64,000 nucleotides of DNA. It comes from Alloalcanivorax dieselolei B5 (lineage in GTDB: Bacteria; Pseudomonadota; Gammaproteobacteria; Pseudomonadales; Alcanivoracaceae). Location of the stretch: assembly GCF_000300005.1 (NCBI RefSeq), contig NC_018691.1:2976001-3040000 (forward strand), written 5' to 3'. Position numbers and translations under genes: made by a program. Shown here piece by piece: positions 1-64,000 of this stretch (the stretch's first letter is position 1; the number at the start of each line of letters is the position of its first letter). The notes under the pieces are model-generated. The model was given only the letters and a program-made list of their open reading frames with translations. It was not told where the DNA came from and ran no database searches.

Positions 1-20
1 TTGTCGATCAATACGCTCAT
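1..20 (-). CDS. sucD: Succinyl-CoA synthetase alpha subunit, N-terminal fragment at window edge
   Basis: Only the first codons are inside the window; the reverse strand reads M-S-V-L-I-D, which is how SucD begins. The start codon overlaps the sucC stop in an ATGA arrangement at 17-20, so the two subunits are translationally coupled. A strong Shine-Dalgarno GGGAGG lies six bases upstream, inside the end of sucC. Identity rests on this start and on the universal sucC-sucD order. Confidence 0.85.
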
Positions 21-1186
21 TTGGCACCTCCCGCCGCTTTCACCACCTGCTCGGCGGCGTCATCAAAACTCTTGGCGGCGATGATGTTCATGCCGCTGTC
101 GGCCAGCTTCTGCGCACCCAGCTCGGCGTTGTTGCCTTCCAGACGCACCACCACCGGCACCTCGACGCCCACTTCTTCCACGGCACCAATGATGCCTTCG
201 GCGATCAGGTCACAACGGACGATACCGCCGAAGATGTTCACCAGAACCGCTTGTACCTGGTCGTCGGAGAGGATGATCTTGAACGCTTCGGTGACACGCT
301 CTTTGGTGGCACCGCCGCCCACATCCAGGAAGTTGGCGGGCTGGCCGCCTTTGAGTTTGACCAGATCCATGGTGCCCATGGCCAGACCGGCGCCGTTCAC
401 CATGCAGCCGATGTTGCCTTCCAGGGCCACGTAGTTGAGTTCCCACTCGGCGGCGCGACGCTCACGCTCGTCTTCCTGGGAAGGATCTTCCAGCGCCTTG
501 ATGTCCGGGTGGCGGAACAGCGCGCTGCCGTCCACGTTGATCTTGGCGTCCAGGCAGTGCAGATCACCCTGCTCGGTGACCACCAGCGGGTTGACCTCGA
601 TCAGCGCCAGGTCCTTGTCGTCGAACAGTTTGGCCAGGCCGGTGAAGATCTTGGCGAACTGGTTGACCTGCTTGCCTTCCAGACCCAGCTGGAACGCGAT
701 TTGACGGGCCTGATACGGCTGCGCGCCGACCAGCGGATCCACTTCCGCCTTGAGGATTTTCTCGGGGGTTTCCTCGGCGACTTTCTCGATTTCCACGCCG
801 CCCTCGGTGGACGCCATGAACACCACCCGGCGGGTGGCGCGATCCAGTACCGCGCTCAGGTACAGTTCCCGGGCGATGTCGGTGCAGGTTTCCACCAGAA
901 TTTTGGAAACCGGCTGACCGTGCTCGTCGGTCTGGAAGGTGACCAGACGCTGGCCCAGCCATTTTTTGGCGAATTCAGCCGCTTCTTCCGCGCTGTCCAC
1001 CAATTTCACACCACCGGCCTTACCACGGCCGCCGGCGTGTACCTGGGCCTTGACGACCCATTTGTCACCACCAATTTCCTTCGTTTTGGCGGCTACCTCT
1101 TCGGGGGTGTCGCAGGCGAAGCCTTTGGAAACCGGCAGGCCGTAATCAGCAAACAGCTGTTTCGACTGATACTCGTGGAGGTTCAT
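17..1186 (-). CDS. sucC: Succinate-CoA ligase (ADP-forming) beta subunit
   Basis: Cytosolic TCA enzyme that makes succinate and ATP from succinyl-CoA, ADP and phosphate together with SucD. The 389-residue length is typical of the family. An N-terminal ATP-grasp fold is visible, with the nucleotide-binding stretch [16 protein letters not shown] at residues 44-59 and the metal-binding EVNPL segment near residue 200. The C-terminal CoA-ligase domain carries the glycine-rich FLDVGGGA motif. It lies last but one in the sdh-suc-lpd cluster, 161 bases downstream of lpd, and overlaps sucD by four bases. No defect is seen. Confidence 0.98.
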
Positions 1187-1347
1187 GCCATTAATTCCGT
1201 CGTTGATGAAAGATCAAAAGGCGGGACGGCGTGGCACGCCAACAACCGACCAAGTTCCGCGTTTGCGCCGACGGCTCCCGCGGGAGCGCGGCGGTGCAAA
1301 CACACTAAGTCCGGTATCGGCCAGCGCGGCACGCCGGGGCCCGACTC

Positions 1348-2796
<1,449 letters not shown>

Positions 2797-2852
2797 CTAT
2801 ATGCGTCGGGGCCACCGGCGCGGGGCGCGGGGCCCCGGGCCGGCGCCGGGAA

Positions 2853-4073
2853 TCAGATGTCCAGCAGCAGCCGTGCCGGATCCTCGATGAAGTTCTTCAC
2901 GGCGACCAGGAATTGCACCGCTTCCTTGCCGTCGATGATCCGGTGGTCATAGGACAACGCCAGATACATCATCGGCAGAATCTTCACTTCGCCATCCACC
3001 GCCATCGGTCTTTCCTGGATCTTGTGCATACCCAGGATGGCGGTTTGCGGCGGGTTGAGGATCGGCGTGGACAGCAGCGAGCCGAAGACACCGCCGTTGG
3101 AGATGGTGAAGGTACCGCCGGTCATGTCCTCGATGGACAGCTTGCCGTCCCGGGCCTTGGTACCGAACTCGATGATCTGGGATTCGATTTCGGCCAGCCC
3201 TTTCTGGTCGGCGTCGCGCATTACCGGCACCACCAGACCACGATCGGAAGACACCGCCATGCCCACGTCGTAGTAACCGTGGTAGACGATGTCGTCACCG
3301 TCGATGGACGCATTCACCGCCGGGAAGCGTTTCAGCGCTTCCACGCAGGCGCGGGTGAAGAAGCTCATGAAGCCCAGGCGCACGCCGTGGGACTTCTCGA
3401 ACTCGCTTTGATAGTGCTTGCGCATGTCCATGATCGGTTTCATGTTGACCTCGTTGAAGGTGGTCAACATGGCCGCGTCCTGCTGCGCCGCCACCAGCCG
3501 TTCGGCGATGCGCTTGCGCAGGCGGGTCATCGGTACGCGGCGTTCCTCGCGCTCGCCGGCGGCCGGGGCGGGAGCCGCCGCCGGCGCGGGCGCACCGCCG
3601 GAAGCGGGCTGGCTCTGCTGCTTGTTGGCCAGCGCCTTTTCCACGTCGTCCTTGGTGATGCGGCCCTTGGCGCCGGTGCCTTTGACGTCCGCGGCACTGA
3701 GACCGTGCTCGCTCATCAGCTTGCGCGCGGCCGGCCCGGCCTGAGCGTCGCCATCATCGTCACCGCTTTGTGCTTCGGCGGCCGGCGCCTCGGCTTGCGG
3801 TTTTTCTTCAGCGGCAGCGGAGGCGGACGCACTGGCGCCTGCTTCCAACTGTCCGAGCACTTCCTGACTTTCCACGGTGGTGTCTTCGCCCTTGATGATC
3901 TTGGTCAGCACACCGTCCATCGGAGCCACTACTTCGAGGACCACCTTGTCGGTCTCGATGTCCACCAGCAGCTCGTCGCGTTTAACCGCCTCGCCTTCTT
4001 TCTTGTGCCAGGTGGCTACCGTGCCATCGGCCACGGATTCCGGAAATTGCGGGGCTTTGATATCTGTCGCCAT
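2853..4073 (-). CDS. sucB: 2-oxoglutarate dehydrogenase E2, dihydrolipoyllysine succinyltransferase
   Basis: Core E2 of the 2-oxoglutarate dehydrogenase complex, transferring succinyl from lipoamide to CoA. Domains in order: one lipoyl domain (residues 1-80, lipoyl lysine Lys43 in ETDKVVLEV), an Ala/Pro/Glu-rich flexible linker, a peripheral E1/E3-binding domain near residues 110-150, a second Ala/Pro linker, and the catalytic domain ending with [13 protein letters not shown], which holds the catalytic His and Asp. The single lipoyl domain and the ending at ARLLLDI are typical of SucB rather than AceF. It starts 31 bases after sucA, so co-transcription is likely. Confidence 0.97.
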
Positions 4074-4104
4074 GCCTGTTCCTTAAACCAGTTCGTTAGG
4101 CTGT

Positions 4105-6942
4105 CTACTTGATGTTGAAGGCGTCTTCGACCAGACGCTGCTGCTGTTCCACGTGCAGGGACATCGAACCCGCCGCTGGAGCCGCCGCCATGTCACGGCC
4201 CGCGTATTGCACGTACAGTTTCGGATTGACCGCGCGGGCCACCCGGAACATGTGGTGTTGGGAGCAGTACCAGGCGCCCTGGTTCATCGGCTCCTCCTGA
4301 CACCAGACCACATGCTCGAGATTCGGATAACTGTCCAGAATCTCGCGCAGCCGCTGCTCCGGGAACGGATAGAGCTGCTCGATGCGGACCAGAGCGGTGT
4401 CCTTGATGTCGTCGGACTCACGTTTTTCCAGCAGGTCGTAGTAGACCTTGCCGGAACACATGACCACGCGCTTCACCGCTTTGCTATCAAGCTCCGCGGT
4501 ATCCTCAAGCACCGTGTGGAAACGCCCCTCGGAGAGATCCTCCAGGGACGAGATCGCCCGTTTATGCCGCAGCAAACTCTTCGGACTCATCACCACCAGC
4601 GGTTTGCGCAGCGGCCGTACCGCCTGGCGACGCAGCAGGTGGAAGATTTGTGCCGGGGTCGACGGTACGCAAACCTGCATGTTGTGCTCGGCGCTGAGCT
4701 GCAGGAAGCGTTCCAGGCGGGCGGAGGAGTGTTCCGGTCCCTGCCCTTCGTAGCCGTGCGGCAACAGCAGCGTCAAACTGCACAGCCGCCCCCACTTGGC
4801 CTCGCCGGAAGAGATGAACTGATCGATCACCACCTGGGCGCCGTTGGCGAAATCGCCAAACTGCGCTTCCCACAACACCAGTGACTTCGGCGTGGTGGTG
4901 GCGTAGCCGTATTCGAAGCCCAGCACCGCTTCCTCGGACAGCAGGGAGTCGTAGATATCGAACTCGGGCTGATCTTCATAGAGGTGCTGCAGAGGAACGT
5001 ACTGTTCGCCGTTCTTCTGGTTGTGCAGCACCGCGTGGCGGTGGGAGAAGGTGCCGCGGCCACAGTCCTGACCGGTAAGACGCACCGCGAAGCCCTGATC
5101 CAGCAGCGTGGCGTAGGCCAGGGTTTCCCCGTAGCCCCAGTTCAACGGCTGGGCACCGGCGGTCATTTTGCGGCGGTCTTCCACGATCTTCTTGACCTGA
5201 CGCTGCAGCACCAGACCTTCCGGCAGGGTTTCCAGACGGCTGGCCAGGTCCTGCAATTTTTTCAGCGGGTAGCCGGTATCCCAATCGTCTTCCACTTCAT
5301 GGCCGATATAGGGAGACCAGTCCACGAACAGCGCCTTGTTGGGCTCACGCACCAGGGCCTTGACCACATGGTTGCCTTCGTCCAGCGCGTCGCGGTAATC
5401 GTCCACCATCTTCTGCGCGTCCTGCTCGCTGATCACCTGCTGGTTGATCAGGGCCTCGGCGTAGAGGGTGCGGGTGGTCGGGTGCGACTTGATCTTCTTG
5501 TACATCAACGGCTGGGTGGAGGACGGCTCGTCCGCCTCGTTGTGACCCAGACGACGGTAACAGATCAGGTCGATCACCACGTCCTTCTTGAACTGCATGC
5601 GGTAATCCACCGCCAGTTGGGTAACGAAGTACACCGCTTCCGGATCGTCCGCGTTGACGTGGAAGATCGGTGCCTGGACCATCTTCGCCACATCGGTGCA
5701 GTACTCGGTGGAGCGGGCGTCGTCCTGACGGCTGGTGGTGAAACCCACCTGGTTATTGATGATCACGTGCAGGGTGCCGCCGGTTTTGAAACCGCGGGTC
5801 TGGGACATCTGGAAGGTTTCCATGACCACGCCCTGACCAGCGAAGGCGGCGTCACCGTGAACCAGGATCGGCACCACCTGGTCACCGCCGTGATCCTGGC
5901 GGCGGTCCTGGCGGGCACGCACCGACCCTTCCACCACCGGAGAGACAATTTCCAGGTGAGAGGGGTTGAAGGCCATGGCCAGGTGCACTTCACCGCCGGA
6001 GGTCTGCACGTTGGAGGAGAAGCCCTGGTGATATTTCACGTCACCGGAGCCCTGCTCATTGAAGCTCTTGCCTTCGAATTCGCCGAACAGATCCCGCGGG
6101 CTCTTGCCCAGGGTGTTCACCAGCACATTCAGCCGGCCCCGGTGGGCCATGCCGAGCACCATTTCCTTGGCGCCGTAGCTGCCGACCCGCTGGATCATCT
6201 CATCCACCAGCGGAATCAGGGATTCACCGCCTTCCAGGCCGAAACGCTTGGTACCCGGGTAGCGACTGCCCAGGTATTTCTCCAGCCCTTCGGCGGCGGT
6301 CAGCCGTTCCAGGATGTGCTGCTTGATCTCGGCATTGTAGTGCGGATGGCTGCGCACGCTCTCCAGCCGCTGCTGAATCCAGCGCTTCTCCGAGGTGTTG
6401 ACGATGTGCATGTATTCGGCACCGACCGAGGAGCAATAGGCTTCCTTCAGGCAGTCAACGATTTCACGGAGTTTGGCTTCCGGCTTACCGATGAACAGGT
6501 TGCCGGTCTGGAATACGGTTTCCAGGTCGGCCTGGCTCAAGCCATGATGGGCCAGTTCCAGATCCGCCACCTGTTCCCGTTCCATCAACCCCAGCGGATC
6601 CAGCCTGGCGACCTGATGCCCGCGGTTACGGTAAGCGGCGATCAGGTGCAGAACCCGCACCTGGCGGCGTTCGTGCTCGCTGCTGACCGCGCCGGCGCCC
6701 ATCTTCTGGACCCGGGAGCGGTTCTTGGCTTCCAGCAAAAAGTACTCACGCACCGGTCCGTGGGGAACATCGGACTCAACGGCACCGTTAACGCTGGGGA
6801 GTTTTTCAAAGTAAGCGCGCCAGTCTTCCGGCACGGAGTTGGGATCTGTCAGATAGGATTCGTACAGTTCATCGACATAGGCCATGTTGGCGCCCCCAAG
6901 ATGGGAGGACTGCCATTGGCGCTGCATGGAACTGTCTTGCAT
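4105..6942 (-). CDS. sucA: 2-oxoglutarate dehydrogenase E1 component
   Basis: Thiamine-diphosphate E1 that decarboxylates 2-oxoglutarate and succinylates the SucB lipoyl group. I place the start at the ATG at 6942 (945 residues) because AAGGA lies just upstream and the protein then begins MQDSSMQRQW, like other SucA proteins; an in-frame ATG at 7035 adds 31 residues of low-complexity sequence. Family motifs include the N-terminal DPNSVPEDWRAYF segment, GMAHRGRLNVL and GDAAFAGQGVV in the TPP domain, and the C-terminal transketolase-like domain with EEPMNQGAW. It is first of sucAB-lpd-sucCD and is separated from sdhB by a terminator and about 500 non-coding bases, so it probably has its own promoter. 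Confidence 0.97.
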   Translation of the reverse strand: MQDSSMQRQWQSSHLGGANMAYVDELYESYLTDPNSVPEDWRAYFEKLPSVNGAVESDVPHGPVREYFLLEAKNRSRVQKMGAGAVSSEHERRQVRVLHLIAAYRNRGHQVARLDPLGLMEREQVADLELAHHGLSQADLETVFQTGNLFIGKPEAKLREIVDCLKEAYCSSVGAEYMHIVNTSEKRWIQQRLESVRSHPHYNAEIKQHILERLTAAEGLEKYLGSRYPGTKRFGLEGGESLIPLVDEMIQRVGSYGAKEMVLGMAHRGRLNVLVNTLGKSPRDLFGEFEGKSFNEQGSGDVKYHQGFSSNVQTSGGEVHLAMAFNPSHLEIVSPVVEGSVRARQDRRQDHGGDQVVPILVHGDAAFAGQGVVMETFQMSQTRGFKTGGTLHVIINNQVGFTTSRQDDARSTEYCTDVAKMVQAPIFHVNADDPEAVYFVTQLAVDYRMQFKKDVVIDLICYRRLGHNEADEPSSTQPLMYKKIKSHPTTRTLYAEALINQQVISEQDAQKMVDDYRDALDEGNHVVKALVREPNKALFVDWSPYIGHEVEDDWDTGYPLKKLQDLASRLETLPEGLVLQRQVKKIVEDRRKMTAGAQPLNWGYGETLAYATLLDQGFAVRLTGQDCGRGTFSHRHAVLHNQKNGEQYVPLQHLYEDQPEFDIYDSLLSEEAVLGFEYGYATTTPKSLVLWEAQFGDFANGAQVVIDQFISSGEAKWGRLCSLTLLLPHGYEGQGPEHSSARLERFLQLSAEHNMQVCVPSTPAQIFHLLRRQAVRPLRKPLVVMSPKSLLRHKRAISSLEDLSEGRFHTVLEDTAELDSKAVKRVVMCSGKVYYDLLEKRESDDIKDTALVRIEQLYPFPEQRLREILDSYPNLEHVVWCQEEPMNQGAWYCSQHHMFRVARAVNPKLYVQYAGRDMAAAPAAGSMSLHVEQQQRLVEDAFNIK

Positions 6943-7440
6943 CGTCGCTCGTTCCTTAGCCGGGAGCCTGTCACGCCTGTGGCATGAGATGGTGCTGTGA
7001 CCACAGGGAGGATGACCCTGTTCCCGAGCTTTCAATGTGTCCGGAGCGGCTGCCTTTTAAGCGCCACTCCACCCTGCTGCGTACACCGATTCCGGGGTTT
7101 CCGGAACCGGCCGATAGTGTAGTACGTTTGTGAGGCTTTTGTTAGAGCCGGTTTGGGGCGGCCCGGCGGCCCGTACCCTGCCAACCGGCCTGTTCAGCCC
7201 CCAACGCTGTCCGACTTATCGACCTTTTGGGGAAGAACTTCAATGCCACCAAGGTCGAGTCTGTTTATCGGGGCTGTCGCGGCGATTTCAAGCTTATCCG
7301 AAGCACACCGGATTGGCCCCCGGGGGTCGCATTCAGATACAAAAAATCGTCTGGAACGATTTTTGACATCGCGCCAGCGATGGCCCGCCAGGGTGGCCGC
7401 CATGGACGGTGGCCACAAAATCGCCGGACACCACACCCAC
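6943..7440. other. Non-coding spacer between sdhB and sucA
   Basis: No open reading frame here has protein-like composition or a credible ribosome-binding site. Apart from the hairpins listed separately (7342-7364 and 7441-7466) I see no conserved element. By position it must hold the sucA promoter, but I find no convincing -35/-10 pair on the minus strand. Confidence 0.5.
7342..7364. repeat. AT-rich perfect hairpin between sdhB and sucA
   Basis: AAAAATCGT at 7342-7350 and ACGATTTTT at 7356-7364 are perfect reverse complements (9 bp) around a five-base loop. The A-run on one side and T-run on the other could make it a weak bidirectional terminator. An operator is the alternative. It sits about 75 bases beyond the stronger sdhB terminator. 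Confidence 0.5.
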
Positions 7441-7466
7441 AAAAAAGGCGGCCGTGGCCGCCTTTT
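7441..7466 (-). terminator. Rho-independent terminator after sdhB
   Basis: AAAAGGCGGCC and GGCCGCCTTTT form an 11-bp stem with a two-base loop. On the minus strand it is followed by a run of T. It begins 10 bases after the sdhB stop and separates the sdhCDAB transcript from sucA. Confidence 0.85.
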
Positions 7467-7476
7467 CTGGTCCGGG

Positions 7477-8193
7477 TCAGATGCCCCGTTCCAACAGCAT
7501 GGAACGGATATGGCCGATGGCCCGGGTCGGGTTGAGCCCTTTCGGGCACACGCTGACGCAGTTCATGATGCCGTGGCACCGGAACAGGCTGAACGGGTCG
7601 TCCAGCCGGGACAGGCGCTCTTCGGTGGCGGTGTCACGGCTGTCCGCCAGGAAGCGATAGCCCTGCAACAGCGCCGCCGGCCCCAGGAACTTGTCCGGGT
7701 TCCACCAGAAGCTGGGGCAGCTGGTGGAGCAGCAGGCACACAGAATGCACTCGTACAGACCGTCAAGCTTGGCGCGGTCCTCGGGGGACTGCAGGCGCTC
7801 GATGGCCGGTGCCGGCGTGCTGTTCTGCAGGTACGGCTGCACCTTCTCGTACTGGTTGTAGAACATGGTCATGTCCACCACCAGATCGCGCACCACCGGC
7901 AGTCCCGGCAGCGGCCGCAGCACCAACGCTTTTTTACCTTCTTTAACGCCAGGCGCCACGGAAGACAGCGAAGTGATACAGGCCAGACCGTTCTTGCCGT
8001 TGATGTTCATACCGTCGGAGCCGCACACGCCTTCGCGACAGGAGCGACGGAACCCCAGGGACGGGTCCATCTCCTTCACCAGGTTGAGCACGTCGAGCAC
8101 CATCAGGTCCTTGCCCTGGGTGTCCACGTCGTACTCTTTCATGGTCGGTTCGCGGTCGGTATCCGGGTTGTAGCGATAGATACTGACTTTCAT
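7477..8193 (-). CDS. sdhB: Succinate dehydrogenase iron-sulfur subunit
   Basis: Iron-sulfur subunit of complex II that passes electrons from the SdhA flavin to quinone. The 238 residues carry all three cluster motifs: CREGVCGSDG with a downstream Cys for the [2Fe-2S] centre, CILCACCSTSCP for [4Fe-4S], and CHGIMNCVSVCPKG for the remaining ligands. It follows sdhA by 12 bases and is last in sdhCDAB, directly before a strong terminator. Confidence 0.98.
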   Translation of the reverse strand: MKVSIYRYNPDTDREPTMKEYDVDTQGKDLMVLDVLNLVKEMDPSLGFRRSCREGVCGSDGMNINGKNGLACITSLSSVAPGVKEGKKALVLRPLPGLPVVRDLVVDMTMFYNQYEKVQPYLQNSTPAPAIERLQSPEDRAKLDGLYECILCACCSTSCPSFWWNPDKFLGPAALLQGYRFLADSRDTATEERLSRLDDPFSLFRCHGIMNCVSVCPKGLNPTRAIGHIRSMLLERGI

Positions 8194-8205
8194 TGCAGCT
8201 CTCCG

Positions 8206-9981
8206 TTAGTAGGTCCGCGCCTTGGGCTGGAAGGTATCCACGGTCTTCGGCTCGAAATTCACCGCACGCTTACCCAATTGCTTGGTGAGCGGATCGTAGA
8301 TGGAATGGCACAGCCAGTTCTCATCGTCACGGTCCGGGAAGTCGTAACGGGCGTGAGCCCCACGGCTTTCCTTGCGGCCTTCGGCAGCGATGGCGGTGGC
8401 TTCGGCCACTTCCAGCAGGTTGTCCAGCTCCAGCGCTTCGACCCGAGCGGTATTGAAGGACTGACTCTTGTCCTCCAGATGAGCCTTGGCGACACGCTCA
8501 CGCAGATCGGCCAGTTTGGAGACGCCTTCATGCATGAGATCACCCTTGCGGAATACACCGAAGTGATTCTGCATGGTGCTTTGCAGTTCCTTGCGCAAAC
8601 TGGCCACGGATTCGCCACCCTGGGAGTCGTCCCAGCGACGCACCCGGCTCAGGGCCTGGTCGATATCGTCGTTGCTCGGCTCGTACTGGGTCATGCCCTG
8701 GCGCAAGGCATCTTCAATGAAGAGGCCGGCGGCGCGACCGAACACCACCAGGTCGAGCAGCGAGTTGCCGCCGAGACGGTTGGCACCGTGCACGGACACA
8801 CAGGCCACCTCGCCCACCGCGAACAGGCCGTTGACGAACTGCTCCTGGCCTTCGTGGCCGGCGCTCAGTTTGATCGCCTGACCATGCACATTGGTGGGGA
8901 TACCGCCCATCATGTAGTGACAGGTGGGCACCACCGGAATCGGCTCCTTCACCGGATCGGTGTGGGCGAAGGTGATGGCCAGCTCACAGATACCCGGCAG
9001 GCGGCTGTGCAGCACTTCCTCGCCCAGATGATCGAGCTTGAGGAAAACGTGGTCACCATCCGGACCGGCGCCACGGCCGTCCAGGATTTCCATCATCATG
9101 GAACGGGCGACAACGTCCCGGGACGCCAGGTCCTTGGCGTTGGGCGCATAGCGCTCCATGAAGCGCTCGCCGTCCTTGTTGATGAGGTAACCGCCCTCAC
9201 CCCGGCAACCTTCGGTCACCAGCACCCCGGCGCCGGCGATACCGGTGGGGTGGAACTGCCACATCTCGATGTCCTGCACCGGCAGACCGGCACGCAGGGC
9301 CATGCCGACACCGTCACCGGTGTTGATCAGGGCGTTGGTGGTGGAGGCGTAAATACGGCCGGAACCGCCGGTGGCGAAGACCGTCGCCTTGGCTTTGAAG
9401 AATACCGTTTCGCCGGTTTCGATGCAGATGGCGATAACGCCACAGACATTGCCCTGACCATCCTTCACCAGCTCGGCGGCGTACCACTCACTGTACACCT
9501 GGGTGCCGTTCTTCAGGTTCTGCTGATACAGGGTGTGCAGCAGCGCGTGACCGGTGCGGTCGGCGGCGGCACAGGTCCGGGCGGCCTGACCGCCCTCGCC
9601 AAAGTTTTTCGACTGACCGCCGAACGGGCGCTGATAGATCCGGCCTTCCTCGGTACGGGAGAACGGCAGCCCCATGTGGTCGAGTTCGAACACCGCTTCC
9701 GGGCCGACCGAGCACATATATTCGATGGCGTCCTGGTCACCGATGTAATCGGAGCCCTTGACCGTGTCATACATATGCCAGCGCCAGTCGTCATTGGGAT
9801 CGGCGGAGGCAATGGCACAGGTGATACCGCCCTGGGCGGACACCGTATGGGAACGGGTGGGAAAGACTTTGGAAATCAGCGCGGTCTTGAAACCGGACTG
9901 CGCCATTTGCAGGGACGCGCGCATGCCGGCGCCGCCGCCACCTACCACGATGGCATCAAAGGTAATGGTGCGAATGGACAT
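8206..9981 (-). CDS. sdhA: Succinate dehydrogenase flavoprotein subunit
   Basis: Catalytic subunit oxidising succinate to fumarate. The 591 residues include the FAD-binding VVGGGGAGM near residues 12-20 and His45 in SHTVSAQGG, the expected covalent FAD attachment site. The substrate-binding [18 protein letters not shown] lies near residue 400, and the C-terminal helical domain ends [13 protein letters not shown], as is usual. It is sandwiched between sdhD (3 bases) and sdhB (12 bases), so the genes are tightly co-transcribed. Confidence 0.98.
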
Positions 9982-9984
9982 GGA

Positions 9985-10365
9985 TCAAGCGCCTCCCCAA
10001 ATCGTTACCAGGCCCCAAAGGACGTAGACCATCAGTAGCAGAGCAATCACCATCTGCACGACAAGGCGTACACAGGTGGCGGATTTGCCCAGGGTCATGC
10101 CGGTGAGATAGTCGGTGGTCACACCCCACAGACCGACCCAGGTGTGGGCGGCCACGGAAAGTACCAGCAAGGTGGTGGCGATTTGCATTGGCACGGAGCC
10201 GATGAAGGCCTTCCAGGTGCCATAGTCGAGATTCGGCTGGGCGATCAGATAGCCCAACATGCCGATGAAGTACACGCCGATAACAACGGCGCTGACGCGC
10301 TGAATCAGCCAGTCGTACAGGCCGTTACGGCCCAGACTGGTGACGCTGGTTACCCGGGTTACCAT
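9985..10365 (-). CDS. sdhD: Succinate dehydrogenase membrane anchor subunit D
   Basis: Small integral membrane subunit (126 residues) that forms, with SdhC, the haem b and quinone site anchoring SdhAB. Three hydrophobic helices are visible, and the haem-region His is in AAHTWVGLWGV. I chose the ATG at 10365 because AGGAG sits seven bases upstream; the in-frame TTG at 10371 is too close to that site. The start lies inside the end of sdhC, a seven-base overlap. Confidence 0.93.
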   Translation of the reverse strand: MVTRVTSVTSLGRNGLYDWLIQRVSAVVIGVYFIGMLGYLIAQPNLDYGTWKAFIGSVPMQIATTLLVLSVAAHTWVGLWGVTTDYLTGMTLGKSATCVRLVVQMVIALLLMVYVLWGLVTIWGGA

Positions 10366-10733
10366 ATCCAAGCTCCTGTCAGTACAACGAGAACGGCGGT
10401 GATGATGAACACCGACTTGGCGCCACGCCGTCCGCCTTCCAGGGTCTCACCTATCCCGGCGTCCATGAACAGATGCCGGATACCGGCCACCAGGTGATAC
10501 AGGATCGGAGTGAGGATGGCCCACACGACCAGTTTGGCCAGGGGGGAATCAAGGAGCTGTTTCAGGTCCGCAAAGCTCTCCGGGGACGCCACGGAACGAT
10601 CCAGCATCCACAGCAATATCGGCAACGCCACGAAAATGGCGACGCCGGTAATCCGGTGAGTGATGGACGCAATGGCGGTGACCGGGAACTTGATCGTCGA
10701 TAGATCGAGATTGACGGGTCTTTTGTCGTTCAC
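10359..10733 (-). CDS. sdhC: Succinate dehydrogenase cytochrome b556 subunit C
   Basis: First gene of sdhCDAB, 124 residues with a GTG start. Near the N-terminus it has RPVNLDLSTIKFP followed by SITHRITG, the conserved quinone/haem segment of the family. Three membrane helices follow, with HLVAGIRHLFMD carrying the haem-ligand His. It forms the membrane domain of complex II with SdhD. It is divergent from gltA across 682 bases. Confidence 0.96.
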   Translation of the reverse strand: MNDKRPVNLDLSTIKFPVTAIASITHRITGVAIFVALPILLWMLDRSVASPESFADLKQLLDSPLAKLVVWAILTPILYHLVAGIRHLFMDAGIGETLEGGRRGAKSVFIITAVLVVLTGAWIW

Positions 10734-11415
10734 GGTAGCCTACACTTTTGCCGGGCTCCGGGCAGGCCGGAGCGGTTGTCGGGAACTTGGCATCACCGAT
10801 GTCGTCTCAACATGAAGACTGGCGGCGAATCCGGTGATACCAGGGCCGGGGTGAAGCCCGTATTCCGGGAATCCATGACCAAGTCCGTTGCGGTCGGCGG
10901 TCGCCGGAATGCACTAACGACACCACCGCTGTCATCCACGGGTTAGGATGGCGGCGTGGTCGGTTGTGTATTCCCTGACAACTCCCGAATCAAGGGGCGG
11001 CGCCTGTCATTGCGCTTATACTGCTCGGCATCACGCCACCACCTTGCTGTGCCGCAAGGGACTCGGTCAGAGGCTCCCTTGCGGGCGGCAGTATATCGCC
11101 GCGCCGACGGCAAAACAAACGCCAACTGGCGGAAAACAGGCTAACGCTTTGTTTTATATAGGCACTTTTACATCAACCACCTTGCCATTCCAGGGCAAAT
11201 GACGGTATTGCGCGCCGTAACAAGCTGTTTACCCTGCAAAAGACACCTTTTCTCATGGCCCCTTCTTCGTTGACAAAGACAGGCCAAAACTTTAACGTCC
11301 CCCGCGCTCTGGAGGACCTTGGGGGACCTTTGAACAGCCGCTGCTCGGCATCGCCGTCCGGACGCTGTCCACAGGTTCCGCTGCTGCTCCCTCTATACAC
11401 CGAGGAGAAATTCCC
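10734..11415. promoter_or_regulatory. Divergent sdhC-gltA control region
   Basis: This 682-base gap separates the sdh cluster from citrate synthase, which are transcribed away from each other. Small open frames here, such as one near 10948-11202, have no recognisable sequence and no good ribosome-binding site. It is the natural place for joint control of the TCA cycle, but apart from the gltA promoter candidate I cannot name an operator. Confidence 0.6.
11270..11298 (+). promoter_or_regulatory. Candidate sigma-70 promoter for gltA
   Basis: A perfect -35 box TTGACA at 11270-11275 is followed, after 17 bases, by TAACGT at 11293-11298, a partial match to TATAAT. This would give a leader of roughly 110 bases before gltA. 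The -35 match and spacing are good; the -10 is weak. Confidence 0.45.
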
Positions 11416-12702
11416 ATGACCGAGAAGAAAGCCATTCTCAAGGTAGAGGGCCGGGAGGATCTGGAACTGCCGATCCATACGCCGACCCTGGGCCAGGACG
11501 TCATTGATGTGTCCTCCCTCACCGCCAATGGCATCTTTACCTTCGACCCGGGCTTTACGTCCACCGCGTCCTGCGAATCCAAGATCACTTACATCGACGG
11601 CGAGAAAGGCCAGCTGCTGCACCGCGGCTACTCCATCGAGGAACTGGCTTCCAAGTCCGACTACCTTGAAGTGTGCTACCTGCTGCTCAACGGCGAGCTG
11701 CCGAGCGCCGAGCAGAAAGCGGAATTCGTCAGCACCGTGAAGAACCACACCATGGTGCACGAGCAGATTCGCAACTTCTTCAATGGCTTCCGCCGTGACG
11801 CCCATCCGATGGCGATCATGTGCGGCGTGGTGGGTGCCCTGTCCGCGTTCTATCACGACTCGCTGGACATCAATGACTCCACCCATCGTGACGTCACCGC
11901 GTTCCGTCTTATCGCCAAGATGCCGACCATCGCGGCCATGTGCTACAAGTACGGTCTCGGTCAGCCGCTGATGTACCCGCGCAACGATCTGGGTTATGCG
12001 GAAAACTTCCTGCACATGATGTTCGGCAACCCCTGCGAGGACAGCGAGATCAGCCCGACCCTGGCCCGCGCCATGGATCGCATCTTCATCCTCCACGCCG
12101 ATCATGAGCAGAACGCGTCCACTTCCACCGTGCGTCTGGCCGGTTCTTCCGGCGCCAACCCGTTCGCCTGTATCGCCGCCGGCATTTCCGCCCTGTGGGG
12201 TCCGGCTCACGGCGGTGCCAACGAAGCGGTGCTGAAGATGCTGGAGGAAATCGGCGACGTTTCCCAGATCGAGACGTTCATCGCCAAGGCGAAGGACAAG
12301 AACGATCCGTTCAAGCTGATGGGCTTCGGCCACCGGGTGTACAAGAACTACGACCCGCGTGCCACCGTGATGCGCGAATCCTGCCACGAAGTGCTGGCCG
12401 AACTGGGCGTCAACGATCCGCAACTCGAGCTGGCCATGAAGCTCGAGGAGATCGCCCTCAACGACCCGTACTTCAAAGAGAAGAAGCTGTTCCCGAACGT
12501 GGACTTCTACTCCGGGATCATCCTCAAGGCGATTGGCATTCCGACCAGCATGTTCACCGTGATCTTTGCGCTGTCCCGTACCGTGGGCTGGATCGCGCAC
12601 TGGAACGAAATGATCTCCAATCCCTACAAGATCGGTCGTCCCCGCCAGCTCTACACCGGCGAGACCGAGCGCTCCTTCGTGCCGGTCAACGAGCGCAAGT
12701 AA
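11416..12702 (+). CDS. gltA: Citrate synthase (type II)
   Basis: Condenses acetyl-CoA with oxaloacetate. The 428-residue length and N-terminal beta domain are those of the hexameric, NADH-sensitive gram-negative type; allosteric behaviour is inferred from family. Active-site segments are present: [21 protein letters not shown] and [14 protein letters not shown]. The ribosome-binding site GAGGAG ends eight bases before the ATG. It is divergent from sdhC and convergent with the helicase gene. Confidence 0.98.
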
Positions 12703-12730
12703 GGCACCTCCAGACACCTCGGTGTCAATC

Positions 12731-12760
12731 AAAAACGCCGGCCCTCGGGCCGGCGTTTTT
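12731..12760. terminator. Bidirectional terminator between gltA and the helicase gene
   Basis: A perfect inverted repeat has 14-base arms (AAAAACGCCGGCCC and its complement) around a two-base loop. A5 on one side and T5 on the other make it functional on both strands. It lies 28 bases after gltA and 22 bases after the convergent helicase gene. Confidence 0.92.
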
Positions 12761-12782
12761 GTTGCTGGAGCGAGTGACGTTA

Positions 12783-15700
12783 TTAACGCTGGTACAACGA
12801 CACCCTGTCCGCCAGTTTCAGCACATCATCCAGCGCCCCTTGCAGACCGGAATCCTCCTGTCGCAGCAACGCCAGCTCTTTCCCCAACCGGCTCAATGCC
12901 TCCACCGCGGCGCGGCAGGCGGCCAGACGCGCATCGATATCGGCGTCGATGTCCTCGTCCAACTCACGAATCCCTTCCAGCAGCACGCAGGCGCCTTCCA
13001 GTTCGGCCAGCGCCGCGCGCTGCAATTGCTCCACACCGTCATGGTAACGCTGGTAGGTCAGTTCGGTGGGCAGGAAGCGCTGATCCAGCCAGTGCAGCAC
13101 CTGGCCATGCACTTGCTCCAATTCACCCAGCAACTGCTGCAAGCGGGGCGCCTCCAACACTTGCAGCCGCCAGCGAAGGGAATGATAAGGACGAGCACTC
13201 ACCGGCTCGGCATCGCAGAGCGCCAAACGCCCCTGTAACTGTTCCAACACCACGTCCCGGCGATGACTCCAGTCCAGGGCACTGACCGGAAACAATGCCA
13301 GCCCGGCCCGTTCCAACAGTCGATAGCGCTGCCACTGCCACGCCTCGCCTGCCTCCCCCACACCGATCACATCGATGGCCAGGGCGCCGCCGGCATGGCG
13401 CACCAGCAGATCCAGGGATTGGCCGGCGAACACGTAATCCAGCTCGCAACGAGCCCCCCACCCTTCCAGCACCCCGACCAGTTCCCGCCGCAATGCTTCC
13501 ACCGCTGGCGAGGCGCTGATGGCAATGTCATTTTGCTGTGCCACCGTGGCCACATAGCGGGCCAGCAATCCCTGTGGCCGCTCATCCAGAGCCCCCTCGC
13601 CGACGAACAGCCATTGCCGGTGGCGCACCCGGGTCACCGCCACATTGAACACATCGGGCCGTTCCAGGTAGCGCCAGGCCGCCGCCGACCGTCCCGGATA
13701 AACGCCGGTGGCGACCAGCATGAAATCCCGCTCTTCCCCCTGGAAGGCGTAAGGCGTGCCAACACGAAGATTGTGGCGCCCCAGCGTGGCCAGCTCGAAG
13801 CGGTCCAGCAGCCGGTTTTCCAGCACCGTGGCCAGCGCCCGAGACATCGCCACCACGCCGATCCGCGGGCAACGGTCGTCCGGCAAATCCCGGCACGCCT
13901 CGACCAACCCCTGCAACCGCGCCATCACCAGGTCCACTTCGGCCAGATTCACGGTGTCCTTCAGCGTCACCGGACAGCTCTCCAGCCGCAACGGCTGATC
14001 CGACTCACGATCATCCAGGCGGGTCAGCACCTTGAGCCGGTTTGAATAGAACTCCGCATTGCTGAAGCGGATCAGCGCCGGATGGCTGCGGAAGTGCTCA
14101 TCGAGGAACGCCACCGCCTCCTGGCTGGCCACCGCGTCCAGGGCGTAATCCAACAGTGAGCGGTCACGGTAATCCAGGTCCAGCGGCGCCTCGGTGACAG
14201 CGTGCTGAATCGACAATGCCTGCTGACGGTCACGGGCGAGAAAGGAGAAATGGCGCAGCTGTTTCGGGTCCCCCACCACCACCGCCCGGCGTGCCCGTTG
14301 CAGCGCCGGCAGCGCCAATGGCAGATTGCATTGGGTGGCCTCGTCCATCACCACCAGATCAAATACCGTTTCATTGACCGGCAGGCTTCGGCTCAGAGCG
14401 TGAGCGGACACCACCCACACCGGGAAAGTGCTGGTCAGCAGCGACCAGTCCAGTTTATCGAAGCGGTCCTGGCGCAACGCTCCGCTACGGGAACGCAGCG
14501 CCCGCGACAAGGTGCTCAGTTGATTGCGACGCTGACGCAACAGCGTCGCCAGATTGTCGTTGGCACCGGCTTCCAGGGTATGCCGGGCCAGCTCCTGGTG
14601 CGCCTCCACCGACGCCTGTAACTGCTGCCATTGTTGCGCCAGCGTCGGTTGCGCCAGTAAGCGCCGGCTCGCCCACCAACGCCGCAGTTGAGCCCAAAGC
14701 CCACCGGTGCGCGCGCCGGCCCGTTCCGCCCGGCGCAAATCCCGGCGGAATCGCCGTTCCAGCTCCCGGTAGGCCCGGGTCGCCGAGTCCATCCGTTTTA
14801 ACAGAGCCGGCCGTTGCGGCTCCGGCGCCAGCGCCATTTCCCCGGACAGCCAGTAATCCAGCCGTTCCAGCAAGTGCTTGCGATGGTCACCGCGACCGGC
14901 ACGCAGAATCAGATCCCCGGCCTCGCCGAACAGACCATCCAGTTTGCCGCGCACCACATCGGCGGCATGTTCGTTACTGCATACGATGAGCACCGATTCG
15001 CCACGCATGACCCGATCCACGGTGAGGCAGGACAGCGTATAGGTCTTGCCGGTACCGGGCGGGCCGTTGATCACGCTGAGCGTTTGCGAGGCGGCGTTTT
15101 GCAGGGTCTGTTGCTGGGCATGGGTGAGACTGGCCGGCAGGGTGTCCGGCTCGGCCGCCCGCACCTGTTCCGGTGCCGGCACCGGCTCTCCCAGCACCTG
15201 CCGCAAAGGCGGCGACAAAGGAACCTCCCCCCCGGCCAGTCGCTCCAGCTCGAACAGCACACTGCGCTGCAAAGGCGAGCGGGCCGACAACCAGACCACG
15301 CCCGCCGGGGTATAGCGTGGACGGGCGCCGCTGCGCGGGCGCGGAAAGCCTCGGGCATTATCGGCGTATTCTCGGTTGTCCATCGACGCCAGAACACGCG
15401 CCAGAGTGTCCGCGTTCACCTGTTCCGGGTCCAACTCGGCAACCCATGGCGTCGATTCCGCCAAGGCGTCCAACACGGCACTGTTATAACGAAGGCCGTC
15501 CACTTCGATGGCGGCAGTGTCACTTTGCTCGTCGCTCACCATTGCTTCGGCGATCAGTAAGGGGGCACGCACGTAACCACGCCGCGAGCCCTCTCCGTCC
15601 ACCGCCACGCTCACCACGAACAGCCCCGCCATGAGACGCCGCTCCTGACGCTGGGCACTCTGCTCGTGGCGCAGTCGTTGCGCCTCTTGCTCGGGTATCA

Positions 15701-15857
15701 GCCACCGGCAGGTCCCTGGAGCCTGTTCCCCATCGGCACGAAAGAAAACATGGCCGCGCTCGGATTGGGCGAACAGGTCGGTAATCAGACGATCACCGCC
15801 GTCCTCCGCCAGACAATCCCGGAAATAAGCGATCAGACCCCGCGTCATGGCACGCAA
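12783..15857 (-). CDS. Large superfamily 1 DNA/RNA helicase (UPF1/DNA2-like) with a nuclease-like C-terminal segment
   Basis: A 1024-residue ATPase. Helicase motifs in order: Walker A GPPGTGKTYTLS near residue 265, Walker B DEATQCNLP, motif III VVGDPKQLRHF, motif V GTPYAFQGEERDF and motif VI NVAVTRVRHRQW. A segment near residue 840 (SLDLLVRHAGGALAIDVIG) resembles the PD-(D/E)XK/Vsr-like domain often fused to such helicases, but the usual acidic-x-Asp-Gly signature is altered. The last 150 residues are helical and possibly coiled coil. I favour a TTG start at 15857 because GGAGG lies eight bases upstream; an ATG at 15848 is the alternative. It follows the TelA-like gene by 19 bases, so the two are probably one operon. 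The role is unknown: repair, RNA metabolism or defence are possible. Confidence 0.85.
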   Translation of the reverse strand: MRAMTRGLIAYFRDCLAEDGGDRLITDLFAQSERGHVFFRADGEQAPGTCRWLIPEQEAQRLRHEQSAQRQERRLMAGLFVVSVAVDGEGSRRGYVRAPLLIAEAMVSDEQSDTAAIEVDGLRYNSAVLDALAESTPWVAELDPEQVNADTLARVLASMDNREYADNARGFPRPRSGARPRYTPAGVVWLSARSPLQRSVLFELERLAGGEVPLSPPLRQVLGEPVPAPEQVRAAEPDTLPASLTHAQQQTLQNAASQTLSVINGPPGTGKTYTLSCLTVDRVMRGESVLIVCSNEHAADVVRGKLDGLFGEAGDLILRAGRGDHRKHLLERLDYWLSGEMALAPEPQRPALLKRMDSATRAYRELERRFRRDLRRAERAGARTGGLWAQLRRWWASRRLLAQPTLAQQWQQLQASVEAHQELARHTLEAGANDNLATLLRQRRNQLSTLSRALRSRSGALRQDRFDKLDWSLLTSTFPVWVVSAHALSRSLPVNETVFDLVVMDEATQCNLPLALPALQRARRAVVVGDPKQLRHFSFLARDRQQALSIQHAVTEAPLDLDYRDRSLLDYALDAVASQEAVAFLDEHFRSHPALIRFSNAEFYSNRLKVLTRLDDRESDQPLRLESCPVTLKDTVNLAEVDLVMARLQGLVEACRDLPDDRCPRIGVVAMSRALATVLENRLLDRFELATLGRHNLRVGTPYAFQGEERDFMLVATGVYPGRSAAAWRYLERPDVFNVAVTRVRHRQWLFVGEGALDERPQGLLARYVATVAQQNDIAISASPAVEALRRELVGVLEGWGARCELDYVFAGQSLDLLVRHAGGALAIDVIGVGEAGEAWQWQRYRLLERAGLALFPVSALDWSHRRDVVLEQLQGRLALCDAEPVSARPYHSLRWRLQVLEAPRLQQLLGELEQVHGQVLHWLDQRFLPTELTYQRYHDGVEQLQRAALAELEGACVLLEGIRELDEDIDADIDARLAACRAAVEALSRLGKELALLRQEDSGLQGALDDVLKLADRVSLYQR

Positions 15858-15876
15858 TATAACTGCCTCCCGCGAA

Positions 15877-17064
15877 TCACGGATTGAGGTCGATGGCGAG
15901 GGCCGAACGGGACGCCTCGGCTTGCTCCAACTGTGCCAGCGCGTCATCCCCTTTGCGGGTCAACGCCGCCATTTTCTGAATCGAATCGGCCATGCCCGGC
16001 AGGGCTTCACGGCGGAACCGGGCGATGTCTTCCAGGGAAGCATTGATATCAACGAACGCCTGTCGCAGGACATCCATATCCAGCTGCGTGGACGCCGCGC
16101 GGGTATGGATCTCCGCGCCCTGCTGACGCAGCCGCTGGGCGGTACCGGCGATCAGTGTATCGGTGGTTTTGTTCACCGCGTCGATCTTGTCCAGCACGAT
16201 GCGCTGATTGGCCAGGGCCATGGCCAGGGTCACCGCGATCCGCAGCGCATTGACGGTAACCTGGGTGGCACGGTCCACGCCGCGGATCAGCTCGCGGTTA
16301 TTGCGGACGATCACTTCGGTGGTGAGTACGCCCTGCTGATTCACCGCCAACTGTTGCTGCATATCCTGCATTCGCTGACGTAATGGAAACAGCAACTCCT
16401 CCTGGACGAACCGGTGCCGCGGGTCCTGGGGGTCGATTTCACGCTCCAGGGCACGGGACAAACGCGCATCGATCTGCTCGCCGAGGGCAACGGCCCGGCT
16501 CAACTGCCGACCGTTCTCACGCATGTCTTTCTGATCCGCCTGCAGGGTGATGTTGTCCCGGCGCAACTGCTCACGCCCTTGCTCCAGCGACTCGACAATG
16601 GCGGCGATCACCGTGGACGCGGATTCATAGCGGGAAAAATAGCGTTTCAGGGGCGTGCCGACGAAGGGCAGATAGCCGGCCAGCCGGGAAAACCAGCCCG
16701 GGGACAGATCCACCCGCGCCGGGTCCAATGACTCCACCTGGACTTTCAGATCGACCAGGGCGTTGGCCACGGGCCCGCCGTCCTCGGCGCGGCTGGCGAG
16801 CCGGTGCACCGGCTCCTCCAACAACCGGCTTTGACGGGCGGCGCGCGCCTGAACGTCCCGCCCCATGTTTTCCACGGCGCCGCGCGCCGGGGCCGGGTCA
16901 CCGCTGGCGGACGCGCTCAGTAACTGTTCCACCAGTTGATCAGCCCGTTGTGCCAGCGCCTGACTTTCATCGTCCGCCACCGGCATGGCCGAATTCAGTT
17001 CCGCCGCCAGCGCGTCGGGCACCGCCACCTGCAAACCGCCCTGTTCCGGATTTACGTTGCTCAT
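15877..17064 (-). CDS. Toxic anion resistance protein, TelA/KlaA family
   Basis: A 395-residue soluble, strongly helical protein of the TelA family (PF05816), named for tellurite resistance in plasmid RK2; the molecular activity is not established. Family features include the central DLSPGWFSRLAGYLPFVGTPLKRYFSRYESA region and the C-terminal NALRIAVTLAMALANQRIVLDKI helix. I chose the ATG at 17064, with AAGGA seven bases upstream, over an in-frame start 33 codons earlier. It is first of a two-gene operon with the large helicase, an unusual partner for this family. Confidence 0.88.
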   Translation of the reverse strand: MSNVNPEQGGLQVAVPDALAAELNSAMPVADDESQALAQRADQLVEQLLSASASGDPAPARGAVENMGRDVQARAARQSRLLEEPVHRLASRAEDGGPVANALVDLKVQVESLDPARVDLSPGWFSRLAGYLPFVGTPLKRYFSRYESASTVIAAIVESLEQGREQLRRDNITLQADQKDMRENGRQLSRAVALGEQIDARLSRALEREIDPQDPRHRFVQEELLFPLRQRMQDMQQQLAVNQQGVLTTEVIVRNNRELIRGVDRATQVTVNALRIAVTLAMALANQRIVLDKIDAVNKTTDTLIAGTAQRLRQQGAEIHTRAASTQLDMDVLRQAFVDINASLEDIARFRREALPGMADSIQKMAALTRKGDDALAQLEQAEASRSALAIDLNP

Positions 17065-17239
17065 ATTGCTGTCCTTATCCACTATTATCCCGGCGCCGGC
17101 GTCCCGTTCCGCTGTCCTTTGCGCGATCCCCGAGGGAAGGTCATCGCCACCATCCACTGGCATGATAGCCTATCATGTCCGACGGGACGGATTATGCCCC
17201 GCATTCGAGGTTTCAAAAGCCTGTTTTTAAGGACGACAA

Positions 17240-18313
17240 ATGAAAAAAACCCTTTTGATCCTGATCCTTCTGGTGCTGGCCAGTTACCTGTTGTTCTGGC
17301 CGGTACCGGTGGAGCCGGTGGCCTGGGACGTTCCCAAAGCACCGGCTCTGGAAGGTCCCTACGCCGTGAACGACCGGCTCAGCCGGGCACACCGTTTGGC
17401 CGAAGGCGAAGGCCATGGCCCGGAAGATGTGGCGGTGGATAACGAGGGGCGTCTCTATGTTGGCTATGAAGACGGACGCATCGTACGCTTCCGTGGTGAC
17501 GGCAGTGACGCCGACCTGATCGCGGATACCGGCGGTCGGCCACTGGGTCTGGATTTCGCCCCGGACGGCACTCTGGTGGTGGCCGATGGCTACAAAGGAT
17601 TGTTACGTATCAATCCGCAGTCCGGCGCGGTCACAGCACTGGTGGCGGAGGCCGGCGGCGTGCCCTTCAAATTCACCGATGACGTGGATGTGGCCAGCGA
17701 CGGCGTCATCTACTTCACCGATGCTTCCAGCAAGTTCGGTCCGGCGATGAAAGCCCGGGACGACATCATCGAACACGGCGGCCACGGCCGGCTGCTCCAA
17801 TACGATCCGCGAAACAACACCACCACGGTCCTGCTGGACGGTCTGCAATTCGCCAACGGCGTGGCCCTGGCCCCGGACGAGTCCTATGTGCTGGTGGTGG
17901 AAACCGGCAGCTACCGGGTGCAGCGTTATTGGCTCAGCGGCGAACGCGCCGGTGAAAATGAAGTGTTCATCGATAATCTGCCGGGCATTCCCGACGGCAT
18001 CTCCGGTAATGGCACCGATACTTTCTGGGTGGCCCTGTTCGCACCGCGCAACGCCGCTCTGGATGCCATGGCCGACAAGCCATTGTTGCGCAAGGTGGTC
18101 TTTCGTCTGCCCGAGTTCATGCAGCCGCAACCGGCCCATCACGCCTTTGTGTTAGGTCTGGATACCGACGGCAACGTCACCCATAACCTGCAGTATCTCG
18201 GTGACGATGCGTTTTCCCCTATCACCAGTGTGGAGCAGGTCGACCAGCGTTTGTTGCTGGGCAGCCTCACCGCCAACAGCTTCGCCATCTACAACCTTGA
18301 GGAGTCCCAATGA
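17240..18313 (+). CDS. Membrane-anchored SMP-30/strictosidine-synthase-like beta-propeller protein
   Basis: A 357-residue protein with an N-terminal hydrophobic helix (about residues 3-22), probably a signal anchor exposing the rest to the periplasm. The body shows six-bladed propeller repeats such as GPEDVAVDNEGRLYVG, GLDFAPDGTLVVADG and FANGVALAPDESYVLVVETG. These are typical of the strictosidine-synthase/SMP-30/gluconolactonase superfamily, whose members hydrolyse lactones or esters. The substrate cannot be read from sequence. It overlaps the next dehydrogenase gene by four bases (ATGA), so the two probably act together. Confidence 0.85.
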   Translation: MKKTLLILILLVLASYLLFWPVPVEPVAWDVPKAPALEGPYAVNDRLSRAHRLAEGEGHGPEDVAVDNEGRLYVGYEDGRIVRFRGDGSDADLIADTGGRPLGLDFAPDGTLVVADGYKGLLRINPQSGAVTALVAEAGGVPFKFTDDVDVASDGVIYFTDASSKFGPAMKARDDIIEHGGHGRLLQYDPRNNTTTVLLDGLQFANGVALAPDESYVLVVETGSYRVQRYWLSGERAGENEVFIDNLPGIPDGISGNGTDTFWVALFAPRNAALDAMADKPLLRKVVFRLPEFMQPQPAHHAFVLGLDTDGNVTHNLQYLGDDAFSPITSVEQVDQRLLLGSLTANSFAIYNLEESQ

Positions 18314-19182
18314 TTTCCCGAGTCGCATTTATCGGCCTTGGCGTTATGGGCTACCCCATGGCCGGTCACTTGGCCCGTGCCGGTCTGGAAGTGACGGTCT
18401 ACAACCGCACCGGCGCCAAAGCCGAAGCCTGGGTGAAGGAATACGGCGGCCGCCATGCCGCCACTCCGGCACTGGCCGCCGAGGACGCCGATGCGGTGTT
18501 CCTGTGCGTGGGCAATGATCAGGATCTGCATCAGGTCACCCTTGGCGAGGACGGCGCGGTGAGTACCCTGGCCGCCGGCGCGGTGCTGGTGGATCACACC
18601 ACCGCCAGCGCCACCATGGCCCGAACTCTGGACGACGCCTGCCGTGAACAGGGGGCGCATTTTATCGACGCACCGGTTTCCGGTGGCCAGCAAGGCGCCG
18701 AGAACGGCCAGCTTTCGGTGATGTGCGGCGGCGAGGATGCGGCGTTCGAGCGTGTCGCCCCGGTGCTGGATCACTATGGCAAAAGCGTGGTGCTGATGGG
18801 ACCGGCGGGCAGCGGCCAGCTCACTAAAATGGCCAACCAGATTTGCGTGGGCGCGGCGATCCAGGGCGTGGCCGAGGCCATTGCCTTTGCCCGGGATGCC
18901 GGGCTGGACGCGGAAAAAGCCATGCAGGTGATCGGTGCCGGTGCCGGCAGTTCCTGGCAATTGCTGAACCGCCACCAGACCATGATCGCCGATGAGTACG
19001 AGCATGGCTTCGCCGTGGACTGGATGCGCAAGGATCTGATGATCTGCCTGGCCGAGGCCAACCGCACCGGTACCCCCCTGCCGGTGACCGCGCAGATCAA
19101 CGAATTTTATAAGGACATTCAGGCCATGGGCGGCGGCCGTTGGGATACGTCCAGTCTGCTGCGGCGGTTGCGGCGGGATTGA
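18310..19182 (+). CDS. NAD(P)-dependent oxidoreductase, 3-hydroxyisobutyrate dehydrogenase family
   Basis: A 290-residue beta-hydroxyacid dehydrogenase. It begins with the dinucleotide motif FIGLGVMGYPMAGHLARAG (residues 7-25), has the substrate loop DAPVSGGQQGAENG and the catalytic-lysine region GQLTKMANQICVG, and ends with the all-helical C-terminal domain. MmsB, GarR and GlxR are alternative identities that sequence alone does not separate. Translational coupling to the upstream propeller protein suggests a lactone or hydroxyacid substrate, which is inference. Confidence 0.88.
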   Translation: MISRVAFIGLGVMGYPMAGHLARAGLEVTVYNRTGAKAEAWVKEYGGRHAATPALAAEDADAVFLCVGNDQDLHQVTLGEDGAVSTLAAGAVLVDHTTASATMARTLDDACREQGAHFIDAPVSGGQQGAENGQLSVMCGGEDAAFERVAPVLDHYGKSVVLMGPAGSGQLTKMANQICVGAAIQGVAEAIAFARDAGLDAEKAMQVIGAGAGSSWQLLNRHQTMIADEYEHGFAVDWMRKDLMICLAEANRTGTPLPVTAQINEFYKDIQAMGGGRWDTSSLLRRLRRD

Positions 19183-19215
19183 TCAGGGAATAGTGACAGG
19201 TCAGGCGTCTGGCCG

Positions 19216-19236
19216 TTTCCCACAGCGGCGTCGTAG
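19216..19236. repeat. Fragment of REP-like repeat
   Basis: CCCACAGCGGCGTCGTAG resembles the right end of the REP-like elements at 40305-40394, 41606-41690 and 46931-47006. Only one arm is present. It abuts the stop codon of the amidohydrolase gene. Confidence 0.5.
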
Positions 19237-20250
19237 CTACTGCGCCGCCGCGCCCTTTTCCGGCACCAGCGCCTTGGCGTTGTCGCTGGCCAACCGTCGC
19301 GCCACCTCTTCCGGCAGGGCATTCAGCAGCGGCCGGTAGCTGTTGAGGATTTTCTTCATGCTGTCGAAATGCCCGACCAGATCGGTGCCCAGGGTGAAGC
19401 GGTCGGGGTGGTCGTTGATCAGCGTCAGCCACACCTCGCGCGGCTTGTCGTCATCCAGCAGATAGTGCTCCCGCACACTCCAGGACAGATCCACGTAGAG
19501 GTTGTCGTAGCGTTCCAGCAGCGCGCGGATAATAGCCGGCAGCGTTTCCAAAGGCGCCTGCCGCGCTTCCACCCCGCCACTGGTGCCGGCGTGGGCAAGA
19601 ATAAAGCGGGTCTTCGGGTTTTCCTTGAGCGCGTCTTCCAGCTCCTCAAGATAGATCGGCGTTTTCTCGCGTAGCGAAGTCAGATTGCTGTGCAGCAGCA
19701 CTGGCAAACCGTGGCGTGCGGCCACCCGGTATACCTTCATCAGCGCCGGGTGATTGGCCCGTGGCGTTTCCCCTTCGGTCAGGGCGGTGAGATCATCATG
19801 GCGGGTGATTACTTCACCGATGCCGCGCCACAGGCCCGGATAGCGCTCGATCAGCGCCTCCACGTGCCGGGCGGCATTGAGGTCGGTGGGATTGATACCG
19901 CTGATAAAGGGCACCAGCCGCTGCCGGTGCTCTTGCGGCAACGCCGCGATGGCCCGGGCCAACAGATCGTCGGTGGCGCTGTAGTAATACAACGGCGCTT
20001 CGTCGCCAAGAAAGTAACGGGGCCGGCGCGGCGCGCTTTGCTCCCATTTTTTCACCACCGGCAGCCCAAAGACCCAGGCCTGCTCCACCCTGGCCTTGTC
20101 CATGGCGTTGAACATGGCGTCCATACCTTCGCTTTCCTGCATGAAATCCACGTAATGCAGGTGCGCATCCACATACTGCCCCTCGTAATGAGCATCCCTT
20201 GCCCACAACGGTGAGCTCGCCAGCAACGCCAATACGGCCAGAGATCGCAT
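19237..20250 (-). CDS. Exported amidohydrolase-family metal-dependent hydrolase
   Basis: A 337-residue protein with a cleavable signal peptide (MRSLAVLALLASSPLWA, probable cut before RDAHYEG), so it is likely periplasmic. The mature part fits the amidohydrolase 2 family (PF04909): the N-terminal metal motif DAHLHYVDF, a central HSNLTS histidine and FILAHAGTSGG later on. Family members are decarboxylases or hydrolases of aromatic acids and lactones; no substrate can be assigned. It is divergent from the toxin-antitoxin operon, with about 150 bases between the starts. Confidence 0.82.
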   Translation of the reverse strand: MRSLAVLALLASSPLWARDAHYEGQYVDAHLHYVDFMQESEGMDAMFNAMDKARVEQAWVFGLPVVKKWEQSAPRRPRYFLGDEAPLYYYSATDDLLARAIAALPQEHRQRLVPFISGINPTDLNAARHVEALIERYPGLWRGIGEVITRHDDLTALTEGETPRANHPALMKVYRVAARHGLPVLLHSNLTSLREKTPIYLEELEDALKENPKTRFILAHAGTSGGVEARQAPLETLPAIIRALLERYDNLYVDLSWSVREHYLLDDDKPREVWLTLINDHPDRFTLGTDLVGHFDSMKKILNSYRPLLNALPEEVARRLASDNAKALVPEKGAAAQ

Positions 20251-20341
20251 TCTTTCCTTTCCTCCATGATGTCCTGCCTTCCTTGACCGGCAAGCCCGCC
20301 AGGGGTTCTACGGATTATACAGAGTCTTACCCTTTTATCCA

Positions 20342-20383
20342 TTTGTAGACAAAATAACATTAAATGTCCTATCATGGACAAAA
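20342..20383 (+). promoter_or_regulatory. Repeated half-sites upstream of the antitoxin, candidate autoregulatory operator
   Basis: TAGACAAAA at 20346-20354 and TGGACAAAA at 20375-20383 are near-direct repeats. TGTCC at 20365-20369 faces the second copy as an inverted half-site. TTTGT-AG-ACAAA is also a perfect palindrome at the left end. Xre/ParS-type antitoxins usually bind such repeats to repress their own operon; binding here is inferred. Confidence 0.45.
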
Positions 20384-20399
20384 CGTCAGGAGGTGCCCC

Positions 20400-20807
20400 A
20401 TGCAACCGGCCCACGACACCCCGAATCTGCCCGCCCTGGACGACCAGGCTCGCCACGCCGCCCTGCGCGCGGTGCTCAAGCTGCTCGATTTGTGGCAATG
20501 CACGGAGAAGGAGAAGACCGCCCTGCTCGGAGTCGGCCGCTCCACCCTGCATAAGTACCAGGGTCGCCCGGAAAGCGCCCGCATTTCCAATGATTTGCTG
20601 GAGCGTTTGAGCTATCTGCTCAATATTCATCAGGCGTTACGTACCCTGTTCGGCAACCGGGAGAACGTCTATGGCTTCGTGCGCATGCCCAACCACAATC
20701 CCTATTTCAACGGCCTCAGCCCCATGGAGGCCATGAGCACCGGGCGGGTCGCCAGCCTCTACGAAGTATTCCGCCATCTGGACAGCCTGCGTGGGGGCCA
20801 GTGGTGA
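20400..20807 (+). CDS. MbcA/ParS/Xre-type antitoxin (DUF2384)
   Basis: A 135-residue antitoxin. The N-terminal half has an Xre-like helix-turn-helix (EKTALLGVGRSTLHKYQGRPESARISNDLLERLSYLL region), and the C-terminal DUF2384-type toxin-binding part ends PYFNGLSPMEAMSTGRVASLYEVFRHLDSL. The ATG at 20400 follows an AGGAGG site by six bases; an upstream in-frame start at 20364 lacks one. It overlaps the RES toxin gene, the usual antitoxin-first order. It is expected to neutralise the toxin and repress the operon. Confidence 0.9.
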   Translation: MQPAHDTPNLPALDDQARHAALRAVLKLLDLWQCTEKEKTALLGVGRSTLHKYQGRPESARISNDLLERLSYLLNIHQALRTLFGNRENVYGFVRMPNHNPYFNGLSPMEAMSTGRVASLYEVFRHLDSLRGGQW

Positions 20808-21511
20808 ACGAAGCGGATTATCGCGAACTGCCGCTGCGCGCCTTCGAGCATCAGGAGGCGTACCGTCTGGTCAATGGCAAGTATCCGCCCATCGACCTGT
20901 TCGACGATGTCGCCGACGAGCGCGATTTCGGCGCCCTTTTCGCGGTACAGGCACTGACCAACCCCAGGCTGCAAACCCAGATCGGAGAACTGAACCGGGT
21001 ACCGCCGGAACGCCGCCCCTGGGGCATTCCCGGCTGCAGCTACGCGCTGGCGCCCTTTGTCCACGTCAACCCCGCCGGCTCGCGCTTCTCCGACGGCGAC
21101 TTCGGTGTGCTCTACTGCGCCGAACGCATGGCCACCGCCATCGCCGAAACCCGCTACCACCAGCAACACTACTTCCAGCACGTCATTGGGTTGAAGTACG
21201 ACCGGGTGGTGATGCGCGGCCTGCGGGTGCGTTTTTCCGCCGCTCTGCGCGACATTCACAACCCATTGCGCGACGACGATCAGTGGTATCACCCCGAGGA
21301 TTACAGCGGTGCCCGCCGCCTCGGCCAATGCTTGTTTGAAGCCGACGAGCATGGCCTCGCCTACAGCTCGGTACGCGACCCGGGAGCGCTGTGTTTTGCC
21401 CTGTTTTCCCCGCATCTGGTGGAATCGGTGATTCCCAGCACCCACTACGAATACATCTGGGATGGCGAGCGCATCGCCCATGTGCTGACCATCCGCCGCG
21501 TCACCGGGTGA
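20801..21511 (+). CDS. RES-domain toxin, predicted NAD+-degrading enzyme
   Basis: A 236-residue RES-domain protein (PF08808). Characterised relatives such as MbcT degrade NAD+, which arrests or kills the cell when the antitoxin is lost. The core is visible in PAGSRFSDGDFGVLYCAERMATAIAETRYH, where the conserved Arg, Tyr and Glu of the family occur. The N-terminal DYRELPLRAFEHQEAYRLV segment is common to this subgroup. GTG at 20801 or 20804 could start translation; the latter gives a GTGA overlap with the antitoxin stop. The FAD oxidoreductase gene begins only five bases after its stop. Confidence 0.88.
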   Translation: MVNEADYRELPLRAFEHQEAYRLVNGKYPPIDLFDDVADERDFGALFAVQALTNPRLQTQIGELNRVPPERRPWGIPGCSYALAPFVHVNPAGSRFSDGDFGVLYCAERMATAIAETRYHQQHYFQHVIGLKYDRVVMRGLRVRFSAALRDIHNPLRDDDQWYHPEDYSGARRLGQCLFEADEHGLAYSSVRDPGALCFALFSPHLVESVIPSTHYEYIWDGERIAHVLTIRRVTG

Positions 21512-21516
21512 GGAGC

Positions 21517-22611
21517 ATGGAATCCCTGGGAACGGTGATCATCGGCGGCGGCGTGGTGGGCCTGGCCATTGCCCGGGAACTGGCTCTGGCCGGCCGCGCA
21601 CCGGTATTGCTGGAAGCGGAGACGCACTTTGGCGAGCACCTGTCCTCGCGCAACAGCGAAGTGATCCATGCCGGCCTTTATTACCCGCCGGGCTCCCTCA
21701 AGGCCATGTCCTGCCTGCGTGGCAATGCCCTGCTCTACGAGTACTGCCGACACCGTCAGGTAGCCCATCGCCGTTGTGGCAAATGGGTGGTGGCAAGGGG
21801 CGGGGAGCAGGCCCGGCAACTGCAGACTTTGTACGACAACGCCATTGCCGCCGGTGCCGAAGGCTTGCACTGGCTGGGGCGCCCAGCTCTGCAACGTGAG
21901 GAGCCCTGGCTGGCGGCGGATCTGGCGCTGGCCAGCGAACACACCGGCATCGTCGACAGTCACGGCCTGATGGCCGCTCTGGCCGCCGACGCCGAAGAAG
22001 CCGGCGCCTTACTGTGCTTGCGGCACAGTGTGATCGCCCTGAGCGGAGACCGGCACGGCTTCGAGTTACAGGTGACCGGCCCGGATGGCGACTTTCAGTT
22101 GCACTGCGAGCAACTGGTGATCGCCGCCGGCCTGGGCAGCGTGCCGTTGCTGCAACGTCTGCACGGGCTGCCAGCGGATCTGGCTCCACAACAGGGACTG
22201 GCGCGGGGTAACTATTTCCGCCTGCGTGGCGCCAGCCCTACCCGGCGTTTGATCTACCCGCTGCCGGAGCGCCATGGCCTCGGTGTGCATCTGACCGTGG
22301 ACCTGGCGGGCCAGGCGCGCTTCGGGCCGGACGTGGAATGGATCAACCAGGTGGATTACCGCGTCAATCTCCAACGTGAGCCCGCTTTCGAGGACGCCGT
22401 GCGCGCCTATTGGCCGGGCCTTGCTCCCGGCTCACTGCTGCCGGACTACACCGGTATCCGCCCCAAACTGCACCTGCATGGCGAAGCCCATACGGATTTC
22501 TGCCTGCTCGACGAACACGACCACGGCCTGCCGGGCCTGATCGCATTGCTGGGCATCGAGTCACCGGGGCTGACCGCCGCCCTGGCGCTGGCGGAACGGG
22601 TTCGAGGGTGA
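21517..22611 (+). CDS. FAD-dependent oxidoreductase, L-2-hydroxyglutarate oxidase-like
   Basis: A 364-residue DAO-family flavoprotein. The N-terminal VIIGGGVVGLAIARELALAG binds FAD. SSRNSEVIHAGLYYPPGSLKA is the hallmark of the LhgO/L-2-hydroxyglutarate dehydrogenase group, and the C-terminal GLIALLGIESPGLTAALALAE closes the FAD site. It probably oxidises a 2-hydroxy acid at the membrane or in the cytosol; the exact substrate is not certain. The start at 21517 has an AGGAG site only one base away. It is directly behind the RES toxin gene and ends eight bases from the convergent AraC gene. Confidence 0.87.
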   Translation: MESLGTVIIGGGVVGLAIARELALAGRAPVLLEAETHFGEHLSSRNSEVIHAGLYYPPGSLKAMSCLRGNALLYEYCRHRQVAHRRCGKWVVARGGEQARQLQTLYDNAIAAGAEGLHWLGRPALQREEPWLAADLALASEHTGIVDSHGLMAALAADAEEAGALLCLRHSVIALSGDRHGFELQVTGPDGDFQLHCEQLVIAAGLGSVPLLQRLHGLPADLAPQQGLARGNYFRLRGASPTRRLIYPLPERHGLGVHLTVDLAGQARFGPDVEWINQVDYRVNLQREPAFEDAVRAYWPGLAPGSLLPDYTGIRPKLHLHGEAHTDFCLLDEHDHGLPGLIALLGIESPGLTAALALAERVRG

Positions 22612-22619
22612 TGACGCGA

Positions 22620-23570
22620 TCACCTTGCCGCCGGTTTTCCGGCGCGGCCATTCGGCGCGGCTGGCGGTCGCCGGCCATACCGTCGTGGCGAGGCCCCCAT
22701 GACCCGCTTGAACGCCGTGCTGAACGCGCTTTCGGATTGATAACCCAGCGACAGGGAGATAACGGAAACCGGATCCTTGGAGTTCTCCAGCCTGTCTCCC
22801 GCCAGCAGCATGCGCCAGCGCGTCACATACTCCATCGGCGAGGTGCCCATCGTCTCCCTGAATTTCTGGGCGAATGACGAACGCGACATGTGGGCACGCT
22901 CGGCCAATGCCTGCAGCGTCCAGCGATAGGCCGGATCGGCATGCACCGCACCGATGGCCGGACCCAACTGTTTGTCCGCCACGCCGAAAAGCCATCCCGT
23001 GCTGCCCGCTGCTCCTTTTCTCACGTGCAGCCTGAGTGCCTGCACCAGCATCATATGGGCGAGGTGCTGGGCGATCAGAAACCCACCGGGCTCGGGGTCG
23101 TGCAGTTCCTGCATCATCCTTTCCACCGACCAGCGCAGCGCCGCCTGTTCCGTCTCATTGTGAATGTGCACGATGGGCGGCAGCATGCTCATCAGCATAT
23201 CGGCGTGCCCGCCGTTGACGCCAAACCGGCTGCCGACGAGAAAGACGTCGCCTCCGCCGTTGATCCTCACGACGGCGCCGGGGCGTGGGGGCGGTAAATA
23301 GTGGCTGGAAGGTTCCGGCGACAGTGCCATATCGCTGGCAAGACGGAAGGGGCGTCCGCTTGGCAGCACGAAGCAGTCTCCCTCCTTCAGATGCACGGCG
23401 TCGGGAACACTATCGACCGCCAGCCAGCATCCACCGGACACCACCGCATAGCACTTGATCAGCTTGTGCTGATCCGGGAACTGGATCGACCAGTCGCCTC
23501 CGGCATCAAAACCGGCGGACACGTAGCTGCGGGGTTTCAGCAGCGAGAGTACGTCTGAAAGCGGGTCCAT
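22620..23570 (-). CDS. AraC-family transcriptional regulator with cupin sensor domain
   Basis: A 316-residue regulator. The N-terminal half is an AraC cupin-type ligand domain of the Cupin_6 kind (LIKCYAVVSGGCWLAVDS, HLKEGDCFVLPSGRPFRL). The C-terminal half has two helix-turn-helices, in RWTLQALAERAHMSRSSFAQKFRETMGTSPMEYVTRWRM and VISLSLGYQSESAFSTAFKRVMG. I start it at 23570, after an AAAGG site, instead of ten codons upstream. It is divergent from the RND efflux adaptor, 107 bases away, and is the likely regulator of that pump. No inducer can be inferred. Confidence 0.9.
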   Translation of the reverse strand: MDPLSDVLSLLKPRSYVSAGFDAGGDWSIQFPDQHKLIKCYAVVSGGCWLAVDSVPDAVHLKEGDCFVLPSGRPFRLASDMALSPEPSSHYLPPPRPGAVVRINGGGDVFLVGSRFGVNGGHADMLMSMLPPIVHIHNETEQAALRWSVERMMQELHDPEPGGFLIAQHLAHMMLVQALRLHVRKGAAGSTGWLFGVADKQLGPAIGAVHADPAYRWTLQALAERAHMSRSSFAQKFRETMGTSPMEYVTRWRMLLAGDRLENSKDPVSVISLSLGYQSESAFSTAFKRVMGASPRRYGRRPPAAPNGRAGKPAAR

Positions 23571-23677
23571 GCCTTTCCCTGGACGATTACAAAGGAACAC
23601 CGGACTTTACCGCATAGATCGGATGGTCGGAAGGCTCTATGGTCCTCATCTGCCTAGCGGCCTATGACGACTCGACT

Positions 23678-24787
23678 ATGAAGATGCCCGTAATTGCCCA
23701 ACGCTGGGCTTCAGTACTCACCTTCCTGCTGCTTTCCGCCTGCGATGATGGTCCGCCCCCGGAGGTCAGTGAGGCGTCCGTCGCGGTGGCGCGTGTCATG
23801 GTAGCGTCGGCAAAATCCGCTGCGTTCGCGGAGCGGTTCTCCATGTCCGGGACCCTGACCGCTGAACGTCAGGCATGGCTGTCGGCACGTGTCGATGGGC
23901 TCGTCTCGCGGGTGCATGTCGATGCCGGCGATCAGGTTGAACCCGGGCAGGTATTGCTCGAACTTGATCCCGCCATCGCCCGCCAAACCTTACTGCGCGC
24001 CCAAGCCGAAGCCGCCGAGGCGGACGCCGCCGTGCGCGAGGCAGAGCGCCTGGTCACCGAAGCACAGCGGCTGGTCGAGCACCGGGCCATTGCCGCCACG
24101 GAACTCGGGGCGCGCACTGCCGCTCTGGACCTTGCGCGGGCGGCGGCGGAATCCGCCCGGGCCAGTACGCGCGAGCAAGAAGAAATCGTCGCGCGGCACA
24201 CTCTGCCCGCCCCATTCTCAGGCGTGGTGGCCGAAAAGCTTACCGAGACCGGCGAATGGGTACAGCGCGGCACACCGGTACTGTCACTGATAGCGACGGA
24301 CCGCGTGCGTCTGGATCTGCGCGTGCCACAGGAGCGCTTCTGGCAGATCGACAACGATGCGCGGGTCCGCGTTTTCGCCGATGCACTTGGCGGCACGCCG
24401 TTGCCGGCCAGCGTTGATGCGCGGGTTCCCGTCACTGATGCCGGCACCAGAACCTTCCTGCTGCGTTTGCTGGTGGACGATGCTGAAGGCCATCTGCTAC
24501 CCGGGACCTCGGCCCGTGCCGAGATTTCGCTCGCGCAAGCGGGCACCGGCATCGTGACGATCAGTCGTGACGCCTTGCTGCGTCACCCCGATGGCAGCCT
24601 CAGTGTGTACGTCGTCGAAGACGACGGTGACCAGCCGGTGGCGCGCAGGCGCACGGTGCGGATTCTCCATGACCAGGATGGCAGGGTCGCCGTTGCTGGT
24701 GACGACATAGCACAAGGCACCCGGGTCGTGATTCGCGGCAACGAGGCCCTGACCGACGGCCAGCCCGTGGACCTGGTGGAGCGCTGA
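23678..24787 (+). CDS. RND efflux periplasmic adaptor lipoprotein (HlyD/AcrA family)
   Basis: A 369-residue membrane-fusion protein linking an inner-membrane pump to an outer-membrane channel. A lipoprotein signal ends with the lipobox LLSAC; Asp follows the acylated Cys, which in E. coli favours inner-membrane retention, as expected for an adaptor. The half-lipoyl domain (RVDGLVSRVHVDAGDQVEPGQVLLELD), an alpha-helical hairpin (about residues 95-165), the second lipoyl half (APFSGVVAEKLTETGEWVQRG) and the beta-barrel follow in order. The ATG at 23678 lacks a good ribosome-binding site. The pump gene begins three bases after its stop. Confidence 0.9.
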   Translation: MKMPVIAQRWASVLTFLLLSACDDGPPPEVSEASVAVARVMVASAKSAAFAERFSMSGTLTAERQAWLSARVDGLVSRVHVDAGDQVEPGQVLLELDPAIARQTLLRAQAEAAEADAAVREAERLVTEAQRLVEHRAIAATELGARTAALDLARAAAESARASTREQEEIVARHTLPAPFSGVVAEKLTETGEWVQRGTPVLSLIATDRVRLDLRVPQERFWQIDNDARVRVFADALGGTPLPASVDARVPVTDAGTRTFLLRLLVDDAEGHLLPGTSARAEISLAQAGTGIVTISRDALLRHPDGSLSVYVVEDDGDQPVARRRTVRILHDQDGRVAVAGDDIAQGTRVVIRGNEALTDGQPVDLVER

Positions 24788-24790
24788 TGC

Positions 24791-27700
24791 ATGGGATTTG
24801 ATCGTGTTCTCCAGCACAGCACTCTGATCGCCGTCGCCGTCCTGATCCTGTGCGTGCTGGGGGGCAGCGCCGCGCTGCGCGTGCCGGTGCAGATGATTCC
24901 CGATCTGGAGGTGCGCACCATCAGCGTGGAGACGCGCTGGCCCGGGGCGTCTCCACGGGACGTGGAGCAGGAGATCCTGATCGAGCAGGAGCAGTATCTG
25001 CGGACACTGCCCAATCTGCGACGCATGGTTTCCACCGCCAGTATCGGACAGGCAACCATCGAGCTGGAATTTCCCTTCGGAGTCGACATCAATGAGGCGT
25101 TGATCCGTACCAACAACGCGCTCAGCCAGGTGTCCGGCTACCCCGAGAACGTCGATGCCCCCGCCCTGACGACGATTTCGTCCTCGGACGAACCCTTCAT
25201 GTATTTCCGCATCGGGCCGCGGGCGGACAGCCGGATTCAGCCCGATCTGGCGATGATACGCAACTTTCTGGAAGATGAGGTGCGGCCACGCCTGGAGCGC
25301 GTTGCCGGTGTGTCGCTGGTGGAGATCAGGGGCGCGGAGGAACGGCAGGTCCGTGTGGAGGTCGATCCGCACCGTCTGGCCGAACGCGGGCTGGACATGA
25401 CCGATGTACGCAATGCGCTGCAGGCACGCAACGTCGACCGCTCGGCGGGCGATCTGGACAGCGGTAAACGCAGCGTGATGGTGCGTACGCTCGGCCGCTT
25501 CAGCGCACCCACCGACATGGGCGACTTGATCGTCGCCGAGCGGCACGGCGCCCTGGTGCGGCTGTCCGACCTCGCCGAGATCCAGCTCAGCCACCACGAA
25601 CTACGCTCCCGGGCTTTCTACAACGGCCAGCCTTCGCTGATCCTGGCGGTGCGCCGCGAGACCGGTTCGAATGTCATCCAGACCAAGTACGCCGTGCTGC
25701 CGGAGGTCGAGGCGATCAGCGCCGAAACCCTGGCGCCGCTGGGTCTGGAAATGACCTTGGTCAACGAGGACGCACGCTACGTCGAGGATTCGGTCGCCAA
25801 CGTCTGGCGTAATCTTCTGCTCGGCACGCTGCTGGCGACCCTGGTGATGTACGCCTTTCTGCGCTCGGCGCGCAGCACCTTGGTGGGGGTGGTCGCCGTC
25901 CCGATCTGTACCATCGCGGCCTTCATCGGTCTGCTGCTGGCGGGGCGCACGCTGAATGTCATCTCATTGGCCGGCGTGGCGTTTGCCATCGGTATGACAC
26001 TGGACAACACCATCGTGGTACTGGAAAGCATCGACCAGGCGCGACGACGTGGCCTGAAGCCCTTCGACGCCGCCGTGGCCGGGGTGCGCCGGGTCTGGAC
26101 GGCGGTGATCGCAAGCACCCTGACCTCTGTCCTGGTGTTTGCCCCCACGCTGTTCATCCAGGAGGAAGCCGGGCAACTCTACTCGGATATCGCGATTGCC
26201 ATTTCCACCTCCATCCTGGCATCGATGGCGGTCGCGGTGACGGTGCTGCCGACCATGGCCGCGCGGCTGCTGCCGGCGTTGGCGCCCGGCGACTCCGCCA
26301 GCGACGGTGCCCTTGACCGAATCGGTCGCTGGATCGCCAGGGCCCATGGCAGTCCGCAGCGCCGCGGGGCGATTCTGGTCGGAACACTGTGCGCGTCGGT
26401 ATTGGCCGTGGTGTGGCTGACACCACCAGCGGAATACCTGCCGGAGGGCGAAGAGGCGCGAATCTTCTCACGCATGATCGCGCCGCCGGGCTACAACCTG
26501 ACGGAGATGGAGGGCATTGCGCGGGAGCTGATCCCGGAGCTGCGGCAACGTCTTGAAGACCAACCGGCACGCTTCCACAGTGACGAGACGGACATGCCCG
26601 CACTGCGGTTCTTCGCCCTATTCGTCGACGCCCAAGGCATCAACGTGATCACCGATCCCAAGGACCCGGCCGACGTGGAAGCCTTGATGGGGGCACTGGA
26701 GGCGCGCTTCACCGCCTGGCCGGGTATGCGCGCGTTCGCCTCGCGCGGTTCCATCATCTCCAGTAACGACGGCGGAACGCGCAGCATCAACGTGAACATC
26801 TCCGGTTCCGATCTTGCTCGGATCTATCAGGTCGCCGGCCTCGCGTACGCCCGCGCGGGGGTGCTGTTCGACGGCGCGCAGATCGGTTCCGAGCCCGGCT
26901 CGCTCAGTCTGGACCAGTCGCTGCTGGAGGTGCGGCCGCGCTGGGAACGCCTGGCTGAGGTCGGCCTGGACGCGGAGCGCTTTGGCTACTCGGTGGCGGC
27001 GCTGAGCGATGGCGCCTTCGCCGACGAGATGATCCTGGACGACCGCCGGGTCGATATCTACCTGTTCAGCAGCGCCGGCAGCGAGCAGCGGGCGGACCGC
27101 CTGCGCGATCTGCCCATCGCCACACCGGACGGTGCGGTACTGCCGCTTTCGGCGCTGGCCGATCTGCACGATTCCGTCGACACGGACAGCATTCGCCGAC
27201 TGGATGGCCGCCGCACGGTCACGCTGAACATCGTGCCGCCGCGTTCGGTGGCGCTGGAAACCGGTGTCGAACGCGTGCGCACCGAACTGATCGAGGCCAT
27301 GCGCGTCGCCGGCGAGATTCCCCACGGCGTCTCGGTCGGCATCACCGGTGCCAGCGACCAGTTGCAGGCCACCCGCGAAGCGGTCTCGGGCAATTTCATC
27401 ATCGCCGTGCTGCTGTGCTACCTGATGTTGGTGGCCATCTTTCGCCACTGGGGCCGGCCGCTGTTGGTCATGGCCACGATTCCCCTGGGCCTCGCGGGCG
27501 GGATCGTCGGGCTGGCGATACTCAACAGCGTCGGCGCCGCCTTCGGCATTCACCAGCCGTTCGACATGATCACGCTACTGGGCTTCCTGGTACTGCTTGG
27601 CGCCGTCGTCAACAACCCGATCCTGATCGTGCAGGAAGCCTACAAGCGCCTGGAGGAAGGCGCCGAGTCGATCACCGTGGCGGTCGACGATGCGGTGCAC

Positions 27701-27949
27701 ACACGCCTGCGGGCGATCCTGATGTCCAGCCTGACCACCATCTTCGGCATCGCGCCGCTGGTGTTGATCCCCGGAGCAGGCACCGAACTCTATCGCGGTC
27801 TGGGCGCCATTGTGATGTTCGGTATCGCGTTTTCCACGGTGGTCACGCTGACTTTCCTGCCCAGCCTGATGGTGACGACGCTGGTGCTGAAGGAGCGTTT
27901 CGGTATGCGGCTGCGCCGTCGCGGGAGTCGCCTTGCCACGAAAAGGTAA
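24791..27949 (+). CDS. RND multidrug/solvent efflux transporter, inner-membrane permease
   Basis: A 1052-residue AcrB-superfamily permease with the usual duplicated plan: TM1, a large periplasmic loop, TM2-6, TM7, a second large loop, TM8-12. TM4 contains VAFAIGMTLDNTIVVLESI, in which the proton-relay Asp of the family is conserved; the second half has LLGAVVNNPILIVQEAY. Compared with AcrB the sequence looks closer to HAE2-like or metal/solvent subgroups, so substrate is open. It forms a pump with the upstream lipoprotein adaptor; no outer-membrane TolC/OprM gene is adjacent, so it presumably shares one encoded elsewhere. It converges on the Anbu gene with 13 bases between stops. Confidence 0.92.
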   Translation: MGFDRVLQHSTLIAVAVLILCVLGGSAALRVPVQMIPDLEVRTISVETRWPGASPRDVEQEILIEQEQYLRTLPNLRRMVSTASIGQATIELEFPFGVDINEALIRTNNALSQVSGYPENVDAPALTTISSSDEPFMYFRIGPRADSRIQPDLAMIRNFLEDEVRPRLERVAGVSLVEIRGAEERQVRVEVDPHRLAERGLDMTDVRNALQARNVDRSAGDLDSGKRSVMVRTLGRFSAPTDMGDLIVAERHGALVRLSDLAEIQLSHHELRSRAFYNGQPSLILAVRRETGSNVIQTKYAVLPEVEAISAETLAPLGLEMTLVNEDARYVEDSVANVWRNLLLGTLLATLVMYAFLRSARSTLVGVVAVPICTIAAFIGLLLAGRTLNVISLAGVAFAIGMTLDNTIVVLESIDQARRRGLKPFDAAVAGVRRVWTAVIASTLTSVLVFAPTLFIQEEAGQLYSDIAIAISTSILASMAVAVTVLPTMAARLLPALAPGDSASDGALDRIGRWIARAHGSPQRRGAILVGTLCASVLAVVWLTPPAEYLPEGEEARIFSRMIAPPGYNLTEMEGIARELIPELRQRLEDQPARFHSDETDMPALRFFALFVDAQGINVITDPKDPADVEALMGALEARFTAWPGMRAFASRGSIISSNDGGTRSINVNISGSDLARIYQVAGLAYARAGVLFDGAQIGSEPGSLSLDQSLLEVRPRWERLAEVGLDAERFGYSVAALSDGAFADEMILDDRRVDIYLFSSAGSEQRADRLRDLPIATPDGAVLPLSALADLHDSVDTDSIRRLDGRRTVTLNIVPPRSVALETGVERVRTELIEAMRVAGEIPHGVSVGITGASDQLQATREAVSGNFIIAVLLCYLMLVAIFRHWGRPLLVMATIPLGLAGGIVGLAILNSVGAAFGIHQPFDMITLLGFLVLLGAVVNNPILIVQEAYKRLEEGAESITVAVDDAVHTRLRAILMSSLTTIFGIAPLVLIPGAGTELYRGLGAIVMFGIAFSTVVTLTFLPSLMVTTLVLKERFGMRLRRRGSRLATKR

Positions 27950-27962
27950 GGGAAAACCGCCC

Positions 27963-28682
27963 CTACCATTGCATGTCCGGCATCGCCTGAAAGGCACCGC
28001 GCAATGCCTGGGACCAGGCCTCGCCCAGCGCCCGGAAACCCTGGTGATGCTCATCCACATCATAATGAAGATGGTCGTCAAAGCTGTCGCGGGGATACTT
28101 GAGAACATCCAGAGGCAAGCCCACGGACAGATTGGAACGAAGGGTGGAATCGATACTCAGCAAGGCGCACTTGATGCCATCGTCCAGGGAGGTGCGGTAT
28201 TCCACCACCCGATCGATAATCGGCTTGCCGTACTTGGTCTCGCCGATCTGAAAGTACGGCGTGTCCGCCGTGCATTCGATGAAATTACCTTCCGGGTAAA
28301 CCAGAAACAGCCGCGGCGCTTCACCACGAATCTGCCCCCCGACGATGAAGCTGCTGCCGAAATCCACCGACCCCTGCGTCTGGCCGGCGTCGCGCTGACG
28401 CACTTCACGGCTGGTGGCACCGACAATGGCCGCCACATCGTACAGCGAGCCGACGCCGTTGAGATTGGGCCGGTCGCTGTCCAGACGCATGCGCAACAGG
28501 CTGACCACGCTCTGAGTGGTGGCCAGGTTGCCGGCGCTGAGCAGAACCACCAGACGCTCCCCGGACACCGGGAAGGTGTGCAGTTTGCGAAACGTGGCGA
28601 TCTGATCCACGCCGGCGTTGGTCCGCGAGTCCGCGGCGAACACCAGCCCTTGTTCCAGGCGCATGGCGACGCAATAGGTCAT
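27963..28682 (-). CDS. Anbu-type proteasome-like peptidase
   Basis: A 239-residue Ntn-hydrolase of the Anbu family, related to HslV and proteasome beta subunits. The ATG at 28682 is chosen because removal of the initiator Met exposes Thr as the N-terminal nucleophile (MTYCVAMRLEQGLVFAADS). Asp17 and Lys32 of the processed chain match the proteasome catalytic pattern. Known Anbu proteins form open helical or ring assemblies, and their physiological substrate is unknown. It is last in a four-gene cluster with ATP-grasp, alpha-E and transglutaminase genes, 16 bases behind the latter. No unfoldase ATPase gene is next to it. Confidence 0.92.
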   Translation of the reverse strand: MTYCVAMRLEQGLVFAADSRTNAGVDQIATFRKLHTFPVSGERLVVLLSAGNLATTQSVVSLLRMRLDSDRPNLNGVGSLYDVAAIVGATSREVRQRDAGQTQGSVDFGSSFIVGGQIRGEAPRLFLVYPEGNFIECTADTPYFQIGETKYGKPIIDRVVEYRTSLDDGIKCALLSIDSTLRSNLSVGLPLDVLKYPRDSFDDHLHYDVDEHHQGFRALGEAWSQALRGAFQAMPDMQW

Positions 28683-28698
28683 CGGTTTCTCCGTGCGG

Positions 28699-29496
28699 TC
28701 ACTGGTCCCCGGTGCCGGTCTGCCGCACCAGGGCCGCCGCGCGCAGGGATTCCACGCCACCGCCGTAACGGACGCCGCGTACCGGGCAGGCATCCAGATA
28801 GTCGAAGCCCACCGCCAGTTTCAGATGGCGTCTCGGACGGCGGGTCTGGTTGGTCACGTCAAACGTGTGCCAGCGCTCATCGAACCAGACTTCGGCCCAG
28901 GCATGGCTGGCGACGTGCTCGGAATCATCGCTGTAAAGATAGCCGCTGACGTAACGGGCGGGAATCCCCAAGGCCCGGCAGCAGGACAAAAACACATGGG
29001 TATGATCCTGGCACACCCCTTTCCTTAACCGATAAGCCTCGGCGGCGGTGCTGGATACATCGGTGATGCCGGGCGTAAACGGCATTCGCGACAGGATGGT
29101 TTCGCTCAGCCCCTCAAGATTGGTCAAGGTCCCGGCGGTACGCTGATGACTCCGGGCCAGTTCATGGAGCAACGAGTCAGGGCGGGTAAACGGAGAATAG
29201 CGGCAGTAAACCAGAGGGGAGATCCGGGTGTCGTCATCCTCACGGTCCTCACCATCGATTTCCACTTCGCCGGTGGCGGTGAGGTGTATGGCCTCGTGGG
29301 GTTGGTCCAGGGTCAGCACGTGCAGGATATTACCAAAGCCGTCGGAGGCCTCGCTGGCCGGCTCCGGCATGTCCAGATGCCAGTGCAGAATGCGCTGCCG
29401 CGCCGACGGACGCGGCGTCAGCCGCAAATACTGCGTGCTGTGCAGCACTTGCTCGGAATAGCGGTATTCGGTGCTGTGTCGAATCGACAGTTTCAT
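28699..29496 (-). CDS. Transglutaminase-like cysteine peptidase family protein
   Basis: A 265-residue cytosolic protein. The N-terminal 80-90 residues match the bacterial transglutaminase N-terminal region (IRHSTEYRYSEQVLHSTQYLRLTPR). The core domain has the full triad: Cys in KGVCQDHTHVFL, His in SHAWAEVWF and Asp in HTFDVTNQ. Such proteins are predicted peptidases or amide transferases. The start overlaps the alpha-E stop by four bases (ATGA), so it is coupled to the ATP-grasp/alpha-E pair. In the amidoligase systems described for this gene set it may cleave or transfer the peptide made by the ATP-grasp enzyme; this is inference. Confidence 0.92.
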   Translation of the reverse strand: MKLSIRHSTEYRYSEQVLHSTQYLRLTPRPSARQRILHWHLDMPEPASEASDGFGNILHVLTLDQPHEAIHLTATGEVEIDGEDREDDDTRISPLVYCRYSPFTRPDSLLHELARSHQRTAGTLTNLEGLSETILSRMPFTPGITDVSSTAAEAYRLRKGVCQDHTHVFLSCCRALGIPARYVSGYLYSDDSEHVASHAWAEVWFDERWHTFDVTNQTRRPRRHLKLAVGFDYLDACPVRGVRYGGGVESLRAAALVRQTGTGDQ

Positions 29497-30446
29497 ACGA
29501 CCTCCAGATATTCCTCGCGGATGGTATCCGCCAGCTCATTGATACGACGCAGAAAGTCCGTCAGGTAATCGTGCAAGCCGGTGTCCAGCACATGTTCCAG
29601 ATCACCGTACTGCAGCCGCGCGAACTGCACCGCCGCCAAGCGCTTGGCGGTCTGCCCGGCGCGCCCCTCGATCGCCGGCAGCAACTCGCACAGCATTTGC
29701 ATGCACGAGCGTAGCGAGCGTGGCACCTCGGCGCCGAGAACCAGCAGTTCCGCTACCCGGTCGGCGCTAATAGCCTCGCTGTAAAGCTCGCGATAGGATT
29801 CATACGCCCCCACCGAATGCAGCAAGGCGTGCCAGCGATAGAAGTCCATGGCGTCACCGCCGGAAGGAACGCCGTAGAGACTCCCGTAGAGAGTGCCGAT
29901 CTGGTATTTCACATCGAGGATACGGGCCGTGTTATCGGCCCGCTCGATAAAGGTACCAATGCGCAGAAAACGGAAGGCGTCATTGCGCATGATGGTGCCG
30001 TAAGTGGCGCCACGGAACAGGTGGGAACGTTTTTTCACCCAATCAAAAAAAGCGCTGGCACCGTATTGATCCAGGCCACCACGGTGAATCTCCTTCAACT
30101 CCAGCCAGGTACTGTTGATGCTTTCCCACATCTCGGCGGTGATCTTGCCGCGCACCGCGTGGCCGTTCTCCCGCGCCAGACGCAGGCAGTTGAAAATGCT
30201 GCCGGGGTTGTCCTGATCCAGGGTGAAGAAATGCAGTACCTCGCGCACCTGGACGTCATCGTACCGGCTCATATACAGCTCATGCGTGCCCGAGATCATC
30301 AACGGCGCCATCATCTCATCGCGGGGATTGGCGACGAACGGCATCATCGACAGATTCCAGGCCACGTCGAGCATGCGCGCGGTGTTCTCGGCCCGCTCAA
30401 CCAGACGGGACAGCCAGTACAGGTCGGACGCGGTGCGACTCAACAT
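29493..30446 (-). CDS. Alpha-E domain protein (DUF403)
   Basis: A 317-residue all-helical protein of the alpha-E family (PF04168), whose members nearly always accompany circularly permuted ATP-grasp enzymes. Family features are the opening MLSRTASDLYWLSRLVERAENTARMLD and the central RIGTFIERADNTARILDVKY, which repeats the same ERA-NTAR pattern and suggests an internal duplication. The function is not established; a structural or substrate-presenting role has been proposed. The start overlaps the ATP-grasp gene by seven bases and the end overlaps the transglutaminase gene by four. Confidence 0.92.
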   Translation of the reverse strand: MLSRTASDLYWLSRLVERAENTARMLDVAWNLSMMPFVANPRDEMMAPLMISGTHELYMSRYDDVQVREVLHFFTLDQDNPGSIFNCLRLARENGHAVRGKITAEMWESINSTWLELKEIHRGGLDQYGASAFFDWVKKRSHLFRGATYGTIMRNDAFRFLRIGTFIERADNTARILDVKYQIGTLYGSLYGVPSGGDAMDFYRWHALLHSVGAYESYRELYSEAISADRVAELLVLGAEVPRSLRSCMQMLCELLPAIEGRAGQTAKRLAAVQFARLQYGDLEHVLDTGLHDYLTDFLRRINELADTIREEYLEVV

Positions 30447-31879
30447 GACGGCGCCCCCACCACCCAGGTGTCCTTGGTGCCGCCCCCTTGGGACGAGTTC
30501 ACCACCAGCGAACCGGCATTCATCGCCACCCGCGTGAGACCGCCGGGCACCATGCGGGTAGTACGGCCGTCACTGAGCACGAATGGGCGCAAGTCGATAT
30601 GCCGGGGCGCGATGCCCTGCTCGACGAAGATCGGGCAGGTGGACAGCGACAGGGTCGGCTGGGCGATGTAATTGTCGGGCCGTGCCCGCAGACGCTGACG
30701 GAAACCCTCGATCTCCTCGCGGCTGGCCGCCGGTCCCACCAGCATGCCGTAACCGCCGGCGCCGTGGACCTCCTTAACCACCAGTTCCGGCAGGTGCTCC
30801 AATACGTACTGGAGGTCCTCCGGACGGCGGCATAGCCGGGTCGGGACGTTTTCCAGAATCGGCTCCTCACCCAGATAGAAGCGGATCATCTCCGGCACAT
30901 AAGGATAAATGGACTTGTCATCGCCGACCCCGGAGCCAATGGCGTTGGCCAGCACCACGTTACCCTGCCGGTACACCGACAGCAGGCCGGGCACCCCCAG
31001 CATGGATTCCGGGTTGAACGCCAGCGGGTCGAGGAAATCGTCATCAATGCGGCGATAGATCACGTCCACCCGTTGCGGCCCGGCGGTGGTGCGCATGTAG
31101 ACGAAGCCATCCTTGACGAACAGATCCGCCCCCTCCACCAATTCGATCCCCATCTGCTGCGCCAGGAAGGCGTGCTCGAAGTAGGCGCTGTTGAAACGCC
31201 CGGGCGTCAGCAGCACCACCGTGGGATAGGCCACGGCACTACTATGCTGCAAGGTATCCAGCAACAGCGATGGATAGTGCTCCACCGGCGCCACCGATTG
31301 CCCGGCGAACAACTCCGGGAACAACCGCATCATCACCCGCCGGTTTTCGATCATATAGCTGACCCCGGACGGGGTACGCAGATTGTCCTCCAGGACGTAC
31401 CAGGTTCCCTCACCGTCACGGATCAGGTCCACGCCGCTGACGTGGCTGTACACCTGATTGGGCAGATCCACGTCCTGCATGCAGGGCTGGTAATGGGCGT
31501 TGCCATAGATCTGATCGGCGGGAATGCGGCCGGCGCGGATAATCTCCTGGCCGTGGTAAATGTCATCGAGGAATTGGTTCAATGCCCTCACCCGCTGGGC
31601 CGTGCCCTGCTCCAGGTGGTGCCATTCCTGTTCAGGAATAATGCGGGGAACCACATCAAAAGGAATCAGCCGCTCCGCGCCACTCTCCTCACCGTAGACA
31701 TTGAAGGTGATGCCGACCCGGTGGAACAACAGCTCGGCTTCCTGACGCTTGCGGTGCAGGAGCTCATTGGACTGCCCCAACAACCAGCCGTGATAACTGG
31801 AATAGTGGGGGCGAACCGCCCCTTCCCTGGCGAACATCTCATCAAAGCCGGACACCGCCGGCGGTGTAATCGACTGCAT
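30440..31879 (-). CDS. Circularly permuted type 2 ATP-grasp protein
   Basis: A 479-residue protein of the CP_ATPgrasp_2 group (formerly DUF404/DUF407), predicted to ligate amino acids or peptides through an acyl-phosphate. Family signatures include RLIPFDVVPRIIPEQEWHHLE near residue 70 and the ATP-grasp LEDNLRTPSGVSYMIENR. GVGDDKSIYPYVPEMIRFYLGEEPIL, VVKEVHGAGGYGMLVGP and a C-terminal DLRPFVLSDGRTTRMVPGGLTRVA also occur. It is the first gene of the ATP-grasp/alpha-E/transglutaminase/Anbu operon. Substrate and product are unknown. Confidence 0.92.
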   Translation of the reverse strand: MQSITPPAVSGFDEMFAREGAVRPHYSSYHGWLLGQSNELLHRKRQEAELLFHRVGITFNVYGEESGAERLIPFDVVPRIIPEQEWHHLEQGTAQRVRALNQFLDDIYHGQEIIRAGRIPADQIYGNAHYQPCMQDVDLPNQVYSHVSGVDLIRDGEGTWYVLEDNLRTPSGVSYMIENRRVMMRLFPELFAGQSVAPVEHYPSLLLDTLQHSSAVAYPTVVLLTPGRFNSAYFEHAFLAQQMGIELVEGADLFVKDGFVYMRTTAGPQRVDVIYRRIDDDFLDPLAFNPESMLGVPGLLSVYRQGNVVLANAIGSGVGDDKSIYPYVPEMIRFYLGEEPILENVPTRLCRRPEDLQYVLEHLPELVVKEVHGAGGYGMLVGPAASREEIEGFRQRLRARPDNYIAQPTLSLSTCPIFVEQGIAPRHIDLRPFVLSDGRTTRMVPGGLTRVAMNAGSLVVNSSQGGGTKDTWVVGAPSC

Positions 31880-32089
31880 GGCGCGTTATTCCCTGTGGCC
31901 CTTTCCCCAACGACGGGGATACCAACAGGCTCAGCAAGGGATATGCCAATTCGGAGACAAAGGATTCAGGGACATCCGCCCCGGCATGGCGCAAGACTGC
32001 GATCCATGCTGAAGCAGGCCGACCTTGAGGCACCAAATCGGGGCACAACAAGGCTTCGCCAGCAGGGCAATGGATTCCCCCGCCCCAAA

Positions 32090-32120
32090 AGCAGAAAGCC
32101 CGGCACTAGGCCGGGCTTTC
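32090..32120 (-). terminator. Terminator after etfA
   Basis: AAAGCCCGGC at 32095-32104 pairs with GCCGGGCTTT at 32110-32119 (10-bp stem, five-base loop). On the minus strand it is followed by a T-rich stretch. It lies 25 bases past the etfA stop. Confidence 0.8.
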
Positions 32121-32144
32121 CAGGACATCGTCGAATGCGAGTGT

Positions 32145-33074
32145 TCAGAGCTTGCTGTCCAGCTCCGGTACCGCTTCGAACAGATCCGCCACCAGACCGT
32201 AGTCCGCCACCTGGAAGATGGGGGCTTCTTCGTCCTTGTTGATGGCCACGATCACTTTGGAATCCTTCATGCCCGCCAAGTGCTGGATGGCACCGGAGAT
32301 ACCGACGGCGATGTACAGGTTCGGGGCAACGATCTTACCGGTCTGACCCACCTGCATGTCGTTCGGCACGAAACCGGCGTCAACGGCGGCGCGGGATGCA
32401 CCCACGGCGGCGCCAAGCTTGTCGGCCACTTTGTAGAGGATTTCGAAGTTGTCGCCGTTGCCCATGCCGCGGCCACCGGAGATCACGATGTCGGCACTGG
32501 TCAGTTCCGGACGGTCGGACTTGGCCAGTTCCTCACCCACGAAGGAGGAGATACCGGCGTCCTTGACCACGTCAACGTTCTCAACGCTGGCGGAACCGCC
32601 TTCCTCGGCAACGCCGTCGAAGGAGGTGCCACGCACGGTGAGCACTTTCTTGGCGTCGGCGCATTTCACGGTGGCGATGGCGTTACCGGCGTAGATCGGA
32701 CGCTTGAAGGTGTCGCCGTCGACCACGTCGGAGATTTCGGAGATCTGCGGAGCGTCCAGCAGAGCGGCCACGCGCGGCGCGAAGTTCTTGCCGGTGGTGG
32801 TGGCGGCGGCCAGGATGTGGCTGTAGTCGCCGGCCAGCTCAACCACCAGGTCGGCGATGTTTTCCGCCAGCTGGTGCTCGTAGGCGTCGTTGTCAGCGCA
32901 CAGCACTTTGCTTACGCCATCAACCTTGGCGGCCGCTTCAGCCACGGCGCCACAACCTTTACCGGCAACCAGGACGGTGACGTCGCCACCGAGCTCCTTG
33001 GCGGCGGCAACCACGCTCAGGGTAACCTTATTGAGCGTAGCGTTATCGTGTTCGGCGTAGACTAAAACACTCAT
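32145..33074 (-). CDS. etfA: Electron transfer flavoprotein alpha subunit
   Basis: A 309-residue subunit that binds FAD and, with EtfB, carries electrons from acyl-CoA and related dehydrogenases to ETF-QO. The C-terminal FAD domain is clear: [35 protein letters not shown], then [29 protein letters not shown] and [26 protein letters not shown]. The start codon overlaps the etfB stop by one base (TGATG), so the subunits are coupled. The redox partner ETF-QO is divergent and nearby. Confidence 0.97.
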
Positions 33075-33823
33075 CAGATCACCTTCGCTTCGTTTTTCAG
33101 TTTATCCACCAGCTCATCAACGGAGCCCACCTTGACACCGGCACTGCGTTCCGGCGGCATTTCCACCTTCTCGGTGGTGACGCGCGGAGTCAGGTCAACG
33201 CCCAGATCAGCCGGGGCTTTCACGTCCAGCGGCTTCTTCTTGGCTTTCATGATGTTCGGCAGGGAAGCGTAGCGCGGCTCGTTGAGGCGCAGATCGGTGG
33301 TCACCACCGCCGGCAGGCTCAGCTCAACGGTTTGCAGACCGCCGTCGATTTCACGGGTCACTTTCACCTTGCCGTCGGCCACGTTCACTTCGGAAGCGAA
33401 GGTGCCTTGCGGCATGCCGGCCAGAGCCGCCAGCATCTGACCGGTCTGGTTGTTGTCACCGTCGATGGCCTGTTTGCCGAGGATGACCAACTCCGGCTTT
33501 TCTTCATCAACGATGGCTTTGAGGGCCTTGGCGATACCCAGAGGCTGAACTTCCTCGTCGGTTTCCACCAGAATCGAACGGTCCGCGCCCAGCGCCATGG
33601 CGGTACGCAGTTGTTCCTGGGCGGCCTTGGGACCGATGGACACGGCAACGATCTCGGTAACCACGCCTTTTTCCTTCAGCCGTACCGCTTCTTCCACAGC
33701 GATTTCACAGAAGGGGTTCATGGCCATTTTCACATTGGCGAGATCAACACCGGAGTTGTCTGCCTTCACGCGAACCTTAACGTTGTAGTCAACGACTCGC
33801 TTGATGGGTACAAGAACCTTCAT
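33074..33823 (-). CDS. etfB: Electron transfer flavoprotein beta subunit
   Basis: A 249-residue beta subunit holding the AMP site of ETF. It opens with the canonical [20 protein letters not shown], which fixes the start at 33823, seven codons inside the longest frame. Later motifs are [16 protein letters not shown], the conserved [22 protein letters not shown] and [13 protein letters not shown]. It is first in etfBA. The divergent ETF-QO gene lies 573 bases away, with a palindromic operator candidate between them. Confidence 0.97.
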
Positions 33824-34396
33824 AGGATCCTCGGAATGTTCCACTGATGACTTGTAGAAGGAGGCGAGACGACGCCGTTACCGGGTCCACCCCCGCGAGA
33901 GAGCGGCTATCTTGAACTCTGGCCGGAACGAGGTCAATAGGCCGGAAAATCGTAACCGGATGATTTTGTTGCAAATAGACATCAATTTTCGTCCATTTTT
34001 CATGACCTTGCGGTCATCCCGGCAATAACGACCGGGTTGCTCCGTCTCCCCTGCCCTTGCCCATTTCCGCTGATCCGACGATAATCCAAACGCTCGTTTG
34101 AATTGGTGTGGAAAACCATTCCGAAAGTGGTGGAATATAGCCGATGCTTATATACTCCGCGCACCCTAAGGCCTGTACCGCCCTTTTTTTCGCATTGGCG
34201 GATGCAGGCGCCCGAACCTCTGAACAGCGCTCTATGTCCTGCCGGCCCATAAGGCCCGCAGCGACTGGCCGGCCATACCAGGGCCCGGAACAATGTGCGC
34301 CGAACCCGGCACCGAACAAGGTGGTGCGGGGCTCGGGGGTTCCCGACCGGCCCCAGCAGAAGGGCTGTAACGCAACCGATAGTTAGGAGACAGGCT
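33824..34396. promoter_or_regulatory. Divergent control region between etfBA and ETF-QO
   Basis: Non-coding spacer that should hold promoters for both ETF transcripts. It is locally AT-richer than the genes around 33940-34010. The clearest element is the palindrome at 34087-34100, listed separately. Small open frames in it have no protein-like composition. Confidence 0.6.
34087..34100. promoter_or_regulatory. Perfect palindrome, candidate PsrA-like operator
   Basis: CAAACGCTCGTTTG is a perfect inverted repeat (six-base arms, two-base centre) flanked by C on the left and AA on the right. It resembles the G/C-AAAC-N(2-4)-GTTT-G/C pattern reported for PsrA, a fatty-acid-responsive TetR repressor of beta-oxidation genes in pseudomonads. 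Placement between etfBA and ETF-QO fits such a role. Confidence 0.6.
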
Positions 34397-36052
34397 GTGG
34401 AACGCGAATCTATGGAAGTCGACGTTGTCATCGTCGGCGCCGGTCCGTCCGGTCTCGCAACCGCCTGCCGCCTGGGTCAGATCGCCCAGGAAAGCGGACA
34501 GGAACTCAGTGTGGTCGTAGTGGAAAAAGGTTCCGAAGTCGGCGCACATATTCTTTCCGGTGCGGTACTGGAACCTCGTGCCCTGAATGAACTGTTCCCC
34601 AATTGGAAGGAACTGGGCGCCCCCCTGAACGCTGCCGTCACCGATGATGAAATCTTCTATCTCACCGGTGCCGAGAAAGGCTCCAAAGTGCCCAACCTGT
34701 TCGTGCCGAAGACCATGCACAACGAGGGCAACTACGTTGTTTCCCTGGGCAACGTCTGCCGTTGGCTGGCGGAACAGGCCGAGGGCCTGGGCATCGAGAT
34801 CTTCCCGGGGTTCGCCGCCAGCGAAATCCTCTATAACGAAGATGGTTCGGTAAAAGGCATCGCCACCGGCGATTTCGGCATCGACCACAACGGCGAGAAA
34901 AAAGACGGCTACATGCCGGGCATGGAGCTGCACGCCAAGTACACCGTTTTCTCCGAAGGCTGCCGCGGCCATCTCGGCAAGCAGTTGATGGAAAAATTCA
35001 ATCTGCGTGAAGGCACGGATCCCCAGCACTACGGCATCGGCATCAAGGAGCTGTGGGAAATTGATCCGTCCAAGCACCGTAAGGGCCTGGTGATACACAC
35101 CGCCGGCTGGCCGCTGACCGAGTCCGGATCTCCGGGCGGTGGTTTCCTCTATCACCTCGAGAACAATCAGGTCACCCTGGGTCTGATCACCGATCTGGCC
35201 TACTCCAACCCGCACGTCTCTCCGTTCGATGAGATGCAGCGTTGGAAGACCCATCCGGAAATCAAGAAATTCCTGGAAGGCGGCAAACGTCTCAGCTATG
35301 GCGCCCGCGCCATCGCCAAGGGCGGCCTGCAATCCCTGCCGAAGATGACCTTCCCCGGCGGTCTGCTGGTGGGCTGTGATGCCGGCACCCTGAACTTCGC
35401 CAAGATCAAGGGCTCCCACACCGCCATGAAGTCCGGCATGATCGCCGCCGAACTGCTGGCCGAAGCGATCAAGAACGGTCAGAGCCATGATGAACTGGTG
35501 GCTTACAAGGACGCCTTCGCGAACAGCTGGATTCACGAAGAGCTGCACCAGCAGCGCAACTTCGGACCGGCCCAGCACAAGTTCGGCAATCTGATCGGTT
35601 CCGCCTTCGCCTTCGTGGATATCAACCTGCTCAACGGCAAGCTGCCGATCACCATGCGCGATACCACCCCGGATCACGACACCCTGAAACCGGCGGATCA
35701 GTGCAAGAAGATCGACTACCCGAAACCGGACGGCAAGATCACCTTCAATAAACTGGACTCGGTGTTCCTCTCCAACACCAACCATGAAGAGGATCAGCCC
35801 TGCCACCTGCAGTTGAAGGATCCCAGCATCCCGATCGAGTACAACCTGCCCAAGTACAACGAACCGGCGCAACGCTATTGCCCGGCCGGCGTGTACGAAG
35901 TGGTGGAGGACGAGAACTCGGGCGAGAAGCGCTTCCAGATCAACGCGCAGAACTGTGTGCACTGCAAGACCTGCGACATCAAGGACCCGACCCAGAACAT
36001 CAACTGGGTGGCTCCGGAAGGCACCGGCGGCCCGAACTATCCCAATATGTAA
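34397..36052 (+). CDS. Electron transfer flavoprotein-ubiquinone oxidoreductase
   Basis: A 551-residue inner-membrane-associated flavo-iron-sulfur enzyme passing electrons from reduced ETF to ubiquinone. The GTG at 34397 has AGGAG seven bases upstream and gives the family's usual length; the longer upstream frame is not protein-like. FAD binds at VVIVGAGPSGLATACRLGQ. The C-terminus has the [4Fe-4S] ligands, in CPAGVYEV and NCVHCKTCDIKDPTQNI. With EtfBA it links fatty-acid and amino-acid dehydrogenases to respiration. A terminator follows 20 bases after the stop. Confidence 0.96.
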   Translation: MERESMEVDVVIVGAGPSGLATACRLGQIAQESGQELSVVVVEKGSEVGAHILSGAVLEPRALNELFPNWKELGAPLNAAVTDDEIFYLTGAEKGSKVPNLFVPKTMHNEGNYVVSLGNVCRWLAEQAEGLGIEIFPGFAASEILYNEDGSVKGIATGDFGIDHNGEKKDGYMPGMELHAKYTVFSEGCRGHLGKQLMEKFNLREGTDPQHYGIGIKELWEIDPSKHRKGLVIHTAGWPLTESGSPGGGFLYHLENNQVTLGLITDLAYSNPHVSPFDEMQRWKTHPEIKKFLEGGKRLSYGARAIAKGGLQSLPKMTFPGGLLVGCDAGTLNFAKIKGSHTAMKSGMIAAELLAEAIKNGQSHDELVAYKDAFANSWIHEELHQQRNFGPAQHKFGNLIGSAFAFVDINLLNGKLPITMRDTTPDHDTLKPADQCKKIDYPKPDGKITFNKLDSVFLSNTNHEEDQPCHLQLKDPSIPIEYNLPKYNEPAQRYCPAGVYEVVEDENSGEKRFQINAQNCVHCKTCDIKDPTQNINWVAPEGTGGPNYPNM

Positions 36053-36072
36053 CGGTCGTTGGTAACGACAAG

Positions 36073-36098
36073 AAGGGCGCCTCTACGGCGCCTTTTTT
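36073..36098 (+). terminator. Terminator after ETF-QO
   Basis: GGCGCC at 36076-36081 and 36087-36092 form a stem, extended by AAG/TTT pairs, around a five-base loop. A six-base T run follows on the plus strand. Confidence 0.85.
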
Positions 36099-36143
36099 GT
36101 TGGGATGCATAGGATTAAAAGAGCGGACTTACGATTTTTCTTT

Positions 36144-36330
36144 CTAGCGGGGGAGTGTCGCCGGGCACTTCGTCCAGATCGTGATGGCGCCGGTCTTGTC
36201 ATTGAAGTAGGCATCCGGCAGCACCCACTGGGCTTCCGGCCAGCAGCCGGCGTACTCCGAAATAGATATCAGTCTGGGACTTGTCGGAAAACAGGTCACC
36301 GCGCAGGGAGAATGGTGTGCCTCCCGGGAG
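36144..36330 (-). pseudogene. Possible frameshifted gene remnant (C-terminal fragment)
   Basis: On the minus strand one frame reads LPGGTPFSLRGDLFSDKSQT, continuing DIYFG. The next frame then continues EYAGCWPEAQWVLPDAYF, followed by NDKTGAITIWTKCPATLPR and a TAG stop at 36144-36146. Both pieces are protein-like and together would be a plausible carboxy-terminus, but no single frame spans them and no start exists upstream. I read it as the tail of a decayed gene. The family is not recognised. Confidence 0.4.
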
Positions 36331-36362
36331 ATATTCCCTTGTGAGACGGCGGTTTCGTCAGC

Positions 36363-36536
36363 CTATGCCCGTCCGGCTCTGCGCTCAACCCCTTGGCGCC
36401 AGCGGCGCCAGAGCCGCTCGACCCGGGCAATCAGCCGCAACGGCGGCATTGCCGGCATGGCCAGCCGGGGTTCGGGAACCGGGCCGTCGTCGTCGCGTCC
36501 GGTGGCGGGGTGCTCCACGGGATCAGGGAAGGTCAT
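36363..36536 (-). CDS. Small basic-tailed hypothetical protein (57 residues)
   Basis: A short frame preceded by a strong AAGGAG eight bases before the ATG at 36536, which is why I call it real. The product begins MTFPDPVEHPATGRDD, has a Pro/Ala/Met-rich middle and ends with an Arg/Trp-rich helix (LIARVERLWRRWRQGVERRAGRA). The tail recalls short DUF1127 (YjiS-like) proteins that often sit beside LysR regulators, but the rest of that motif is missing. It is divergent from the LysR gene, whose likely target it may be. No function is assigned. Confidence 0.5.
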   Translation of the reverse strand: MTFPDPVEHPATGRDDDGPVPEPRLAMPAMPPLRLIARVERLWRRWRQGVERRAGRA

Positions 36537-36687
36537 GGCGGTCTCCTTTGGTGAGTGCTCAGTCAATGAATGGCCAACGCCAGACTGAGGAGTTGCCACC
36601 GATCAATCAAACGAATTACCCTTCATCTTTCTTTCAATAAAACTGAAAGATTAAAAGTGACCAATCCATCCCGGAGTTCCCCCCCTA

Positions 36688-37554
36688 ATGGACCTGCCGT
36701 TGCTCGATATCGATGTAATCCGGAGTTTCGTCGCCATCGCCGAAAGTGGCGGTTTCAGCCGCGCGGCGGCGACCGTGCATCGCACCCCCTCCGCCCTGAG
36801 CATGCAGATCAAGCGACTGGAAGAAATGCTGGATCAGCCGTTGTTCATCCGTGAGGCGCGGCAAGTGAGGCTCACGCCCCAGGGCGAGGCGCTGCTCGGT
36901 TACGCCCGCCGGCTGCTGAAACTCAATGAGGAAACCGTCGGACATTTTCTTAAGCCGGCGCTGACCGGCCAGGTACGGCTGGGCTCGCCGGACGATGTCG
37001 GCACCCGCATTCTGCCACGGGTGCTGGCGCGTTTCGCCCGTACCCACCCGGCGGTGCAGGTGGATGTGTTGGCCGGGCGCAGTGTGGATCTGGTACAGCG
37101 ACTCAATGACGGCGATCTGGATATGACGTTGGTGACCGTGGGGAACGATGGCCTGGAGCCGACTCTGGGGGAAGTGGTGCACAGCGAGCCGCTGGTGTGG
37201 GCCGGTCGCGATGGCGGTTTGGCGGTGCAGCGCCAGCCCTTGCCGTTGTCTCTGGCCAATCAGGGGTGTGCCTGGCGCCGTGTGGCCTTGGCGGCGCTGG
37301 ATCACGCCGGCATTGATTACCGGATCGCCTACAGCAGCGAACATTGCGCCGGCCAGGAGGCCGCCATGCTGGCGGATCTGGCCGTGGCACCGTTCCCACA
37401 CAGTCTGGTGAAGCCGCCGTTACGACGGTTGGACAATGAAGCCGGGTTGCCAGAGCTGGGCCACTACCAGATCGCGCTGGTGCGTGGCGCCGCCGGCCCC
37501 GCCCATGACGCCCTGGCGGAGCAGGTGAAAGCGGCGTTCCGGGATTATCGTTAA
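36688..37554 (+). CDS. LysR-family transcriptional regulator
   Basis: A 288-residue regulator. The N-terminal winged helix-turn-helix is typical (LLDIDVIRSFVAIAESGGFSRAAATVHRTPSALSMQIKRLEEML), followed by a periplasmic-binding-like effector domain starting near residue 90 (GQVRLGSPDDVGTRILPRVLARFARTHP). Target genes are not obvious; the divergent small gene at 36363-36536 and the remnant beyond it are candidates. The inducer is unknown. The ATG at 36688 follows a GGAG ten bases upstream. Confidence 0.92.
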   Translation: MDLPLLDIDVIRSFVAIAESGGFSRAAATVHRTPSALSMQIKRLEEMLDQPLFIREARQVRLTPQGEALLGYARRLLKLNEETVGHFLKPALTGQVRLGSPDDVGTRILPRVLARFARTHPAVQVDVLAGRSVDLVQRLNDGDLDMTLVTVGNDGLEPTLGEVVHSEPLVWAGRDGGLAVQRQPLPLSLANQGCAWRRVALAALDHAGIDYRIAYSSEHCAGQEAAMLADLAVAPFPHSLVKPPLRRLDNEAGLPELGHYQIALVRGAAGPAHDALAEQVKAAFRDYR

Positions 37555-37584
37555 TCGGACATCCGACCTCGAGTCCAGCAGCAC

Positions 37585-39123
37585 TCAGTCCAGCGCTCTG
37601 AGTCCTTTCCAGGTCAGATCGTACAGATCTCCACGGCGGTCGCGCAGGTTGGTCACCGAGCCTTCACTGTGCAGCAGCTTGAGCTTTTCCAGATCCACAT
37701 CGGCGAACAACAGCATTTCCGTATTCGGCACGGACTCACTGATGATGCCGTCGTGGGGAAAGTAGAAATCGCTGGGGGAGAATACCGCGGACTGGGCGTA
37801 CTGAATGTCCACGTTATCCACCCGGGGCAGATTGCCGATGCTGCCGGAAATGGCCACGTAGCATTCGTTCTCGATGGCCCGCGCCTGAGCGCAGTGGCGT
37901 ATCCGCAGATAACCATTCTTGGTGTCGGTCCAGAACGGCACGAACAGAATTTCCATGCCCTGCTCCGCCAGCAACCGGCCCAGCTCCGGGAACTCCACGT
38001 CATAGCAGATCAGAATGCCGATACGGCCGGCATCGGTGTCGAAAATACGCAGTTCATTGCCACCCTGGATCGCCCAATCCTTGCGTTCATGGGGGGTAAT
38101 GTGGATTTTGCGCTGCTCTTCCACGGAACCGTCGCGGCGCATCAGATAGGCCACATTGTACATGCGGCCATTCTCTTCCACCGGCATGGAACCGCCGATG
38201 ATGTTGATGTTGTAACTGACCGCCATGTCCGCCATGGCATCGCGGACTTCATCGGTAAAGCTGGCCAGATAACGCACCGCCTCCACCGAGTTGAGTTCCG
38301 GTTTCAGTCCCATCAGCGGCGCGCTGAAAAATTCCGGCAGGACGGCGAAATCGGCGCGGTAATCGGACAACGAGTCGACGAAGAACTCGACCTGGCCGAG
38401 CAGATCCTCCACCGAGCGGGCGGCGCGCATACGGCGCTGCACCACACCGATACGCACGGTGGAACGTCGCGGCCATTCCCCGTCCTCGTCCGGCTGATAG
38501 AGGATGTTGTCCCATTCCAGCAACGTGGCGTAGCCACGGGAGCTTTCGTCCTCGGGCAGGTACTTGGTCAACAGCCGTTTGACGTCGAAACCGTTGGACA
38601 GCTGGAAAGTCAGGATCGGGTCATAGATGGCCCGGCTTTCCACCTGGGAGATGTACTCGGTCACCGACATCTTGTCGGCCTGATCGTTATAGCCGGGTAA
38701 CCGTCCCCCGGCGAGAATCGCCCGCAGGTTTTCGTCACGGCACAATTCCTTGCGCGCTTCGTAAAGACGACGGCCGAGCCGGTAGCCGCGATATTCCGGA
38801 TCGACAAACACATCCAGACCGTACAGCGCATCCCCTTTGCGGCTGTGGGAGCGGATCTTGTCGTCGGTGATCAGGTCCTCATAGCGGTGCGGATTGGAAA
38901 AGCGGTCGTAGTCCACCTTGATGGTCAGGGCCGCCGCCACCAATTCATCATTGTCATCGATCACCAGTTGCCCTTCCGGGAACACGCGGATCAGGGCCTT
39001 GATGGTGTCTTCCGACCAGGCGCCACCAATGTCGTGGTAGACCTGATTCATCAACCGGGCCAGCGCCGGGTAATCTTCCGCGGTCAACTGCCGCAGCCGC
39101 AAACGGGTGCTTTCTTCCGCCAT
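37585..39123 (-). CDS. Fusion of GNAT acetyltransferase and carbon-nitrogen hydrolase domains
   Basis: A 512-residue two-domain protein. Residues 1 to about 210 are a GNAT N-acetyltransferase ([23 protein letters not shown], acetyl-CoA loop [17 protein letters not shown]). From about 225 on is a nitrilase-superfamily amidohydrolase with all three catalytic residues: Glu in [10 protein letters not shown], Lys in [11 protein letters not shown] and Cys in [14 protein letters not shown]. The pairing is a known architecture, but its substrate is not established. A short hypothetical gene (12 bases upstream) and a divergent sirtuin follow on the other side. It may acylate one amine and hydrolyse another amide; this is inference. 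Confidence 0.92.
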
Positions 39124-39135
39124 GACGATCTCCGC

Positions 39136-39507
39136 TCAACTGAGAGGGGGAAAAGGAATCAGCCAGCAACGATGCTGGTCACGCAGGGCATTCTGGCCAT
39201 CAGGGTACAGGGCCACGCCGTCCGGACGAATGAACAGCACCGCGCCGGAGTACAGGGCCACGTAACCGGAAATCTGTTCCGCCACATAGCCGTCGCCTTC
39301 ACGGTAAGCCGGCCGCAGCCCATCGGGAATGGTCTCGTAGCCGATCAGCCCATTGGCCAGCGGGTCGTCCACGGAGGCGCGATCACGGTACAGGCCGACG
39401 GCGTCCGCCCCCACCAGCAGCACCATGCCCTGGTGAAAATGCAGCAGATTGACCCGGCCGCGCTGCGGCAGGGACACAATCTCCTGCTGTGCAATAATGG
39501 TATCCAT
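39136..39507 (-). CDS. Hypothetical protein upstream of the GNAT/nitrilase fusion
   Basis: A 123-residue protein that I do not recognise. It is predicted cytosolic, with no signal peptide or membrane helix. It is rich in beta-strand-like segments ([31 protein letters not shown] and [24 protein letters not shown]), which suggests a small beta-barrel or sandwich. GGAG lies four bases before the ATG. It ends 12 bases before the GNAT/nitrilase gene and is probably co-transcribed with it. Its start is only 21 bases from that of the divergent sirtuin. Confidence 0.75.
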
Positions 39508-39528
39508 AATTCTCCATGGGTCAGGGTC

Positions 39529-40239
39529 ATGCAGGAAAAGATTGTAATACTTACCGGTGCCGGAATCTCCGCGGAGTCCGGTATCCGCACCTTTCGCGAC
39601 AACGGCGGCCTATGGGAGGAACACCGTATCGAGGAGGTGGCGACGCCGGAAGCGTTCCAGCGCGACCCGGTGAAAGTGCATCAGTTCTACAATCAGCGGC
39701 GCCGGCAACTGCACGGTCCGGCCATTGCCCCCAATCCCGCGCATCAGGCCCTGGCCCGGCTGGAAGCCGCCCTGCCCGATCAGGTGCTGCTGGTCACCCA
39801 GAACGTGGACAACCTGCACGAACGCGCCGGCAGTCGCAACCTGATCCATATGCACGGGGAGCTGTGCAAAGCCCGCTGCCGCACCACCGATGGCCTGGTG
39901 ACCGTGGACGACGAGCTGAGCACCGGGCTGGCCTGCCCGCTGTGCGGGGTGCCCGGCTGTCTGCGGCCCCACGTGGTGTGGTTCGGTGAGATGCCCCTGG
40001 AGATGGACCGGATCTACGCGGCGCTGGCCGGCTGTGAGCGGTTCATCAGCATCGGCACCAGCGGCAACGTCTACCCCGCCGCCAGCTTCGTCGCCGAGGC
40101 CCGCGCCAGCGGCGCCCACACGGTGGAGCTGAACCTGGAACCCTCGGAGCAGCTCAGCACCTTCCACGAACACCACCACGGCCCCGCCACGCAACAGGTG
40201 CCGGAGTATGTGGAGGGGTTGATTAAGGAATACGGGTAA
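39529..40239 (+). CDS. cobB: NAD-dependent protein deacylase, Sir2 family
   Basis: A 236-residue class III sirtuin that removes acetyl, succinyl or related groups from lysines at the cost of NAD+. The NAD site [27 protein letters not shown] is at the N-terminus, [13 protein letters not shown] is in the centre, and the catalytic His is in [13 protein letters not shown]. Zinc ligands are in CKARC and CPLCGVPGC. The ATG at 39529 has a poor ribosome-binding site, and its start lies opposite that of the short hypothetical gene, so the promoters must overlap neighbouring sequence. Confidence 0.92.
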
Positions 40240-40248
40240 GAAAGGCGA

Positions 40249-40453
40249 GTTGACGGTTGATAGTGGACAGTTGACAGCGAAAGACGAAAACAACAGGAGC
40301 TCCTTAGCTACTGTGGGAAGCTTGCTTGCAAGCGAATGGGGCCCTTCAGGCGTTTAACAGCATTCGCTTGCAAGCAAGCTTCCCACAGCGGCTAAAGATT
40401 GAGCTTTTTGGATCTTCGCTGTCAATTGTCAACTGTCCACTGTCAACTATTAT
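40249..40453. repeat. Nested palindromic element downstream of cobB
   Basis: An outer imperfect inverted repeat rich in GTTGAC/GTCAAC units (40249-40281 against 40415-40453) encloses the REP-like hairpin at 40305-40394. The two layers give a long cruciform in the 280-base cobB-aroF gap. The GTTGACAGT-type arms resemble simple repeats that occur between genes in other marine gammaproteobacteria. No coding capacity. Confidence 0.7.
40305..40394. repeat. REP-like palindrome with perfect 28-base arms
   Basis: The arms at 40311-40338 and 40361-40388 are perfect reverse complements with a 22-base loop. The core GCTTGCAAGCGAAT and the end CCCACAGCGGCTA are shared with elements at 41606-41690 and 46931-47006. 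It belongs to a dispersed intergenic repeat family. It could also terminate cobB transcription, although no T run follows. Confidence 0.85.
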
Positions 40454-40520
40454 CAACCGCTCCGGATTCGGCTAGACTGCCGAATCCGCAGAGACTGAAA
40501 ACACAGGCTAATCCAGCATC

Positions 40521-41597
<1,077 letters not shown>

Positions 41598-41605
41598 AGC
41601 CATAA

Positions 41606-41690
41606 CTGTAGGAGCTTTGGCCGGGCGGCGGGCCGCTGCAAGCGAATTGCACCATGTCTAAAGAATTCGCTTGCGGGCAAGCTCCTACAG
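41606..41690. repeat. REP-like palindromic repeat
   Basis: CTGTAGGAGCTT at the left pairs imperfectly with AAGCTCCTACAG at the right; inside are GCAAGCGAATT and AATTCGCTTGC arms. ACAGCGGCTTCGTAG runs out of the right end, as at 46931-47006. It lies nine bases after the DAHP synthase gene. Confidence 0.8.
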
Positions 41691-41719
41691 CGGCTTCGTA
41701 GCCATCGGCCGAGGGCGTC

Positions 41720-42577
41720 CTACCGCGATGCGGGCACCGCGCTGTCCAGCACCCTGAGAAAGGTCACCGGCTCGGACCGGTAACGGGAATTCCCGGCCTT
41801 GTCCACGTAGCGGATATCACCCAGGCTGTCGATGATGATCACCGTGGGGTCCACGGTATCGGATTGATGCCCCAGCAGTTCCAGCCCCAAAGGGGTGCCG
41901 CCGGGATCCAGCAATTGCAGTTGCCGGGCAGCGGCAAGATCCGGATCGATCCAACGTTCAAGCGGTACACCGAGCCGGTCCGCCATGCGGCAGGAGCGGG
42001 CATCGCTGTCGGCGCTAATCAGAACGATACGGGCACCGCGGCGCCCCAGGGCACCACGATGCCGCGCCAGCAGACGCAACAGCTCCACGCTTTTGGGGCA
42101 CCAGTCGCTGCGATGAAATAACAGTACCGCCGGGGCGCCCCGCAATGCGGTGGAGGATACGGCATTGCCGCGCAAATCCTGAAACGTCAGCACCGGCAAC
42201 CGCTGACCGGGGCGGGGCCCGTCGTTGCGTTCCCGGTATTGAGGGAAATACCAAAGCAGGCAGGCCGCCAGTCCGACCAGGCCAATTGCCGTGTAAATCC
42301 AGGCCAGAGGCTGGGGATCATCCAGCGACAGGGTGCCGAGCAAGGTCCAGGCACTGCCGAGCCAGGCGCACAGCAACACCACCGGCAGTTGCGAACCACA
42401 GCCGGAACGGCCGCGCCGCACCAGCCACACCGCCAGCGACAAGGTCGGTGCATTGACCAGCAAAGGGCCAAGCCAAATCCAGTGACGCTGGGAAACCGCC
42501 ATCCAGAAAGCATGGCAGCAGATCACCGCAGCCACCACTGGATGCACGGCAATCAGGAAAGCCCGGATCCGTCTCAT
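41720..42577 (-). CDS. Membrane protein with C-terminal redoxin (AhpC/TSA-like) domain
   Basis: About 286 residues from the ATG at 42577. The N-terminal half has three or four hydrophobic helices (AFLIAVHPVVAAVICCHAFW, HWIWLGPLLVNAPTLSLAVW, QLPVVLLCAWLGSAWTLLG, IYTAIGLVGLAACLLWYF). The C-terminal half is a thioredoxin-fold domain: LPVLTFQDLRGNAVSSTALRGAPAVLLFHRSDWCPKSVELL. Only one cysteine sits in the active-site position (WCPKS), so it looks more like a peroxiredoxin than a thiol-disulfide reductase. The start is uncertain: the frame extends 46 codons upstream, and 42577 has no strong ribosome-binding site. Function unknown. Confidence 0.75.
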   Translation of the reverse strand: MRRIRAFLIAVHPVVAAVICCHAFWMAVSQRHWIWLGPLLVNAPTLSLAVWLVRRGRSGCGSQLPVVLLCAWLGSAWTLLGTLSLDDPQPLAWIYTAIGLVGLAACLLWYFPQYRERNDGPRPGQRLPVLTFQDLRGNAVSSTALRGAPAVLLFHRSDWCPKSVELLRLLARHRGALGRRGARIVLISADSDARSCRMADRLGVPLERWIDPDLAAARQLQLLDPGGTPLGLELLGHQSDTVDPTVIIIDSLGDIRYVDKAGNSRYRSEPVTFLRVLDSAVPASR

Positions 42578-42926
42578 CACGTGCCGCTTGCCATCCCCAT
42601 TTCCAACCCCGTCCGTGGGCACCACCACAGCCCGCGACACCGTCCCCTTGCGTCGCCCTCGCCGCGCCAATGCCATACCGATCATTGTCGCCCCCTGGCT
42701 ATTGTTGACTATCATTATGCGGATCGCGGGGCCTGGCCGCCGCCATCGGAGGTGATCGCATATCTACCCTGAAACGTTTTCCCCAAGGTTCCAGAATGCG
42801 TTACAAGGGATAAGTTAGGTGGTCACGAAAGGTTTAACAAGAGAGAATGCAACCTGGCCAATCAGAATGACCGGATCGCCTCATCCAGTCCGGTCCGGCA
42901 CGGGCAGCAACGGAGCAATCAACAGG

Positions 42927-43763
42927 ATGTCGTCCCAGTCCCCATCCCGGCGTGAGCGTTGGCGCCACATTATCTTCGGTACGGATACCCCGGCGGGCCA
43001 ACGTTTTGACGTCTTGCTGATCATCGCCATTCTCAGCAGCGTTGCCGCCGTCATGCTGGACAGCGTGCAGAGCATCCATCAGCATTATGGCGACTGGTTG
43101 TATGGCGTGGAATGGTTCTTCACTTTGCTGTTCACTGGCGAGTACCTGATTCGCCTTTGGGTAAGTGATCGGCCGCTACGCTACGCGCGCAGTTTCTTCG
43201 GCGTGGTCGATCTGCTTTCCGTGGTCCCCACCTACATCAGCCTGTTGGTGCCCGGCGCCAACTATCTGCTTACCATTCGCGCTCTGCGAGTGCTGAGAAT
43301 CTTCCGCATCATGAAACTGGCGGCGCTGATGAGCGAAGCCAACCAGCTTGGCCTGGCGCTGGCCCGCACACGCCGCAAGATCGGCATTTTCATGTTCTCG
43401 GTGCTGGTGGTGATCATCATCTTCGGCAGTCTGATCTACGTGGTCGAAGGGCCAAGCAACGGCTTCACCAGTATTCCGCGCAGCATCTATTGGGCCATCG
43501 TCACCGTGACCACGGTGGGCTACGGTGATATCTCACCGCAGACGCCCCTCGGCCAGGCCGTGGCGTCCATGGCGATGATCACCGGCTACGCCATCATCGC
43601 CGTGCCCACCGGCATCGTCACCGCGGAAATCTCCGCCGCGCACATTGCCCGCCGCTATGAACGGGAATGCCCCAACTGCCACCGTCATGACCACGATCCG
43701 GACGCCCGCTTCTGCAAGCAATGCGGTACCGGTTTGCCCAAGCCCGGCGACGACACGCCCTGA
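42927..43763 (+). CDS. Voltage-gated-type potassium channel with C-terminal zinc ribbon
   Basis: A 278-residue six-helix channel. The S4-like helix contains RALRVLRIFRIMKL, with arginines every third residue, and the pore loop has the potassium selectivity filter TVGYGD. After S6 the cytosolic tail carries a C4 zinc-ribbon-like motif (CPNCHRHDHDPDARFCKQCGTGL) near the end. I start it at 42927; an upstream in-frame ATG at 42819 adds 36 unlikely residues. Family precedents suggest a membrane-potential or K+ homeostasis role. Its stop abuts the nirD stop on the other strand (TGA directly followed by TCA). Confidence 0.9.
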   Translation: MSSQSPSRRERWRHIIFGTDTPAGQRFDVLLIIAILSSVAAVMLDSVQSIHQHYGDWLYGVEWFFTLLFTGEYLIRLWVSDRPLRYARSFFGVVDLLSVVPTYISLLVPGANYLLTIRALRVLRIFRIMKLAALMSEANQLGLALARTRRKIGIFMFSVLVVIIIFGSLIYVVEGPSNGFTSIPRSIYWAIVTVTTVGYGDISPQTPLGQAVASMAMITGYAIIAVPTGIVTAEISAAHIARRYERECPNCHRHDHDPDARFCKQCGTGLPKPGDDTP

Positions 43764-44105
43764 TCAGCCGACGGCGACTTCCACCAGTTCGCCGCGCTGC
43801 CGGACCGGATACACGGTCAGGGATACCGTCTCGTCCTCCAGGCACTTCCCGGTTTCCAGACAGAAGTGCTGCTTGTACAGCGGTGATGCCACCACCCTGG
43901 TGCCGCCCAGGGAGCCCAGCAGGCCACGGCTGATCACATTGGCGCGGCTGAACGGGTCCATGTTATCCAGCGCATGGAGTTGACCGTCACGGGTGCGAAA
44001 CAGCGCCGCCTGCCCCTCGGGCAGACGCACCCCGACACCGGTACCGGGCAGAATCTCGTCCACTTTGCAGACCGCTTTCCATTCCAGGGTAACGGAACTG
44101 TTCAT
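43764..44105 (-). CDS. nirD: Nitrite reductase small subunit
   Basis: A 113-residue Rieske-like small subunit of the NADH-dependent assimilatory nitrite reductase. It has the fold (KVDEILPGTGVGVRLPEGQAALFR, LHALDNMDPFSRANVISRGLLG, ASPLYKQHFCLETGKCLED) but no Cys-His pairs for a 2Fe-2S cluster, as is usual for NirD. It follows nirB by three bases. Confidence 0.94.
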   Translation of the reverse strand: MNSSVTLEWKAVCKVDEILPGTGVGVRLPEGQAALFRTRDGQLHALDNMDPFSRANVISRGLLGSLGGTRVVASPLYKQHFCLETGKCLEDETVSLTVYPVRQRGELVEVAVG

Positions 44106-44108
44106 GCC

Positions 44109-46640
44109 TTAACCCTCCTGTTGCACCAGATCGATACGTTCATGTTCGTAGGCCGGACGACGCTGACCGCGCTCACGGACGTAGTGCAGATTGTCGTCGG
44201 CGACATCGTCGTTAACGAAGTGTTTGAAACGTTTCACCGCCTCGGGATCTTCCACGGTGGTCTTCCACTCGCATTGGTAGGTGTCGATCACTTGCAGCAT
44301 CTGTGCTTCCAGCTCATCACCAATGCCCAGTGAATCCTCCAGCACCACCTGTTTGAGGTAATCCAGCCCACCTTCCAGGTTCTCCAGCCAGACGCTGGTG
44401 CGCTGCAGGCGGTCGGCGGTGCGGATGTAGAACATCAGGAAGCGGTCGATGGTCCTGATCAGTTGTTCGTCGGACAAATCGGAGGCGAGCAGATCCGCGT
44501 GACGGGGACGCATGCCGCCATTACCGCAGACGTAAAGGTTCCAGCCCTTGTCGGTGGCGATCACGCCCACATCCTTGCTTTGCGCTTCGGCGCATTCACG
44601 GGTGCAGCCGCTCACCGCCATCTTGATCTTGTGCGGACTGCGCAGCCCCTTGTAGCGCTCCTCCACCTGAATGGCGGTGCCCACCGAATCCTTGACGCCG
44701 TATCGGCACCACGTGGAGCCGACGCAGGACTTCACCGTGCGCAGGGATTTGCCGTAGGCGTGGCCGGTCTCGAAGCCGGCGTCCACCAGGATCTTCCAGA
44801 TTTCCGGCAACTGCTCGACGCGGGCGCCGAACAGATCCACCCGCTGCCCACCGGTGATCTTGGTGTACAGATCGTATTTCTTCGCCACTTCGCCCAGCAC
44901 GATGAGCTTGTCCGGCGTAATTTCACCACCGGGTACACGGGGCACGATGGAGTAAGTGCCGTCACGTTGCATGTTGCCGAGAAAATAATCGTTGGTGTCC
45001 TGCAAACCGGCGTGGGGCTTGCTCAGCACATAGTCGTTCCAGCAGGACGCCAGCACCGAAGCGACCAGCGGTTTGCAGATATCACAGCCGTCGCCGCTGC
45101 CGTGCTTTTCCAACAGCTCGTCGAAGGTTTTGATTTCCCCCACCCGCACCAGGTGGTAGATCTCCTGGCGGGAATACGGGAAGTGTTCGCACACGTGGTT
45201 ATTCACCTCCACGCCGCGCTTGGCCAGCTCGCTGTCCAGCACCTGTTTGACCAGGGCCGCGCAGCCGCCGCAGGTGGCGGAGGCCTTGGTGCAGGCTTTC
45301 AGGTCACCGACGGTGGTGGCGCCATCATCGATGGCGGCGCACAGCGCGCCCTTGGAAACATTGTTGCAGGAACAAATCTGGGCGCTGTCCGGCAAGGCGT
45401 CGGCGCCGAGCATGGGCGCATCGCCGGCGGCCGGCGCGATCAGAGCAGCGGCCTCTCCGGGCAGGTCAATCTGGTTCAGGCACAGTTGCAGCAGGTTGCC
45501 ATAATCGTTGGCATCGCCCACCAGCACCGCGCCCAACAGTTTCTTGCCACACTCGCTGACCACCACTTTCTTGTACACGCCGGTGCTCTGGTCGAAGAAC
45601 ACCGCGCTGCGGGCGCCCGGCGTCTGGCCATGGGCATCCCCCACCGAGGCCACGTCCACGCCCATCAGTTTCAGCTTGGTGCTCATATCGGCACCCTGGA
45701 AGCTGGGCTCGGAATCCGCGCACAAGCGCGCGGCGGCGGTCTCCGCCATTTGATAGCCCGGCGCCACCAGACCGAAGATCCGGCCCTGCCATAACGCCAC
45801 CTCGCCAATGGCGAAAATGTCCGGGTCGGAGGTGAGACAGTAATCATCAATTACCACCCCGCCCCGTTCACCGAGCTCCAGCCCGCTGGCACGGGCCAGG
45901 CTGTCCTCCGGACGAATGCCGGCGGAAAACACGATGATGTCGGTTTCCAGGTGGTGGTCCTCGCCGAAGTCCATGCGATGGCGGTGTTGTTCTCCGTCGA
46001 CGATGGCCCGGGTGCCGGTGCTGGTGTGGACCGTCACGCCCAGGGTTTCGATTTTGTCCTTCAACAAACCGCCGCCGAGATCGTCCACCTGAACCGCCAT
46101 CAGACGCGGCGCGAATTCCACCACGTGGGTTTCCAGCCCCAGGTCGTGCAGCGCCTTGGCCGCTTCCAGGCCGAGCAGGCCGCCGCCCACCACGGTGCCG
46201 ATACGGGCCTGATCCGCGGCGGCGATAATCTCGTCCAGGTCATCAAGGGTGCGGTAAACAAAGCAGTTTGGGCGGTCGTTGCCGTCAATGGGCGGCACGA
46301 ACGGGTAGGACCCGGTGGCCAGCACCAGCTTGTCGTAATCCAGCCGCTCTCCCGCCTCGGTGATCACTACCCTGGCGTCCCGATCGATCTCGCGCACCCG
46401 GGTGGACAGCTTCAGGGTCAGCCCCGGTTGTGCCATGAAGCCATCCGGCACCAGCGACAGGGCATCGGCATCGCGCTCGGTAAAATAACGGGTCAAGCCA
46501 ACCCGGTCATAGGCCGGCCGGCTCTCCGCGCACAGGATCGTCACGTCGTAGTGATCAAGACCACCACGGTCCGCCAGCGCTTCCAGAAAGCGCTGCCCCA
46601 CCATACCGTGGCCTACCAGCAACACCTTTTGTTTCGTCAT
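44109..46640 (-). CDS. nirB: Nitrite reductase (NADH) large subunit
   Basis: An 843-residue cytosolic enzyme reducing nitrite to ammonia with NADH. Domains in order: FAD/NAD pyridine-nucleotide reductase (VLLVGHGMVGQRFLEAL; GTVVGGGLLGLEAAKAL), a BFD-like [2Fe-2S] domain (ICSCNNVSKGALC; CGGCAALVKQVL), then ferredoxin-like and sirohaem/[4Fe-4S] domains with CTRECAEAQSKD and YVCGNGGMRPRHADLL. The ATG at 46640 follows GGGGA by seven bases; the frame runs 21 codons further upstream. No nitrate reductase or transporter gene is adjacent, so the rest of nitrate assimilation must be elsewhere. Confidence 0.95.
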   Translation of the reverse strand: MTKQKVLLVGHGMVGQRFLEALADRGGLDHYDVTILCAESRPAYDRVGLTRYFTERDADALSLVPDGFMAQPGLTLKLSTRVREIDRDARVVITEAGERLDYDKLVLATGSYPFVPPIDGNDRPNCFVYRTLDDLDEIIAAADQARIGTVVGGGLLGLEAAKALHDLGLETHVVEFAPRLMAVQVDDLGGGLLKDKIETLGVTVHTSTGTRAIVDGEQHRHRMDFGEDHHLETDIIVFSAGIRPEDSLARASGLELGERGGVVIDDYCLTSDPDIFAIGEVALWQGRIFGLVAPGYQMAETAAARLCADSEPSFQGADMSTKLKLMGVDVASVGDAHGQTPGARSAVFFDQSTGVYKKVVVSECGKKLLGAVLVGDANDYGNLLQLCLNQIDLPGEAAALIAPAAGDAPMLGADALPDSAQICSCNNVSKGALCAAIDDGATTVGDLKACTKASATCGGCAALVKQVLDSELAKRGVEVNNHVCEHFPYSRQEIYHLVRVGEIKTFDELLEKHGSGDGCDICKPLVASVLASCWNDYVLSKPHAGLQDTNDYFLGNMQRDGTYSIVPRVPGGEITPDKLIVLGEVAKKYDLYTKITGGQRVDLFGARVEQLPEIWKILVDAGFETGHAYGKSLRTVKSCVGSTWCRYGVKDSVGTAIQVEERYKGLRSPHKIKMAVSGCTRECAEAQSKDVGVIATDKGWNLYVCGNGGMRPRHADLLASDLSDEQLIRTIDRFLMFYIRTADRLQRTSVWLENLEGGLDYLKQVVLEDSLGIGDELEAQMLQVIDTYQCEWKTTVEDPEAVKRFKHFVNDDVADDNLHYVRERGQRRPAYEHERIDLVQQEG

Positions 46641-46713
46641 GGGAATGTCCCCTTTCACCGTTTCAGCTTGCCAACTGTTGAACAGGGAGAAAGCAAAGCC
46701 CATGCCATGTGCA

Positions 46714-46735
46714 TAACCCCTTGATTTAAAGGGGT
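46714..46735 (-). promoter_or_regulatory. Perfect hairpin in the nirB leader region
   Basis: AACCCCTT and AAGGGGTT (8-bp perfect arms) flank a six-base centre, 74 bases upstream of the nirB start. As RNA it would form a stem with a hexaloop. Leader hairpins with hexaloops are used by ANTAR antiterminators such as NasT in nitrate-assimilation operons, but the loop here lacks the usual A1/G4 pattern, so a DNA operator is equally possible. Confidence 0.45.
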
Positions 46736-46930
46736 TTAAGACTCTGTAGAACGATCAGGGGAAGGGACGCTCGCTTTAGCAGCGGGCAACGGCGCCCCAT
46801 TTCGAGGCAGATTATGGTGCGCCATCTTGGGACAAAAACGGGCCCGGTTGTGGGGCGGCCCGCTGAAACGCCAGCCCCAAAGTCTGCTTGCTGGCCTGGG
46901 AGACATGAAATCGGAGGTCGCTACCAGGCC

Positions 46931-47006
46931 GCTGTAGGCGCTTGCCCTGCAAGCGAATTCGGCTTCCGGCGCAAAAGATTCGCTTGCAAGGCAAGCGCCC
47001 ACAGCG
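46931..47006. repeat. REP-like palindromic repeat
   Basis: The left arm (GCTGTAGGCGCTTGCC then GCAAGCGAAT) and the right arm (ATTCGCTTGC then GGCAAGCGCCCACAGC) are inverted around a loop of about 20 bases. ACAGCGGCTTCGTAG continues at the right end, as at 41606-41690. Confidence 0.8.
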
Positions 47007-47032
47007 GCTTCGTAGTCCGGTCTGGTTGTGTA

Positions 47033-47593
47033 TCAGAAGGAACCGAGGGGGAAACGGGTGCCGTCGCTGTCGATATATAAGTGGGTCACGCCGTCCCGCT
47101 CTTCATGGCCGGCCCATTCCACCAGTTGATAAAACATGTTGCGGGAAATCAGCGCTTCCAGATTATCGCGCACGTGCAGATAAGGGGACGGCTCACCGCT
47201 GTCCGGATCGTGCTCTATCCGTAATGGATGCCGTTCGCCGGCTACCACGTGAGCCCCCACATTGGTGGTGAACACCAGCTTGTCGACGCCGCCGTCCTTC
47301 ACCTGCTGTACGTCGGTGGCGACAAAAGGCGCGTCGTCCACCTCGATACGCAACTTTTCCACCGGCGTAATCAGGAAGTAGTCGCCGCCTTCACGCAACA
47401 GAATGGTGGAGAACAACCGCACCATGCGTTCCCGCTCAATCGGCGATTCCTGGTAGTACCAGGTGCCGTCACGGGCAATGCGCATACGGCTTTCGCCCTG
47501 ATGTTCCGGGTGCCACTGATGCACCGGCGGCAGCCCCTGCTCGTCCCGTTCGGCCTTTTCCAGCAAGGCCAACAGGGAATCGGCGGAAGTCAT
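47033..47593 (-). CDS. DUF1285 domain protein
   Basis: A 186-residue cytosolic protein of PF06938. Recognisable parts are PVHQWHPEHQGESRMRIARDGTWYYQESPIERERMVRLFSTILLREGGDYFLITPVEKLRIEVDD (split across residues 20-85) and the C-terminal YLHVRDNLEALISRNMFYQLVEWA. Its function is unknown; members are usually near a TetR regulator or lipid genes. It overlaps the TetR gene by four bases, so it is co-transcribed and translationally coupled. No odd features. Confidence 0.88.
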   Translation of the reverse strand: MTSADSLLALLEKAERDEQGLPPVHQWHPEHQGESRMRIARDGTWYYQESPIERERMVRLFSTILLREGGDYFLITPVEKLRIEVDDAPFVATDVQQVKDGGVDKLVFTTNVGAHVVAGERHPLRIEHDPDSGEPSPYLHVRDNLEALISRNMFYQLVEWAGHEERDGVTHLYIDSDGTRFPLGSF

Positions 47594-48222
47594 TTTCGGC
47601 GTTGTCCTTTATTGCCCATGCGAATACCGATCTCGATCAGGAAGTCGAGGAAATCCTCCTTTTCGTCAATCAGTCCCATATAGAACGGCGACTGCACCAG
47701 CGCCACGGCGCCGTGGGCCAGCGCCCAGGCCGCGCAAATGTGATAAATCGGCGGCACGTCTTCCAGAGACCCCTCGCTGATGCGCGCCTTGACGATGCTC
47801 TTGAGGCGTTCGAAATTGGCTTCGCGGATGTTGTGCAGTTTCTCCACCAGTTCCGGCACCGCGTGGTCCTTGATCACCTTGTTCTCCAGCCGGTCGAACA
47901 GCTGGTAGCGGGCCGGATCGTTGATGCGGAAACGAAAATACTCGCGGGTCAGTTTTTCCTTGTCGTCGTCCTCGGAAATACTGTTGAACACCGCCGCCAG
48001 ATCCTCTTCGTAACGCAGCATCAGCAGCAGATAGATCTCGTTCTTGGTTTCGAAGTGCTTATAGATGGTGCCTTTGCCAATCCCCACCCGGTCGGCGATC
48101 ATTTCCACGGTGACACGATCCTCTCCCTGCTCCAGGAACAATTCCAGAGCGGTATCGAGGATTTGTTGCTCTCGTTGCCGGAACTCCTGTGCCTTACGCG
48201 TCGCTTTTTCCAGATCAGCCAT
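47590..48222 (-). CDS. TetR/AcrR-family transcriptional regulator
   Basis: A 210-residue repressor-type regulator. The N-terminal helix-turn-helix is canonical (REQQILDTALELFLEQGEDRVTVEMIADRVGIGKGTIYKHFETKNEIYLLLM). The C-terminal ligand domain contains FRFRINDPARYQLFDRLENKVI and ends with an AWALAHGAVALVQSPFYMG helix. It overlaps the DUF1285 gene. Ligand and targets are not evident; self-regulation from the 48223-48422 gap is likely by family precedent. Confidence 0.92.
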   Translation of the reverse strand: MADLEKATRKAQEFRQREQQILDTALELFLEQGEDRVTVEMIADRVGIGKGTIYKHFETKNEIYLLLMLRYEEDLAAVFNSISEDDDKEKLTREYFRFRINDPARYQLFDRLENKVIKDHAVPELVEKLHNIREANFERLKSIVKARISEGSLEDVPPIYHICAAWALAHGAVALVQSPFYMGLIDEKEDFLDFLIEIGIRMGNKGQRRK

Positions 48223-48422
48223 TCATCCTTACTCCCAAGACCGGTGAATCCCGCGATTCACCACAGTTTATCCCACCCCCGGGCACCGTGCATCACGGGC
48301 CAGGTTGACCTGCCACGGCAATCGGTCATGCTGTGAGCCATCTGTTCCGGCGAATTATCGATGCCCCTTTCGGGCAGGATGATACCCGCCCGCCCGGCAA
48401 TGACAATGGAGTCGATCATCAC

Positions 48423-49544
48423 ATGGCCAGCGCTCTGGATCTGTCCGCGGAATTCCCTCTTGAAAACGACGTGCTCTATCTCAATCACGCCGCCGTGGCA
48501 CCCTGGCCGAAACGCACCCGGGACGCGGTGGTGCGTTTCGCCGAGCAGAACATCACCGTGGGCGCGCGGGACTATCCGCGCTGGCTCGACACCGAGCAGA
48601 CCCTGCGCGGCCGCCTCGCGGCGCTGATCGGCGGTGTGCCACACGAGGACATCGCCTTGCTCAAGAACACCTCCGAAGGGCTGTCCGTCATCGCCCAGGG
48701 GCTGTCCTGGCGGGACGGCGATCAGGTGCTGATCAGCGACCAGGAGTTCCCCTCCAACCGCATTCCCTGGCAGGCCCTGGCCGAACAGGGTGTGGAAGTG
48801 ATCCAGGTGTCAGTGGACGGGGACAACGCCGAGCAGCGCGTCATCGATGCGCTTGGCCCCCGTGTACGCCTGGTGTCGCTGTCATCGGTGCAATACGCCA
48901 GTGGTATTCGCCTGGATCTGGCGCCGATCGGCGCCGCGTGCCGGGAACGGGGCGTGCTGTTCTGCGTGGACGCGATCCAGAGTCTGGGGGCTCACGTCTT
49001 CGACGCCGAAAGCATCAATGCGGATTTCGTCGTTGCCGATGGCCACAAATGGATGCTGGGGCCGGAGGGCCTGGCGCTGTTTTACGCCCGGCCGGAAGCC
49101 CGCGACCGGCTGCGCCTGCGCCAGTTCGGCTGGCACATGGTGGCCGACAGCAGCGACTTTGATCGCCAGGATTGGCGACCGGCGGACGACGCCCGGCGCT
49201 TCGAGTGCGGCAGTCCCAATCTGTTGTGCGCCCATGCGCTCAACGCCTCGCTGTCATTACTGGAAGAGGTGGGCATGGCCTCGGTGGAACAGCGCCTGAG
49301 CGATACCGTGACCGGCCTGATCGGCGCCCTCAAGGCGCGCGGCGCGGAACTGCTGACCCCGGAAGCGCCACGCCGCCGCGCCGGTATCGTCACCTTCCGG
49401 CTGCCCGGCGAGGCACCGCAATCCACCTTCGAACGTCTGCGTCAGGGCGGCGTGGTCTGCGCCCAGCGCGGCGGCGGCGTGCGCTTCTCGCCCCACTTCC
49501 ATACTGACCAGTCAGTCATCGACCGTGCCGTGGCGCTGTTGTAG
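48423..49544 (+). CDS. Class V aminotransferase-fold PLP enzyme
   Basis: A 373-residue PLP-dependent enzyme of the cysteine desulfurase/aminotransferase V fold. It begins LNHAAVAPWPKRTRDAVVRFAEQN, has the phosphate-binding LLKNTSEGLSVIAQGL and the cofactor Asp in VLFCVDAIQSLGAHVFD. The Schiff-base lysine is in VADGHKWMLGPEGLALFY. The C-terminal half follows the IscS/SufS-like fold without their catalytic-loop cysteine, so it is probably not a sulfur donor. The substrate cannot be assigned. The C92-like gene begins 11 bases later. Confidence 0.86.
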   Translation: MASALDLSAEFPLENDVLYLNHAAVAPWPKRTRDAVVRFAEQNITVGARDYPRWLDTEQTLRGRLAALIGGVPHEDIALLKNTSEGLSVIAQGLSWRDGDQVLISDQEFPSNRIPWQALAEQGVEVIQVSVDGDNAEQRVIDALGPRVRLVSLSSVQYASGIRLDLAPIGAACRERGVLFCVDAIQSLGAHVFDAESINADFVVADGHKWMLGPEGLALFYARPEARDRLRLRQFGWHMVADSSDFDRQDWRPADDARRFECGSPNLLCAHALNASLSLLEEVGMASVEQRLSDTVTGLIGALKARGAELLTPEAPRRRAGIVTFRLPGEAPQSTFERLRQGGVVCAQRGGGVRFSPHFHTDQSVIDRAVALL

Positions 49545-49555
49545 GATAGCGCCCC

Positions 49556-50386
49556 ATGCGAACCCAACGACTCTATCAATGGTTGTGCGAGCGCCTGCAA
49601 CGTCAGGACGGCAGCAAGGATTGGCCGCAAAGCAGCCTGGACCATCAGCGTGTCCTGCTGCAGCCCTGCGACGTGTTGCTGGTGGACAGCGACAGCGCCC
49701 TGGACCGGCGGCTGCGGCGGCTCACCGGCAGCCGATTCTCCCGTGCCCTGTTTTATATCGGCCGCCTGCATGACGTCGCCGACCCGTCCCTGCGCGCCCT
49801 GCTGGCCGATTACGTGCCTTGCGAACCGGACACCCAACTGGTGCTGGATGCCAGCCTGGAGAGAGGGTTACGGGTGCGGGAATTGAGCACGCTCAGCGGC
49901 CTGCATCTGCGCGTCTGCCGGGCACAGAATCTGTCCACGGACGAGCGTCAGGACGCGCTGCGCTACGCCATCAGCCGGGTCGGCACCGGCAGTACCACCT
50001 CCTGGAGCACGCTGATGCTGCTCTGGCTGTTTCCCTGGCGCGCAATGCCAAATGGCTGGCGCCGGCGCCTCGCCAATCGCCTGGCCACCGAGCTGCTGCG
50101 TACCCTCAGCGGCAGTCTGGTGGGCGAAGCCTTCGCTTTCATTCAATTCCCGGTTTATCCGCTGGTGAAACGGCCGGAAGACGACGGCTCACGATTGCTG
50201 CGGCTGCAGCCGCGCCTGTTCCACGCCGCCGACTTCGATCACTCGCCCTATTTCGACGTGATCAAGGCCCCTTATCTGCTGGATCAGGTCCCCGCCGGAT
50301 TTCAGGCTATTCCGTGGAAAGGGAACGCCAGCGCCATGGCCTCGGAACAGCGCGCCTCTCATTTGAGTCTGGTGGATAACCCGTAA
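49556..50386 (+). CDS. Degenerate C92/DUF830-like (permuted NlpC/P60) protein
   Basis: A 276-residue protein matching the PF05708 family: LLQPCDVLLVDSDSALDRRLRRLTGS, then FSRALFYIGR, the QLVLDASLERGLRVREL strand pair, RTLSGSLVGEAFAFIQFPVYPL and HAADFDHSPYFDVIKAP. Intact relatives have His where this one has Arg63 (W-S-H-A-A-L-Y-V-G pattern) and Cys where it has Ser185 (I-C-S-T-L-I-A-Q-A-F pattern). Both catalytic residues therefore appear lost, suggesting a pseudoenzyme with a binding role. Its 3-prime end overlaps the convergent protease gene by 28 bases. Confidence 0.75.
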   Translation: MRTQRLYQWLCERLQRQDGSKDWPQSSLDHQRVLLQPCDVLLVDSDSALDRRLRRLTGSRFSRALFYIGRLHDVADPSLRALLADYVPCEPDTQLVLDASLERGLRVRELSTLSGLHLRVCRAQNLSTDERQDALRYAISRVGTGSTTSWSTLMLLWLFPWRAMPNGWRRRLANRLATELLRTLSGSLVGEAFAFIQFPVYPLVKRPEDDGSRLLRLQPRLFHAADFDHSPYFDVIKAPYLLDQVPAGFQAIPWKGNASAMASEQRASHLSLVDNP

Positions 50387-52002
50387 ATCAACAGTATTAG
50401 CCACCACCCCAGTCCCAGGGCGCCACCACCACCGCTGCCGCCAGCTTCGGCACGAGGCGTCTCCGCCCGCGCCTGGGATGGCAGGAACGACAATTGGGTA
50501 TCGCCGGCCGGGAAATCGCCGCTGGAAGAGCCACCATCCAAATAGACCCGGCCCTCGCCCTCTCCTTCGATCACCAGTAACCGACTGGCCTGCGCCCCTT
50601 CCGCCAGGTCCCCCAATTGACACCGAACCACAGCGCCACCACTGCACCCCTCGGGCAGGCTCTTCCAGGACCAGCCTTGCGGAATCCGGAACGACAGCCA
50701 GGCATCCTGGGCGGGGAAATGGGTGGCGCGATTGATCAACCGGGCTTCCAGGGTGACGGTGTCGCCGTTGAGTCGCTGGGTTCCGGCCATCAGCAGATCC
50801 GGCTGATCGCTGAAAATGGCGGTCACCGCATCCCGTTCCAGCCGGTAATAATCGTGGGCGGCGCTGTCCGGCCAGATCCACAACCGGGACTGCACCGTCG
50901 CACCCGTGCTGGATTGCACCCGCAAGCGGTAATCGCCGCTGCTGGCCCCGCGCGCCAGCGAAGCATCACCCCGGCACAGGCTGTAACCGTCATGGTCACT
51001 GCAGGCCAGCTCATCGGCACTGATCCGCACCCCCTGGTCATGATCGATACGGGCGCCCACTCGGTGCGCCGCATTGACCCGGCTCTGATTCTCCAGCCTC
51101 AAAGACAGCGTCAGAGTCTCGCCCGGGGGGCTGTAGTAGCGGCGCCCTCCCAGCGGACGGCTGTGCAGATCCACCAGGTCATCGCCGGAGGTGCTCTCCA
51201 GCCACGCCAGGTAATCACTGACCCGGGTGTAGACGCCCGGCACCTCCGGTGTGGCGCACTGGGGCGGGCCATAGCTGGTGATGCCGGCCAGCCAGGAGCG
51301 GCCGTCATAGCGATAGACCAGAGGCCCGCCGCTGTCTCCCCGGCAGGTATCGCGCCCCGGCTCACCTTGTCTTTGCAGTTCACCGGCGCACAGCTGCTGA
51401 TCGGTAAGGTTGGACCAGTGACGCGCGCAGCGCTCCGGGGTGATGTAATCCAGCGCCACCTGATGAAGCATCCGGGGAGCACTTCCGCTCTCAGTGGTAC
51501 CCCAACCGTAGGCGGTCAGGGCCCGCTCGGCGGCGCCGTCGATCAACGCCTGCATTTCCCGGTTCTTGGCCAGGTCCAGCGCGGCCAGGGCCGATTCTCC
51601 CCGTATTTGCAGCAACGCCAGATCGTTGTAGAAAACACCGTAGACGAAGTGCGGATGAACATGCACCGCCCGCACCGGCCAGCGCTCCGCCGGCTCCCCG
51701 TCACGGTCCGCGCTGCCCAGAGCCACGAACAGCTGCTCCGGCTTCAATTGACTACCACTCTGGCCACGCACGCAGTGTGCCGCCGTCAGCACCCAACGGG
51801 GCGCCACCAGGACCGAGCCACACAGAAACGAGCCCTGTTCCGGATCACCGGAACGGCTCACCTCCAGTTCCGCCATCCAGGACGGCGCCGTTGCTATCGG
51901 TTCCCCCCCGATAATCTGTGGCGACATGCTCTGTGCCCGGCCCCCCAAGGGCATCAGGCAAAGCAGCACACAGGAGAAAGCAGCAAAGATACGCAAATTC
52001 AC
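50359..52002 (-). CDS. Secreted trypsin-like serine protease with GlyGly-CTERM tail
   Basis: A 547-residue S1-family protease. I start at the GTG at 52002, giving a clean signal peptide (MNLRIFAAFSCVLLCLMPLGGRA); a TTG nine codons earlier is possible. The catalytic triad is complete: His in LTAAHC, Asp in YNDLALLQI and Ser in CRGDSGGPLVY, with activation site PQIIGGEP. After the protease domain come beta-rich repeats and then GGSGGGGALGLGWWLILLIYG with a basic end. That is a GlyGly-CTERM sorting signal, so the enzyme is probably handled by rhombosortase, secreted by type II secretion and surface-released. No rhombosortase gene is in the window. Confidence 0.9.
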   Translation of the reverse strand: MNLRIFAAFSCVLLCLMPLGGRAQSMSPQIIGGEPIATAPSWMAELEVSRSGDPEQGSFLCGSVLVAPRWVLTAAHCVRGQSGSQLKPEQLFVALGSADRDGEPAERWPVRAVHVHPHFVYGVFYNDLALLQIRGESALAALDLAKNREMQALIDGAAERALTAYGWGTTESGSAPRMLHQVALDYITPERCARHWSNLTDQQLCAGELQRQGEPGRDTCRGDSGGPLVYRYDGRSWLAGITSYGPPQCATPEVPGVYTRVSDYLAWLESTSGDDLVDLHSRPLGGRRYYSPPGETLTLSLRLENQSRVNAAHRVGARIDHDQGVRISADELACSDHDGYSLCRGDASLARGASSGDYRLRVQSSTGATVQSRLWIWPDSAAHDYYRLERDAVTAIFSDQPDLLMAGTQRLNGDTVTLEARLINRATHFPAQDAWLSFRIPQGWSWKSLPEGCSGGAVVRCQLGDLAEGAQASRLLVIEGEGEGRVYLDGGSSSGDFPAGDTQLSFLPSQARAETPRAEAGGSGGGGALGLGWWLILLIYGLSTRLK

Positions 52003-52133
52003 ACCACACCCACCAAGGCAATTTCGCAAAGAGACAGGACATTAATCCCAGATTAATGAGAAATTCTACCTAGTATTTATTTAAGGATATATCACTGTGA
52101 CGCGCATCACAAAAAGGCATGTGCAAAAACAAT

Positions 52134-52177
52134 AAAAAGGCGCCATTTCGTGCAGATTAACCACACGATAGGCGCCT
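52134..52177 (-). terminator. Terminator after rmuC
   Basis: AGGCGCC at 52138-52144 and GGCGCCT at 52171-52177 form the outer stem. CGTG and CACG extend it across one mismatch region, leaving a loop of about 11 bases. On the minus strand it is followed by TTTTT. It lies 45 bases beyond the rmuC stop. Confidence 0.75.
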
Positions 52178-52221
52178 ATTTAAGTTTTTTATCTACAATT
52201 TATAGCACTATAAAAAGTGGC

Positions 52222-53556
52222 TTACTGGTCGCTGATGCCCTCGTCTCCGTCATCCTCCACCGGAGGCGGCAGATTGCGCCGGGCCTTGGCCCCCAGATCC
52301 CGCAACTTATGGGCCTGCCCCAGCAGGTTGCCACGCCCTTCCGTGAGCCGCTTGTAGGACGTTTCCCAGGCCTGTTGCGCCTTGCCGAGCTTGTCTCCCA
52401 CATCCTCCAGGGATTCGCTGATCAGGGATACCTGATCACAGATACGGCCGGCGCGGTCGGCGATGTCCAGGGCATTACGATTCTGATACTCGTACCGCCA
52501 GATGTTCTGAATAGTACGCAGGGTCACCAGCAAGGTGGTGGGACTGACCAGCACGATGTTGCGCTCGTAGGCTTCGGTATAGAGCCCCGGCTCCGCTTCC
52601 ATGGCGGTCATGAAGGCCCCCTCCACCGGGATAAACAGCAACACGAAATCGAGACTGCGAATCCCGTCCAGACGGCTGTAATCCTTGATGTCCAGCCCCT
52701 TGATATGGGCGCGCACGGATTGCAGGTGCTGATCGCGGGCCTGGCGGCGTTCCTCCTCGTCCTCGGCGCTGGTGAAGCGCTCATAGGCCACCAGGGAGAC
52801 CTTGGCGTCGATCACCACGTCCTTGCCCTCGGGCAGATGGACGATGGCGTCCGGCAGTCGCCGGCCGCCATCCTCGCCACGCAACGCCACCTGGGTGTCG
52901 TATTCCCGTCCTTTGGTCAAGCCGGAGCTTTCCAGCACCCGCTCCAGAATCATCTCGCCCCAGTTGCCCTGGGTCTTCACCTGGCCGCGCAGGGCGTCGG
53001 TCAGATTCCGGGCGTCCTGATGCATTTGCTGATTGAGACTTTTGAGATGCTGGAGCTGCTCGGTCAGCGCCGCCTGGGCACGGGCATCATCACCGTGGAT
53101 CTGGTCAACGCGGCGACGGAATTCGGTCAGCTGCTCACGGAACGGCTGCAGCAGAGTATGGATGCCTTCGCGGTTTTTCTCCTCGAACTGACGGCTGCGC
53201 TGCTCGAAGATGCGCGCGGCCAGCAATTCGAATTCCTTGCGCAGCTGCTCCCGGCTCTCCTCGGCGAAGCGCAGCTTGTCCTGCTGGCCGGACAAACGCT
53301 CCTCCAGACGGGCCTGCTCGGCGCGGGCCACGGACAGCTTCTCCTCCGCCTGGCGCCATTGTTGACCTTGCTGCTCCAAGTGCTGGCGTTGCTCGTCACG
53401 CTCCTGCTCCAGTGCCTGGATCCGCAGCGCCAACCGCTCCGCTTCCTGTTCCAACAGGGCACGGCGCCGCCGCATCGGCAGCCAGACCAGCAGCGCGGCG
53501 ATCACCGCCGCGGCCACGGCGGCGGCCGCCAGCCACCACCCAAACATCGCCGTCAT
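52222..53556 (-). CDS. rmuC: DNA recombination protein RmuC
   Basis: A 444-residue protein with one N-terminal membrane helix (MFGWWLAAAAVAAAVIAALLVWLP), a long coiled coil (about residues 35-170, rich in Glu/Gln/Arg) and the RmuC nuclease-like domain. Core motifs are GNWGEMILERVLESSGL, LPDAIVHLPEGKDVVIDAKVSLVAYER and PSTTLLVTLRTIQNIWRYE-like VSPTTLLVTLRTIQNIWR. E. coli RmuC limits inversion at short inverted repeats. The start codon overlaps the tatD stop by one base (TGATG); a GTG one codon earlier is possible. Confidence 0.93.
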   Translation of the reverse strand: MTAMFGWWLAAAAVAAAVIAALLVWLPMRRRRALLEQEAERLALRIQALEQERDEQRQHLEQQGQQWRQAEEKLSVARAEQARLEERLSGQQDKLRFAEESREQLRKEFELLAARIFEQRSRQFEEKNREGIHTLLQPFREQLTEFRRRVDQIHGDDARAQAALTEQLQHLKSLNQQMHQDARNLTDALRGQVKTQGNWGEMILERVLESSGLTKGREYDTQVALRGEDGGRRLPDAIVHLPEGKDVVIDAKVSLVAYERFTSAEDEEERRQARDQHLQSVRAHIKGLDIKDYSRLDGIRSLDFVLLFIPVEGAFMTAMEAEPGLYTEAYERNIVLVSPTTLLVTLRTIQNIWRYEYQNRNALDIADRAGRICDQVSLISESLEDVGDKLGKAQQAWETSYKRLTEGRGNLLGQAHKLRDLGAKARRNLPPPVEDDGDEGISDQ

Positions 53557-54353
53557 CACGGTACCGCCTTATTGAACAGCTGGAAGAAGTTATTGCGGGT
53601 AATGCGGGCCAGCTCCGCCACCGGCAGCCCTTTCAGTTGCGCCACGCACTCCGCCACTTTGGCGACGAAGCGGGGTTCGTTGGGCTTGCCCCGGTAGGGT
53701 ACCGGCGCCAGCCAGGGAGCGTCGGTCTCGATCAGCAAACGTTCCACCGGCAACGCGGCGACGGTTTCACGCAGCGCTTCCGCGTTGCGGAAAGTGACGA
53801 TACCGGAAATGGAGATGTAAAAACCCAGCTCGATGGCCTGCTCCGCCATGTCGCGGTCCTCGGTGAAGCAGTGCAGGACGCCCCGCACCCGCCCTTCCCC
53901 ATGCTCGCGCAGCAGCGCCAGGGTATCGTCCTTGGCGCCGCGGGTGTGTACCACCAGCGGCAGACCGGTGTCGCGGGCGGCGCGGATATGCTCAACGAAA
54001 CGCTTTTGCTGCCACTCCCGTTGCTCCTTGGCGTAGAAGTAGTCCAGACCGGTTTCGCCGATGCCCACCACCCTGGGATGGTCCGCCAGGCCGATCAGTT
54101 CCGCCGCGTCCGGTTCATGCACGTCCTTGTAGAGCGGGTGCACACCGACGGTGGCGAACACCTCCGGCTGGGTTTCAGCCATCTCCCGCACCCGTGGAAA
54201 GGTCTCCAGATCGACACCGATGCACAGCATGGTGCCCACGCCGTCGGCGCGGGTGGCGGCCATGAGGGCCTGAAAATCACCTTGGTAGGCGTCCAGATTG
54301 AGGCGGTCCAGGTGGCAATGGGAGTCCACCAGATCAAGGGTCTCCGTAGACAT
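53556..54353 (-). CDS. TatD-family metal-dependent deoxyribonuclease
   Basis: A 265-residue TIM-barrel hydrolase. Metal-binding motifs are VDSHCHLDRL at the start, GIGETGLDYFYAKE in the middle, PLVVHTRGAKDDTL, and the C-terminal LIETDAPWLAPVPYRGKPNEP. TatD homologues have 3-prime exonuclease activity on DNA and may act in oxidative-damage repair. Its position after pilZ, holB, tmk and mltG is the Pseudomonas order, so YcfH is the likely ortholog. Confidence 0.93.
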   Translation of the reverse strand: MSTETLDLVDSHCHLDRLNLDAYQGDFQALMAATRADGVGTMLCIGVDLETFPRVREMAETQPEVFATVGVHPLYKDVHEPDAAELIGLADHPRVVGIGETGLDYFYAKEQREWQQKRFVEHIRAARDTGLPLVVHTRGAKDDTLALLREHGEGRVRGVLHCFTEDRDMAEQAIELGFYISISGIVTFRNAEALRETVAALPVERLLIETDAPWLAPVPYRGKPNEPRFVAKVAECVAQLKGLPVAELARITRNNFFQLFNKAVP

Positions 54354-54420
54354 GAAACACTCCGTATTGAACTGCGGGCATTCTACATGAAACGGGATCC
54401 CGGGTGCCGGACGACAGGCG

Positions 54421-54768
54421 CTACATCGTATGCGTGGGCCGGTCCGATTGCAGCGAGCCGGCGAGGTGATTTTCTATGGTGCGCCGGGCGGTATCGTCCT
54501 GGTCGGAGAACTGCACGCCAATGCCGGCACTGCGGTTGCCCTGGGCGCCTCGTGGCGTGATCCAGACCACCCGGCCGGCAACCGGTATTTTCTCCGGCTC
54601 ATCCATGATGCTGAGCAGGAGAAAGATCTCCTCCCCCAGTTGATAGGCTTTCTCGGTCGGCACGAACAAACCGCCGTTGCCGATAAACGGCATGTAAGCG
54701 GCGTACAGCGCCGCCTTGTCCTTGATACTCAGTGAAAGAATGCCACTACGGCCCCCCGGCATCTTCAT
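54421..54768 (-). CDS. pilZ: PilZ-domain protein (type IV pilus biogenesis type)
   Basis: A 115-residue protein corresponding by position and sequence to Pseudomonas PilZ: LSLSIKDKAALYAAYMPFIGNGGLFVPT, GEEIFLLLSIMDEPEKIPVAGRVVWITPRGAQGNRSAGIGVQF. The RxxxR and D/NxSxxG c-di-GMP motifs of true receptors are not present, as in the founding PilZ, which works through protein partners in pilus assembly. GGGGGG lies four bases before the ATG at 54768. It sits between holB and tatD. Confidence 0.92.
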   Translation of the reverse strand: MKMPGGRSGILSLSIKDKAALYAAYMPFIGNGGLFVPTEKAYQLGEEIFLLLSIMDEPEKIPVAGRVVWITPRGAQGNRSAGIGVQFSDQDDTARRTIENHLAGSLQSDRPTHTM

Positions 54769-54826
54769 GCCACCCCCCTGTCGCGGTACTGCTTGTGATT
54801 GTTGTGCATGCCAATTCCGTGGGCGA

Positions 54827-57515
<2,689 letters not shown>

Positions 57516-57582
57516 GGATTGAATTTCAATGCCTGTATTGACGATCCCTGGCCACGGAGAGGGATCGGGGTTATGCGCGCGC

Positions 57583-58371
57583 TCAGTCGTTGAACTGCGC
57601 CCGCCAGAGCTGTTGCCACCGTAGAACATGGGGGTTCATCGGCCACACCCACTGCGCCAGTTTACGCACCGGCAACAGGCCGACAATACTGTTGGTAAGA
57701 AAAATGCCATCCGCCCGGCGCAGATGTGACAGGGGCCTCGCCCTCACCTCAACCGACCAGCCCTGATCGCGGGCGACGTCGAGCAGCCAGTCGCGTGCCA
57801 CACCGGCGACTCCGGCGCGCTCCAGGGAGGGCGTCCACAGCAGGTTGCCGAACACGGCGAACAGATTCATCGAAGTGGCTTCCAGCGGACACCGGTGACG
57901 GTCCAGCAACAGTCCCTCGCGCCAGCCATGGCGGCCGGCCTCGGCGCGCGCCGCCACTTGTGGCAAGCGGTTGAGATGCTTGAGTCCGGCAAAAGGATCG
58001 TCCGGCAGCACGGTATCGCAGAGACCGATTTCGACCCCGTGCCGGAGATGATCGCGCGGTTCCTCCGTCAGCGGGAACCATTGGCCAAACAGGGTGGGTT
58101 CAGGCGTCTCCGGCGGCAAATAACCACGGCCGCCGCTGCCACGGGTCAACACCAGTTTGACCACGCCGGCCTCCGCGTCGTGATCACGCAGTTGCGCCGC
58201 CAGAGTCCGTTCCAGACTTTCCGCCGCCAGCGGAATCGCCAGCCGGCGGGCGCCGGCCAGCATTCTCGCCCGGTGCCGGGGCCATAATGGCACCCGGCCG
58301 TCCGCGCCAACCCTCAGGGTTTCGAACAGACCATCCCCGTAGGCCAGACCACGGTCACTGCGGGACAGCAT
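57583..58371 (-). CDS. pabC: Aminodeoxychorismate lyase
   Basis: A 262-residue fold-type IV PLP enzyme making p-aminobenzoate for folate. It begins SRSDRGLAYGDGLFETLRV. Typical segments are LVLTRGSGGRGYLPP, GLKHLNRLPQVAARAEAGRHGWREGLLLD, where the Lys of GLKHLNRL is the PLP lysine, and ADGIFLTNSIVGLLPV. It stands between fabF (10 bases) and mltG, as in pseudomonads. Confidence 0.94.
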   Translation of the reverse strand: MLSRSDRGLAYGDGLFETLRVGADGRVPLWPRHRARMLAGARRLAIPLAAESLERTLAAQLRDHDAEAGVVKLVLTRGSGGRGYLPPETPEPTLFGQWFPLTEEPRDHLRHGVEIGLCDTVLPDDPFAGLKHLNRLPQVAARAEAGRHGWREGLLLDRHRCPLEATSMNLFAVFGNLLWTPSLERAGVAGVARDWLLDVARDQGWSVEVRARPLSHLRRADGIFLTNSIVGLLPVRKLAQWVWPMNPHVLRWQQLWRAQFND

Positions 58372-58381
58372 GACGCTCCGC

Positions 58382-59620
58382 TCAAACGCGGCGGAACAGC
58401 AGGGTGGCGTTGGTGCCGCCGAAACCGAAGGAGTTGGACAAGGTCACGTCCATCTGGCGATCCTGGGCCTGATTGGGCACCAGGTTCAGGTCGCAGCCCT
58501 CATCCGCGTCGTCCAGGTTGATGGTCGGCGGAGCCACCTTGTCACGCATGGCCAGCAGACAAATGATCGCTTCCACGGCACCGGCGGCGCCCAGAAGGTG
58601 ACCGATCATGGACTTGGTGGAGCTCACCGCCAGCTTGTCGGCGTGCTCGCCAAACGCCTGCTTCACCGCGTTCAGTTCGGCCAGGTCGCCCAGTTTGGTG
58701 GAGGTGGCATGGGCATTGATGTAATCCACTTCACCGGCGTCCATCCCCGCGTCACGCAGGGCGTTACGCATGGACAACGCGGCGCCGGCGCCGTTCTCGG
58801 AAGGCGCGGTCATGTGGTAGGCGTCATCGCTCATACCGTAGCCGACCAGTTCGGCGTAAATAGTGGCACCCCGGGCCTTGGCCCGTTCGTATTCTTCCAG
58901 CACCACGGCACCGGCGCCGTCGCCAAGCACGAAGCCGTCACGCTCGCGGTCCCAGGGCCGGCTGGCCGCCTGGGGATCGTCGTTGCGGGAAGACAGCGCC
59001 CGCGCCGCGGCAAAACCGCCCATGCCCAGCGGCGTGGAGCCTTTTTCCGCGCCGCCGGCGATCATCACGTCGGCGAGACCCAACTGAATCTGCTGGGCGG
59101 CGAAACCGATGTTATGGGTGCCGGTGGTGCAGGCGGATACGGTGGCGAAGTTCGGGCCCTTGAAGCCGTACATGATGGCCAGGTTGCCGGCGATCATATT
59201 GATGATGGTGCTGGGCACGAAAAACGGGGACAGCTTGCGCGGCCCGGAATCCAGTAACTTGCGGTGGTTCTCCTCGATATTGGTGAGGCCGCCGATACCG
59301 GAACCGATGGCGGCGCCGATGCGCTCGCCGTCTTCCTTGTCCATATCCAGGCCGGCATCGCCAATGGCCTGGATCGCCGCCACCATGCCGTACTGGACGA
59401 ACAGGTCCATTTTCCGGCCTTCCTTGGCGGACAGGTAGTCACCCAGTTCAAAATCCGGTACCAGGCCGGCGAATTTGGTGGAGAAATCCGAGGTGTCGAA
59501 GTGCTCAATCGGGCGAATGCCGCTACGGCCCGCCTTGATGCCCTCCCAGGTACTGTTCACATCGGCGCCCAGGGGCGTGAGCATACCCAGACCGGTTACC
59601 ACTACTCGACGTCGTGTCAC
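58382..59620 (-). CDS. fabF: 3-oxoacyl-ACP synthase II
   Basis: A 412-residue condensing enzyme elongating acyl-ACP with malonyl-ACP. The GTG at 59620 has GGAGG seven bases upstream and gives [14 protein letters not shown]; the longest frame adds five residues. The triad is seen as Cys in [11 protein letters not shown], His in [12 protein letters not shown] and His in [15 protein letters not shown]. It follows acpP with a terminator between them and is coupled in function to fabG and fabD. Confidence 0.97.
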
Positions 59621-59707
59621 CTGTATTCCTCCCAAAATGACGATTCCGGGGCCGGACCAATCAGCGCCGGCGCCCTCGGATTATAACGTACCGATTCGCT
59701 GCCAGGG

Positions 59708-59757
59708 CAGCTCCCACAGCAGCTCCGTAGCGCTCTCCGTGGGAAGCGAGCCTGCTC
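59708..59757. repeat. Rearranged REP-like fragments
   Basis: CTCCCACAGCAGCTCCGTAG resembles the right end of the REP-like repeats. GTGGGAAGCGAGCCTGCTCG resembles a left arm. They stand side by side in head-to-tail order, so this looks like a diverged or recombined copy in the fabF-acpP gap. Confidence 0.45.
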
Positions 59758-59807
59758 GCGAATACAGCGCGACTGCATATCTCCAACGCTAACAGACGCA
59801 ATGTGAG

Positions 59808-59842
59808 CACCATGGACGGTGATCACCATGGAGGGTGATCAC
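59808..59842. repeat. Tandem 16-base repeat, two copies
   Basis: CACCATGGACGGTGAT at 59808-59823 is followed directly by CACCATGGAGGGTGAT at 59824-59839 and a partial third copy. Each unit junction forms the palindrome GGTGATCACC. It is 62 bases beyond the acpP stop on the minus strand, immediately past the acpP terminator. Confidence 0.6.
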
Positions 59843-59879
59843 AAAAAAACCGCAAGCCCGTACAGAGCCTGCGGTTTTC
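59843..59879 (-). terminator. Terminator after acpP
   Basis: AAAACCGCA and TGCGGTTTT arms pair, with GC and GC extending the stem around a loop. On the minus strand the stem ends in a T run. It is 24 bases after the acpP stop. Confidence 0.85.
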
Positions 59880-59903
59880 CTTAGCGCAGCGTTACGACCG
59901 AAA

Positions 59904-60137
59904 TCAGCTGTGGGCTTTGATGTAGTCCACGGCTGCTTGTACGGTGCTGATCTTCTCAGCTTCTTCGTCGGGGATTTCGGTCTCGAATTCTTCCTCGAGG
60001 GCCATTACCAGTTCAACGGTGTCCAGGGAATCGGCGCCCAGGTCTTCCACGAAGGAAGATTCGGATTTCACGTCTTCCGGCTTAACGCCCAATTGCTCGA
60101 CAATGATCTTCTGGACCCGTTCTTCGATGCTGCTCAT
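59904..60137 (-). CDS. acpP: Acyl carrier protein
   Basis: A 77-residue acidic carrier. The phosphopantetheine serine is Ser37, in the conserved [19 protein letters not shown]. It begins [19 protein letters not shown] and ends [12 protein letters not shown]. It carries growing acyl chains between FabD, FabG, FabF and PlsX products. AGGAG lies upstream of the ATG at 60137. It is likely one of the most highly expressed genes here. Confidence 0.98.
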
Positions 60138-60412
60138 GATCCTATTACTCTCCTATTAATGGTGTGCAAGCACCTATGAGCGGCTATTCTAGGTGAACGC
60201 GATTTGCGCTTGCAAGCCGCCGCCGGTGCCCGTTTTCACGGATACGTTTCCAAATATGTTGAACCCCACCCACCGTGGAGACGATAAATGCCATCTCGAC
60301 GGGGGCCACCCTGAAGCAGCGGCCCGGGCGAATCCATTGCATAAACCAGCCCCGAAAGGCCGGCGCATTCCAACCGGAACCGGCAGCTTAGCGGTTTCCG
60401 GAGGATTTGTCC

Positions 60413-61147
60413 CTACCCGGTGAACATGCCACCGTTAACATGGACCGTGGTACCCGTTACATAGCCACCACCGTCACCGGCCAGCCACGCCACCGCGCTG
60501 GCCACTTCATCGGGACTGCCGAGGCGGCCCAGGGGGATCTCCCGCAGCAGCGCATCGCGCTGGGCCTCGGGCAGAACATCGGTCATGTCGGTCTGGATAA
60601 AGCCCGGCGCCACCGAATTCACCGTGATGTTACGCGAGCCCAGCTCGCGGGCAAGAGCCCGGGTAAAGCCCTCCACGCCGCCTTTGGCCGCGGCATAGTT
60701 GGCCTGGCCGGCGTTGCCCATGGTTCCCACCACGGAACTGATATTGATCACCCGGCCCCAGCGGGCCTTGGTCATGCCCTTGATGCAAGCCTTGGTGACC
60801 CGGTACAGCGAATTGAGGTTGGTGTTGATCACATCCATCCATTCGTCGCTCTTCATCCGCAACATGAGGTTGTCACGGGTGATGCCGGCGTTGTTTACCA
60901 GCACCAGCGGCGCGCCGTGCTTTTCCACGATGGCCTTGATCGCCGTCTCCACCGAAGCGTCATCGGACACATTCAGCACCGCGCCGTCACCGTTCTCTGC
61001 GAGGGTGTCGGCAATGGCCTTGGCGCCATTCTCACTGGTGGCGGTACCGACCACGAAGAAACCGGCGTCCACCAGATTCCTGGCGATGGCTTTGCCGATG
61101 CCGCGGCTGGCACCGGTGACCAGGGCCACTTTACGTTCGTCGCTCAT
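60413..61147 (-). CDS. fabG: 3-oxoacyl-ACP reductase
   Basis: A 244-residue short-chain dehydrogenase reducing beta-ketoacyl-ACP with NADPH. Motifs: VTGASRGIGKAIARNL (TGxxxGxG), NNAGITRDNLMLRM, and the catalytic Ser-Tyr-Lys in INISSVVGTMGNAGQANYAAAKGG. It ends GTTVHVNGGMFTG. It lies between fabD (nine bases) and acpP in the Pseudomonas order. Confidence 0.98.
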   Translation of the reverse strand: MSDERKVALVTGASRGIGKAIARNLVDAGFFVVGTATSENGAKAIADTLAENGDGAVLNVSDDASVETAIKAIVEKHGAPLVLVNNAGITRDNLMLRMKSDEWMDVINTNLNSLYRVTKACIKGMTKARWGRVINISSVVGTMGNAGQANYAAAKGGVEGFTRALARELGSRNITVNSVAPGFIQTDMTDVLPEAQRDALLREIPLGRLGSPDEVASAVAWLAGDGGGYVTGTTVHVNGGMFTG

Positions 61148-61156
61148 GGGGCGTCC

Positions 61157-62083
61157 TCAACCGTTCAAAGCCGCCTGAAAGGCGTCCAGGGATTCCAGGG
61201 GCTTGGCGTCCAACCCCCGGTCAATACGCTTGGTCAGGCCGCACAGTACCTTGCCGGGGCCGCATTCGTACAGCGTGGTCACGCCATCGGCGGCCAGAGC
61301 CTGCACCGTTTCCACCCAGCGCACCGGGGAGTACAGCTGCCGGATCAGGGCACTGCGGATCGCCTCCGGGTCGGTTTCCCGGGCCACGTCCGCGTTATTG
61401 ATCACCGGCAGTTCCGGGGCGTGGAAACGGACCTGCTCGAGGCGCTCCGCCAGCGCTTCAGCGGCCGGCTTCATCAGCGCACAGTGAGAGGGCACGCTCA
61501 CCGGCAGCGGCATGGCGCGCTTGGCGCCAGCGGCTTTGCAGGCAGCAATGGCGCGCTCCACGGCGCTACCCTGGCCGGCGATCACCACCTGACCGGGGGC
61601 GTTGAGGTTGACCGCCTCCACCACTTCGCCTTGAGCGGCCTCGGCACAGGCCCGGCGCACCTGATCGTCGTCCAGACCGAGGATCGCCGCCATGGCGCCC
61701 TCGCCTTCCGCCACCGCCTGTTGCATCAACTCGCCGCGGGTGCGCACCAGGCGCACCGCGTCACCCAGGGTGATCACTCCGGCACAGGTCAGCGCGGTGT
61801 ATTCACCCAAGCTGTGCCCGGCCAGCAGCGCCGGGCGCGGGCCACCGCTTTGCTCCCACTCCTTCCACAGGGCAACACCGGCGGTCAGCAACAACGGCTG
61901 AGTATTCTCGGTGCGATTGAGGTTGGCCTCGGGGCCATTCTGGGCCAGTTCCCAGAGGTCCATGTCGAGGGCGCCGGAAGCTTCCTGGAAGGCCTGGCGC
62001 ACGGCGGTGTGATCGGCGAAATCGGCCAGCATACCCAGGCTCTGCGAGCCCTGACCGGGAAAAACGAAAGCGGTTTTTGACAT
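61157..62083 (-). CDS. fabD: Malonyl-CoA:ACP transacylase
   Basis: A 308-residue acyltransferase loading malonate on AcpP. It begins MSKTAFVFPGQGSQSLGML; the catalytic Ser is in LLAGHSLGEYTAL, and the catalytic His lies within SVPSHCALM. It stands directly next to fabG; plsX is 154 bases upstream with no fabH between them. Confidence 0.97.
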   Translation of the reverse strand: MSKTAFVFPGQGSQSLGMLADFADHTAVRQAFQEASGALDMDLWELAQNGPEANLNRTENTQPLLLTAGVALWKEWEQSGGPRPALLAGHSLGEYTALTCAGVITLGDAVRLVRTRGELMQQAVAEGEGAMAAILGLDDDQVRRACAEAAQGEVVEAVNLNAPGQVVIAGQGSAVERAIAACKAAGAKRAMPLPVSVPSHCALMKPAAEALAERLEQVRFHAPELPVINNADVARETDPEAIRSALIRQLYSPVRWVETVQALAADGVTTLYECGPGKVLCGLTKRIDRGLDAKPLESLDAFQAALNG

Positions 62084-62237
62084 GCGTTTCCCTGATTCGC
62101 GAAGGACGGCCGGTGGGACTCCGCGAGAGCCCGCCCCGGACGTCGGGTTATTGGATTTGGCGGCAGTATGCCTTTACCCGCCCGGCTTGTCCGTTCCGGG
62201 CTGCAACAAAGTATGAATGGCGTCGGCGCGGCATCCG

Positions 62238-63272
62238 TCAGGATGCGGGCTGTTCGGAGGCCTGGACCAGCGGCGCCACGGCGTCACGGATCAGTGCCGG
62301 CACGTTGCGGCGGGCTTCCAGCAGCGCCACTTCCAGGGCACTGGTAAAGCCGGCTTCGCCGGTGCCGCCATGGCTTTTCACCACCACGCCATTAAGCCCC
62401 ACCAGACTGGCGCCATTGTAGCGCTCCGGATCCATGCGGCGCTTGAGGCCGTTCAACACCGGCAGGGAAAACAGGCCGCTGAGCTTGCGCCACCAGGACC
62501 GGCCGATCTCCTCACGGATCATCCCGCCGATCATGGTGGCCACGCCTTCCATGGTTTTCAATGACACGTTACCGACGAAGCCATCGCAGACCACCACGTC
62601 CACGTCACCGAGGAAGATGCCATTGCCTTCGACGAACCCCACGTAGTTGAGGTCCTCGGCGGCCTGCATCAGGGCGGCGGCCTCCTTGATCTGCTCGTTG
62701 CCCTTGATGTCCTCTTCGCCGATGTTGAGCAGCGCCACCCGTGGCTGGCTCAGCCCGTCAACGGCGCGGACCACCGCCTGCCCCATTTGCGCGAACTGCA
62801 ACAGATGCTCGGGTTGGGAGTCCACATTGGCGCCCAGATCCAGCATGTGGCAATGGCCCTTGGCGGAGGGAATGGCGGTGCAGATGGCGGGACGGTCGAT
62901 ACCGGGAAGGGTTTTCAGTACGAAGCGGCTGACCGCCATCAGGGCACCGGTATTGCCGGCGCTGACCGCGGCCTGGGCACGGCCTTCCTTGACCAGATTG
63001 ATGGCCACCCGCATGGAGGAATCTTTTTTCTGGCGCAGCGCCACCGCCACCGGGTCATCCATGGCCACCACTTCGGAAGCGGGCTCGATGGAAACGCGGG
63101 CGTGGCCCTCGAGACCGGCCTTGGCCAGCGCCGGCGCCAGAACGTCGGGATTACCGACCAGAATGATATGGAGACTGGAGTGACGGGAAAGCGCACGGCT
63201 GACGGCGGGAACGGTGACAGGTACCCCGTGATCCCCCCCCATGGCGTCCACCGCCAGAGTCACGTCTGACAT
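62238..63272 (-). CDS. plsX: Phosphate acyltransferase PlsX
   Basis: A 344-residue enzyme converting acyl-ACP to acyl-phosphate for phospholipid synthesis. It begins TLAVDAMGGDHGVPVTVPA; ALLNIGEEDIKGNEQIKEAA and VVCDGFVGNVSLKTMEGV are conserved. I use the ATG at 63272, seven bases after AAGGA, not the ATG two codons upstream. Fatty-acid and phospholipid synthesis are thus joined in one cluster. A hairpin separates it from rpmF. Confidence 0.96.
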   Translation of the reverse strand: MSDVTLAVDAMGGDHGVPVTVPAVSRALSRHSSLHIILVGNPDVLAPALAKAGLEGHARVSIEPASEVVAMDDPVAVALRQKKDSSMRVAINLVKEGRAQAAVSAGNTGALMAVSRFVLKTLPGIDRPAICTAIPSAKGHCHMLDLGANVDSQPEHLLQFAQMGQAVVRAVDGLSQPRVALLNIGEEDIKGNEQIKEAAALMQAAEDLNYVGFVEGNGIFLGDVDVVVCDGFVGNVSLKTMEGVATMIGGMIREEIGRSWWRKLSGLFSLPVLNGLKRRMDPERYNGASLVGLNGVVVKSHGGTGEAGFTSALEVALLEARRNVPALIRDAVAPLVQASEQPAS

Positions 63273-63358
63273 GACCATTTCCTTCGAGGCATGGCGGCAC
63301 CCAGAATACTCCTAATCCGACCGAGGTAAAGGCCGGACACAGACCAGTGCCCCAGAAC

Positions 63359-63409
63359 GAAAAACGGCGCCCGTCAGACGCCGGATGCAACCGGGTGACG
63401 GGCGCCGTT
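63359..63409 (-). terminator. Hairpin terminator or attenuator between rpmF and plsX
   Basis: AACGGCGCCCGTCA at 63363-63376 and TGACGGGCGCCGTT at 63396-63409 form a perfect 14-bp stem with a 19-base loop. On the minus strand it is followed by TTTTCGTT, a short T-rich run. It begins five bases after the rpmF stop, so it may trim ribosomal expression from the lipid genes. Confidence 0.75.
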
Positions 63410-63413
63410 CGAC

Positions 63414-63605
63414 TTATTCTTCTTCGTCCAGGTCCGCGGTGCGCAGAACCTGGCGGCCGCGGTACATGCCGTCCGGAGAGATGTGGTGACGGCGATGCAC
63501 TTCACCGGTGTTGCTGTCTTCGGTCAGCGTGGCGGCGGACAGCGCATCGTGGGAACGACGCATACCGCGCTTGGAACGGGTTTTGCGATTCTGTTGAACA
63601 GCCAT
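63414..63605 (-). CDS. rpmF: 50S ribosomal protein L32
   Basis: A 63-residue basic protein, [20 protein letters not shown] at the start and [18 protein letters not shown] at the end. It has no zinc-binding cysteines, so it is the C-minus form. The ATG at 63605 is 19 bases after yceD and has GGAGCT upstream. It lies in the yceD-rpmF-plsX arrangement common to proteobacteria. Confidence 0.96.
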
Positions 63606-63624
63606 TGTCGAGCTCCTCGGCGTG

Positions 63625-64000
63625 TTACTTGCGGCGACCCTTGAGCTGGGCCAGCACGGCAAAGGGGTTATCCGGATTGTCTTTGTCCCGGCCCTCGCCG
63701 TCTTCCCCATCGTCGCGGGTATCCGGCAGCGGATTCGGGCATTGATCATGCAGCGCCACCAGTGGCATTGCCAATAGCAGCTCTTCCTCGAGCACATCCG
63801 CCAACGGCAGGCGCTCTTCGGTGACCAGCAGAGGATCCAGGTGCGCGGGCAATGCCTTTGCCTGCTCCTCGCTCCAGACCATGGTCAGGTCCACATTGGC
63901 GAGGATCCGCTGGTGCACGGGTTCAAGGCAGCGCTGGCAAATCAACACCAACGTGGTTTCCACCTGGCCCCGAACGCACCGGTGCCCGTCCTCGTCGCGG
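63625..64000 (-). CDS. yceD: DUF177 (YceD) family protein, N-terminus beyond the window
   Basis: The last 125 or so residues of a YceD protein; the frame stays open to the window edge, so the start is missing. The zinc-like CQRCLEPV at the left end of the visible part, the acidic [24 protein letters not shown] and the end [14 protein letters not shown] are family features. YceD is linked to 23S rRNA accumulation in plants and bacteria. It precedes rpmF by 19 bases. Confidence 0.93.

Follow-up and report, generated by a model that had tools for sequence, protein, structure and literature searches.

Results

The window, by which we mean the whole 64,000-nucleotide stretch of the Alloalcanivorax dieselolei B5 genome that was analysed, carries four genes on its minus strand in the order ATP-grasp, alpha-E, transglutaminase-like and Anbu. 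The first (31879-30440) encodes a circularly permuted ATP-grasp amidoligase of 479 aa (PF14403, 558 bits; PF04174, 497 bits). It is followed by an all-helical alpha-E protein of 317 aa with an internal duplication (30446-29493; PF04168, 319 bits), a transglutaminase-fold cysteine protein of 265 aa with a Cys162-His198-Asp213 triad (29496-28699; PF08379 and PF01841), and Anbu, a proteasome-family Ntn-hydrolase of 239 aa that starts with ATG-Thr (28682-27963; PF00227, 42 bits). None of the four proteins reaches any family cut-off in NCBIfam. With all four families in the known order, the locus is almost certainly the published Anbu operon, and both the four-gene operon and the ideas of peptide synthesis and tagging are already in the literature. 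The families, catalytic residues, gene order and literature link given in the initial annotation were all correct.

The ATP-grasp and alpha-E genes overlap by 7 bases and the alpha-E and transglutaminase-like genes by 4, followed by a 16-base gap before Anbu. These overlaps had been read as suggesting fixed stoichiometry, which does not hold. The first pair overlaps at 13 of 85 close loci, and the second at 25 of the 61 close loci that have a co-directional transglutaminase match within 1,500 bases, in a survey with a single query protein in which a locus lacking a match may still have the gene.

The flanking-gene scan placed three electron-transfer-flavoprotein (ETF) genes upstream of the operon and an RND efflux pair past Anbu. 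A putative terminator stem 3' of the ETF alpha gene (32097..32112, minus strand) would divide these genes from the operon, and another may mark the end of Anbu (27945..27967, minus strand); both come solely from a consensus scan that returned 8 stems in the region versus 3.1 in shuffles. None of the five scanned flanking genes encodes an AAA+ ATPase, in agreement with the earlier remark that no unfoldase ATPase is adjacent.

A sequence search of solved structures matched the ATP-grasp protein to 3N6X with 724 bits. Its AF2 model (pLDDT 80, pTM 0.85) has a circularly permuted fold of the glutathione-synthetase kind, and Foldseek again ranked 3N6X at the top (E 1.6e-63), followed by glutathione synthetases (TM about 0.5-0.6), YgiC/YjfC and GspS (2io8; E 3.1e-9, TM 0.44). 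An N-terminal cysteine amidase fusion is absent from the 479-aa protein, in which ATP-grasp families alone exceed the cut-off. The initial annotation had proposed assaying ADP release by the purified enzyme; this has in part been done, as the Yersinia protein frees phosphate from ATP (PMC6376114). The two halves of the alpha-E protein match each other, and it is modelled as an all-helical duplicated protein (pLDDT 92, pTM 0.90). Neither a sequence search (E<=1) nor a fold search (E<=0.001; best E 0.21) turned up a solved relative.

The transglutaminase-fold protein (49 bits against 3ISR) has a strongly conserved triad, with C162 in 49 of 50 rows and H198 and D213 in all 50; matches below 35% identity were excluded here, and short matches of every family were excluded as well. 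All 78 aligned Anbu rows share the N-terminal Thr1 as well as Asp17 and Lys32. The window's Anbu scored 304 bits against the designed solved Anbu 5LOY and 246-296 bits against four natural ones, and its first non-Anbu match was a 20S alpha subunit with 23 bits, so over its full length it resembles the solved Anbu proteins and not HslV or 20S subunits. In published studies, no peptidase activity was detected for the Yersinia, Hyphomicrobium and Pseudomonas proteins on the substrates tried (PMC6376114), and pull-down and co-expression tests revealed no stable complexes (PMC6376114, PMC5666114).

To see which of the genes travel together, we turned to a class sample of 274 genomes, which gave 85 alpha-E loci. 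The ligase and alpha-E genes were adjacent at all 85. In contrast, Anbu lay co-directionally downstream at 8 of these loci and more than 10 kb away or on another contig at 23, while 13 loci sat in genomes without detected Anbu (13 of 79 alpha-E genomes). Anbu was scored as absent when nothing matched at E<=1e-10, and many of these genomes are drafts or metagenome bins. Across the sampled loci, Anbu was frequently divergent, distant or missing relative to the ligase/alpha-E pair. The named loci (n = 80), which are related rather than independent, include 19 Pseudomonas; Anbu adjoins the cassette in 3 of these and was undetected genome-wide in 16. Those 16 are among the 23 genomes without detected Anbu in a set of 41 named genomes, picked because Anbu does not adjoin the cassette and of which the completeness is not given. 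Frequent dispersal of the genes had been put forward as grounds for giving up the idea of a four-gene system. The survey speaks in part against that idea: for the ligase and alpha-E the association stood, whereas Anbu proved to be dispersed (23/85) or undetected (13/85). Probably, the ligase and alpha-E form the core and Anbu is optional. The breadth of this gene-content survey is new here.

When the 894 ORFs of 110 aa or more at 85 loci were clustered, no recurrent partner gene emerged nearby. The 32 largest clusters consisted mainly of genes of the cassette, antisense ORFs and neighbours specific to a lineage, and a recurrent neighbouring partner was rejected on this basis. These results bear on the tagging model of the initial annotation, which follows Iyer and colleagues. 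In it, the ligase adds a peptide tag to proteins and Anbu and/or the transglutaminase-fold enzyme strips the tag or degrades the tagged protein, in loose analogy to Pup and the proteasome. One unit does combine a ligase with two hydrolases. Moreover, among 36 genomes of the window's family, the same 27 have both ATP-grasp and Anbu, neighbouring on one strand, while neither gene is seen in 9; in the class sample 66 of the 69 Anbu-bearing genomes also contain alpha-E. Yet Anbu was undetected in the 13 of 79 alpha-E genomes and 23 of 41 named genomes mentioned above, the ORFs of 110 aa or more yielded no partner family (though a tag could be shorter than that), and the published assays saw no Anbu peptidase activity (PMC6376114). 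We therefore regard protein tagging in this form as unlikely.

A candidate sigma-54 (-24/-12) site, TGGCAT-N5-TTGCT, lies 53 bases from the ATP-grasp ATG (31933..31948, minus strand). It is an exact consensus match, one of 22 in the 4.93-Mb genome. Upstream, in activating geometry with it, stands an NtrC-like dyad, TGCCCC-N5-GGTGCC (32029..32045, minus strand). This dyad is the sole exact match to TGCMCCN5GGTGCM in the window and one of 17 matches to TGCMCCN5GGTGC in the genome, where a reversed control gave 9, i.e., only a twofold excess. Both sites were scored against general consensus patterns. The dyad might be read by some activator other than NtrC. Other exact sigma-54 sites in this genome precede glnA, nirB, rpoN, an allophanate-hydrolase-like amidase, a urea ABC binding protein, an NMT1-like binding protein, an ANTAR regulator and an MSMEG_0572/Sll0783 nitrogen-starvation protein. 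The genome has a full-length ntrC (749 bits, cut-off 559) and an rpoN match over the N-terminal 240 aa (E 3.6e-72), a fragment and hence under the whole-protein cut-off.

The same architecture recurs in related loci, where sigma-54 sites were called at a minimum of 10/11 within 150 bases and dyads at a minimum of 10/12 within 300. Sigma-54 sites were present at 57 of 85 close loci versus 1.4% of 1,700 shuffles and 1.2% of 849 random segments, an enrichment of about 50-fold over shuffles. Dyads were found at 38 of the 85 (3% of shuffles), and at 44 a dyad of at least 9/12 lay in register upstream of a sigma-54 site (controls, 0.1% and 0.8%). In the window's family set, all 28 loci had a sigma-54 site of at least 10/11 and 12 had a dyad of at least 10/12, which makes the dyad the weaker of the two. 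At threshold, the sigma-54 site was absent from 28 of the 85 close loci and from 66 of 80 distant gammaproteobacterial loci, where enrichment is weak; of the 54 genus or lineage labels, 18 had none. The consulted parts of the Anbu operon papers (Valas and Bourne 2008; Iyer et al. 2009; Fuchs et al. 2017; Piasecka et al. 2018) do not describe a conserved sigma-54/NtrC promoter, and none of the 3 papers listed for both Anbu and NtrC concerns, by its title, the Anbu operon. The regulatory breadth, with a promoter recurring in beta- and gammaproteobacterial loci, is new here.

Possibly, the promoter serves bulk protein turnover: starving cells would recycle amino acids through Anbu, working as a protease that needs no ATP, and the remaining three genes would do a separate job under the same promoter. 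Recycling of amino acids is compatible with nitrogen control, and Fuchs et al. favour protein degradation from ring shape and inhibitor binding (PMC5666114). However, the sigma-54 site is about as common where Anbu is not near (30/41) as where it is (24/39). Among dispersed Anbu genes or gene fragments, 18 had sufficient sequence upstream, and all 18 lack such a site in the first 150 bases; a single one shows a 10/11 match, at -278. Also counting against this proposal are the three Anbu proteins without peptidase activity on the substrates tried (PMC6376114). We consider it improbable.

Published expression data link homologous operons to nitrogen. In Pseudomonas putida, nitrogen limitation induces PP_2685-2688 (PMC8050072, PMC7801951, PMC3325844). 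The co-expression that the initial annotation called for is thus largely borne out, except that in the wild type of one data set Anbu was flat (1.12-fold) and the other three genes rose 11- to 15-fold (PMC7801951); in the other two data sets, Anbu went up alongside them (PMC8050072, PMC3325844). In Burkholderia cenocepacia, I35_5080-5083 are shared targets of NtrC and sigma-54, and their expression drops 6- to 9-fold when ntrC is mutated (PMC5491218). That cluster includes a second, large transglutaminase gene but lacks Anbu, and it may represent another subtype than the window's operon. In marine metagenomes, the operon's domains correlate with urea domains (PMC3597751).

The P. putida rpoN mutant complicates this picture. 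PP_2686-2688 went up 14-, 16- and 20-fold in the mutant and 13-, 11- and 15-fold in the wild type, and urtA-D, also put under NtrB/NtrC in that study, showed the same pattern (PMC7801951 Table 2). Sigma-54 would therefore be dispensable there, barring leakiness of the mutant or a second promoter. This finding, together with the 28 close loci without a site at threshold, could mean that both sites, sigma-54 and dyad, arose by chance, are remnants or provide a minor input, and that nitrogen induction uses another promoter. Such an explanation is hard to reconcile with the roughly 50-fold enrichment, the sites at 28 of 28 family-set loci and the need of the B. cenocepacia homologues for NtrC and sigma-54 (PMC5491218), and we think it very improbable. 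Judged from the sites, sigma-54 very likely controls the operon and NtrC is probably its activator; we hold both readings less firmly than otherwise because the P. putida mutant still induces the genes.

Discussion

On balance, we lean toward an amide-ligase system for nitrogen starvation in which Anbu is an optional hydrolase. Nitrogen control did not feature in the initial annotation; the promoter sites and the published induction indicate it. The operon would be a member of the Ntr (nitrogen-starvation) regulon: in nitrogen shortage, phosphorylated NtrC bound at about 32029-32045 would activate sigma-54 polymerase at 31948-31933, as the sites suggest and the homologues support, and the four genes would then be produced together. 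The ATP-grasp enzyme, of the glutathione-synthetase/glutathionylspermidine-synthetase type, would convert a carboxylate to an acyl phosphate and join it to an amine. Its fold, the invariant residues and the adjacency at all sampled loci point to this role and to alpha-E as the constant partner of the ligase. The transglutaminase-fold cysteine enzyme may cleave or transfer the amide made by the ligase, and Anbu may act as an accessory hydrolase that in many lineages is located elsewhere or missing. Support for the regulation is fairly good; substrate and product we infer.

As for purpose, the regulation tentatively suggests capture or mobilisation of nitrogen via a peptide or amine conjugate, which we see as possible rather than probable. 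A further and quite doubtful idea is starvation-induced conjugation and deconjugation, in which ATP-grasp and alpha-E (a new fold, as carrier or adaptor) would put a short peptide or amine on cellular targets, the cysteine enzyme would remove it, and Anbu would be a degradative module gained and lost.

Interest in Anbu has centred on whether it could be ancestral to the proteasome. The recurring promoter points to nitrogen starvation as the condition under which to study the operon, and the gene survey points to the ligase and alpha-E, rather than Anbu, as the first target. Together, they make a long-standing question about the Anbu operon testable in a standard laboratory strain.

Compared with the published Anbu operon (Valas and Bourne 2008; Iyer et al. 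2009; Fuchs et al. 2017; Piasecka et al. 2018), the locus has identical families, order and catalytic residues and does not differ in gene content. It shares the promoter architecture of glnA, nirB and other nitrogen genes of the same genome and in this resembles the NtrC/sigma-54 regulon, from which the continued induction of homologues in the P. putida rpoN mutant sets it apart (PMC7801951). The ATP-grasp protein has the fold class of the glutathionylspermidine synthetase/amidase GspS and of the YgiC/YjfC peptide-spermidine ligases, at a sequence identity of about 14%, and as with GspS the ligase is paired with a cysteine hydrolase, although here the hydrolase has its own gene and belongs to a different family; neither alpha-E nor Anbu has a counterpart in those systems. 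The actinobacterial Pup-proteasome system comprises an amidoligase and a proteasome and has a role in nitrogen starvation. The window's operon likewise has an amidoligase, a proteasome relative and a link to nitrogen starvation, but its ligase is an ATP-grasp rather than a glutamine-synthetase-like enzyme, no unfoldase lies among the five scanned flanking genes, and Anbu is optional. Should the conjugation and deconjugation reading be true, the operon would be a proteobacterial counterpart of Pup.

Results

Four minus-strand genes in the window encode an ATP-grasp protein (31879-30440), an alpha-E protein (30446-29493), a transglutaminase-like protein (29496-28699), and Anbu (28682-27963), and the coordinates, gene overlaps, and residues reported for them in the initial annotation all match our analysis. 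Together they are the published Anbu operon, the same four-gene set being described in passages of Fuchs et al. 2017 (PMC5666114) and Piasecka et al. 2018 (PMC6376114). These passages also contain tagging and peptide-synthesis hypotheses, credited to Valas and Bourne 2008 and Iyer et al. 2009, and report phosphate release from ATP by the Yersinia ATP-grasp protein, upregulation of Anbu in Pseudomonas putida under nitrogen limitation, no detected stable complexes among the operon proteins and, in PMC6376114, no detected Anbu peptidase activity. The interpretation of the genes as a peptide ligation and tagging cassette is therefore neither new nor settled. The genome encodes a second proteasome-family gene (4428713-4429210, plus strand), probably HslV.

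The ATP-grasp protein matched 3N6X with 724 bits, and its model (pLDDT 80, pTM 0.85) retrieved 3N6X in Foldseek (E 1.6e-63), followed by eukaryotic-type glutathione synthetases (TM ~0.5-0.6), with further fold matches to the fungal ligase Cp1B, Escherichia coli YgiC/YjfC, and GspS (E 3e-9). The joining of a carboxylate to an amine is common to these fold relatives, several of which couple a peptide with a polyamine. According to excerpts of PMC12568646, the Cp1B product is a small amide, and a title cited there identifies YgiC/YjfC as peptide-spermidine ligases. The alpha-E protein, confidently modeled as all-helical (pLDDT 92, pTM 0.90), is on sequence grounds an internal duplication with an ER motif in both halves: the halves align with each other (E 1e-7, two-sequence comparison), each carries ERA(E/D)NTARxLDV, and E17, R18, E168, and R169 are invariant in 77 sequences. 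No solved structure matched alpha-E by sequence, or by Foldseek at E<=0.001.

Upstream of the operon lie electron-transfer-flavoprotein genes, and an RND efflux pair converges on it from the far side. A consensus scan placed terminator-like stems at 32112-32097 and 27967-27945 (both minus strand), among 8 stems in the region versus 3.1 in shuffles. Given these neighbors and stems, the operon's own promoter should be located in the 265-base gap ahead of the ATP-grasp gene. Within this gap, an exact sigma-54 site, TGGCAT-N5-TTGCT (31948-31933, minus strand), begins 69 bases before the ATP-grasp ATG, and an NtrC-type dyad, TGCCCC-N5-GGTGCC (32045-32029, minus strand), lies 80 bases upstream of that site. 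Both searches used general consensus patterns. The exact sigma-54 pattern has 22 matches on both strands of the whole genome (reversed pattern, 10), and the dyad core occurs 17 times versus 9 for its reversed pattern. By coordinate comparison, both exact patterns stand in activating geometry only at the Anbu operon and at the MSMEG_0572/Sll0783 nitrogen-starvation gene of this genome (locus L278; sigma-54 site at 3216079-3216094, plus strand), where the geometry resembles that of the operon. A full-length ntrC is encoded in the genome.

At 18 of the 21 other exact sigma-54 sites, an open reading frame of at least 70 amino acids begins no more than 350 bases downstream, and 12 of these 18 were compared with family libraries. 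The products of these 12 are glutamine synthetase, nitrite reductase NirB, an allophanate-hydrolase-like amidase, an amidohydrolase, sigma-54, the MSMEG_0572/Sll0783 nitrogen-starvation protein, an ANTAR response regulator, four binding proteins (urea ABC, amino-acid/urea-type ABC, NMT1-like, and TRAP), and a protein with methylsterol monooxygenase as its best match (Rieske type by eye). Among the other sites, some fall within long open frames and may be due to chance. The second exact match of the window (46692-46707, minus strand) is at the start of a further nitrogen gene, that for the NirB large subunit of nitrite reductase (46703-44109, minus strand); because the listed start falls within this match, translation probably begins slightly further downstream.

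The promoter recurs in relatives. Among 85 close loci (80 named and 5 from the class sample, one being the window), 57 have a sigma-54 site (10 or all 11 of the specified bases matching, no more than 150 bases from the inferred start), compared with 1.4% of 1700 dinucleotide shuffles and 1.2% of 849 random segments from the same loci, although these and the following counts come from related loci and are not independent. The reversed pattern scored 10 at none of the 85. A dyad (at least 10/12, within 300 bases) was present at 38 of 85 (shuffles, 3.1%; random segments, 2.6%), and the combination of a sigma-54 site and, starting 30 to 160 bases upstream of it, a dyad scoring at least 9/12 was present at 44 of 85 (0.1% and 0.8%). 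The sigma-54 site occurs at one or more loci for 36 of 54 genus or lineage labels. In the window's family plus one near relative, every one of the 28 loci carries a sigma-54 site (within 160 bases), and the dyad reaches at least 10 in 12/28 and at least 9 in 24/28, the latter level being reached in about one-fifth of shuffled regions. At 80 more distant gammaproteobacterial loci the signal was above controls but weak (sigma-54 site, 14; dyad, 11; both, 5).

Gene content was surveyed in a class sample of 274 genomes. ATP-grasp and alpha-E occur in the identical 79 genomes and are adjacent at all 85 alpha-E loci. Anbu is downstream in the same direction at 8 of these loci. At the others, Anbu is upstream in the same direction (1), on the opposite strand within 10 kb (40), on a separate contig or at a distance exceeding 10 kb (23), or without a match in the genome (13 loci, 13 alpha-E genomes). 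Anbu occurs in 69 genomes, 66 with alpha-E; the three without comprise two partial matches and one 78%-complete genome. In the window's family, ATP-grasp and Anbu are both present, adjacent, and codirectional in 27 of 36 genomes, and both are missing from 9. In 41 named genomes Anbu was not next to the cassette: a copy lay elsewhere in 18, and 23, including 16 Pseudomonas, gave no match. Three more Pseudomonas genomes in the named set have it next to the cassette.

In one family member (L245, genome G327), Anbu directly follows alpha-E, with no transglutaminase match in the available stretch, so that perhaps the transglutaminase gene can also drop out. Several sampled genomes contain a second ATP-grasp family (~35% identity; e.g., G107:C1:1268824-1270191, minus strand) with open frames of ~850-900 amino acids, probably the fused ATP-grasp/alpha-E form that the literature describes.

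The sigma-54 site is present at the ligase unit in 24 of 39 cases with Anbu nearby and in 30 of 41 without. Of 19 dispersed Anbu genes or pieces, one was set aside because its upstream sequence was too short; in the remaining 18, no site scoring at least 10 lies within 150 bases (one such match lies at -278). Hence, nitrogen control follows the ligase unit, and Anbu shares it where it lies inside the operon.

Discussion

Nitrogen control of the operon in P. putida is already known. Excerpts of published data sets give increases of 3.99 (PP_2688) and 4.44 (PP_2685, Anbu) log2 units on nitrate versus ammonium (PMC8050072); of 11.1-, 6.6-, and 7.1-fold for PP2685, PP2686, and PP2687 in nitrogen- versus carbon-limited chemostats (PMC3325844); and of 12.6-, 11.0-, and 14.7-fold for PP_2686-2688 under nitrogen limitation, where PP_2685 changed 1.12-fold (PMC7801951). 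PP2689, which adjoins the operon by number, is a putative endoribonuclease that was 1.7- and 2.5-fold up under limitation in excerpts of PMC3325844. At three enterobacterial loci (L141, L147, and L191), the ATP-grasp match has a codirectional gene ~630 bases upstream that is RidA-like by eye.

The authors of PMC7801951 attribute PP_2686-2688 to NtrB/NtrC, and Table 2 of that paper lists these genes as still up 14.2-, 16.0-, and 19.6-fold in an rpoN mutant, with urtA-D behaving likewise. For P. putida under the conditions of that study, this argues against a sigma-54 requirement, and it lowers our confidence in sigma-54/NtrC control. We take COG3484 to be Anbu. For alpha-, beta-, and gammaproteobacteria, a predicted sigma-54 regulon survey includes COG3484, described as a proteasome-type protease (excerpt of PMC12316311). 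The Burkholderia cenocepacia H111 genes I35_5080-5083, which are of the ligase, alpha-E, and transglutaminase types, include a second, large transglutaminase gene, and possibly belong to a different subtype from the window's, are common targets of NtrC and sigma-54 and are 6.0- to 9.4-fold down in an ntrC mutant (passages of PMC5491218). A passage of PMC3597751 links these domains with urea domains in marine metagenomes.

In the passages of the literature searched, we found no prior description of how broadly a sigma-54/NtrC promoter extends across Anbu-operon relatives. What is added here is this breadth, the presence of the promoter at the window operon, and its behavior when Anbu relocates. 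Taken together, the data support a ligase unit of nitrogen starvation, to which the proteasome relative is an optional addition; the unit's putative conjugate may, we infer, serve nitrogen salvage. Identification of the operon as GspS was rejected because the fused amidase is absent from the ATP-grasp protein. The likeness is one of logic: the closest case is a ligase counteracted by a cysteine hydrolase, as GspS exemplifies.
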